A DNA stretch of 32,836 bases from contig CANFKS010000047.1 of NCBI GenBank assembly GCA_947447625.1, positions 1 through 32,836 of the forward strand, read 5' to 3'. The translations under genes and the position numbers were made by a program. The notes beneath the pieces were generated by a model. It did no database searches. It saw only the letters and a program-made list of their open reading frames with translations, and was not told the origin of the DNA. Shown here one piece after another: positions 1 to 32,836 of the stretch (within the stretch, counting starts at the first letter, position 1; every line of letters begins with the position of its first letter). Origin of the DNA: Rhodospirillales bacterium. GTDB lineage: Bacteria; Pseudomonadota; Alphaproteobacteria; Acetobacterales; Acetobacteraceae.

Positions 1-77
1 AGGGTTTCCTGCGGGGTAAATTCAAGCGGGCCGGTTGGGATGAAGCCTATCTCTCCAGCCTCATCGCACGATTCTGA
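1..77 (+). CDS. C-terminal tail of an unidentified protein (partial)
   Basis: The reading frame entering from the left edge (codons from base 3) runs 24 residues, ending in GWDEAYLSSLIARF, before TGA at 75-77. The residue composition looks like real coding sequence and the other two frames are less convincing. The fragment is too short to assign a family. It lies on the same strand as the next gene, about 113 bp upstream of it. Confidence 0.45.
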   Translation, partial: GFLRGKFKRAGWDEAYLSSLIARF

Positions 78-86
78 AGTGTGAGT

Positions 87-109
87 CCCCTGGGAGTAAT
101 TTGCAGGGG
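87..109. terminator. weak hairpin downstream of the partial gene
   Basis: CCCCTG at 87-92 can pair with CAGGGG at 104-109 around an 11-nt loop, 10 bp after the stop of the left-edge gene. There is no T-run after it, so intrinsic termination is only a possibility. A second small palindrome, GTGCTG-GT-CAGCAC, lies further along in the same gap. Confidence 0.25.
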
Positions 110-190
110 GAGCGATCTCGTTGACGACGGTGTAGGGTTCTGGGGTGACGCGTGCTGGTCAGCACCGGTGGATTTGTGGTGAAGTAAGGG

Positions 191-1147
191 ATGACCTTTG
201 CATCGAACCCCTATGATCCCGCCGGCAGCGATTATCCCCGTGACATGGTCGGCTACGGCCGCAATCCGCCGGATCCGGGCTGGCCTGGGGGCGCTCGGAT
301 CGCCCTCAATATCGTCGTCAACTACGAGGAGGGCGGCGAAAGCAATGTCCTGCATGGCGATCCTGCTTCCGTCGCGTTCCTGACCGAACACATCACGACG
401 CCGCGGTTGGGTGAGCGCAATCTGACGGCGGATAGCTTATGGGAATTTGGCAGCCGGGTCGGGTTCTGGCGGCTTTGGCGGGTATTGGCGGGGCGCGGCT
501 TGCCGGTCACGTGTTTTGGCGTAGCGATGGCGATGGGGCGCAATCCCGACGCTGTCGCGGCCATGCGGGAGGCTGGATGGGAGATCGCCTCGCATGGATT
601 GCGCTGGAATATTGAACCCCCCGCCGATCCTGAAGGCGAACGGGCGGAGATCCTGCACACTCTGGCATTGCATGAGCGTTTATGCGGAGCGCCGGCGGTG
701 GGGTGGTACAACCGGTCGAGCGCGACAACCTACCGGCTGCTCAGCGCGATCGGCGGGATGCTCTACTTCGCTGACAACTATGCCGATGAATTGCCGTTCT
801 GGGCGGATGTGGCGGGCAAGCCCGAGTTGTTCGTGCCTTATACTCTGGAAGCGAACGACATGCGGTTTGCCACGCCGATGGGCTTTGGCGACGGGGATCA
901 GTTTTTCACCTATCTGCGTGATACGTTCGACGTTCTGTACCGCGATGGGATGGAGGGGCGGCCGCGGATGATGAGCCTCGGGCTGCATGGCCGGATCGCC
1001 GGGCGACCTGGCCGCACGGCAGGGCTTGAGCGCTTTCTCGATCATGTCGCGCAGCACGAGGGCGTGTGGGTCGCCACCCGGGCCGATATCGCGCGGCATT
1101 GGCGCGCGCGGTTCCCGCCCGAGGGGCAGCTGCGGTCGCGCTGGTAG
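191..1147 (+). CDS. puuE: polysaccharide deacetylase family protein, PuuE-type putative allantoinase
   Basis: This 318-residue protein belongs to the NodB/polysaccharide deacetylase superfamily, in the subgroup called PuuE (putative cofactor-independent allantoinase of purine catabolism). Family signatures visible are the N-terminal YPRDMVGYGRNPP and WPGGARIALNIVVNYEEGGE, then PYTLEANDMRFA in the middle and MMSLGLHGRIAGRPGR followed by a TRADIARHW-like end. Length matches the family (about 300-320 residues). PuuE proteins hydrolyse allantoin to allantoate, but this subgroup also holds uncharacterised amidohydrolases. No other purine-catabolism gene (uricase, allantoicase) is in the window, so the allantoin role is inferred from similarity only. 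The stop is 7 bp before the next gene, suggesting co-transcription with an unrelated-looking glucosyltransferase. Confidence 0.8.
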   Translation: MTFASNPYDPAGSDYPRDMVGYGRNPPDPGWPGGARIALNIVVNYEEGGESNVLHGDPASVAFLTEHITTPRLGERNLTADSLWEFGSRVGFWRLWRVLAGRGLPVTCFGVAMAMGRNPDAVAAMREAGWEIASHGLRWNIEPPADPEGERAEILHTLALHERLCGAPAVGWYNRSSATTYRLLSAIGGMLYFADNYADELPFWADVAGKPELFVPYTLEANDMRFATPMGFGDGDQFFTYLRDTFDVLYRDGMEGRPRMMSLGLHGRIAGRPGRTAGLERFLDHVAQHEGVWVATRADIARHWRARFPPEGQLRSRW

Positions 1148-1154
1148 GGCCGCG

Positions 1155-2789
1155 ATGCCGGCGCGGGTGCCGTTCCTCGTTCTCCTGCTCGGCACGAGCG
1201 TCGGGCTGACCGGGCTGCTCGCGCAAGCGTTGGGAGCGGGCGGCTGGACGGCGTTGAAGGCCTTGATCCTGCTGGCGTTTTTGCCGGTCGGATTTTGGCT
1301 CGGTGTCTGTATCGGCAATGCCGTGCCTGGTTTTCTGGTGCTGATCACGGCACGACGCGCAGCGCGGGCCATGCTGCCGGTGCGCGGAGATATCGAGACA
1401 AGTCAGATCCGGTTGCGCACGGCCGTGGCGGTGGCGGTGCGCAACGAGGACATGGCGGCCGTGCTGCCCCCTTTGGTGCGCTTGCTCGCCGGGCTCGATG
1501 ATCCCGAACATTTCGTGGGCTGGATTCTGTCTGACACCCAGGACCCCGCTTTGGCGGCAGCAGAGATGGGCGCCGTGGCGCGCGCCGCATGCCCCCTGAT
1601 GTATCGGCGCAGACCTGACAACACCGGCTACAAAGCTGGCAATGTGATGGATTTTCTTGATCATCATGCTGCCGGCTTCGATCTGGTGCTGATGCTGGAT
1701 GCGGATAGCGCGATGTCGGCTGACGCGGTTCGCCGGCTGGTGCGGATCATGCAGGTCGATCCAACTCTGGGTCTGGTTCAGCATCTCACGACCGGGCAGC
1801 CCGCGCGGGCTGCGTTTCCGCGCCTGTTCCAGTTTGGGATGCGCGCCGGCATGCGCGTGTGGTCGATCGGGCAAGCGCTGTGGCAGGGGCGGGCAGGGCC
1901 CTATTGGGGGCATAATGCGATATTCCGGGCGGCGCCTTTCCGCGAGCACTGCCGGCTGGCGCCGTTGGCGGATGGCAGCGTGATCCTGTCGCATGATCAG
2001 GTGGAGGCGGCGCGGCTCAGCGCGGCGGGATGGGGCGTGGTAGTGTGGGCCGAGGACGCCGGATCGTACGAGGCCAATCCCCCCGCAATGCCTGAATTCC
2101 TGCACCGCGACGGGCGGTGGCTCGCGGGAAATATGCAATATCGGCATTTGCTGATGGCGCCGGGGTTTACGGCGATGGGCCGGTGGCAATTGCTGCAGGC
2201 GATGCTGATGTTCGCCGGCGCCCCGCTTTATGTGGCGATCTATGTGATGGCCGTCGTGCTGGCCGTGGCCCAGCCGGAAGCGGGCATCGGGGAGGCCACC
2301 ATGCTGCTGGCAGTGCTGTGGCCGCTCGCCTTATATGCGCCAAAACTGCTGGGCTACCTCGAGACGATGCTGTTTCCAACGCGGCGTCAGGCCTATGGCG
2401 GCGCGCGACGCTTCGCTGCGGGTGCCGCGGTCGAGATCGTCTTCACCCTGCTGCTGGATGCCGTCTCTTACGTCAGCAAAACGCAGGCGCTCCTGCGTTT
2501 GGCGCTTGGTGCGAAACCCGGCTGGCTGCCGCAGGCCCGCCGCGACCGTGGCGTGGCATGGGCCGAGGCGTTGCGGCTCTATTGGCCGCACACCGCACTC
2601 GGCGTGGCAAGTTTCGGCGCGCTGCTGATCGCGAACCCCTGGTTTGCCCTGGTGGCGCTGCCATTCGCGGGTGGGTTGCTGGCCGCGGTCCCGCTGTGTG
2701 TGCTGACGTCTTCGCCCCTTGTGTCGCGGTGGTTGTGCGCGCGCGGCGTCGCAGCCTTTCCCGAAGAAATCAACCGCCCCCGGGCCTGA
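1155..2789 (+). CDS. opgH: glucan glucosyltransferase, OpgH/MdoH-like (short form)
   Basis: This 544-residue GT2-family membrane glycosyltransferase resembles OpgH/MdoH, which polymerises UDP-glucose into osmoregulated periplasmic glucans. The ATG chosen follows the previous stop by 7 bp. Two N-terminal hydrophobic segments lead into the catalytic domain, which shows a DAD metal/UDP motif at residues 182-184, GHNAIFR, a SHDQVEAARL acid motif and the RDGRWLAGNMQY motif. Several membrane segments follow (for example around AMLMFAGAPLYVAIYVMAVV). E. coli MdoH is about 850 residues; this one lacks the long N-terminal and C-terminal extensions. The usual partner opgG is not adjacent. The 3' end overlaps the convergent VOC gene by 20 bp. 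Confidence 0.85.
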   Translation: MPARVPFLVLLLGTSVGLTGLLAQALGAGGWTALKALILLAFLPVGFWLGVCIGNAVPGFLVLITARRAARAMLPVRGDIETSQIRLRTAVAVAVRNEDMAAVLPPLVRLLAGLDDPEHFVGWILSDTQDPALAAAEMGAVARAACPLMYRRRPDNTGYKAGNVMDFLDHHAAGFDLVLMLDADSAMSADAVRRLVRIMQVDPTLGLVQHLTTGQPARAAFPRLFQFGMRAGMRVWSIGQALWQGRAGPYWGHNAIFRAAPFREHCRLAPLADGSVILSHDQVEAARLSAAGWGVVVWAEDAGSYEANPPAMPEFLHRDGRWLAGNMQYRHLLMAPGFTAMGRWQLLQAMLMFAGAPLYVAIYVMAVVLAVAQPEAGIGEATMLLAVLWPLALYAPKLLGYLETMLFPTRRQAYGGARRFAAGAAVEIVFTLLLDAVSYVSKTQALLRLALGAKPGWLPQARRDRGVAWAEALRLYWPHTALGVASFGALLIANPWFALVALPFAGGLLAAVPLCVLTSSPLVSRWLCARGVAAFPEEINRPRA

Positions 2790-3582
2790 ACAAAACAGCG
2801 GTCCCGCTTGCAAAAGCGAGCCGTCCACCATCGACGGGCCGGCCGATGTTGTGCGCCGTCACGGCCCTGTTGGCGTCCGACGTGCGCACCACCACGCCAG
2901 CGATGCAGGGCAGCGGGAGGCTTGGCATATCGGGCAAAAGACGCGCCATCGCATCGCTCGATAAAATGCGGATGCTGCCCTGCGGCAACGAAATCACATA
3001 GCCCCCGGCCGGGTCGGGTCGCAGCGGACGGCCCGCCACGCGGCAGAGCAATGCCCCCATTTCGGCTGGGTCCTGCGCGCTGATCAAAACCTCTTCAAGG
3101 ACAGCAGCACGATTGGGATGCTCCAGGTCTTCCGCCCGCCAGACCAACTCGGGCGTGAGGTGATGGATCAGTTGCAGACGGGGAACGCCACTGACGATCG
3201 GCACGCGTTCGAAGCGCGCCTCCCCCGCGTCAGTCTGGCGCGAGGTGGCCGCGAGCGGCGCCTCGATGCCGGCTTTTGCGAGCCTGATCTGGGCTTGGTG
3301 CGTGTCATTGACCGTGAGGCTGAGGATATGGGCGCCCTCGTAGCGGGCGATAAAGCCCGCCAAGGTGCGGCTCGGCCGCGCCGGATCGACCACAGAGATC
3401 AACTCGATATAACCCTGCCCGAGCATGGCGCACCGATTGCCCGTCCCGGTCGGAACGCCGGCGCCATCGGTGTGGATGGCCACTGGCGTGAGCGCGAAAC
3501 CAAGACCCTGCCATTGCGCGGAGGCGGCAGCGAGATCACCCACCGCGATGGCGGCATGATCGAGTGCGTGCGCCCGGTTCAT
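2770..3582 (-). CDS. VOC (glyoxalase-like) family protein
   Basis: This 270-residue protein has the paired beta-alpha-beta-beta-beta arrangement of the vicinal oxygen chelate superfamily. It starts with ALDHAAIAVGDLAAASAQW, where His is a likely metal ligand, and contains GQGYIELISVVDP, whose Glu is a typical second ligand. The length fits the single-polypeptide, glyoxalase-like-domain group. The start MNRAHALDH is preferred over upstream in-frame codons, because similarity begins here and it lies 10 bp after the GST stop. Substrate is unknown. It is probably co-transcribed with the upstream GST gene, and both would fit detoxification of electrophiles. Its last 20 bp overlap the convergent opgH gene. 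Confidence 0.75.
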   Translation of the reverse strand: MNRAHALDHAAIAVGDLAAASAQWQGLGFALTPVAIHTDGAGVPTGTGNRCAMLGQGYIELISVVDPARPSRTLAGFIARYEGAHILSLTVNDTHQAQIRLAKAGIEAPLAATSRQTDAGEARFERVPIVSGVPRLQLIHHLTPELVWRAEDLEHPNRAAVLEEVLISAQDPAEMGALLCRVAGRPLRPDPAGGYVISLPQGSIRILSSDAMARLLPDMPSLPLPCIAGVVVRTSDANRAVTAHNIGRPVDGGRLAFASGTAVLFRPGGG

Positions 3583-3592
3583 GCAGGACCGA

Positions 3593-4264
3593 TCAGACCG
3601 GTTCCGGCGCAGTTTCGTATTTTTCGATCCACCACTCCCGCGGCTCCTCGGCCGCCGCGTCATACCAGGCCGCAACCAGCGCATGGCGCCGCACCGCGCG
3701 GCAATAGGCTGCTGATTCCGCGGACAAGGGCGGTTCATAGGTCAGCAACCGCGCAACCACGGGGGCATACATGGCGTCAGCCAGGGTGAAGGACGCGCCG
3801 AACAAATACGGCCCCGTGGCTCCGAAGCGGGCCCGGGTCTCGGCCCAGATCGCCTCGATCCGGGCTATGTTGTCAGCGACGGCTGGCGCATTGCAGGTCC
3901 CGGCCGCGCCGGCGCGGAACAGGCTCATCGGCATCGCGCTGCGCAGATCCCGAAACCCCGCATGCATTTCCGCGGATATGACCCGCGCATGGGCGCGCGC
4001 GGCAGGGCTGTCGGGCCACAGGCCGGGCGCTTGCTCGGCACAGTATTCGGCGATCGCCAGGCTGTCCCAAACCTGGTTGCCGGCATGTTCGAGAAAAGGG
4101 ACGGTCCCGCCGGGCGAGGCGGCCTGAACCGCGGGCGTGGTGCCTCCGGCCAGCGGAATGACGATCTCCTCGACCTGCAACCGCGCGAGGCGCACCGCAA
4201 GCCAGCCTCTCAGCGACCATGACGAGTAGCGCCGCGTGCCAATGGTCAGGCGATCTTGGGTCAT
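3593..4264 (-). CDS. glutathione S-transferase family protein
   Basis: This 223-residue protein has the soluble GST layout. The N-terminal thioredoxin-like domain reads IGTRRYSSWSLRGWLAVRLA, with YSSWS supplying the likely catalytic Ser/Tyr. It continues to GGTVPFLEHAGNQVWDSLAIAEYCAE, where VPFL holds the cis-Pro and DSLAI is the gamma-glutamyl-binding turn. An all-helical C-terminal domain follows, with TLADAMYAPVVARL. The start at 4264 is supported by GGGAGGA just upstream; earlier in-frame codons run into a repeat remnant and were not used. The stop is 10 bp before the VOC gene. Conjugation or isomerisation of an electrophile with glutathione is expected, substrate unknown. Confidence 0.85.
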   Translation of the reverse strand: MTQDRLTIGTRRYSSWSLRGWLAVRLARLQVEEIVIPLAGGTTPAVQAASPGGTVPFLEHAGNQVWDSLAIAEYCAEQAPGLWPDSPAARAHARVISAEMHAGFRDLRSAMPMSLFRAGAAGTCNAPAVADNIARIEAIWAETRARFGATGPYLFGASFTLADAMYAPVVARLLTYEPPLSAESAAYCRAVRRHALVAAWYDAAAEEPREWWIEKYETAPEPV

Positions 4265-4367
4265 CCAGTCCTCCCGTGTTGGCGCGAGTCGACAAGACCC
4301 AGCGACCCGAAACCAAGCCTCGCCGGCGCGCAGGCCCTTCGTCAACCCACCCAGCGCGATCGCCGGA

Positions 4368-4453
4368 GGTGGAATCACCGGCGGCGTCAATCGCTCGCCA
4401 AATCAGAGAGTTAGATCGGAATTAATCCACCTGCCAAAAGGCATACTGCTCTA
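4368..4453. repeat. degenerate two-hairpin palindromic element, copy 1
   Basis: This intergenic stretch is a decayed copy of the element seen intact at 22375-22582. Recognisable pieces are GGTGGAATCACC (hairpin 1 tip with its GAAT loop), CAATCGCTCGCCAAATCAGAG (compare AATCAGGCGATCAAACAAAG) and GAGTTAGATCGG. Its end is AAAAGGCATACTGCTCTA, matching AGAAGGCATCCCGCTCTA. The terminal CTA is the complement of the dedA stop codon TAG, so the element begins exactly at the end of dedA. Confidence 0.65.
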
Positions 4454-4966
4454 ACGGAATGTGCCACCAAATAACGACGCAGGGGCGAGCAGAAGCCACG
4501 CCCAAAGAAACGCCGACAGCCAATTGGCGACCTGGAAAACCAGAGGCGGCATCTCGAATATCCCGCACAACAACGGAATCGTCGCGCGCAGCGGACTGAA
4601 GAAGCGGCACATCACGACGCTCATCGCGCCAAACCGGCGGAAAAACCGTTCGCCGCGCGGCAGCAGTTCGGGATGGCGGCTCAGCGGCCAAATGGTCCGA
4701 ACCCGGTCCTTCAAGCGAAAGCCGATCGAATACGAAACCCAATCGCCCAGCCCCGATCCCAGGCTGACCGCCATCCAGACCGGCCAGAATTCGATCCCGC
4801 TCACGCCGATCAACGTCCCCATCGCAATCATGATCGTGATGCCCGGCACCACCATCGTCACAAAAGCCAGCGCCTTGAGGAACCCCAATATAAACGCGAT
4901 CGGCACGGCATAGGCCGCATGATCCTGGATGAAGGCGATGACAGCGGTGGCGGCGTCCTGCAACAC
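4451..4966 (-). CDS. DedA family membrane protein
   Basis: This DedA/SNARE-associated (VTT) family inner-membrane protein has about 171 residues. Visible family features are the ILGFLKALAFVTMVVPGI segment, the GSGLGDWVSYSIG motif (the E/D-GxxGDxxxY region), a basic stretch with FFRRFGAMSVVMCRFFSPLRATIPL (the conserved R-x3-P region) and two C-terminal hydrophobic helices. Family members act in membrane homeostasis and lipid or undecaprenyl-phosphate flipping. No ATG exists near the domain start. The GTG at 4966, one base after the acylphosphatase stop, is chosen as a translational-coupling start; TTG at 4981 is an alternative giving 176 residues. Neither has a clear Shine-Dalgarno sequence. 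Its TAG stop is the first codon of a repeat element. Confidence 0.75.
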   Translation of the reverse strand: MLQDAATAVIAFIQDHAAYAVPIAFILGFLKALAFVTMVVPGITIMIAMGTLIGVSGIEFWPVWMAVSLGSGLGDWVSYSIGFRLKDRVRTIWPLSRHPELLPRGERFFRRFGAMSVVMCRFFSPLRATIPLLCGIFEMPPLVFQVANWLSAFLWAWLLLAPASLFGGTFR

Positions 4967-4967
4967 G

Positions 4968-5243
4968 TCAGGCGTCTGCAATACGGTCGAAGCCCGGTTG
5001 GTCCGGCGCCGCCGCGGGGCTGATCGCGATCCCGCTGACGCAAGCCCGCTCCGGCCCGCCACGGCAAGCCTCGACCAGGCGGTCCACGCACGCCGCTTCA
5101 CCCGACACCAGGGCCTCAACACACCCATCCGCCGTATTGCGGACCCAGCCGTCGATGGCGCGTGCGCGCGCCTCGCTGACCATCCAATCCCGGTACCACA
5201 CGCGCTGGACCCGTCCGGAAATCAGCAAATGGAGGGATTTCAT
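4968..5243 (-). CDS. acyP: acylphosphatase
   Basis: This 91-residue protein matches the acylphosphatase family in length and motifs. ISGRVQRVWYRDWM carries the phosphate-binding Arg18 loop (canonical GRVQGVxFR) and GWVRNTADGCVEAL carries the catalytic Asn36. It hydrolyses carboxyl-phosphate bonds such as acetyl- or carbamoyl-phosphate. The substitution of R-W for the usual G-F in the first motif (GRVQRVWYR) is mildly unusual but common in some proteobacteria. The start codon overlaps the ATP12 stop by 4 bp (ATGA), and dedA starts one base after its stop. It therefore sits in the middle of a translationally coupled trio. Confidence 0.9.
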   Translation of the reverse strand: MKSLHLLISGRVQRVWYRDWMVSEARARAIDGWVRNTADGCVEALVSGEAACVDRLVEACRGGPERACVSGIAISPAAAPDQPGFDRIADA

Positions 5244-5950
5244 GGCTGAATCGCCAGCGCCATGAGAGCCGCGGCGTGATGGATATCGGTCCGCACGTTC
5301 TCGCGCCGCGCCTGCGCCGCGCTATCGGGGCCCCAGATTTCCTCCTGAAACAATTCATCGAGCATCGCTGCCGTGCTGGCCGCATGCGCATCGATTGCGC
5401 CGTCGGCCAATGCCAGCCCCAACACCAGACTGCCAAGCGCCGGCACCGCGACGCCCAGCGCGGCCAATTGCGGCGGGCCAAAAACTGCCACGGCACCCGC
5501 CAGCGCGGCCAGCGCCGATGGCGCCTGGCGGACATGAACGATGCCGGTCGTGACAGCGAGCCGGGCGCCAAAGCGCCGCTCGGCCCAATCCAACCAAGGC
5601 TGCCACAGCCGCGCCTGCCGCTCGGCCAGCGCCTCGGGCAGTTCGGCCCGATAGCACAGCAGATCGGTTTCGCCGTAGCGCGCGATTTCGAGGATCACAG
5701 GTTCCGGGTCGGGCGCGATGCGCTCCTGCGCGGTGCCGGCCAGCCGCGTCAACGGCACATCGGCATAGCTCATCTCGCCGCCCTTTTCGCCGCCAGCCGC
5801 CTGCCACTCGGCCGCAATCGCCGCCGCCAAGGCACGCGAGGGCACAATCAACGCACTGCCGGACGGCACGCGCACGGCACGTCCATCAAGCTTCACGCCC
5901 CAGCCCATGTCTTCGGGGGCAGGTGCCGCATTGTCCCAGAACCGCTTCAT
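5240..5950 (-). CDS. ATP12 family F1-ATPase assembly chaperone
   Basis: This 236-residue protein has the ATP12 fold signature. It starts with KRFWDNAAPAP and GWGVKLDGRAVRVPSG, contains PLTRLAGTAQERI and RYGETDLLCYRAELPEAL (the highly conserved D-L-x-C-Y-R region), and continues with WAERRFGARLAVTTGI. ATP12 binds the alpha subunit of the F1 sector and aids F1-ATPase assembly in mitochondria and alphaproteobacteria. The start at 5950 follows GAGCGGCG; an in-frame codon upstream lies in unconserved sequence. It overlaps acyP by 4 bp. About 130 bp separate it from the pseudouridine synthase gene upstream, and nothing recognisable lies in that gap. Confidence 0.88.
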   Translation of the reverse strand: MKRFWDNAAPAPEDMGWGVKLDGRAVRVPSGSALIVPSRALAAAIAAEWQAAGGEKGGEMSYADVPLTRLAGTAQERIAPDPEPVILEIARYGETDLLCYRAELPEALAERQARLWQPWLDWAERRFGARLAVTTGIVHVRQAPSALAALAGAVAVFGPPQLAALGVAVPALGSLVLGLALADGAIDAHAASTAAMLDELFQEEIWGPDSAAQARRENVRTDIHHAAALMALAIQP

Positions 5951-6079
5951 CGCCGCTCTATGGCACACCTCGAAGGAATGGCGAAACCAGGGACGGCCCA
6001 ACCGGCACGCACGGCGCCCTAGCGCGCCAATCCCCCCCTGCCAGCCCCATCGCGTCCGCTCAGGGGCCGCGCCGGGGCG

Positions 6080-7084
6080 TCATCCCCGGCTTGCCGTGAC
6101 AATGGCCGGAACGTCGAAGCCGAGGTCCTTGAACGTCGCGGCCATATGCGGCGGCAGCCGCGCTTCGAGCGTGAGCTTGCCGCCATCGGGATGCGGCAGC
6201 ACGAGGCGGCGGGCATGGAGGTGCAACTGCTCGGCGAACCCGTCGACCAGCGCGGTATTGCGGCCCTCGATCTCCTGGCCATACGGCGTGTCGCCCAGGA
6301 TCGGCGAGCCGATCGAGGCGCAACTCACGCGCAGCTGATGGGTCCGTCCGGTGAGCGGCGTCAGTTCGAGCCAGGAGAGTTTTTTGCTGGCATGATCCAG
6401 CGTGCGGTAATCGGTGATCGCGTGGGCGATGTCGGTGTCATAGACCCCCGCGACGGCAACACGCTCGCCGCGGAACCCTTCGACCCGCACCAAATCGAGT
6501 TCCATCCGCCCATGCGGCGGGATCGGGCGTCCGACCACAATCGCCCAATAGGTCTTGTGCACCACCCGGGTGCGGAACGCCGCCGCAAGCTTTGCCGCCA
6601 CCCCCGGCGTGCGCGCCAGCAGCAGCAGGCCCGACGTGTCCTTGTCCAGCCGGTGCACCAGGCGAGGGCGATGCGCCGAGCCGAAGCGCAAGGCATCGAG
6701 CATGCCGTCGAGATGCTTGACGATGCCGGGCCCCCCCTGGGTCGGCAGGCCGGGCGGCTTGTCGATCACCATCACGTGATCGTCCCGATAGATCACCATG
6801 CGCTCCGCTTCCTTGCGGCTCCGCTCATCGATCACCGGCGTCGCTTTGACCGGGGCGGCGACAGCAAGGTTCAGGGGGGGAATGCGCAGGGTTTCGCCCG
6901 GCATCAGCCGGGTCGCGGGTTCCGCGCGCTTGCCATCGACCCGTATCTGGCCGGTGCGGCAGAGCTTTTGCAGCGCCCCTTGCGTCACGCCGGGGAAGTG
7001 GCGGCGGAACCAGCGATCGAGCCGGATTTCCGCCTCATCCTCCAGGACGACGCGGGTGGTGACCTGCGATGTGACAACGCTCAT
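6080..7084 (-). CDS. RluA-family pseudouridine synthase (RluC/RluD type)
   Basis: This 334-residue protein has an N-terminal S4 RNA-binding domain (about residues 18-65, IRLDRWFRRHFPGVTQGALQ), followed by the RluA catalytic domain. The catalytic motif HRLDKDTSG places the nucleophilic Asp at residue 148. TGRTHQLRVS and GDTPYG match the downstream conserved blocks. It isomerises uridines in 23S rRNA; RluC is the best guess, RluD is possible. The start ATG overlaps the rarA stop by 4 bp, and the N-terminal MSVVTSQVTTRVV fits the family start. Length is normal for the family. Confidence 0.9.
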   Translation of the reverse strand: MSVVTSQVTTRVVLEDEAEIRLDRWFRRHFPGVTQGALQKLCRTGQIRVDGKRAEPATRLMPGETLRIPPLNLAVAAPVKATPVIDERSRKEAERMVIYRDDHVMVIDKPPGLPTQGGPGIVKHLDGMLDALRFGSAHRPRLVHRLDKDTSGLLLLARTPGVAAKLAAAFRTRVVHKTYWAIVVGRPIPPHGRMELDLVRVEGFRGERVAVAGVYDTDIAHAITDYRTLDHASKKLSWLELTPLTGRTHQLRVSCASIGSPILGDTPYGQEIEGRNTALVDGFAEQLHLHARRLVLPHPDGGKLTLEARLPPHMAATFKDLGFDVPAIVTASRG

Positions 7085-8403
7085 GTATTCCGCTCCGCCC
7101 GCAGCTTGGCCCAATATGCCAGTCGCTTCACCACCTCGCGCTCGAAACCTCGCTCGCGTGGCCGATAGAACTGGGCACGGTCCATGCCGTCGGGAAAATA
7201 ATTCTGGCCGGAGAAACCATCTTCGGCCTCATGGTCGTAGGCGTAGCCCGAACCGTAGCCGAGGTCCTTCATAAGCTTGGTCGGCGCATTCAGGATATGG
7301 AGCGGCGGCGCGAGACTGCCGGTTTTCCGTGCGGCGCGACTGGCCTCGCCCAGTGCGACATACAGCGCATTGGATTTCGGGGCTGTCGCAAGATAGACCA
7401 CCGCCTGGGCAATGGCGAGTTCGCCTTCGGGGCTGCCGAGGCGTTCATAGGTCTCCCACGCCGCGAGTGCCTGGGGCAGCGCCTGCGGATCGGCGAGGCC
7501 GACATCCTCGCTGGCGAAGCGCACGACACGGCGCGCGATGAAGCGGGGGTCCTCGCCGCCGGCGAGCATGCGCGCGAGCCAGTAGAGAGCCCCATCGACA
7601 TCCGAGCCGCGCATCGATTTATGCAGGGCGGAGATCAGGTTGTAATGTTCCTCCCTGTCCTTGTCGTAAAGCGCCGCGCGCCGGGCAAGCAGTTCGGACA
7701 GGGCGGCACCATCCATCGCCGGGGTATCCGCCGGCAGGGCAGTGAGTTGCTCGACCATGTTCAACACGTAGCGCCCATCGCCGTCGGCCATCGCGCGCAG
7801 CGCCGCGCGGGCCTCGGCGTCAAGCGGCAGGGGGCGGCCGGTCATCGCTTCCGCGCGGCTCAACAGCAGGTCCAAGGCCGCGTCATCGAGCCTGCGGAGT
7901 ACCAGCACCTGACAGCGGGACAGCATCGCCCCGTTGAGCGCGAAGGACGGGTTTTCCGTGGTCGCGCCCACCAGCGTGATGGTGCCATCCTCGACGACGG
8001 GCAGGAAACCATCCTGCTGCGCCCGGTTGAAGCGATGGATTTCATCGACAAACAACATCGTGCCGCGGCCATCCTGGCGGCGGGCGCGGGCGGTTTCGAA
8101 TGCCAGTTTGAGGTCCGCCACGCCGGAGAACACTGCGGAGAGTTGCATGAACTCCAGGCCCGCACGATCCGCGAGCAGGCGCGCGATCGTGGTTTTGCCG
8201 ACACCGGGCGGTCCCCACAAAATAAGCGACGCGAGCGAGCCGCGCTCGAGCATGCGCGTCAGGGTTCCTTGCGGTCCCACCAAATGATCCTGCCCCACAA
8301 CCTCACCGAGCGCAGCCGGCCGCAACCGCTCGGCCAGCGGCCGCGGTGCGTCCGCATGCAGAAGGGAAGGGGAGGGCACGCGCGGTGGCGGGAACTTGGC
8401 CAT
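7081..8403 (-). CDS. rarA: replication-associated recombination protein A (AAA+ ATPase)
   Basis: This 440-residue RarA/MgsA clamp-loader-like ATPase acts at stalled replication forks. Visible are Walker A GPPGVGKT (about 64-71), Walker B LFVDEIHRFNR (D120/E121), sensor 1 GATTENPSF and the C-terminal MgsA region with DVGLADPQAL and LGYGSGYAYDHE. The start codon has no Shine-Dalgarno sequence. It lies only 14 bp after the rplQ terminator hairpin, with TATGTT placed so that transcription could begin at or near the A of the ATG, so leaderless expression is plausible. It overlaps the pseudouridine synthase gene by 4 bp. Confidence 0.95.
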   Translation of the reverse strand: MAKFPPPRVPSPSLLHADAPRPLAERLRPAALGEVVGQDHLVGPQGTLTRMLERGSLASLILWGPPGVGKTTIARLLADRAGLEFMQLSAVFSGVADLKLAFETARARRQDGRGTMLFVDEIHRFNRAQQDGFLPVVEDGTITLVGATTENPSFALNGAMLSRCQVLVLRRLDDAALDLLLSRAEAMTGRPLPLDAEARAALRAMADGDGRYVLNMVEQLTALPADTPAMDGAALSELLARRAALYDKDREEHYNLISALHKSMRGSDVDGALYWLARMLAGGEDPRFIARRVVRFASEDVGLADPQALPQALAAWETYERLGSPEGELAIAQAVVYLATAPKSNALYVALGEASRAARKTGSLAPPLHILNAPTKLMKDLGYGSGYAYDHEAEDGFSGQNYFPDGMDRAQFYRPRERGFEREVVKRLAYWAKLRAERNT

Positions 8404-8417
8404 GACACAAAAACATA

Positions 8418-8439
8418 GGACCGGTCCAAGGACCGGTCC
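8418..8439 (-). terminator. intrinsic terminator of the rpsM-rpsK-rpoA-rplQ operon
   Basis: Two copies of the 10-bp palindrome GGACCGGTCC are separated by two bases and form a strong GC hairpin. On the minus strand the hairpin is followed by TATGTTTTTG, a suitable U-rich tract. It lies 36 bp after the rplQ stop and just before rarA, so it should end the ribosomal transcript. Confidence 0.75.
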
Positions 8440-8475
8440 ATGTTCAGTTCATCCAGGCTGAAACGCGTGGAGCGA

Positions 8476-8901
8476 TCACTCGCTCTCGCTGTCCTCGGCC
8501 ATCACTTCCTGCTTCGGGCCGCTGTCGAGGCCCTTGGCGGACGGGTCGCGGTCCACCAATTCAATCACCGCCATGTCGGCCGCATCGCCGTAGCGAATGC
8601 CGGCCCGCAGGACGCGCGTATATCCACCCTGGCGATCCTTGTAGCGCTCGGCAATCACGCTGAAGAGCTTGCTGACGATCACGTTGTCGCGAAGCTGCGC
8701 GTAGGCCTGGCGGCGTGCGTGCAATCCGCCGCGCTTGCCAAGGGTGATGAGCTTTTCGGCAACCGGCCGAAGCTCCTTCGCCTTAGGCAGCGTGGTTGTG
8801 ATCTGCTCATGCTTGATCAGCGCATGAGCAAGGTTGCGGAACATCGCAAAGCGATGTGTGTCTGTAACGCCGAGCTTCCGGCCAGCTACCCCGTGACGCA
8901 T
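8476..8901 (-). CDS. rplQ: 50S ribosomal protein L17
   Basis: This 141-residue L17 protein is recognised by its start [11 protein letters not shown], then [43 protein letters not shown] and [27 protein letters not shown]. It binds 23S rRNA at the large-subunit exit region. The last gene of the alpha operon, it follows rpoA by 19 bp and is followed by an intrinsic terminator. The C-terminal tail is acidic ([10 protein letters not shown]). Confidence 0.98.
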
Positions 8902-8920
8902 CTTACTTTCTCCCGGCTAC

Positions 8921-9952
8921 TCAGAACGGCTCTTCGAGACGCTTGGCGAGGTCTTCGACATTTTCAGGCGGCCAGCCCGAAACGGTCATGCCCAGCACCA
9001 AGCCCATCGAGGACAAAACTTCCTTGATTTCATTCAGCGACTTACGGCCGAAGTTCGGCGTACGAAGCATTTCCTGCTCGCTCTTCTGAACGAGGTCGCC
9101 GATGTAGACGATGTTGTCGTTCTTCAGGCAATTCGCCGAGCGGACCGACAATTCGAGTTCGTCGACCTTGCGCAGCAGATTGCGGTTGAACGGCAGATCG
9201 TCCTGCGGCTCTTCGGTGCGCAACTGCTGCGGCTCATCGAAGTTGATGAACAGCTGGAGCTGGTCCTGCAGGATACGCGCGGCAAGCGCCACCGAATCCT
9301 CCGGCGACACCGTGCCGTTGGTCTCCACCGTCAGCAGCAGCTTGTCATAATCGGTGACCTGACCCACGCGGGTCGGCTCCACCTTGTATGACACGCGACG
9401 CACAGGCGAGTAGATCGCATCGACCGGAATGAGCCCGATCGGCGCATCCTCGGGGCGGTTCATCGCCGCTGGGACATAGCCCTTGCCGGAATTCACGGTG
9501 AATTCCATGCCGAGCTTCACGCCGTCATCGAGCGTGCAGATCACGAGATCAGGGTTCATGACATCGATGTCATGCCCGGTCTGGATCTGCCCGGCGCGCA
9601 CTTCGCCGGGGCCAGTTGCCGTCAGCATCATGCGCTTGGGGCCATCGCCGTGCATCCGCAGCGCCAACTGCTTGATGTTGAGCACGATGTCGGTGACGTC
9701 CTCGCGGACGCCAGGAACCGAGCTGAACTCATGCAGCACGCCATCGATCTGCACCGCCGTAACGGCCGCGCCCTGAAGGGACGACAGCAGCACGCGACGG
9801 ATCGCATTGCCCAGCGTCATGCCAAAGCCGCGCTCAAGCGGCTCCGCAATCACTGTCGCGACCCGCGCAGGGTCAGAACCAGGGTCGACACCAAGATTTT
9901 CCGGCTTGATGAGCGACTGCCAATTCTTCTGCATCACTGCGGAAAGTCTCAT
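8921..9952 (-). CDS. rpoA: DNA-directed RNA polymerase subunit alpha
   Basis: This alpha subunit of RNA polymerase has up to 343 residues. The N-terminal dimerisation domain shows [23 protein letters not shown], and the C-terminal promoter-UP-element-binding domain shows [20 protein letters not shown] and [13 protein letters not shown]. The longest start (9952) is 4 bp past the rpsK stop. An internal ATG at 9934 gives [12 protein letters not shown], which matches the usual family N-terminus better; neither has a strong Shine-Dalgarno sequence, so the first six residues are uncertain. As in other alphaproteobacteria, rpsD is absent between rpsK and rpoA. Confidence 0.98.
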
Positions 9953-9956
9953 GGGA

Positions 9957-10352
9957 TCACACCCGCCGCCGCTTGCGCGGCCGGCACCCGTTATGCGGCA
10001 CCGGCGTCATGTCACGGATCGCCGTGATCGAGAAACCGACGGCCTGAAGCGCACGCAGCGCGCTCTCGCGGCCTGAACCGGGGCCCGAAACCTCGATCTC
10101 AAGCGTCTCCATGCCGTGTTCGCGGGCCTTCTTGCCGGCGTCTTCGGCGGCGACCTGCGCGGCATAAGGGGTCGATTTGCGCGAACCCTTAAAGCCCTGC
10201 ATGCCAGCCGACGACCAGGCAATCGTATTGCCCTGCGCGTCGGTGATGGTCACCATCGTGTTGTTGAACGTCGCGGCCACGTGAGCGACGCCGGACGTAA
10301 TATTCTTGCGCTCCTTTTTGCGGGTGCGCGTAGCGGCGGCAGGCTTCGCCAT
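9957..10352 (-). CDS. rpsK: 30S ribosomal protein S11
   Basis: This 131-residue S11 protein starts [18 protein letters not shown] and contains [22 protein letters not shown], then [20 protein letters not shown], ending [11 protein letters not shown]. It sits on the 30S platform. It is the second gene of the operon, separated from rpsM by about 80 bp that include a hairpin, and its stop lies 4 bp from the longest rpoA start. Confidence 0.98.
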
Positions 10353-10377
10353 GAATTTCGGTCCTGTCCATCAAATC

Positions 10378-10401
10378 GTCCCCGCCAGATCCGGCGGGGA
10401 C
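10378..10401 (-). other. hairpin in the rpsM-rpsK spacer
   Basis: GTCCCCGCC at 10378-10386 pairs perfectly with GGCGGGGAC at 10393-10401 around a 6-nt loop. There is no T-run, so it is unlikely to be a full terminator. It could be an mRNA processing or stability element, or a site for operon autoregulation. Confidence 0.5.
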
Positions 10402-10433
10402 AGAGTGTCAAAGACGCAAGCAACCCCGAAGGA

Positions 10434-10811
10434 TTACTTCGTCACCTTCTTCTTGCCGGCGATCGCCACGGCCTTGCCCTTGCGGGTACGGGCATTCGTG
10501 TGGGTGCGCTGGCCGCGAACCGGCAATCCGCGACGATGACGCAGGCCGCGATAGCAGCCCAGATCCATCAATCGCTTGATGTTCATCGCAACTTCACGCC
10601 GCAGGTCGCCCTCGACGCGGTAGTCACGGTCTATCATCTCACGAATACGCAGCACTTCCTCATCGGAAAGCTGGTTCACCCGGCGATCCTCCGGGATGCT
10701 GAGCTTCGTGCAAATGTCCTGCGCCTTCGCAGGGCCAATGCCATAAATATAGCGAAGGCTGATCTTCACCCGCTTGTTGGTCGGGATGTTCACGCCGGCA
10801 ATACGCGCCAC
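10434..10811 (-). CDS. rpsM: 30S ribosomal protein S13
   Basis: This 125-residue S13 protein begins [25 protein letters not shown], contains [32 protein letters not shown], and ends KKKVTK. It is an S-head protein contacting the tRNA and the B1 bridge. It starts with GTG, preceded by AGGAG with 10-nt spacing. It is the first gene of the transcript: a strong promoter lies about 95 bp upstream, and the usual neighbours secY and adk are absent. Confidence 0.98.
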
Positions 10812-10904
10812 GCCGCTTCACTCCTAAATGGCCTTCCACGATCCTGCGGAAGAGCCTACAAAACGTAAGGCGGCGGAACCGCAGGGGCACCGCCGAGGGG
10901 GCGC

Positions 10905-10932
10905 ACTATAGCCAGGGGCTTTCGAGTGTCAA
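10905..10932 (-). promoter_or_regulatory. sigma70-type promoter for rpsM operon
   Basis: On the minus strand a perfect -35 box TTGACA (10927-10932) and a -10 box TATAGT (10905-10910; five of six consensus bases) are spaced by 16 bp. The -35 overlaps the stop codon of the upstream DUF1194 gene. It is well placed to start the rpsM-rpsK-rpoA-rplQ transcript, leaving a leader of about 85-90 nt. Confidence 0.8.
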
Positions 10933-11681
10933 CGCGCCGACTCGGTTGACTCACCAACGGACGGCTGCCATGCAAAAAAAGAACGGCCCCGCTGCCGTTC
11001 CGGCGCCCCCACATGCCGAGCCAGCCCGGTTCCGGCGATTTCGCTCACCAGCTTGCGCAGGATCGCCGGCGCAAACTGATCATAGCGGTCGATCGCGATC
11101 ATGAATGCCCCGGGTCCGCCGATCACCGCATCGCGGTAATGCGCGTCCAGATCCGGCTCAACGGCCAGAATTGGCAGCCCATTGATCGTCACCCCGGCCG
11201 CAACCGCGTCATCGCGCGCAATCCCCACCGGGCGCCCGCTGGTGTTGGCGCCATCCCCGGAAATGTCGATCACCCGCCGCGCCCCCGCTTGCCCGCCGCG
11301 CTCAAACAGCCCGAGCGCATAATCGATCACGCCGCTGATCGACGTGCCGCCGCCGAACAATCGGCGCGGCGCCGCCTCGATCTTCGCCGCCAGCGCCGCA
11401 GCCGAGCCCGCATCGCGCACCTCATGCCAATCCACCACCAGCACCTGCAGCCGCGGCCCGGTCCATTGCACCATCGCCACCGCGATCCGCTGGTGCGCTC
11501 CGCCAATGATCGCCCGCAGCAGCCGGGGATCCCGGAAGGCGGCCGCATAGCCCTGTTTCTGCAACGCAAAGCGTTCGGCCGACACGCTGCCCGAGGCATC
11601 GACCGCGAGCACGAGCTGCAGATCGACCGTTTCCGCCCGCGCGGGCCAGGCGAGCAGCAACAGAATGACAATCAGCCGCAT
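10929..11681 (-). CDS. DUF1194 domain protein with von Willebrand factor A fold, secreted
   Basis: This 250-residue protein starts with a typical signal peptide (MRLIVILLLLAWPARA). A VWA-like domain of the DUF1194 family follows. LVLAVDASGSVS holds the MIDAS DxSxS motif, and FGGGTSISGVIDYAL and VIDISGDGANTSGRP match the later blocks. Family members are periplasmic or exported proteins of unknown function, common in alphaproteobacteria. The stop codon lies inside the -35 box of the rpsM promoter. It is 40 bp downstream of the NIPSNAP gene on the same strand, so the two may share a transcript. Confidence 0.85.
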   Translation of the reverse strand: MRLIVILLLLAWPARAETVDLQLVLAVDASGSVSAERFALQKQGYAAAFRDPRLLRAIIGGAHQRIAVAMVQWTGPRLQVLVVDWHEVRDAGSAAALAAKIEAAPRRLFGGGTSISGVIDYALGLFERGGQAGARRVIDISGDGANTSGRPVGIARDDAVAAGVTINGLPILAVEPDLDAHYRDAVIGGPGAFMIAIDRYDQFAPAILRKLVSEIAGTGLARHVGAPERQRGRSFFAWQPSVGESTESAR

Positions 11682-11721
11682 GCTCTTCGCCCCGCCGCGT
11701 CGCGCCCTCCCCTCGGTCGGG

Positions 11722-12357
11722 CTACTTCATCGAGGAATAGGCGGTCGGAATCAGCAGCGTCGATTGCATTTCCACCACTTTGCCGGCCTGGCGCTTCAGG
11801 TAATCGAGCCATTCCTGGTCCTGGAACAGCGCGCCTCGCGCCTTGGCGCGCGCATCCGGGGTCGCATAGTTCCACATATGGATCACCTCGTTGGGCTGCG
11901 GGCTTTCGCCGATCCAGAGCCCGACATTGCGCGAATATTTCTCGCGCACCGGCATGATACCGAGATACGCCTCGGCATAAGGGCGGGCATCGCCCACATT
12001 GGTGCGGTAGATCCGCATCTCGTAGACCCCGCCCTCCGCGACCGGCGGCGTGATGTCCTTCATCGGATGCATGAAGCGAATGTCCTGCCGCTCCAAAAGC
12101 GGACGGATCCGCGGGATATACTCCTCGGTCCAGGCCTTGTTCTGCCCCAAGGCCCCGCGCAGCCGGGCGCGCTCGTCGAGGCTCGCATAGCTCCAGATGT
12201 GCCACACCTGGTTGAGCCCGCCGAATTCCGGCGTCCAGTAGCCGTGATTGACGCCGTAATCGTTGCCCCGTGCCGGGCGGCCGATGGTCCTTGCGTATTC
12301 AAGATACTCGGCGAGCTTGCCGGGTTTGAGCGTGTACTGGCGGAGTTCGTGGATCAT
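11722..12357 (-). CDS. NIPSNAP family protein
   Basis: This 211-residue protein consists of two tandem NIPSNAP/ferredoxin-like halves. The first begins HELRQYTLKPGKLAEYL, has QVWHIWSYASLDERARLR, and ends near IRFMHP. The second begins VYEMRIYRTNVGDARPYAEAYLGIM and has NEVIHMWNYATPDARAKAR. NIPSNAP proteins are small dimeric alpha-beta-barrel proteins with poorly defined roles. The start at 12357 is chosen because the conserved EIRxYTLKPG block begins here and GGGAA precedes it. Confidence 0.85.
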   Translation of the reverse strand: MIHELRQYTLKPGKLAEYLEYARTIGRPARGNDYGVNHGYWTPEFGGLNQVWHIWSYASLDERARLRGALGQNKAWTEEYIPRIRPLLERQDIRFMHPMKDITPPVAEGGVYEMRIYRTNVGDARPYAEAYLGIMPVREKYSRNVGLWIGESPQPNEVIHMWNYATPDARAKARGALFQDQEWLDYLKRQAGKVVEMQSTLLIPTAYSSMK

Positions 12358-12465
12358 CGTCCGGTTCCCATACAGATAAGATGTCGCGCCGATCATCCAT
12401 CCTCGGCGTCTTCCGCCACCATGCCAGCCCCTGCGGCCAGTGGCCAGCACGCCCGCCGCAGCCTG

Positions 12466-12532
12466 AGAGCAGGATACTTTCGGACAGGCGAAGGCACCCT
12501 GCTCCGGCTCTTTGTCTGATCGCCTGATTCAG
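12466..12532. repeat. two-hairpin palindromic element, inverted truncated copy 2
   Basis: This is the reverse orientation of the consensus element. A hairpin-2 stem is formed by GAGCAGGAT (12467-12475) and ACCCTGCTC (12496-12504), with GGCGAAGGCA in its loop arm. The linker plus outer arm CTCTTTGTCTGATCGCCTGA follows (12508 onward), which is the complement of TCAGGCGATCAAACAAAGAG with one change. Similarity stops within hairpin 1. It fills most of the gap between the NIPSNAP and TonB genes. Confidence 0.7.
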
Positions 12533-12566
12533 CTTTTAGACCGAGTCCGCCGAACCTCATCAGGTT

Positions 12567-13457
12567 TCAGGGCGCGTCCCGCAGCGCGAAACCAACCCGC
12601 AGGCCAAGCATGCGCGACGTCTCTGCCCCATCGGCCTCATAAGGCGGCAGGCGCGCCCCTTCAAACAACCGGCGCACCGCATCGTCCAGCAACGCCGACC
12701 CCGCACTCTCCTCGATCAGGACCGCAATCACCCGCCCATCGGGCTCGGCCGTCACCCGCACCATGACAACCCCCTCGACACCGCGGCGTTGCGCATCACG
12801 CGGATAGGTCTTGTGCGCCTCAACCCAGGCCAGCACGGCGCCACGCCACGCAGCCGCCGCAGGCCTGGGCGCTGCACCGTCGGGCGGCCTCGGGGCGCCG
12901 GCGTCGCCCGGCAAAGACAAGGCAGGGGATGCGTCGGACCGCGGCGCACGCCCCGCCCCGGACGCTACCGGCTGCCGCGCAGCGAGCGCAGCGGCCGGTA
13001 GCGCAAGACGATCCGTCGCTGCCGGCGGCACGGGTCGCCTGACCACCGCCACGCCGCTATCGGCCAAGACAGCCCCAGGCTCGGTGCCTCCAGGCTCGGT
13101 GCCTCGAGGCTGGGTACCCCGCACGGCCACAGATTCGGCCACCGCGACCTCATGCATCGCCGTCCCGGCGGTCGCTTCGAACCGCTGCGCCGGCCGGGAC
13201 TCGGGGGGCGCCGGAGACTCCACAGCCGCGCTCACCATCATCACCTCGAGGTCAGCAGCCAGCGGCAATGGAGGCACGAACCGCCCTGTGCCGTCGAGCA
13301 GCGCCGCCGCCGCCACAGCATGGAGCAGCAGCGAGGCTGCCACCGCACGGCGCAATCCATCCCGCCCCCGCGCTGCCCCCTCCACCCCGACCCGCTGCTT
13401 GGACGCAATTCCTGCCACCCTGCCGTGCCTATCCGTCACGCCTGAATGACTATCCAT
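12567..13457 (-). CDS. tonB: energy transducer TonB
   Basis: This 296-residue TonB-like protein has a short basic cytoplasmic start, one membrane anchor (RRAVAASLLLHAVAAAALL), a long Pro/Ala-rich periplasmic linker and a C-terminal TonB domain. That domain shows YPRDAQRRGVEGVVMVRV and DGRVIAVLIEESAGSALLDDAV. It would couple the ExbBD proton motive force to outer-membrane receptors; exbB and exbD are not in the window. Start is ATG at 13457. An alternative ATG at 13487 would overlap the divergent DUF6481 start codon. The linker contains a small 5-residue repeat (RGTEPG-type). No clear Shine-Dalgarno sequence decides the start. Confidence 0.85.
   Translation of the reverse strand: MDSHSGVTDRHGRVAGIASKQRVGVEGAARGRDGLRRAVAASLLLHAVAAAALLDGTGRFVPPLPLAADLEVMMVSAAVESPAPPESRPAQRFEATAGTAMHEVAVAESVAVRGTQPRGTEPGGTEPGAVLADSGVAVVRRPVPPAATDRLALPAAALAARQPVASGAGRAPRSDASPALSLPGDAGAPRPPDGAAPRPAAAAWRGAVLAWVEAHKTYPRDAQRRGVEGVVMVRVTAEPDGRVIAVLIEESAGSALLDDAVRRLFEGARLPPYEADGAETSRMLGLRVGFALRDAP
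13077..13121. repeat. three tandem 15-bp repeats inside tonB
   Basis: Units AGGCTCGGTGCCTCC, AGGCTCGGTGCCTCG and AGGCTGGGTACCCCG run head to tail with a 15-bp period. On the coding strand they encode the repeated five-residue RGTEP-like unit of the TonB periplasmic linker. Being in-frame, copy-number change would alter linker length without a frameshift. Confidence 0.8.
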
Positions 13458-13485
13458 CGGCGCGCCGATTTGATAGAGGGCGGCC

Positions 13486-13887
13486 ATGAGTTCGTTCAAA
13501 CATGATAATTTCAACGACCGCCTGAGCACGCAGGCGGCCGCTCGCAAGGCGCAGATCGAAAAGTTCAAGGCTCGTCCCGCCCCGGACGATCCCGCCGTGC
13601 TGGCCAAACGCGCCGAACTGGTCGCGATCGCCGAGGCCCGCAAGGCCCGGATCGAAGAGCGCCGGCTCGCCCGTGAGGCCGAGGCCGCGCGGCTCGCGAA
13701 GGAAGCGGCCGAACTGGCCGCCCAGCGCGCCGCCGAGGACGTCGCCCGCCAGCGCGAGGAGGCCGAAATGGCCGCCCGCCGCCTCGCGGCCGATGCCGAC
13801 AGCAAGGCCCGCGCCCAGGCCCTCGCGGCCGAGCAAAAAGCAGCGCGCGATGCCCGCTACGCCGCTCGGCAGTCCCGCCGGAAATAA
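13486..13887 (+). CDS. DUF6481 family small charged helical protein
   Basis: This 133-residue protein begins SSFKHDNFNDRLSTQAAARKAQIEKFKA. It continues as one long Ala/Glu/Arg-rich helix with probable coiled coil (for example EARKARIEERRLAREAEAARLAKEAAEL) and a basic end (ARQSRRK). This matches the DUF6481 family of alphaproteobacteria, whose function is unknown. GAGGG sits 5 bp before the ATG. It is divergent from tonB with only about 28 bp between starts, so promoters must overlap. A strong terminator follows 33 bp after the stop. Confidence 0.8.
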   Translation: MSSFKHDNFNDRLSTQAAARKAQIEKFKARPAPDDPAVLAKRAELVAIAEARKARIEERRLAREAEAARLAKEAAELAAQRAAEDVARQREEAEMAARRLAADADSKARAQALAAEQKAARDARYAARQSRRK

Positions 13888-13920
13888 CGAGCCCGCCGCC
13901 GTTCGCGCCGCAACATCATA

Positions 13921-13958
13921 AAAACGGGCCGTGACCGGCGACGGTCACGGCCCGTTTT
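13921..13958. terminator. strong bidirectional intrinsic terminator
   Basis: AAAACGGGCCGTGACC at 13921-13936 pairs perfectly over 16 bp with GGTCACGGCCCGTTTT at 13943-13958, around a 6-nt loop. The A-run and T-run at the two ends make it functional in both directions. This fits its place between DUF6481 (+) and the convergent NMO-like gene (-). Confidence 0.88.
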
Positions 13959-13965
13959 CGATCCA

Positions 13966-14065
13966 TAGCGTCTGATGGTTTTTGGCGGAATCGCGAAAAA
14001 CCATCAGACGATCAAACAAACAGCCAGAGCGGGATGCCCTCGCCGATCAGAAGGCACCTCGCTCT
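13966..14065. repeat. two-hairpin palindromic element, copy 3
   Basis: Hairpin 1 is GTCTGATGGTTTTTGGCG (13970-13987), loop GAAT, and CGCGAAAAACCATCAGAC (13992-14009), an 18-bp stem with one mismatch. The linker GATCAAACAAACAGCC follows. Hairpin 2 is AGAGCGGGATGCCCTCG with a weaker right arm, AAGGCACCTCGCTCT (14051-14065). The stem differs from copies 5-7 at several positions on both arms, while the loop and linker are conserved. Confidence 0.85.
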
Positions 14066-14075
14066 GGTGCCGTGT

Positions 14076-15029
14076 TCAGACGGCCAGCACCCGCGCCCGC
14101 GCCGCGGCATATTCGCGCGCCAGACGATCCACCAACGCGCCCGCCGGCACCACGGCCTTCACCGCGCCGATACCCTGGCCCGACCCCCAGATGTCCTTCC
14201 ACGCCTTGGTCGCCCCGGCGCCGAAATTCATCGAGGATTTGTCGGCCGTCGGCAGGTTCTGGGTATCGAGCCCGGCGCGCTCCAGCGTGGGCTTGAGATA
14301 ATTGCCGAGCACGCCGGTGATGAGGTTGGTGTAGATGATGTCATCGGCGCCGCTCTCGACGATCATCTGCTTGTAGCCTTCCGCCGCATTGGCTTCCTCG
14401 GTCGCGATGAAGGCCGAGCCGATATAGGCGAGATCGGCCCCGCAGGCCTGCGCCGCCAGCACGGCGTTGCCATTGGCGATCGCGCCGGACAGCGCGATCG
14501 GCCCATCGAACCATTCCCGGATTTCCTGCACCAGCGCAAACGGCGAGAGCGAGCCGGCATGCCCGCCCGCCCCGGCCGCCACCGCGATCAGTCCATCCGC
14601 GCCCTTCTCGATCGCCTTGCGCGCGAAGGTGTTGTTGATGATGTCGTGCAGCACCACGCCGCCATAGGAATGGATCGCCTGGTTCACATCGGGCCGCGCG
14701 CCGAGCGAGGTGATCACGACCGGCACCTTGTATTTGACGCACATCTCGACATCGTGTTCGAGCCGCGTATTGCTGCGGTGCGCAATCTGGTTCACCGCAA
14801 ACGGCGCCGCCTGGCGCTCGGGGTGCTTGGCGTCGTGTTCGGCGAGTTCGCCGGTGATGCGCTTCAGCCACTCCTCCAGCATCTCCGCCGGCCGCGCATT
14901 GAGCGCCGGAAACGCACCCACGATGCCGGCCTTGCACTGCGCGATCACCAGATCGGGGTTGGAGATGATGAACAACGGCGACCCGATCACCGGAATGCGC
15001 AGATTTTGGAGGATCGGGGGCAGCGACAT
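14076..15029 (-). CDS. nitronate monooxygenase-like FMN-dependent oxidoreductase
   Basis: This 317-residue TIM-barrel flavoprotein belongs to the 2-nitropropane dioxygenase/NMO family. Features are RIPVIGSPLFIISNPDLVIAQ at the N-terminus (FMN site), VVITSLGARPDVNQAIHSYGG, GADGLIAVAAGAGGHAG (phosphate-binding, with the GGHxG block typical of the family) and SGAIANGNAVLAAQACGADLAYIGSAFI. Such enzymes oxidise alkyl nitronates or act as NADH:quinone or enoyl reductases (FabK-related). Start at 15029 is chosen where homology begins; weak GTCCTGCC precedes it. An AT-rich dyad lies about 100 bp upstream. The exact substrate is not predictable. Confidence 0.85.
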   Translation of the reverse strand: MSLPPILQNLRIPVIGSPLFIISNPDLVIAQCKAGIVGAFPALNARPAEMLEEWLKRITGELAEHDAKHPERQAAPFAVNQIAHRSNTRLEHDVEMCVKYKVPVVITSLGARPDVNQAIHSYGGVVLHDIINNTFARKAIEKGADGLIAVAAGAGGHAGSLSPFALVQEIREWFDGPIALSGAIANGNAVLAAQACGADLAYIGSAFIATEEANAAEGYKQMIVESGADDIIYTNLITGVLGNYLKPTLERAGLDTQNLPTADKSSMNFGAGATKAWKDIWGSGQGIGAVKAVVPAGALVDRLAREYAAARARVLAV

Positions 15030-15125
15030 GGCAGGACGTTCCGTTGTTGCGTTGTCTTTCCTGCATGGCGCGGAAGCCGCTCTCGTGCAAGAGGCTTGCA
15101 TTCGAGGCTTGACGCGCGCTGGAAA

Positions 15126-15158
15126 GTTAATAAAAAAGACTAACATGTCTATTTTAAC
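15126..15158. promoter_or_regulatory. AT-rich dyad upstream of the NMO-like gene, possible operator
   Basis: GTTAATAAAAAAGAC (15126-15140) and GTCTATTTTAAC (15147-15158) form an imperfect inverted repeat around TAACAT. This is a sharp AT island in GC-rich DNA, in the 280-bp gap between leuD and the NMO-like gene. Placement suggests a regulator-binding or promoter region for the NMO-like gene. No gene is seen in this gap. Confidence 0.4.
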
Positions 15159-15265
15159 AACATCGCCGCGTCCGCGTGGCCAACCGCCTCAACCGCACCG
15201 CCCGCTGGTTTTTTTCGCCCGTGGCGCGCGCCGGATTTCATGCGCCTTTTTTGTTGCGAATTCGG

Positions 15266-15302
15266 AAAAACAGACGGCCGATCCCGCAGGATTCAGCGGC
15301 CG
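15266..15302 (-). terminator. probable terminator after leuCD
   Basis: On the minus strand CGGCCG (15297-15302) pairs with CGGCCG (15275-15280). An inner ATCC/GGAT stem extends the hairpin, and TCTGTTTTT follows (15266-15274). It begins 8 bp after the leuD stop codon. Confidence 0.5.
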
Positions 15303-15309
15303 CACGCCC

Positions 15310-15930
15310 TCACAGCCACGGCATCTCCGCCGCATAGCGCCCCTCGAACGCGTCGATCGCCCCCTGCTGGCTCAGGGTGAACGCGATGTCGTCCATCCCC
15401 GCGAGCAGCAATTCCTTGCGGAACGGGTCGATCTCGAAGCTGTCGATACGGAACCCGTCATTGATCCCGAGTGGGCCGCGCACCTCCTGCGCCTCCAGGT
15501 CCACCACCAGCTTCGCCCCCGGATTGCGTGCCAGCGCCGCCCGGATCTCGGCGCAGCGCGCCTCCGGCAGCACGATCGGCAGCAACCCGTTCTTGAAACT
15601 GTTATTGAAAAAAATATCCCCGAAACTCGGCGCGATCACCACCCGGAACCCCGCATCCGACAGCGCCCAAACCGCATGCTCGCGCGACGAGCCGCAGCCG
15701 AAATTGCGATCCGCCACCAGCACCCCCGCCCCCGCACTGGCGGGCAGGTTCAGCACGAAGTCCGGCTTGGCCGATCCGTCAGCCTCGCTGCGGATGTCGT
15801 TGAACAGCAATGCGCCATAGCCTTCCGCCCGCGCCCGCCACAGAAACCGCGCCGGGATGATTTGGTCGGTATCGACATTCGCCATATCCATCGCTGCCGC
15901 CACCGCCTCGACGGTTTCGAATTTGCGCAT
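15310..15930 (-). CDS. leuD: 3-isopropylmalate dehydratase small subunit
   Basis: This 206-residue swivel domain of isopropylmalate isomerase shows the LeuD signatures MANVDTDQIIPARFL, DRNFGCGSSREHAVWAL and APSFGDIFFNNSFKNGLLPI. With LeuC it converts 2-isopropylmalate to 3-isopropylmalate in leucine biosynthesis. GGGAGG precedes the ATG. The leuC stop and leuD start overlap by one base (TGATG), so translation is coupled. Length fits the typical family size of about 200 residues. Confidence 0.95.
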   Translation of the reverse strand: MRKFETVEAVAAAMDMANVDTDQIIPARFLWRARAEGYGALLFNDIRSEADGSAKPDFVLNLPASAGAGVLVADRNFGCGSSREHAVWALSDAGFRVVIAPSFGDIFFNNSFKNGLLPIVLPEARCAEIRAALARNPGAKLVVDLEAQEVRGPLGINDGFRIDSFEIDPFRKELLLAGMDDIAFTLSQQGAIDAFEGRYAAEMPWL

Positions 15931-17336
15931 CACACGCCTCCCATCATGGTTCGCACATCCGTCAACCGCCCCGTCACCGCGGCGGCCACCGCCATCGCCG
16001 GACTGACCAGATGGGTCCGCGCGCCACGGCCCTGGCGGCCGACGAAATTGCGGTTGGAGGTCGACGCGCAGCGCTCGCCCGGCGCCACCAGATCGCCGTT
16101 CATGCCGACGCACATCGAGCAACCCGGCTCGCGCCACTCGAACCCGGCGGCGCGAAACACCGCATCCAGCCCCTCCGCCTCGGCCTGCTGCTTCACCAGC
16201 CCCGATCCCGGCACCACCATCGCCGGGATCACCACCCGCCGCCCCTGCGCGACGGCGGCGGCGGCGCGCAGGTCCTCGATGCGGCTGTTGGTGCACGAGC
16301 CGATGAACACCCGCTCGATCGGCACGTCCTGCATCGCCATGCCGGCCTCCAGCCCCATATACGCAAGCGCCCGCTCCATCGCCTCGCGCCGGTCGGCATC
16401 GGGGGCGAGGGCAGGGGAGGGGATGCTGCCGGTGATGGGGGCCGCATCCTCCGGGCTCGTCCCCCAGGTCGCCATCGGCGCGATAGCGGCGCCATCGAGG
16501 GTGATTTCGCGGTCGAACACGGCGCCCGGATCGCTCGCCAGATCCCGCCATGACGCGACCGCCTGGTCCCATGCAGCCCCCTTCGGCGCGAAGGGACGGC
16601 CCTTGAGGTAGGCAAAAATCGCCTCGTCCGGCGCCACCATGCCGGCCCGCGCGCCGGCCTCGATCGACATATTGCACACCGTCATCCGCCCTTCGACCGA
16701 CATGGCGCGAAACACCGCCCCGGCATATTCGATGACATGCCCGCTGCCGCCGCCCGCGCCGATCCGCGCGATGATGGCCAGGATCACGTCCTTCGGCGTC
16801 ACCCCGAAGCCGAGCATACCCTCCACCGTCACCCGCATCGCGCGCGGCTTGCGGCTCTGCCACAGGGTCTGTGTCGCCAGCACGTGCGAGACTTCCGAGG
16901 CGCCGATGCCGAAGGCGAGAGCGCCCACCGCGCCATGCGTCGCGGTATGGCTGTCGCCGCAGACCATCAGCAGGCCCGGCAGGGTGATGCCCTGCTCGGG
17001 ACCGATGACATGAACGATCCCCTGGCGGACATCGCCGAGGCCGAACAGCGTGAACCCCTGGGTCGCCGCGTTCTCGGCCAGCGCGCTCACCATCTCGCGC
17101 CGGTTGGGCTCGGGGATCGCCGCCAGCGTGTGCCCGCGCGTCGAGACATAATGGTCCGGCGTGCCGAAAGTGCGGCCGGGATGGCGCACTCGCATGCCGC
17201 GCTCGGCCAGGGCGCGGAAGCCGGCCCGCGATCCATCATGGACCAGATGCCGCCCGACATGCAGCAGCGTCGCGCCATCCGGGCGGACCAGGATGCTGTG
17301 CCGCTCCCAGATCTTGTCGAGCATTGTCCGTGCCAT
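15930..17336 (-). CDS. leuC: 3-isopropylmalate dehydratase large subunit
   Basis: This 468-residue aconitase-family protein carries the [4Fe-4S] cluster. Visible are [37 protein letters not shown] (first Cys) and [13 protein letters not shown] (other two Cys), then [17 protein letters not shown] and THLVSPAMA. These match LeuC rather than aconitase or homoaconitase. GGAGGG lies just before the ATG. It forms leuCD with the next gene. leuB and leuA are not in the window. It is divergent from pimC, with about 245 bp between the starts. Confidence 0.95.
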
Positions 17337-17480
17337 GAGTCCCTCCGCAATTGGCCGCAGGTTATGCGCCGCGCCCGCAAGGCGCCACCATCAAACCCTC
17401 ACACGCCACGCCGCGATGGACAATCCAGACGAGACCGGCGATTTTCAGGCAAGCAACGCGGCAACCCATGGCCCCTGTCA

Positions 17481-17511
17481 TGATCAGCCTGCTCCCTGAT
17501 CAGCCTGCTCC
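17481..17511. repeat. 16-bp-period direct repeat upstream of pimC
   Basis: TGATCAGCCTGCTCC occurs twice (17481-17495 and 17497-17511), each with the palindrome TGATCA. It lies 70-100 bp before the acyl-CoA dehydrogenase ATG, in the divergent leuC-pimC gap. Two helical-phase-like copies could be an operator. A TACTAT box at about 17546 could be a -10, without a good -35. No gene is seen in this gap. Confidence 0.5.
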
Positions 17512-17581
17512 GGCGCAGCCGGCGATTGCACTTCCCACCGGCCATACTATTTTGCGAACAAACACCCATGAGGAGACCGAC

Positions 17582-18784
17582 ATGGATTTGAGCTTCACGC
17601 CAGAGGAAGTGGCCTTCCGCCAGGACCTGCGCACCTTCTTCACGACTGCGATTCCGCAGTCCATCCGCACCAAAGTGCTTGAGGGCCAGCATCTCACGAA
17701 AGAGGAGATCATCACCGCCCAGCGTATCCTCAACGCCAATGGCCTGGCCGTGCCGAACTGGCCGGTCGAATGGGGCGGCAAGGACTGGACCTCGGTGCAG
17801 ATCTATATCTACCAGGACGAAATGCAGTTGAACGGCGTGCCCTCGCCGCTTGCCTTCAACACCTCGATGGTCGGCCCCGTCATCGCCCAGTTCGGCACCG
17901 ATGCGCAAAAAAAGCGCTATCTCCCGGCCGCCGCCAATCTTGATGTGTGGTGGTGCCAGGGCTTCTCCGAGCCCGGCGCCGGCTCCGATCTCGCCAGCCT
18001 GCGCACCAAGGCCGAGCGCGTCGGCGACACCTGGGTGATCAACGGGCAAAAAACCTGGACCACGCTCGCCCAGCACGCCGACTGGATCTTCGTGCTCTGC
18101 CGGACCGACCCGACCGCCAAGAAGCAGGAAGGCATTTCCTTCATCCTCGCCGACATGAACACCCCCGGCATCACCCGCCGCCCGATCCAGACCATCGATG
18201 GCGGGCACGAGGTCAACGAGATCTTCTTCGACAACGTCGTCGTGCCGGCCGAAAATCTGGTGGGCGAACTGCACAAGGGCTGGGACTGCGCCAAGTTCCT
18301 GCTTGGCAACGAGCGCACCGGCATCGCCCGTGTCGGCACCTCCAAGGCCCGTCTCAAGCGGATCCGCGAACTCGCCAGCCTCGAATTCTCCGGCGGTTCG
18401 GCGCTGATCAACGACCGCAAGTTCCGCGAAAAGCTGGCGGCCTGCGAGGTTGAGCTGAAGGCGCTGGAAATGACCCAGCTGCGCATCGTCGCCGATGAAA
18501 AGAACCACGCCAAGAACAAGCCCAATCCCGCCTCGTCCATCCTCAAGCTCAAGGGCTCGACGATCCAGCAGACCACGACGGAGCTGATGATGGAACTCGT
18601 CGGCCCCTACGTGATGCCGTTCGCGGCCTCCGACGAGGGCGATGGGCGCAACGAGATCGGCTATGGTCCCGACTATGCCGCCGGCACCGGGCCGACCTAT
18701 TTCAACTGGCGCAAGATTTCGATCTACGGCGGCTCAAACGAGATCCAGCGCAACATCGTCGCCAAGGCAATCCTCGGTTTCTAG
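17582..18784 (+). CDS. pimC: acyl-CoA dehydrogenase, PimC-like large subunit
   Basis: This 400-residue acyl-CoA dehydrogenase resembles the large subunit of pimeloyl-CoA dehydrogenase. Seen are WWCQGFSEPGAGSDLASLRT (substrate/FAD loop), WVINGQKTWTTLAQHADW, and a C-terminal ISIYGGSNEIQRNI in which the MCAD-type catalytic Glu position is Gly. The likely catalytic base is Glu244 in FLLGNERTGIAR, the position used by isovaleryl- and long-chain-type enzymes. AGGAG lies 6 bp before the ATG. The following gene encodes the matching small subunit, so an alpha2beta2 enzyme oxidising a dicarboxylyl- or bulky acyl-CoA is inferred. The TAG stop is also the first triplet of a repeat element. Confidence 0.88.
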   Translation: MDLSFTPEEVAFRQDLRTFFTTAIPQSIRTKVLEGQHLTKEEIITAQRILNANGLAVPNWPVEWGGKDWTSVQIYIYQDEMQLNGVPSPLAFNTSMVGPVIAQFGTDAQKKRYLPAAANLDVWWCQGFSEPGAGSDLASLRTKAERVGDTWVINGQKTWTTLAQHADWIFVLCRTDPTAKKQEGISFILADMNTPGITRRPIQTIDGGHEVNEIFFDNVVVPAENLVGELHKGWDCAKFLLGNERTGIARVGTSKARLKRIRELASLEFSGGSALINDRKFREKLAACEVELKALEMTQLRIVADEKNHAKNKPNPASSILKLKGSTIQQTTTELMMELVGPYVMPFAASDEGDGRNEIGYGPDYAAGTGPTYFNWRKISIYGGSNEIQRNIVAKAILGF

Positions 18785-18845
18785 CGCGCGATCCGCACGG
18801 TTCGCCGTGCCGGTCGCGATCCGGCTCTTTGTTTGATCGCCTGAT
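18782..18845. repeat. two-hairpin palindromic element, inverted truncated copy 4
   Basis: It begins at the pimC stop codon (TAGCGCGCGATCC, compare TAGAGCGGGATGCC). The hairpin-2 equivalent is CGCGATCCGCACGG, loop TTCG, and CCGTGCCGGTCGCG, with two mismatches. CTCTTTGTTTGATCGCCTGA follows (18825 onward), the exact complement of the consensus linker and outer arm. The rest of hairpin 1 is missing. Confidence 0.7.
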
Positions 18846-18905
18846 CCACGCCTGCGTGCGATGCCACGCGGGTCGATCATGCTCCGTTCGATAGGATTGA
18901 AGACC

Positions 18906-20039
18906 ATGGATTTCGATTTCAGTGAAGACCAACGCCTCCTCAAGGACAGCGTCGATCGCCTCATCGCCGACCGCTACGCCTTCGAAAGCCGCAAGCACTT
19001 CATCAAGGAGCCCAACGGCTGGTCGGCCGAGATGTGGGCGCAATATGCCGAACTCGGCCTGCTCGGCCTGCCCTTCTCCGAGGACCTCGGCGGCTTCGGC
19101 GGCGGCATGATCGAGACCGGCCAGGTGATGGAAGCCTTTGGCCGCGGCCTCGTGCTGGAGCCTTATCTGGCGACCGTGGTGCTGGGCGGCGGGCTGCTCC
19201 GCCATGCCGGCAGCGCGGAACAGCAAAGCGAGCTGATCCCCCAGATCATCGCGGGCGACCTCAAGCTCGCCTTCGCCCATATCGAGCGGCATTCGCGCTG
19301 GACCCTCAACGACGTTGCCGTGACCGCCCGCAAGGACGGCTCGGGCTACCTCATCAACGGGGAAAAGGGCGTCGTCCTGCACGGCGACTGCGCCGGCAAA
19401 CTGCTCGTCACCGCGCGCACCGGCGGCGCCCAGCGCGATGCCGGCGGCATCGGCCTGTTCCTGGTCGAGGCGAACGATCCCGGCGTGTCCCGCAAGGGCT
19501 ACCCGACCCAGGACGGCCTGCGCGCCGCCGAGATCGCCTTCGCCAATGCGCGCGGCGTGCCGCTCGGGGACCCCGACGATGCGCTTGGCGTGATCGAGCG
19601 CGTGGTGGACGAAGCCATCGCCGCGCTTTGCGCCGAGGCGGTGGGCGGCATGGGCGAAATGCTGGCGGTGACGACCGACTACATGAAGCAGCGCAAGCAG
19701 TTCGGCCGCGCCATCGGCGAGTTCCAGGTGCTGCAGCATCGCGCGGTCGATATGTTCGTCTCGCTCGAACAGGCCAAGTCGATGGCGATGTATGCCACCA
19801 TGATGGCCGCCTCCGACAATGCCGCCGAACGCCGCCAGGCGCTCTCGGCCGCCAAGGTGCAGATCGGCAAGTCCGGCAAGCATATCGGCGAGGAGGCGGT
19901 GCAGTTGCATGGCGGCATCGCGATGACGATGGAATACAAGGTCGGCCACTACTTCAAGCGCATGACGATGATCGAGCAGATGTTCGGCTCGACCGACCAT
20001 CACCTCGCCGTGCTGACGGATGGCGGCGGATTGTTCTAA
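18906..20039 (+). CDS. pimD: acyl-CoA dehydrogenase, PimD-like small subunit
   Basis: This 377-residue protein resembles the small subunit of pimeloyl-CoA dehydrogenase. Recognisable are DFDFSEDQRLLKDSVDRLIADRY, LGLLGLPFSEDLGGFGGG, YMKQRKQFGRAIGEFQVLQHRAVDM (FAD-binding region with R-x3-FG), LHGGIAMTMEYKVGHYFKR and a C-terminal MFGSTDHHLA. It has no Glu at either usual catalytic-base position that I can recognise. This suggests the active site is built mainly from the large subunit, as in steroid-degrading heteromeric ACADs. It lies about 120 bp after pimC; a repeat remnant fills that gap. Confidence 0.87.
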   Translation: MDFDFSEDQRLLKDSVDRLIADRYAFESRKHFIKEPNGWSAEMWAQYAELGLLGLPFSEDLGGFGGGMIETGQVMEAFGRGLVLEPYLATVVLGGGLLRHAGSAEQQSELIPQIIAGDLKLAFAHIERHSRWTLNDVAVTARKDGSGYLINGEKGVVLHGDCAGKLLVTARTGGAQRDAGGIGLFLVEANDPGVSRKGYPTQDGLRAAEIAFANARGVPLGDPDDALGVIERVVDEAIAALCAEAVGGMGEMLAVTTDYMKQRKQFGRAIGEFQVLQHRAVDMFVSLEQAKSMAMYATMMAASDNAAERRQALSAAKVQIGKSGKHIGEEAVQLHGGIAMTMEYKVGHYFKRMTMIEQMFGSTDHHLAVLTDGGGLF

Positions 20040-20138
20040 AGCCTGATGATCTTTGGCGGAATCGCCAAAGATCATCAGGCGATCCAACGGGCTCATCCGG
20101 CTGAGGCACAGACGCGGCCGATCCCGCCGGTCTGTGCC
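20037..20138. repeat. two-hairpin palindromic element, copy 5
   Basis: It starts at the pimD stop (TAAAGCCTGATG, compare TAGAGCCTGATG). Hairpin 1 is a perfect 18-bp stem: GCCTGATGATCTTTGGCG (20041-20058), loop GAAT, and CGCCAAAGATCATCAGGC (20063-20080). GATCCAAC matches the start of the linker. Hairpin 2 has unrelated sequence but similar shape, GGCACAGAC (20105-20113) with GTCTGTGCC (20130-20138). Both hairpins are GC-rich enough to act on the mRNA end. Confidence 0.82.
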
Positions 20139-20176
20139 GGGCCGATGTGCGATCAACCCTGCGCATGGAGTGCGAC

Positions 20177-20962
20177 ATGACCAATCTGACCGCGGCCAAC
20201 AAGGTGCGCTACGACCTGACCGGCAAGGCCGCCATCATCACCGGTGCCGCCTCGGGCATCGGCCTCGCCACCGCCACCATGCTGGCGCGCAACGGCTGCG
20301 CGGTTGCGATCAACTTCCTCGACGGTGATGCCCGCGGCCCCGAGGCCGTCGCCAATTTGCGCCAGGAAGGCCACAGCGTGATCGAGGCGCCGGGCTCGGT
20401 CAGTGATCCCGTTGGCGGCCCGCGCATGATCGAGGACGCCATCCGCCGCCTGGGCCGGCTCGATCTGCTCGTCAACAACGCCGGCACCCCGGGCGTGACC
20501 GAAGTGGTCCCGCCCCATCGGCTCGATCTGATCACCGATGAGTTGTGGGACACCATCCTGCAAACCAATCTGGTCGGCCTGTTCCGCCTGTCCAAGGCGG
20601 CCGCGCCGATGCTGACGCAGTGCCATGGCGCCATCGTCTCGGTGGCCTCCATCGCCGGGGTGCACAATGCGGGCTCCTCGCTCGCCTATGGTGCCTCCAA
20701 GGCGGGGGTGGTCAACATCACGAAAAACCTGGCCCGCGGGCTCGGCCCCGAAGTCCGGGTCAATGCGATTGCGCCCGGCGCGGTCGATAGTTCGTGGCAG
20801 ATCCAATGGGGCGATGCCGCGCGGCAATCCTCCATCGACAAGGCGGTGCTCAAGCGCCGCGCCACGCCGGAGGATCTCGCCGAGGCCATCGTGTTCCTCG
20901 GCTTCGGCGCCAGCATGGTGACCGGGCAGACCCTCGTCGTCGATGGCGGCCTCACGCTGTGA
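20177..20962 (+). CDS. short-chain dehydrogenase/reductase (SDR)
   Basis: This 261-residue classical SDR has the Rossmann motif TGAASGIGLA near the N-terminus, NNAGTPG, catalytic Ser in SVASIAG, and Tyr/Lys in YGASKAG. An Asn in the NAIAPGAV block and the typical C-terminal GQTLVVDGGLTL are also present. The ATG at 20177 is preferred because GGAG sits 6 nt upstream; earlier GTG and ATG codons in frame lack spacing. The family oxidises or reduces hydroxyl/keto substrates with NAD(P)H; after pimCD it could act on a beta-hydroxyacyl intermediate (inference). The stop overlaps the next gene start by 4 bp (GTGA). Confidence 0.87.
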   Translation: MTNLTAANKVRYDLTGKAAIITGAASGIGLATATMLARNGCAVAINFLDGDARGPEAVANLRQEGHSVIEAPGSVSDPVGGPRMIEDAIRRLGRLDLLVNNAGTPGVTEVVPPHRLDLITDELWDTILQTNLVGLFRLSKAAAPMLTQCHGAIVSVASIAGVHNAGSSLAYGASKAGVVNITKNLARGLGPEVRVNAIAPGAVDSSWQIQWGDAARQSSIDKAVLKRRATPEDLAEAIVFLGFGASMVTGQTLVVDGGLTL

Positions 20963-21912
20963 CGGACGCGCTGCTCTTCCGCGAGATCGAGCCGTTTCGC
21001 ACGCAGATGCTGCCGGTCTCGAACCGGCACATGCTCTACGTCGAGGAGAGCGGCAATCCGGCCGGGGTGCCGGTCGTGTTTGTCCATGGCGGCCCCGGCG
21101 GCGGCACCTCGCCGCGCCAGCGCCGGCTGTTCGACCCCGCGCATTACCGGATCGTGCTGTTCGACCAGCGCGGCGCCGGGCGCAGCGTGCCGTTCGCGGA
21201 TTTGGGCGAGAACACGACGTGGGATCTGGTGGCGGACATGGAGACGATCCGCGAAACCCTCGGCATCCAGACCTGGATCGTCTTCGGCGGGTCCTGGGGC
21301 AGCACGCTCGGCCTCGCCTATGCCATCGCGCACCCCGAGCGCGTGCGCGGCCTGATCCTGCGCGGCATCTTCCTGGCCCGCCCGAGTGAGGTTCATTGGC
21401 TGTATCAGCAGGGCGCGAGCGCGCTGTTCCCCGATGCCTGGGAGGAGTATCTCGCCCCCATCCCACCCGCCGAACGCGGCGACATGGTTGGCGCCTACCA
21501 CCGGCAATTGACCGGCGATGATGCGCAAATCCGTCTGCGCGCCGCGGCGGCCTGGAGCAAATGGGAAGGTGCGGTCTCGTTCCTGTTCCCGCAGGCGCCA
21601 TCCATCGAGGACGCGACCCAGCCCGAGCGGGCCCTGCCGCTGGCGCGGATCGAGTGTCACTATTTCAAGCACAACAGTTTTTTCCCGACCGAAAACTGGC
21701 TGCTGGAAAATATCCATCGCGTCCGCCCCATTCCCGGCGTGATCATCCAGGGCCGCTACGATCTGGTCTGTCCGCCGACGTCGGCCTGGGCGCTGCACCG
21801 GGCCTGGCCCGAAGCGGGGTTCCACATCATTCCCGACGCCGGGCATGGCGGCATGGAACCGGGCACCCTGAGGGCCTTGATCCAGGCGACCGAAGACTTC
21901 AAACACCTCTGA
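20959..21912 (+). CDS. pip: prolyl iminopeptidase (alpha/beta hydrolase)
   Basis: This 317-residue S33-family peptidase removes N-terminal proline. It shows HGGPGGGTSP (oxyanion hole), DQRGAGRSVP, the nucleophile elbow GGSWGSTLGLAYA, the acid loop IIQGRYDLVCPP and the His in DAGHGGMEPG. The order and spacing match proteobacterial Pip (about 310-320 residues). GTG start overlaps the SDR stop by 4 bp. The SDR-Pip coupling looks incidental rather than functional. Confidence 0.92.
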   Translation: MTDALLFREIEPFRTQMLPVSNRHMLYVEESGNPAGVPVVFVHGGPGGGTSPRQRRLFDPAHYRIVLFDQRGAGRSVPFADLGENTTWDLVADMETIRETLGIQTWIVFGGSWGSTLGLAYAIAHPERVRGLILRGIFLARPSEVHWLYQQGASALFPDAWEEYLAPIPPAERGDMVGAYHRQLTGDDAQIRLRAAAAWSKWEGAVSFLFPQAPSIEDATQPERALPLARIECHYFKHNSFFPTENWLLENIHRVRPIPGVIIQGRYDLVCPPTSAWALHRAWPEAGFHIIPDAGHGGMEPGTLRALIQATEDFKHL

Positions 21913-21932
21913 CTCCCATCAAGGATTTTCCG

Positions 21933-22280
21933 ATGACCGACCTCACCATGATCGACCACAAGATCGGCGACGGCGCCGAAGCCGTCGCTGGCACGCCGGT
22001 GTCCGTGCACTACACGGGCTGGCTGTTCGATGCCGCTGCGCCCGACAACAAGGGCCGCAAATTCGACAGTTCGCGCGACCGCGGCACCCCGTTCGGCTTC
22101 CCCCTCGGCGCCGGGCGCGTGATCGCCGGCTGGGACCAGGGCGTTGCCGGCATGAAAATCGGCGGCAGCCGCACGCTGATCATCCCGTCCGAACTGGGCT
22201 ATGGCGAACATGGCGCCGGCGGTGTGATCCCGCCGAATGCGACCCTGGTGTTCGACGTCGAACTGCTCGGCGTCGGCTGA
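21933..22280 (+). CDS. FKBP-type peptidyl-prolyl cis-trans isomerase
   Basis: This 115-residue single FKBP domain has no signal peptide, so it is probably cytoplasmic. Motifs are VSVHYTGWLFD, GRKFDSSRDRGTPFGFPLGAGRVIAGWDQGVAGMKIGG, IIPSELGYGEHGAGGVIPPNATLVFDVELL. It catalyses prolyl isomerisation and assists folding. AAGGA precedes the ATG, and it is 20 bp after pip. It is the last gene before the 324-bp repeat-filled gap. Confidence 0.93.
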   Translation: MTDLTMIDHKIGDGAEAVAGTPVSVHYTGWLFDAAAPDNKGRKFDSSRDRGTPFGFPLGAGRVIAGWDQGVAGMKIGGSRTLIIPSELGYGEHGAGGVIPPNATLVFDVELLGVG

Positions 22281-22287
22281 CCTGCTG

Positions 22288-22351
22288 TGGCGGTTCCGCC
22301 AAAACGCATCAGGCTCCAAGCCGGGCGGCTTGCCTAAGCGGCCGCCCCCGG
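22288..22351. other. hairpins after the FKBP gene, partial element remnant
   Basis: TGGCGG-TT-CCGCCA (22288-22301) followed by ATCAGGC (22108 bases into the row pattern AAAACGCATCAGGC, 22101-22114 relative to the next line; absolute 22301-22314) resembles the right half of hairpin 1. A second GC hairpin pairs GGGCGGC (22323-22329) with GCCGCCC (22341-22347). No T-run follows, so a termination role is uncertain. Confidence 0.35.
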
Positions 22352-22374
22352 CCATCCTGCCGCCAATCCGGCCC

Positions 22375-22476
22375 TAGAGCCTGATGATTTTTGGTGGAAT
22401 CACCAAAAATCTGAATCAGGCGATCAAACAAAGAGTTAGAGCGGGATGCCTTCGCCTATCAGAAGGCATCCCGCTC
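22375..22476. repeat. two-hairpin palindromic element, copy 6 (intact)
   Basis: Hairpin 1: outer arms GCCTGAT (22379-22385) and ATCAGGC (22415-22421), inner arms GATTTTTGGTG and CACCAAAAATC, loop GAAT, with a 3-nt bulge on the right. Linker GATCAAACAAAGAGT. Hairpin 2: perfect 16-bp stem TAGAGCGGGATGCCTT (22437-22452) and AAGGCATCCCGCTCTA (22463-22478). The element is bounded by TAGAGC and GCTCTA inverted ends. The last two bases are shared with copy 7. Confidence 0.93.
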
Positions 22477-22582
22477 TAGAGCCTGATGATTTTTGGTGGA
22501 ATCACCAAAAATCCTGAATCAGGCGATCAAACAAGGCCTTAGAGCGGGCTGCCTTCGCCTATTTCGAAGGCATCCCGCTCTA
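22477..22582. repeat. two-hairpin palindromic element, copy 7 (tandem with copy 6)
   Basis: This is a head-to-tail second copy, identical to copy 6 over hairpin 1 apart from one inserted base in the bulge. The linker GATCAAACAAGGCCT differs. Hairpin 2 is TAGAGCGGGCTGCCTTCG (22540-22557) with CGAAGGCATCCCGCTCTA (22565-22582), one mismatch. It ends 22 bp before the ATG of the next gene, just before its Shine-Dalgarno sequence. Confidence 0.93.
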
Positions 22583-22604
22583 GGAGCTGAGGAAGGAAGG
22601 CGGC

Positions 22605-23765
22605 ATGATCTACGAAACCCTCGGCGTCCCCACCCGCATCAACGCCGCCGGCACCGTCACCCGCCTGTCCGGTGGGCTGATGCATCCCGATGTCGCCGAA
22701 GCCATGCGCCAGGCGTCGCTGGGCTGCGTGGATATGCTCGACATGCAGGCCGCCGCCTGCCGCGCCATCCGCGCCGCGACCGGCGCCGAGGCCGGTATCG
22801 TCACCTCGGGCGCGTCCGCCGCCGTTCTGCTCGGCACGGCTGCCTGTCTTGCCGGGCTCGATCCCGGGCGCATGAACCGGCTGCCCGAGGTGGCGGATGG
22901 GCGGCGCGATTTCATCGTCGTGCGCAGCCAGCGCAACATGTACGATCGCGCCATGGTGGTGGCCGGCGCCCGCCTCGTGGAAATCGGCATCCCGGACCGC
23001 TACTCCGGACCGGGCATCCGCGACGCCGGGGCATGGGAGATCGAGGATGCGATCGGCCCCGACACGGCCGGCATCTATTATCTCGCGCAGTCCCAGTCCA
23101 AACCGGCGCTGCGCGACATCGCCGCCATCGCCCGCCGCCACGGCCTGCCCGTGCTGGTCGATGCCGCCGCCCAATTGCCGCCGGCGAGCAACCTGCGCGC
23201 CTATCTCGACGAAGGCGCTGATCTCGTCTGCTTCAGTGGCGGCAAGGCGCTCGGCGGCCCGCAATCCTCCGGCATCCTGGCCGGTCGTGCCGATCTCGTT
23301 GCCTCCGCCCTGCTGCAGATGCTCGACATGGATGTCGACACCGCCGCCTGGGCGCCGCCGCGCGAATTCGCGGCCCTGTCGCAACTGCGCGGCCTGCCGC
23401 ATCACGGCATCGGCCGCTCCTGCAAAGTCGGCAAGGAGGAGATCGCGGGGCTGATCACCGCGCTCAATCGCTTCGTTGCCGACGACCCGGCCGCCCGCCT
23501 CGCCCGTCTGCGCGGCCGGCTCGAGCGCATCCTCGCGGCTGCCGGGGGCGCTGACCTTGCGATCGATGAGACCACCATCCCCATCCTGGCCTGGCAGGTC
23601 GGCCCCGCCGCGCCCGCGATGGCGGCCCGTTTGCTCGCGTACAGCCCGTCCATCGCCTGTGGCCTGTCGCGCCAGGACGATGGCATCCTGCTGTTCAACC
23701 CCATGGCCATCACCGACGCGCAGGGCGAGGCGATCGGCCGCGCCATCGCTGCCCTGCGCGCCTGA
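22605..23765 (+). CDS. SelA/DgaE-like PLP-dependent lyase (aminotransferase class V fold)
   Basis: This 386-residue fold-type I PLP enzyme resembles SelA and the D-glucosaminate-6-phosphate ammonia-lyase DgaE. The PLP lysine is Lys214 in DLVCFSGGKALGGPQSSG, the cofactor Asp is in VLVDAAAQLPP, and INAAGTVTRLSGG at the start is typical of the DgaE/SelA-like group. It is not genuine SelA: it is shorter (SelA is about 460) and there are no sel genes nearby. The expected reaction is alpha,beta-elimination of ammonia from a hydroxy amino acid or amino sugar acid. GGAAGGAAGG precedes the ATG. First gene of the ten-gene cluster; the next starts 11 bp later. Confidence 0.8.
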   Translation: MIYETLGVPTRINAAGTVTRLSGGLMHPDVAEAMRQASLGCVDMLDMQAAACRAIRAATGAEAGIVTSGASAAVLLGTAACLAGLDPGRMNRLPEVADGRRDFIVVRSQRNMYDRAMVVAGARLVEIGIPDRYSGPGIRDAGAWEIEDAIGPDTAGIYYLAQSQSKPALRDIAAIARRHGLPVLVDAAAQLPPASNLRAYLDEGADLVCFSGGKALGGPQSSGILAGRADLVASALLQMLDMDVDTAAWAPPREFAALSQLRGLPHHGIGRSCKVGKEEIAGLITALNRFVADDPAARLARLRGRLERILAAAGGADLAIDETTIPILAWQVGPAAPAMAARLLAYSPSIACGLSRQDDGILLFNPMAITDAQGEAIGRAIAALRA

Positions 23766-23776
23766 AGGAGCCTTCC

Positions 23777-25063
23777 ATGAACCTCGACGCCATCCACGCC
23801 TCGCTCCTCGATCACCGCCAGAAAGGCATCCCCGGCGGCACCGCCCCGTTCCGCCTCGACACCATCGCCGCCAAGGGCTGGAACATCCTGCGCGAGGAGA
23901 TGAATTTCCCGGTCGCCGTGCTGAAGGACAGCGTGCTGACCCATAACAGCGCCTGGATGCGCGATTTCCTGGCCCGCTCCCGCGCCGTGATCGCGCCGCA
24001 CGGCAAAACCACGATGGCCCCCCAGCTTTTCCAGCGCCAACTCGACGACGGCGCCTGGGCCATCACGCTGGCGACCCCGCAGCAGATCCAGGTCGCGCGC
24101 GATTTCGGGGTGAGCCGGATCGTGCTTGCCAACCAACTCATCAGCCGCGGCGCCATCGACTGGGTGCTGGGCGAATTGCAGCGCGATCCGGGCTTTGACT
24201 TCTATTGCCTGGTGGATTCCCTCGAAGGCGTGGCTGCCCTGGCCGAGGCCGCCCGCGTGGCCAATATCGGGCGGCCGCTGCAGGTGTTTCTCGAAGGCGG
24301 CAGCCCCGGCGGGCGCACCGGGGTGCGCGATATCGAAACCGGCCTTGCCATCGCCCGCGCCGTCAAGGCGGCCAGTCCGTTTCTCGCCTTGCGTGGCGTT
24401 GAGGGCTTCGAGGGGCTGTTTGGCGGCACCCGCGCCGAGGTGGAGGCCCAGGTCCGCAGCTTTCTCGATCTGCTCGTCACGCTCGCGCAGCGCTGCGAAA
24501 CCGAAGACCTTTTCGCCCCCGGCGATGTCATCCTCACGGCCGGCGGCTCGGCGTTCTATGACATGGTGCTGGCCCGGTTCGCCCATGCCGGGCTCCATCG
24601 CCCCGTCATGGTGCTGATCCGCAGCGGCTGCTACCTGAGCCATGACTCGGCGCGCTATCGGCGCTCCTTTGCCGACATCGTGGAGCGCACCCCCGATGCC
24701 GCCCAGGGCGGCGGCCTGCGCTCGGCGATCGAGGTCTGGGCCCAGGTCCAGTCACGCCCCGAGCCCGGCAAGGTGCTGCTCACGATGGGCGCGCGGGATA
24801 CCCAGTCCGACACGATGCCGCTGCCCGAGACCTGGTTCCGCACCGGTATGGCGGCGCCGCAGCCGGTTCCCCAAGGCCATGTCTGCACCGGGATGAACGA
24901 CCAGCACACCCATATGACGGTGCCGCCGGACTCCCCGCTCGGCGTTGGCGATCTGGTCTCCTTCGGCGTCAGCCACCCCTGTCTGACCTTCGACAAGTGG
25001 CCGCATCTTTACATCGTCGATGACGCCTACACCGTCATCTCCGCCATCCGCACCTTCTTCTGA
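23777..25063 (+). CDS. fold-type III PLP enzyme, D-serine dehydratase/D-threonine aldolase-like amino acid deaminase
   Basis: This 428-residue alanine-racemase-fold enzyme carries the PLP Lys77 in IAPHGKTTMAPQLF. Its C-terminal D-serine-dehydratase-like domain ends FGVSHPCLTFDKW, whose His400 and Cys402 match the zinc ligands of eukaryotic-type D-serine dehydratase. Bacterial relatives include D-threonine aldolase, D-threo-3-hydroxyaspartate dehydratase and amino acid deaminases. A D-configured beta-hydroxy amino acid is the likely substrate class (inference). GGAG lies 7 bp upstream of the ATG. It sits between the PLP lyase and the M81 peptidase, 9-11 bp from each. Confidence 0.82.
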   Translation: MNLDAIHASLLDHRQKGIPGGTAPFRLDTIAAKGWNILREEMNFPVAVLKDSVLTHNSAWMRDFLARSRAVIAPHGKTTMAPQLFQRQLDDGAWAITLATPQQIQVARDFGVSRIVLANQLISRGAIDWVLGELQRDPGFDFYCLVDSLEGVAALAEAARVANIGRPLQVFLEGGSPGGRTGVRDIETGLAIARAVKAASPFLALRGVEGFEGLFGGTRAEVEAQVRSFLDLLVTLAQRCETEDLFAPGDVILTAGGSAFYDMVLARFAHAGLHRPVMVLIRSGCYLSHDSARYRRSFADIVERTPDAAQGGGLRSAIEVWAQVQSRPEPGKVLLTMGARDTQSDTMPLPETWFRTGMAAPQPVPQGHVCTGMNDQHTHMTVPPDSPLGVGDLVSFGVSHPCLTFDKWPHLYIVDDAYTVISAIRTFF

Positions 25064-25072
25064 GGTCCCCCC

Positions 25073-26542
25073 ATGCGCATTTTCGCCTGCACCCTGGCCA
25101 CCGAAACCAACACGTTCTCGCCGCTGCCGACCTCGCTCGACGCTTACAAGGAGGGCGTCTTCCTGCGGCCGGGCGAGCATCCGACCGACACGCCCCTGAT
25201 GTGCACCGCGCCCCTCTTCGTCGCCCGCCGCCGCGCCGCCGGGGAGGGGTTCACGCTGATCGAGGGGTCCTGCTTCGCGGCCTCCCCGGCCGGCACCACC
25301 AACCGCGCCGACTACGAATTCATGCGCGATGAAATCCTGGGTCAACTCACGGCTGCCTTGCCGCTCGACGGCGTGCTCCTCGGCCTGCACGGCGCCATGG
25401 TCGCCCACGGCTATGACGACGTCGAAGGCGACATCGCAGCACGGGTGCGCGCCATCGTCGGGCCGGATTGCGTGATCGGCATGGAACTCGACCCGCACTG
25501 CCACCTCACCCTCAAGCGCGTCAGCCACAGCGACATCATCATTCTCTACAAGGAATTCCCCCACACCGATGTCGTCGACCGCGCGGAGGAGTTGCTCACC
25601 CATGTGCTGGCCACCATCCGCGGCCAGATCAAGCCGGTGATGTCGATGTACGATTGCTGCCAGATCGGCTCCTATCCGACCACGCTGCCCCTGATGCGCG
25701 CCTTTGTTGATCGCATGATGGCGATGGAGGGCAAGGACGGGATCCTCTCGATCTCGATCGGTCATTGCTTCCCCTACGCCGATGTGGCCGAACTCACCGG
25801 GCGTATTCTCGTCGTCACCAACAACGACAAAGCCCAGGCCGACCGCCTGGCCACAGCAATCGGCGAAGAATTCGTCGCCATGCGCGGCCGCACGGCGCCT
25901 GACTATCTCGATGTTCCCGCCGGCGTCGGCGCGGGCATCGAGGCGAATATGTCCCCTGTCGTGATGGCCGATCCGGCCGACAATGCCGGCGGCGGCGCGC
26001 CGTCGGACAACACCACGATCCTGCGCGAACTCATCGCCCGCGACGCCCAGGATGCCGCACTCGGCCCGATCTGGGACCCTATCGCCGTTCGCCTGTGCTT
26101 CGATGCGGGCATCGGCGCCTCCTTCCCGCTGCGCTTCGGCGGCAAGATCGGCCCTGCCTCGGGCGCCCCGGTCGATGCCGTCGTCACCGTCACCGGCCTC
26201 GCGCGGGACTGCCACCAATCCTTCGGCCCCACCCAGTCCCCGCTTGGCGACTGCGCCGCCATCAAGATCGGCGGCATCGAAATCGTCCTCATCACCAACC
26301 GCACCCAGGCGCTCGGCCTCGAACTGTTCCGCAACGTCGGCATCGAGCCGACCGAGCGCAAAATGCTCGTCGTCAAATCCACCAACCATTTCATGGCCGC
26401 CTTCGGGCCGATCGCCAAAAAAGTGATCTACATCGATGCCGATGGCCCGATCCCGCGCGATTACCGCAAAATCCCCTACACCAAAATCAACCGCCCGGTC
26501 TGGCCGCTCGATGCCGACACTGCGCCCGGGCTGATTTATTGA
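25073..26542 (+). CDS. M81 family metallopeptidase (MlrC-like)
   Basis: This 489-residue M81/DUF1485 protein has the zinc-site blocks GLHGAMVAHGYDDVEGD, GMELDPHCHLT (Asp, His) and YKEFPHTDVVDR (His), and starts with FACTLATETNTFSPLPT as in MlrC. MlrC cleaves linear microcystin peptides that contain D- and beta-amino acids. Most M81 proteins are uncharacterised and often sit in amino-acid or peptide catabolic clusters. Length is typical (about 490-500). GAGG precedes the ATG. Its stop overlaps the next TTG start by 4 bp. Confidence 0.85.
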   Translation: MRIFACTLATETNTFSPLPTSLDAYKEGVFLRPGEHPTDTPLMCTAPLFVARRRAAGEGFTLIEGSCFAASPAGTTNRADYEFMRDEILGQLTAALPLDGVLLGLHGAMVAHGYDDVEGDIAARVRAIVGPDCVIGMELDPHCHLTLKRVSHSDIIILYKEFPHTDVVDRAEELLTHVLATIRGQIKPVMSMYDCCQIGSYPTTLPLMRAFVDRMMAMEGKDGILSISIGHCFPYADVAELTGRILVVTNNDKAQADRLATAIGEEFVAMRGRTAPDYLDVPAGVGAGIEANMSPVVMADPADNAGGGAPSDNTTILRELIARDAQDAALGPIWDPIAVRLCFDAGIGASFPLRFGGKIGPASGAPVDAVVTVTGLARDCHQSFGPTQSPLGDCAAIKIGGIEIVLITNRTQALGLELFRNVGIEPTERKMLVVKSTNHFMAAFGPIAKKVIYIDADGPIPRDYRKIPYTKINRPVWPLDADTAPGLIY

Positions 26543-27075
26543 CGATCCTGCTGCTCAACGGCGTCGGCAGCGCCGGCAAGACCACGCTGACAAAAGCCCT
26601 CCAGGCGATGACGCGGGAGGTCTTTCTGCACGTCCAGATGGATGCCTTCCTCGACATGCTGCCCGATCCCTGCCCCGGCGGGTTTACCTTCGAGACCATT
26701 CAGCGCGATGGCCATCCCGAAGTCGTGATCTCCAGCGGCCCCGCCGGCAAGCGCGCCATGCACGGCATGCGCCGCTCCGTCGCGGCCCTTGCCGATGCGG
26801 GCAACAACCTCATCGTCGACGACGTCAACACCGGCGAGGAATGGCGCGAATACGACACACTCCTCGCCCATCACAGTGTTCACCGCATCGGCATTCTCTG
26901 TCCGCTCGACATCCTCGAAGCCCGCGAAGCCGCGCGTGGCGACCGGCTGATCGGGCTGGCGCGCTGGCAGTTTCCGCGGGTTCATGCCGGGCGGGACTAT
27001 GATTTTACGGTCGATACCGGCGCAGCCTCGGCGGAGGCCTGCGCGCGGCTTATTCGGGGGCGGTTTGATCTCTGA
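26539..27075 (+). CDS. P-loop kinase, chloramphenicol phosphotransferase-like
   Basis: This 178-residue protein starts (TTG, overlapping the M81 stop) directly with LLNGVGSAGKTTLTKALQ, a Walker A motif. It continues with HVQMDAFLDMLP, the substrate-Asp region of the chloramphenicol 3-O-phosphotransferase (CPT) family, and LIVDDVNTG (Walker B-like). The family includes drug and small-metabolite kinases; in this catabolic context it probably phosphorylates a pathway metabolite rather than an antibiotic (inference). Last gene of the first half of the cluster; a 183-bp structured gap follows. Confidence 0.75.
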   Translation: MTILLLNGVGSAGKTTLTKALQAMTREVFLHVQMDAFLDMLPDPCPGGFTFETIQRDGHPEVVISSGPAGKRAMHGMRRSVAALADAGNNLIVDDVNTGEEWREYDTLLAHHSVHRIGILCPLDILEAREAARGDRLIGLARWQFPRVHAGRDYDFTVDTGAASAEACARLIRGRFDL

Positions 27076-27090
27076 AGGCAGCAAGCGGTC

Positions 27091-27202
27091 GCTTTTTTGG
27101 AAAAAAGCTCCGCAAAAAACTTTATCCGTTTGGCGTCGCCTCTCTCCGCCCGAAAACGCTTGTCGGGTAGAAGTTTTTTGCTTCTTTTTTTCAAAAAAGA
27201 AG
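27091..27202. other. A/T-run hairpin region in the mid-cluster gap
   Basis: Three pairings are possible. GCTTTTTT-GG-AAAAAAGC spans 27091-27108. GCAAAAAACTT (27112-27122) pairs perfectly with AAGTTTTTTGC (27171-27181). CTTCTTTTTT (27181-27190) pairs with AAAAAAGAAG (27193-27202). CTTCT can also pair with AGAAG at 27169-27173, so some structures exclude each other. The region could end the first half of the operon, be an attenuator, or be a dispersed repeat. No gene is seen here. Confidence 0.6.
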
Positions 27203-27258
27203 TGCTTGCCTTCCTGAACCCTTCACCCGCTTTCAGCCTCGCCGCAGGGACACCCCCG

Positions 27259-28026
27259 ATGATCAGCAATCCCGTTCGCACCAAACTCCTTGCCGGCGAA
27301 ACCGCGCTTGGCGTGATGGCCTTCGAATTCTTCACGCCCGGCCTCGCCCGCATTCTCAAAGCCGGCGGTGCCGAATTCGTTATTCTTGACACCGAGCATT
27401 CCGGCGCCGGCATGGACACGCTCAAATCCGCCATCGCCCACGCCCGTGGCGCCGGCCTCGCGCCTTTTGTCCGGGTTCCCGGCCTCGCCCGGCATTTGAT
27501 CTCTCCCGTGCTCGACGCCGGCGCCCTGGGCATCATGGTGCCGATGCTGGAGACGGCGGACCAGGCCCGCGAACTCGTGTCGTATTGCCGCTATCGCCCG
27601 CTTGGCACACGCGGTCTGGCCTTCGGTATGGCGCATGATGATTACCAGGGCGGCCCTTTGTTGCCGGCCATCGAGGCCGCCAACGATGCGATCCTCACGA
27701 TCCCGCTTATTGAAACGGCAGCAGGGCTGGCCAATGCCCGAGAGATTCTGGACGTTCCCGGCATCGATCTCGGCTGGGTCGGGCATTTCGATCTGACCGA
27801 TGCCCTTGGCTTCACCGGGCAGATCAGCGACCCCCGCTACGCCGCCGCCGAAGCCCAGTTGCTCGCCGCCGCGAAGGCTGCCGGCAAACCGTTCGGCTGG
27901 CTTGCCGGCGATGGCGCCCAGGCCAAGGCCGCCCTTGAACGCGGCTTCCGCTGCCTCTGCATCAACACCGACAGCGGCCATCTCCGCGCCTCGCTCGACC
28001 GCGAATTCGCCGTCGCGCGCGCCTGA
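27259..28026 (+). CDS. HpcH/HpaI-type aldolase (citrate lyase-like)
   Basis: This 255-residue class II pyruvate aldolase has the layout of HpcH/HpaI and 2-dehydro-3-deoxyglucarate aldolase. It shows LGVMAFEFFTPGLARIL, AEFVILDTEHSG (with catalytic/metal Glu), PFVRVPG, LGIMVPMLETADQARELV, ETAAGLANAREIL (metal Glu) and LGWVGHFDLTDALG. Family members cleave 4-hydroxy-2-keto acids to pyruvate and an aldehyde. The ATG at 27259 is preferred because homology starts there. The next gene begins 2 bp after the stop. It opens the second half of the cluster. Confidence 0.88.
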   Translation: MISNPVRTKLLAGETALGVMAFEFFTPGLARILKAGGAEFVILDTEHSGAGMDTLKSAIAHARGAGLAPFVRVPGLARHLISPVLDAGALGIMVPMLETADQARELVSYCRYRPLGTRGLAFGMAHDDYQGGPLLPAIEAANDAILTIPLIETAAGLANAREILDVPGIDLGWVGHFDLTDALGFTGQISDPRYAAAEAQLLAAAKAAGKPFGWLAGDGAQAKAALERGFRCLCINTDSGHLRASLDREFAVARA

Positions 28027-28028
28027 CC

Positions 28029-29039
28029 ATGCAGCCCCCCGCCGCCATCGTCGAAGGCCTTGCCCGCATGGGCCTTGCCCGGGGCGATATCCCGGGCGAG
28101 GCGCTGACCGGCGAGGCGCTGACCGGCGGGGTTTCGTCCGATATTTGGCGCATCGACCTGCAAACGGGCCCGATCGTGGTCAAACGCGCGCTCGCCAAAC
28201 TCCGTGTGGCGGCGGATTGGCAGGCGCCCGTCAGCCGCAATCTCTACGAGGCCCGCTGGATGCGCCGCGCTGCTGCGGCGGTGCCGGGCTGTGTGCCCGA
28301 CCTGCTCGGCCAGGACGATGCCAGCGGGGCGCTGGCCATGCAGTATCTCCCGCCCGAGCGTTACCGCCTTTGGAAAACCGCGCTGCGCGACGGGGAGGCG
28401 AATGCGGGGTTTGCTGCCTCGGTCGCGGGGGGCCTGGCCCGGATCCATGCGCGCACCGCTGCCGATCCCGCCGTGGCGGCCGATTTCCCGACCGATGCTA
28501 TTTTCTATGATATCCGCCTCGAACCCTACCTCGCAGCCACCGCTGCCGCCCATCCCGACCGTGCCGATGCCCTGCGCGCGCTGATCGCCGCCACCCAGGC
28601 CAACAAATGCGCGCTGGTGCATGGCGATATCAGCCCCAAGAACATCCTTGTCGGCCCCGACGGCCCGGTTTTCCTGGATGCCGAATGTGCCTGGTGGGGG
28701 GATCCGGCGTTCGACCTGGCCTTTTGCCTCAACCATCTTCTCCTGAAATGCCTCTGGACCCCGGCCGCGACTGCGGGATTCCTTGCCTGCTTCGCTGCCA
28801 TGGTGTCCGCCTATCGGGCCGGCATCACGTGGGAGCCGCCCGATGCAACCGAGGCAAGGGCCGCCCGGTTGCTGCCGGGGTTGCTTCTGGCGCGGGTCGA
28901 CGGCAAGTCGCCAGCCGAATACATCACCACCGATGTGCAGCGCGGCGTTGTTCGTCGTGTGGCGCGCGATCTGTTGGCGGCGCCGGTTGAACGGCTGTCC
29001 GCCATCGCCGAAGCCTGGAGAGAGGACCTGCCCCGATGA
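28029..29039 (+). CDS. APH-fold phosphotransferase (small-molecule kinase)
   Basis: This 336-residue aminoglycoside-phosphotransferase-fold kinase shows ATP-site IVVKRALAKL (Lys), and the Brenner-type motif LVHGDISPKNILV with catalytic Asp, then VFLDAECAWWGDPAFDLAF with the metal Asp. The C-terminal helical part is like 5-methylthioribose kinase and homoserine-kinase-type relatives. Substrate unknown: no antibiotic-resistance context is present, so phosphorylation of a hydroxylated pathway metabolite is likelier (inference). The stop overlaps the enolase-like start by 4 bp (ATGA). Confidence 0.8.
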   Translation: MQPPAAIVEGLARMGLARGDIPGEALTGEALTGGVSSDIWRIDLQTGPIVVKRALAKLRVAADWQAPVSRNLYEARWMRRAAAAVPGCVPDLLGQDDASGALAMQYLPPERYRLWKTALRDGEANAGFAASVAGGLARIHARTAADPAVAADFPTDAIFYDIRLEPYLAATAAAHPDRADALRALIAATQANKCALVHGDISPKNILVGPDGPVFLDAECAWWGDPAFDLAFCLNHLLLKCLWTPAATAGFLACFAAMVSAYRAGITWEPPDATEARAARLLPGLLLARVDGKSPAEYITTDVQRGVVRRVARDLLAAPVERLSAIAEAWREDLPR

Positions 29040-30325
29040 ACGAAACCGAGATCGTCTATGTCCAGGGCCGTCGCGTCTGGGACAGCCGCGGCCGCCCGAC
29101 TGTGGAAGCCGAAGTCATCCTCGAAGGCGGCGGCGTGGGCCGCGCCATCGCCCCCGCCGGCGCTTCGACGGGCTCGGGCGAGGCGCTCGACCTGCGCGAT
29201 GGCGGACCAGCCTTCGGCGGCTATGACGTCACCCGCGCCGTCGAGCACGTCAATGAGGCGATTGGCGATGTTGTCGTCGGCATGGATGGCGCCGACCAGG
29301 AAGCGGTCGATCGCGCCATGATCAAGCTTGACGGCACGCCCAACAAATCCCGCCTGGGCGCGAATGCCATCCTTGCCGTCTCGATGGCCACCGCCCATGC
29401 CGCCGCCGCCGCCGCCGGCAAGCCGCTCTACCGCCATCTCGGCGGCGAGGAGGCCGATCTGCTGCCGCTGCCGCAGATCCAGATTTTCGGCGGCGGCGCC
29501 CATGCCGGGCGGCGTGTCGATATTCAGGACTTCCTGATCGTCTGTCCGGCCGCGGAGAGTTTTGCCCAGGCGCTGGACTGGACGGCCGAGGTCTATCGTG
29601 CCGCCGGGGAACTGATGAAGGAGGCCGGCACGCTGCACGGCGTGGCCGACGAAGGCGGCTGGTGGCCGGCGTTCAGCACCAATGAGCAGGCGCTGGAAAT
29701 GCTGGTCCGCGCCATCGAGCGCGCTGGCTTCCGGCCGGGCGAGCAGGTTGCGATCGCGCTCGACATCGCGGCCTCGGAGTTCGGCAGGAACGGTGTCTAT
29801 ACGCTGGGTCTCGAAGGCAAAAGGCTCGACAGCGCGGGCATGATCGACATGCTGACCGGCTGGATCGGCCGCTACCCCATCGTTTCCATCGAGGACCCGC
29901 TCGCCGAGGACGATGCGGCCGGGTTCGCGGCCTTCACCGCCGCCGTGGGGCATCGCATCCAGGTCGTGGGCGACGATTTCCTGGTCACCGAAGCGGCCCG
30001 CATCCGTGCTGCCGCGTCCCACGGGGCGGCCAATACCGTGCTGATCAAGCCCAACCAGCGCGGCACCATGACCGAGACGCTGGAGGCCTGGACGGCCGCC
30101 AAGGCGTGCGGCTACGCCGGCATCGTCTCAGCCCGCTCCGGCGAGACCGAGGATGTCACCATCGTGCATCTCGCGATCGGCTGGGGCGTCGGCCAGCTTA
30201 AGGTCGGCAGTTTTGCGCGCTCCGAGCGGATGGCCAAATGGAACGAGGCCATTCGCATCGAGGAAGCCATGGGCCATCGCGCCCGCTTCGCCGGGGCCAC
30301 CTGCTTCGGGCGCTCGAAATCGTGA
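29036..30325 (+). CDS. divergent enolase paralogue
   Basis: This 429-residue enolase-fold protein is full length. Metal ligands D243, E286 and D313, acid/base K338 and E206, substrate-binding K389, R367 and S368, and H156 in FGGGAHAG are kept. Two strictly conserved enolase positions differ: QEF is QDF (D165), and SHRSGE is SARSGE (A366). LIKFNQIG also reads LIKPNQRG. A housekeeping enolase would sit elsewhere (typically near pyrG), so this copy likely acts on another phosphorylated hydroxy acid in the cluster. Start ATG overlaps the APH stop; stop overlaps the dehydrogenase start by 4 bp. Confidence 0.87.
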   Translation: MNETEIVYVQGRRVWDSRGRPTVEAEVILEGGGVGRAIAPAGASTGSGEALDLRDGGPAFGGYDVTRAVEHVNEAIGDVVVGMDGADQEAVDRAMIKLDGTPNKSRLGANAILAVSMATAHAAAAAAGKPLYRHLGGEEADLLPLPQIQIFGGGAHAGRRVDIQDFLIVCPAAESFAQALDWTAEVYRAAGELMKEAGTLHGVADEGGWWPAFSTNEQALEMLVRAIERAGFRPGEQVAIALDIAASEFGRNGVYTLGLEGKRLDSAGMIDMLTGWIGRYPIVSIEDPLAEDDAAGFAAFTAAVGHRIQVVGDDFLVTEAARIRAAASHGAANTVLIKPNQRGTMTETLEAWTAAKACGYAGIVSARSGETEDVTIVHLAIGWGVGQLKVGSFARSERMAKWNEAIRIEEAMGHRARFAGATCFGRSKS

Positions 30326-31257
30326 AGGTCGTCCTGCACTACGACGCCGGGCCTGGTCTGGCTGCCCGCCTGGGCACATTTCCGGGCCTCGATATCACGA
30401 TCTGTCCGGAGCATGACGACAGCGCGCTGTGGGCCGCGCTGCGGGATGCGGAGGTGCTGTGGCACGCGCTCAAGCCGTGCACCGCTTCGGTGATCGCCGC
30501 GGCGCCGAAGCTGCGCCTGATCCAGAAGATCGGCATCGGCGTCAACACCATCGACCTCGACGCTGCCGCTGCGCGCGGCATCGCGGTGTGCAACCTGCCC
30601 GGCTCGAACGCGCCGGCGGTGGCCGAAATGGCGCTCATGCTGATGCTCGCGACGCTGCGCCGCCTGCCGCAATTCGACGCGGGCCTGCGGCAGGGAGTTT
30701 TTCATCCCACCCCTGGCGTGCAGGATCATCTGGAGGAACTCGGCGGCAAGACCGTCGGCCTGCTCGGCTATGGCGCCATCCCCCGGCATCTGACGCCGAT
30801 CCTGCAGGCGATGGGCTGCCGCGTGATCTATCACAGCCGCACGCCGCGGGCGGATGCGCGGGCGGAGTATGTCGATTTCGACGATTTGATCCGCCGCTCC
30901 GACATCCTGTCCCTGCATATCCCGCTGACGCCCGAGACCGAGGGCGTGATCTGCGCCGATACGCTCGCGCGGATGAAGCCCGGCGCCGTTCTGGTGAACA
31001 CTGCCCGCGGTGGCCTTGTGGATCAGAGCGCGCTGACCGCCGCTCTTGCCAGCGGGCATATCGGCGGGGCCGGGCTCGATGTGTTTGCGGTCGAACCGCC
31101 TGACGCGGACGACCCGCTGTTCATGTGCGACAACGTCGTTGTCGCCCCCCATGTCGCATGGGTAACCCAGGGCACCTTCGATCGCAGCTTTGCGACCGCG
31201 GCCGAGAATTGCCGCCGCCTCGGGGCCGGCGAAGCGCTGCTGCATCGCGTCCGGTGA
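30322..31257 (+). CDS. D-2-hydroxyacid dehydrogenase (NAD-dependent)
   Basis: This 311-residue protein of the D-isomer-specific 2-hydroxyacid dehydrogenase family has a degenerate Rossmann motif VGLLGYGAIPRHL, the HIPLTPETEGVI block, catalytic Arg in NTARGGLVDQSAL, Glu in LDVFAVEPP and His in VVAPHVAWVT. Substrate is not readable; relatives oxidise glycerate, phosphoglycerate or lactate-type acids. GTG start overlaps the enolase-like stop and the stop overlaps the DUF1537 start, each by 4 bp, so it is firmly in the operon. Confidence 0.88.
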   Translation: MKVVLHYDAGPGLAARLGTFPGLDITICPEHDDSALWAALRDAEVLWHALKPCTASVIAAAPKLRLIQKIGIGVNTIDLDAAAARGIAVCNLPGSNAPAVAEMALMLMLATLRRLPQFDAGLRQGVFHPTPGVQDHLEELGGKTVGLLGYGAIPRHLTPILQAMGCRVIYHSRTPRADARAEYVDFDDLIRRSDILSLHIPLTPETEGVICADTLARMKPGAVLVNTARGGLVDQSALTAALASGHIGGAGLDVFAVEPPDADDPLFMCDNVVVAPHVAWVTQGTFDRSFATAAENCRRLGAGEALLHRVR

Positions 31258-32291
31258 GCGCATTCCGCCTCCTCGCGGATGACCTCACCGGCGCGCTCGA
31301 CAGCGCCGCCCGCTTTGTGCCGCGCTTTGGCCCCATCGAAGTGTCCTGGCGGCGGCCGAGCGCGGCGCGGGCCGCCGCCTATGACAGCGAAACCCGCGAA
31401 GCCGCCGATCCCGCGCCCGGCATGCTGCGCTGGGCGCCTTATCTGCGCGATGCCGATCTTGCCTTCAAGAAGCTCGACTCGATGCTGCGTGGGCATGTCG
31501 CTGCCGAAATCGCCGCCTGTCTGCGCGCCGGCGGCTTTGCCCATGCCGTGATCGCCCCGGCTTTTCCCTATCATGGCCGCATCACCAGCGGGGGGCGGCA
31601 TTATGCCCATGGCCGGGACGTCGGCATCGACCTGGGGCTCGACTTCGCCCGCCTGGGGATTCCGCTCAGCCTGTGCCGACCGGGCGATCCGCCTTCGCCT
31701 GGGGTCAGCCTGTGGGATGCGGTTGATGAAGGGGATCTCGACCGCGTCGTTGCGGCCGGGAGGGGCTTGCCCGGCCCGGTCCTGTGGTGTGGCAGCGGGG
31801 GGCTTGCTGCTGCCCTTGCCGGGCCTGGTGCGCCGCCATGCCCGGCGCTGCCGGGCCCGATGCTGGCGCTGCTGGGCTCGGACCATCCCGCCACTGCCGC
31901 GCAGTTCGCTGCCGCTCCCGCCACCGCCACCCTGCTCGGCCCCGATGGCGCGCGTGCCATCGGCCGGAGTCTGGCCGGGCGCGACGCGGTGCTGCGCGCT
32001 CATGTGCCGGACAATACGCCGCGCGATGTCGCGGCCGGGCTGATCGGGGATACGTTCATCGCGCTGGCCTTCGCGCTGCCCGCCCCGGGCACGCTTGTGG
32101 TCACCGGGGGCGAGACGCTGCGCCGGCTGTGCGATGCGCTGCGGGCCAGCCACCTCACCGTGCTCGGCGAAGTGATGCCGGGCGTGCCGGTGTCGAGTCT
32201 CGAGGGCGGTGCGTGGGATGGTGTCACCGTGGTTTCCAAATCAGGCGGCTTCGGCCGGCCGGACTTCCTTGCGCGGCTGTTCGCAGCGTAA
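31254..32291 (+). CDS. DUF1537 four-carbon acid sugar kinase family protein
   Basis: This 345-residue acid-sugar kinase shows the N-terminal LLADDLTGALDSA, DSETR, FKKLDSMLRGHV and APAFPYHGRIT-GGRHYAHG blocks. The C-terminal ATP-binding blocks are VTGGETLRRL and VSKSGGFG. Known members phosphorylate D-threonate, D-erythronate or similar acids and work with PdxA2-type dehydrogenases, exactly the next gene here. It is shorter than typical (about 400-430), with the middle region reduced. GTG start overlaps the dehydrogenase stop by 4 bp; the PdxA gene starts 28 bp later. Confidence 0.87.
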   Translation: MSAFRLLADDLTGALDSAARFVPRFGPIEVSWRRPSAARAAAYDSETREAADPAPGMLRWAPYLRDADLAFKKLDSMLRGHVAAEIAACLRAGGFAHAVIAPAFPYHGRITSGGRHYAHGRDVGIDLGLDFARLGIPLSLCRPGDPPSPGVSLWDAVDEGDLDRVVAAGRGLPGPVLWCGSGGLAAALAGPGAPPCPALPGPMLALLGSDHPATAAQFAAAPATATLLGPDGARAIGRSLAGRDAVLRAHVPDNTPRDVAAGLIGDTFIALAFALPAPGTLVVTGGETLRRLCDALRASHLTVLGEVMPGVPVSSLEGGAWDGVTVVSKSGGFGRPDFLARLFAA

Positions 32292-32319
32292 ACTCGCCTT
32301 TCATCCGGGGGACCCTGCC

Positions 32320-32836
32320 ATGACCGCGCACGTGCCGCATCTTGCCATCACCATGGGCGACCCCGCCGGCATCGGCGCCGAAATCATCGTCAAGGCGGCT
32401 GCCCGTCTTGCGCCGCGCATTGCGGCCGGCGCGCTGCGCCTGCTCGTGATCGGCCATGCCACGGCGCTCGGGGCGGCCGAGGCCATGCTGGGGGCGGTGC
32501 CGATGCCGCGGTCCGACGGGAGCGCAACGCTGCCGCCGCTCGCCATTCTGGCCGCGGGCGCGGAGCGCGAAGCCATCACGACGGGCCAGATGAGTGCAGA
32601 GGGCGGGCGGTTTGCCTATCTTGCCGTGGAGCGTGCGGTGCGTATGGCGCAGGCCGGGCGGATCGATGCGATCGTGACGGCGCCGCTCAACAAGGAGGCG
32701 CTCAATCTGGCCGGGCATCATTTTGCCGGGCATACCGACATGCTGGCGGCCCTGACCGGCACCAAATCCTCGGTGATGCTGCTGGCCCATGGCGCGATGC
32801 GGGTGAGCCATGTGACCACCCATGTCGCGCTCGACA
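32320..32836 (+). CDS. pdxA: PdxA-family 4-phosphohydroxy-L-threonine dehydrogenase (partial, cut by window end)
   Basis: The open frame continues to the right edge (172 codons). It begins HLAITMGDPAGIGAEIIVKAA and contains VTAPLNKEALNLAGHHFAGHTDML, which holds the PdxA metal His. Full-length members have about 330 residues. Housekeeping PdxA serves pyridoxal phosphate synthesis; next to a DUF1537 kinase the PdxA2 role is likelier, oxidative decarboxylation of a phosphorylated acid sugar to dihydroxyacetone phosphate. GGGGGA lies 8 bp before the ATG. Confidence 0.9.
   Translation, partial: MTAHVPHLAITMGDPAGIGAEIIVKAAARLAPRIAAGALRLLVIGHATALGAAEAMLGAVPMPRSDGSATLPPLAILAAGAEREAITTGQMSAEGGRFAYLAVERAVRMAQAGRIDAIVTAPLNKEALNLAGHHFAGHTDMLAALTGTKSSVMLLAHGAMRVSHVTTHVALD

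Follow-up and report, generated by a model that had tools for sequence, protein, structure and literature searches.

Why would a bacterium carry a second enolase inside a cluster of genes for kinases, PLP enzymes and an aldolase? This question is raised by a 32,836-nucleotide stretch of a Rhodospirillales bacterium (Acetobacteraceae; assembly GCA_947447625.1), which we refer to as the window and which is contig C47 of its genome. A first-pass annotation had read ten genes at its right end as one candidate pathway. We find instead that the cluster combines two conserved blocks, one of which is built on a kinase and an enolase paralogue, here called ENO*. This pair probably carries out a metabolic step whose description we did not find in the literature.

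Composition of the cluster

All ten open reading frames lie on the + strand between positions 22605 and 32836, and Pfam and NCBIfam searches bear out the families that had been named for them:

22366-22562, no strand: two near-identical palindromic repeat units with a spacing of 102-103 bp, immediately before the first gene of the cluster
22605-23765, +: SelA/DgaE-like PLP enzyme, block 2, 386 aa (Pfam SelA, 1.1e-8)
23777-25063, +: D-serine deaminase-like PLP enzyme, block 2, 428 aa (Pfam D-ser_dehydrat, 7.7e-18)
25073-26542, +: M81/MlrC-like metallopeptidase-family protein, block 2, 489 aa (Pfam, 5.9e-71 and 1.3e-53)
26539-27075, +: CPT-like P-loop kinase, TTG start, 178 aa (Pfam CPT, 5.3e-41)
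27259-28026, +: HpcH/HpaI-type aldolase, 255 aa (Pfam, 4.5e-30)
28029-29039, +: APH-fold small-molecule kinase, block 1 core, 336 aa (Pfam APH, 5.2e-18)
29036-30325, +: enolase paralogue ENO*, block 1 core, 429 aa (TIGR01060, 503.6 bits, cut-off 300; both Pfam enolase domains)
30322-31257, +: D-2-hydroxyacid dehydrogenase, block 1, GTG start, 311 aa (Pfam, 1.7e-57)
31254-32291, +: DUF1537-type acid-sugar kinase, GTG start, 345 aa (Pfam SBD_N, 2.6e-21; NBD_C, 1.5e-16)
32320-32836, +: PdxA-type dehydrogenase, cut by the contig end (Pfam PdxA, 3.3e-28)

With corrected starts, the junctions between the ten genes measure 11, 9, -4, 183, 2, -4, -4, -4 and 28 bp. The earlier description of most junctions as 4-bp overlaps or short gaps fits eight of the nine (-4 to +28 bp); the exception lies between the CPT-like kinase and the aldolase, where the 183 bp of the window compare with about 15 bp in a relative, L009, whose ENO* is 93% identical. 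No regulator was found among the ten reading frames at 22605-32836 by Pfam and NCBIfam annotation. As for the genes to the right, which had been flagged for inspection, the contig stops at 32836, inside the PdxA gene, so that its product is cut after residue 172; in L009, the PdxA gene is complete, and after it come genes for a solute-binding protein and two ABC permeases. A transporter therefore probably lies just past the window's contig end.

Several of the proteins resemble enzymes of known systems. The two PLP enzymes belong to the same families as DgaE (D-glucosaminate-6-phosphate ammonia-lyase) and D-serine deaminase. The SelA/DgaE-like protein (PDB matches 8t7j and 7lc0) scores 131-134 bits with the DgaE models, far below their cut-offs of 600 and 385 (131.6 bits where 600 are required), and its neighbour matches 3gwq, "D-serine deaminase", at 1e-102. 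The M81/MlrC-like protein reaches 397 of the 999 bits required by the MlrC model, and the aldolase scores 105-112 bits with four specific models, each time below the cut-off. A beta-hydroxyaspartate cycle was rejected, the BhcC model giving only 39.5 bits against 690 required. DUF1537 kinases together with PdxA2 serve D-threonate/erythronate catabolism, and the window too holds a DUF1537 protein, with both domains, and a PdxA-type protein side by side; however, the former lies far below the specific cut-offs (95.2 versus 450 bits for D-threonate kinase, 41.6 versus 350 for 3-oxo-tetronate kinase), and the genes are embedded with blocks 1 and 2. The window's PdxA copy is incomplete, and the whole L009 protein scores 257.7 bits with PDB 4jqp and 257.0 with the D-threonate 4-phosphate dehydrogenase 6e85. 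In the APH-fold kinase, H198-G199-D200, N205 and D217 are invariant across 15 aligned copies; its closest PDB profile match and closest solved relative is methylthioribose kinase (1.5e-16), a weak match (TIGR01767, 50 versus 275 bits). The CPT-like kinase gives 94 bits where the chloramphenicol phosphotransferase model requires 250. We set aside aminoglycoside or chloramphenicol resistance on such specific scores, far below cut-off, and on the catabolic setting.

Two blocks with different distributions

The complete set of ten genes is seen only in the genus. It recurs in the same order in one other genome (L009 = L174, one contig), and a third genome of the genus (L175) holds nine of the ten, with a divergent block 2 and no CPT gene. 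The first-pass annotation would have counted it against its pathway if the ten never co-occurred elsewhere; this is half the case, in that the full set was seen in a single further genome and its parts recur widely. Block 2, the SelA-like, D-serine deaminase-like and M81 genes, is tied to block 1 within the family: of 200 family genomes, 46 hold the kinase, 31 the SelA-like gene and 20 both (Fisher 5.5e-8), and in 11 of the 14 genomes whose SelA-like match reaches at least 67% identity, this gene and the kinase share a contig and lie no more than about 5 kb apart. The aldolase accompanies block 2 in L011 and L023.

Block 1, by far the wider of the two, has the APH-fold kinase and ENO* at its core, and they are frequently accompanied by a 2-hydroxyacid dehydrogenase or by an enzyme resembling ketopantoate reductase; the D-2-hydroxyacid dehydrogenase adjoins the pair in many loci, and the ketopantoate-reductase-like enzyme takes its place in Burkholderiales. 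Most block 1 loci are without block 2, their neighbours differ greatly from locus to locus, and many have no recognisable partner outside the block. (Among 20 hand-picked neighbour reading frames, 8 had no Pfam match, and our simple gene walker may have picked wrong frames.) DUF1537 and PdxA join block 1 in only a few relatives, and a GarD/UxaA-type dehydratase is another sugar-acid neighbour. In several loci, a FAH protein like L-2,4-diketo-3-deoxyrhamnonate hydrolase (2.4e-81) stands beside the pair with SDR and sugar ABC genes. The FAH and SDR partners are shared with the non-phosphorylative L-rhamnose/L-fucose type pathways, whose steps are named LRA1-6; that route, in contrast, has no counterpart of the kinase or ENO*, and Pfam found neither a FAH hydrolase nor an LRA-type SDR (4-dehydrogenase) among our ten reading frames.

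The reading of all ten genes as one route that would break down a D-hydroxy amino acid, or an amino sugar acid, to triose phosphate or pyruvate draws on the tight junctions and on the co-occurrence and proximity of kinase and SelA-like genes in the family. We nevertheless set it aside as improbable: beyond the genus the pair is portable, block 2 is separate and most block 1 loci do without it.

A near-constant pairing of kinase and ENO*

The association of kinase and ENO* holds whichever gene is used to find the other. The kinase is present in 77 of 80 loci fetched by the enolase alone, the other three having at most 125 bases upstream of ENO*. Conversely, ENO* lies within about 1.5 kb of the kinase in 63 of 68 kinase loci (the best 68 of 95 places, including the window and counting one place twice, L114/L145), and 60 of these 63 carry the motif SARSGE, the remaining three ending before that point. 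Dereplication at 88% identity reduced 139 loci, 42 of which had been retrieved by way of the kinase or its genome, to 86 ENO* loci. Among these, the kinase immediately precedes ENO* in 75 and immediately follows it in 3; a further 4 have it at some other place in the locus, and 4 lack it there. Four contigs carry two labels (L009/L174, L010/L176, L015/L208 and L025/L211). For the kinase, the locus-by-locus and dereplicated counts are better than those from neighbour labels, a set of our own, which are lower bounds because over-extended reading frames were discarded (the kinase is labelled in 58 of 84 loci, and L015 has no ENO label).

When 398 genomes of the phylum were searched, the kinase turned up in nine, and these were also the nine with ENO* (Fisher 1.6e-18, kinship ignored), at an ENO* threshold of 1e-128 that would miss the more distant actinobacterial type; the genome searches scored no more than the top few hits of a permissive initial screen. 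The pair extends to Proteobacteria, Actinomycetota, Bacteroidota and Halobacteria. No paper describing it was found in open-licence PubMed Central, among the matches listed, a result that agrees with the earlier suggestion of a catabolic operon with chemistry not found described.

Altered active site of ENO*

Enolase (EC 4.2.1.11) is commonly regarded as a one-reaction enzyme. ENO* keeps both of its Pfam domains, the metal ligands, the catalytic lysines and the phosphate-binding Ser, Arg and His; S44, H156, E206, D243, E286, D313, K338, R367, S368 and K389 are identical in all 63 aligned sequences (44 ENO* and 19 housekeeping enolases). By contrast, an alignment column count finds D165 and A366 throughout the 44 ENO* sequences but in none of the 19 housekeeping enolases. 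We take these positions to be those of Glu168 and His373 in yeast enolase (Asp for Glu, Ala for His), which are presumably conserved residues on the C3 leaving-group side of the active site. No paper on the role of His373 was found in open-licence PubMed Central, among the matches listed. The loss of this His may not enlarge the pocket, since W210, present in 36 of 44 ENO*, may refill the vacated room.

Every copy examined has altered residues on the C3 side, whereas the carboxylate, metal and phosphate binders are retained. 2-Phosphoglycerate is therefore probably not the substrate; these residues point to an acid with further substitution at C3, the likeliest candidate being a sugar acid with four to six carbons. 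ENO* is also a second enolase beside a housekeeping copy. In the window's genome the other enolase lies on a different contig at 51% identity, and a housekeeping-type enolase, judged by score, is present in all 30 kinase-bearing genomes checked. Three of these 30, two of them of one genus, have the housekeeping type only, without ENO*. In the tree, the housekeeping enolases form one side of a branch with support 100/99, and ENO* is separate. The TIGR01060 score of ENO*, above cut-off, would suit a glycolytic isoenzyme of the usual kind that an operon happened to capture; we set this aside as very improbable on the position of ENO* in the tree, its distinct residues and its linkage to the kinase across phyla.

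A candidate step and competing explanations

In the reading that we favour, and to which we give a little less than an even chance, the kinase would make a 2-phospho-2-hydroxyacid from a putative C3-substituted sugar acid, rather than 2-phosphoglycerate, and ENO* would eliminate from C3. Gene content, pairing and residue changes are what we observed, and the reactions proposed from them run as follows. The dehydrogenase, or in Burkholderiales the ketopantoate-reductase-like enzyme, would reduce a 2-oxoacid to a 2-hydroxyacid; the kinase would place phosphate on the 2-hydroxyl of the D-2-hydroxyacid; and ENO* would remove the alpha proton and expel the C3 group, giving a phosphoenol acid and then a 2-oxo-3-deoxy acid, which the HpaI-type aldolase of the window could cleave. 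The SelA-like and D-serine deaminase-like enzymes could supply 2-oxo acids from beta-hydroxy amino acids, and the DUF1537 and PdxA proteins could process four-carbon acid sugars. The sugar-acid neighbours of the pair speak for this reading, and the many loci with no recognisable partner outside block 1 speak against it. A broader version, which we regard as possible but doubtful, is a widespread ATP-driven dehydration of 2,3-dihydroxy acids to 2-oxo-3-deoxy acids via phosphoenol sugar acids, in bacteria and halophilic archaea, replacing iron-sulfur or mandelate-racemase-type dehydratases. We first favoured the idea that the pair replaces a missing aldonate dehydratase in FAH-type clusters, from loci in Paracoccus (L090) and Roseibium (L091), and then saw it weakened. 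Nine records searched all gave MR/MLE matches and six gave IlvD/EDD matches, some PF13378 matches being ENO* itself. In Roseibium, about 14 kb separate ENO* from the closest gene of these kinds, and in the other three plasmids the distance is about 20 kb or more. Two FAH-type loci, however, have one nearby: an IlvD/EDD dehydratase in the adjoining ABC operon (G067) and, about 3 kb away from the kinase, an MR/MLE gene (G351). At those two loci the pair would not have to stand in for a sugar-acid dehydratase.

The main rival, which we judge unlikely, is a route from glycerate to PEP, in which the dehydrogenase would convert hydroxypyruvate to D-glycerate, the kinase would be a new glycerate 2-kinase and ENO* a pathway-owned isoenzyme converting 2-phosphoglycerate to PEP. 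Such a set would be portable, and its varied neighbours (FAH, GarD-type, HpaI-type) could all give glycerate or hydroxypyruvate. In Rhizobium loci, PEP carboxylase adjoins the dehydrogenase, which fits PEP as the product and speaks against the sugar-acid reading. So does the lack of both PF05161 and PF02595 glycerate kinases in the three kinase-bearing genomes without ENO* (Fisher 0.005 for PF05161, with two of the three from one genus), which fits a glycerate kinase; both families are likewise absent from three ENO*-bearing genomes, G220, G259 and G351. Against this route stand the two conserved active-site positions altered in all 44 copies of ENO* and a double redundancy in most genomes: beside the housekeeping-type enolase, a MOFRL glycerate kinase is found in 23 of 29 kinase-bearing genomes, most of which should therefore not need the pair for D-glycerate. 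The window's genome has its MOFRL gene on contig C139, and the cluster kinase itself is APH-fold, without a PF05161 or PF02595 domain. A less likely three-carbon variant would have ENO* release a C3 group from L-glycerate, or from a 3-substituted lactate with a non-hydroxyl group such as an amine or sulfonate, to give PEP. It would account for the altered leaving-group side, for the PEP carboxylase neighbour and for a MOFRL kinase and ordinary enolase not sufficing, but the D-2-hydroxyacid dehydrogenase family is D-specific, and a reading of the annotated neighbours brought no conspicuous genes for handling sulfite or amines to light.

Implications

In most annotated records that we examined, ENO* is named "phosphopyruvate hydratase" and its partner "aminoglycoside phosphotransferase family protein" or "phosphotransferase". 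If the sugar-acid reading is true, these annotations would be systematically wrong, and some of the names would misleadingly hint at drug resistance. A large branch of the enolase family, with the same two active-site substitutions throughout and a kinase almost always alongside, would then mark a hidden catabolic step, and would offer a case of enzyme evolution from enolase.

A kinase and an enolase paralogue occur together

The pairing of two genes in the window, a small-molecule kinase and an enolase paralogue, is nearly obligate:

28029..29039 (+), APH-fold small-molecule kinase (the kinase)
29036..30325 (+), enolase paralogue (ENO*)

The kinase is present in 77 of the 80 loci retrieved by ENO* alone (the best 80 of 580 relatives), and the three without it have at most 125 bases of sequence upstream of ENO*. 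Across 86 ENO* loci dereplicated at 88% identity (from named, plasmid and unnamed collections, part of them retrieved via the kinase), the kinase lies directly upstream in 75, directly downstream in 3 and elsewhere in the locus in 4, and is absent from 4. Conversely, ENO* is about 1.5 kb away or nearer in 63 of 68 kinase loci; in the other five it is several kb off (loci L177, L178), on another contig (genomes G660, G858) or missing (G595). A survey of 398 genomes of the phylum detected the kinase in 9 and ENO* (at least 485 bits) in those same 9, while eight more enolase matches, at 430-434 bits, were classed as housekeeping-type on score only. Among 30 kinase-bearing genomes checked, a housekeeping-type enolase was found in all 30 and ENO* in 27, with none detected in G595, G879 or G897. 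Further hosts in which ENO* adjoins the kinase include Rhodococcus, Embleya, Persicobacter and Halobacteria.

ENO* differs from housekeeping enolases at two active-site positions

By its residues and its place in the tree, ENO* stands apart from the housekeeping enolases as a separate type. Aligned with 19 housekeeping enolases drawn from kinase-bearing genomes, ENO* has Asp at column 165 (44/44, against Glu in 19/19) and Ala at column 366 (44/44, against His in 19/19). Both changes recur in all of the best 80 loci retrieved by ENO* (of 580 relatives). By motif, the two columns correspond to Glu168 and His373 of yeast enolase, residues of the active site's C3 side. At ten further active-site positions, which cover the catalytic lysines, general acid, metal ligands and phosphate-binding residues, all 63 sequences agree. 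In the tree, a branch supported at 100/99 sets the housekeeping enolases apart from the rest; depending on where the root falls, ENO* may or may not be a single clade. The second enolase of the window's genome (G000), on another contig, is 51% identical to ENO*.

Several sequences stood out. ENO* of L063 (titled Akkermansia muciniphila) and L032 (titled Solirubrobacterales) group with proteobacterial ENO*, and the titles or bins of these records look wrong. In L105 (Rhizobium sp. RCAM05350 plasmid), ENO* is divided over two reading frames, possibly because the gene is damaged or the sequence contains a mistake. L094 (NZ_CP097174.1, an Enterobacter plasmid) carries, near an APH-like kinase, a distant enolase-like ORF (33-34% identity) with Asp in the Glu168 place, Gly in the His373 place and Lys replacing the general-acid Glu; the two lie in a cluster with U32 peptidase, aminotransferase and MFS genes and may represent a biosynthetic relative of the pair.

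The ten-gene cluster combines two blocks

The ten gene families of the first-pass annotation were all recovered as + strand ORFs in the span annotated here, which starts at 22605 and runs to the end of the contig (32836). After start correction the junctions are, in order, 11, 9, -4, 183, 2, -4, -4, -4 and 28 bp, so that its account of mostly 4-bp overlaps or 2-29 bp gaps fits all but the 183-bp one. Two near-identical palindromic repeat units lie directly 5' of the cluster (window 22366-22562). Because contig C47 stops at 32836, PdxA is incomplete in the window; L009, with an ENO* 93% identical to the window's, has a complete copy, and next to it come genes for a solute-binding protein (SBP_bac_1) and a pair of ABC permeases.

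The single-pathway reading was borne out only in part: the ten-gene order recurs in L009, but the cluster combines two blocks and is probably not one pathway, and the full set was seen only within the genus. Block 1 comprises the kinase and ENO*, often with a 2-hydroxyacid dehydrogenase or ketopantoate-reductase-like enzyme, and block 2 the SelA-like, D-serine-deaminase-like and M81 genes. Among the loci with both blocks, these are colinear in the window and L009 and divergent in L011, L012, L023 and L175; the record titles for block 2 read Rhodospirillales, Acetobacteraceae or, doubtfully, Asaia. In a survey of 200 genomes of the family, 46 have the kinase, 31 the SelA-like gene and 20 both. 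Where the SelA-like match reaches at least 67% identity (14 genomes), it shares a contig with the kinase, about 5 kb or less apart, in 11 and lies on a separate contig in 3. Block 1 is accompanied by DUF1537, PdxA or both in L009, L010, L013, L032, L039 and L175. One other genome was seen with all ten genes in identical order (L009, the same contig as L174), and L175 has nine; both are from the window's genus.

Proposed mechanism and substrate

Neighbours within 6 kb in 84 dereplicated loci include at least 27 2-hydroxyacid dehydrogenases, 12 ketopantoate-reductase-like enzymes, 7 LRA6-type FAH proteins, 8 other FAH types and 8 GMC oxidoreductases (each count a minimum). In Paracoccus and Roseibium, kinase, ENO*, FAH and SDR genes stand in a row adjoining sugar ABC genes, and the closest solved relative of the Paracoccus FAH is L-2,4-diketo-3-deoxyrhamnonate hydrolase. 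A GarD/UxaA-type dehydratase gene lies 3' of kinase and ENO* in L071 (7231-8763), and L076 has a gene of the same sequence cluster.

From sequence and gene context we infer that ENO* would bind a 2-phospho carboxylate, since the carboxylate, metal and phosphate sites are preserved. The kinase would be the obvious source of the phosphate, and the dehydrogenase or ketopantoate-reductase-like enzyme that of the D-2-hydroxyacid. The fixed C3-side change argues for a substrate other than 2-phosphoglycerate. In favour of this mechanism, a MOFRL glycerate kinase is already present in 23 of 29 kinase-bearing genomes. Against this mechanism, the three kinase-bearing genomes without ENO* (G595, G879, G897) also yielded no PF05161 or PF02595 glycerate kinase. 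Rhizobium combines ENO*, a homoprotocatechuate-dioxygenase-like protein, an alcohol dehydrogenase, the kinase, a dehydrogenase and PEP carboxylase; the PEP carboxylase likewise counts against the mechanism, as it suggests PEP as the product. A PEP carboxylase gene adjoins the 2-hydroxyacid dehydrogenase and kinase in L089 (Rhizobium indicum plasmid), L177 and L178.

We also tested the pair as a substitute for a missing sugar-acid dehydratase, for which the picture varies by locus. G067 has an IlvD gene in a neighbouring operon and G351 an MR/MLE gene about 3 kb away.

PMC6336799 covers non-phosphorylative pentose pathways, and PMC10580937, citing a 2016 DUF1537 paper, a DUF1537 erythronate cluster. 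Among the matches listed in searches of open-licence papers for the kinase-ENO* pair and its parts, we found no description of the pair. The pair is the new, testable object to come from this analysis.
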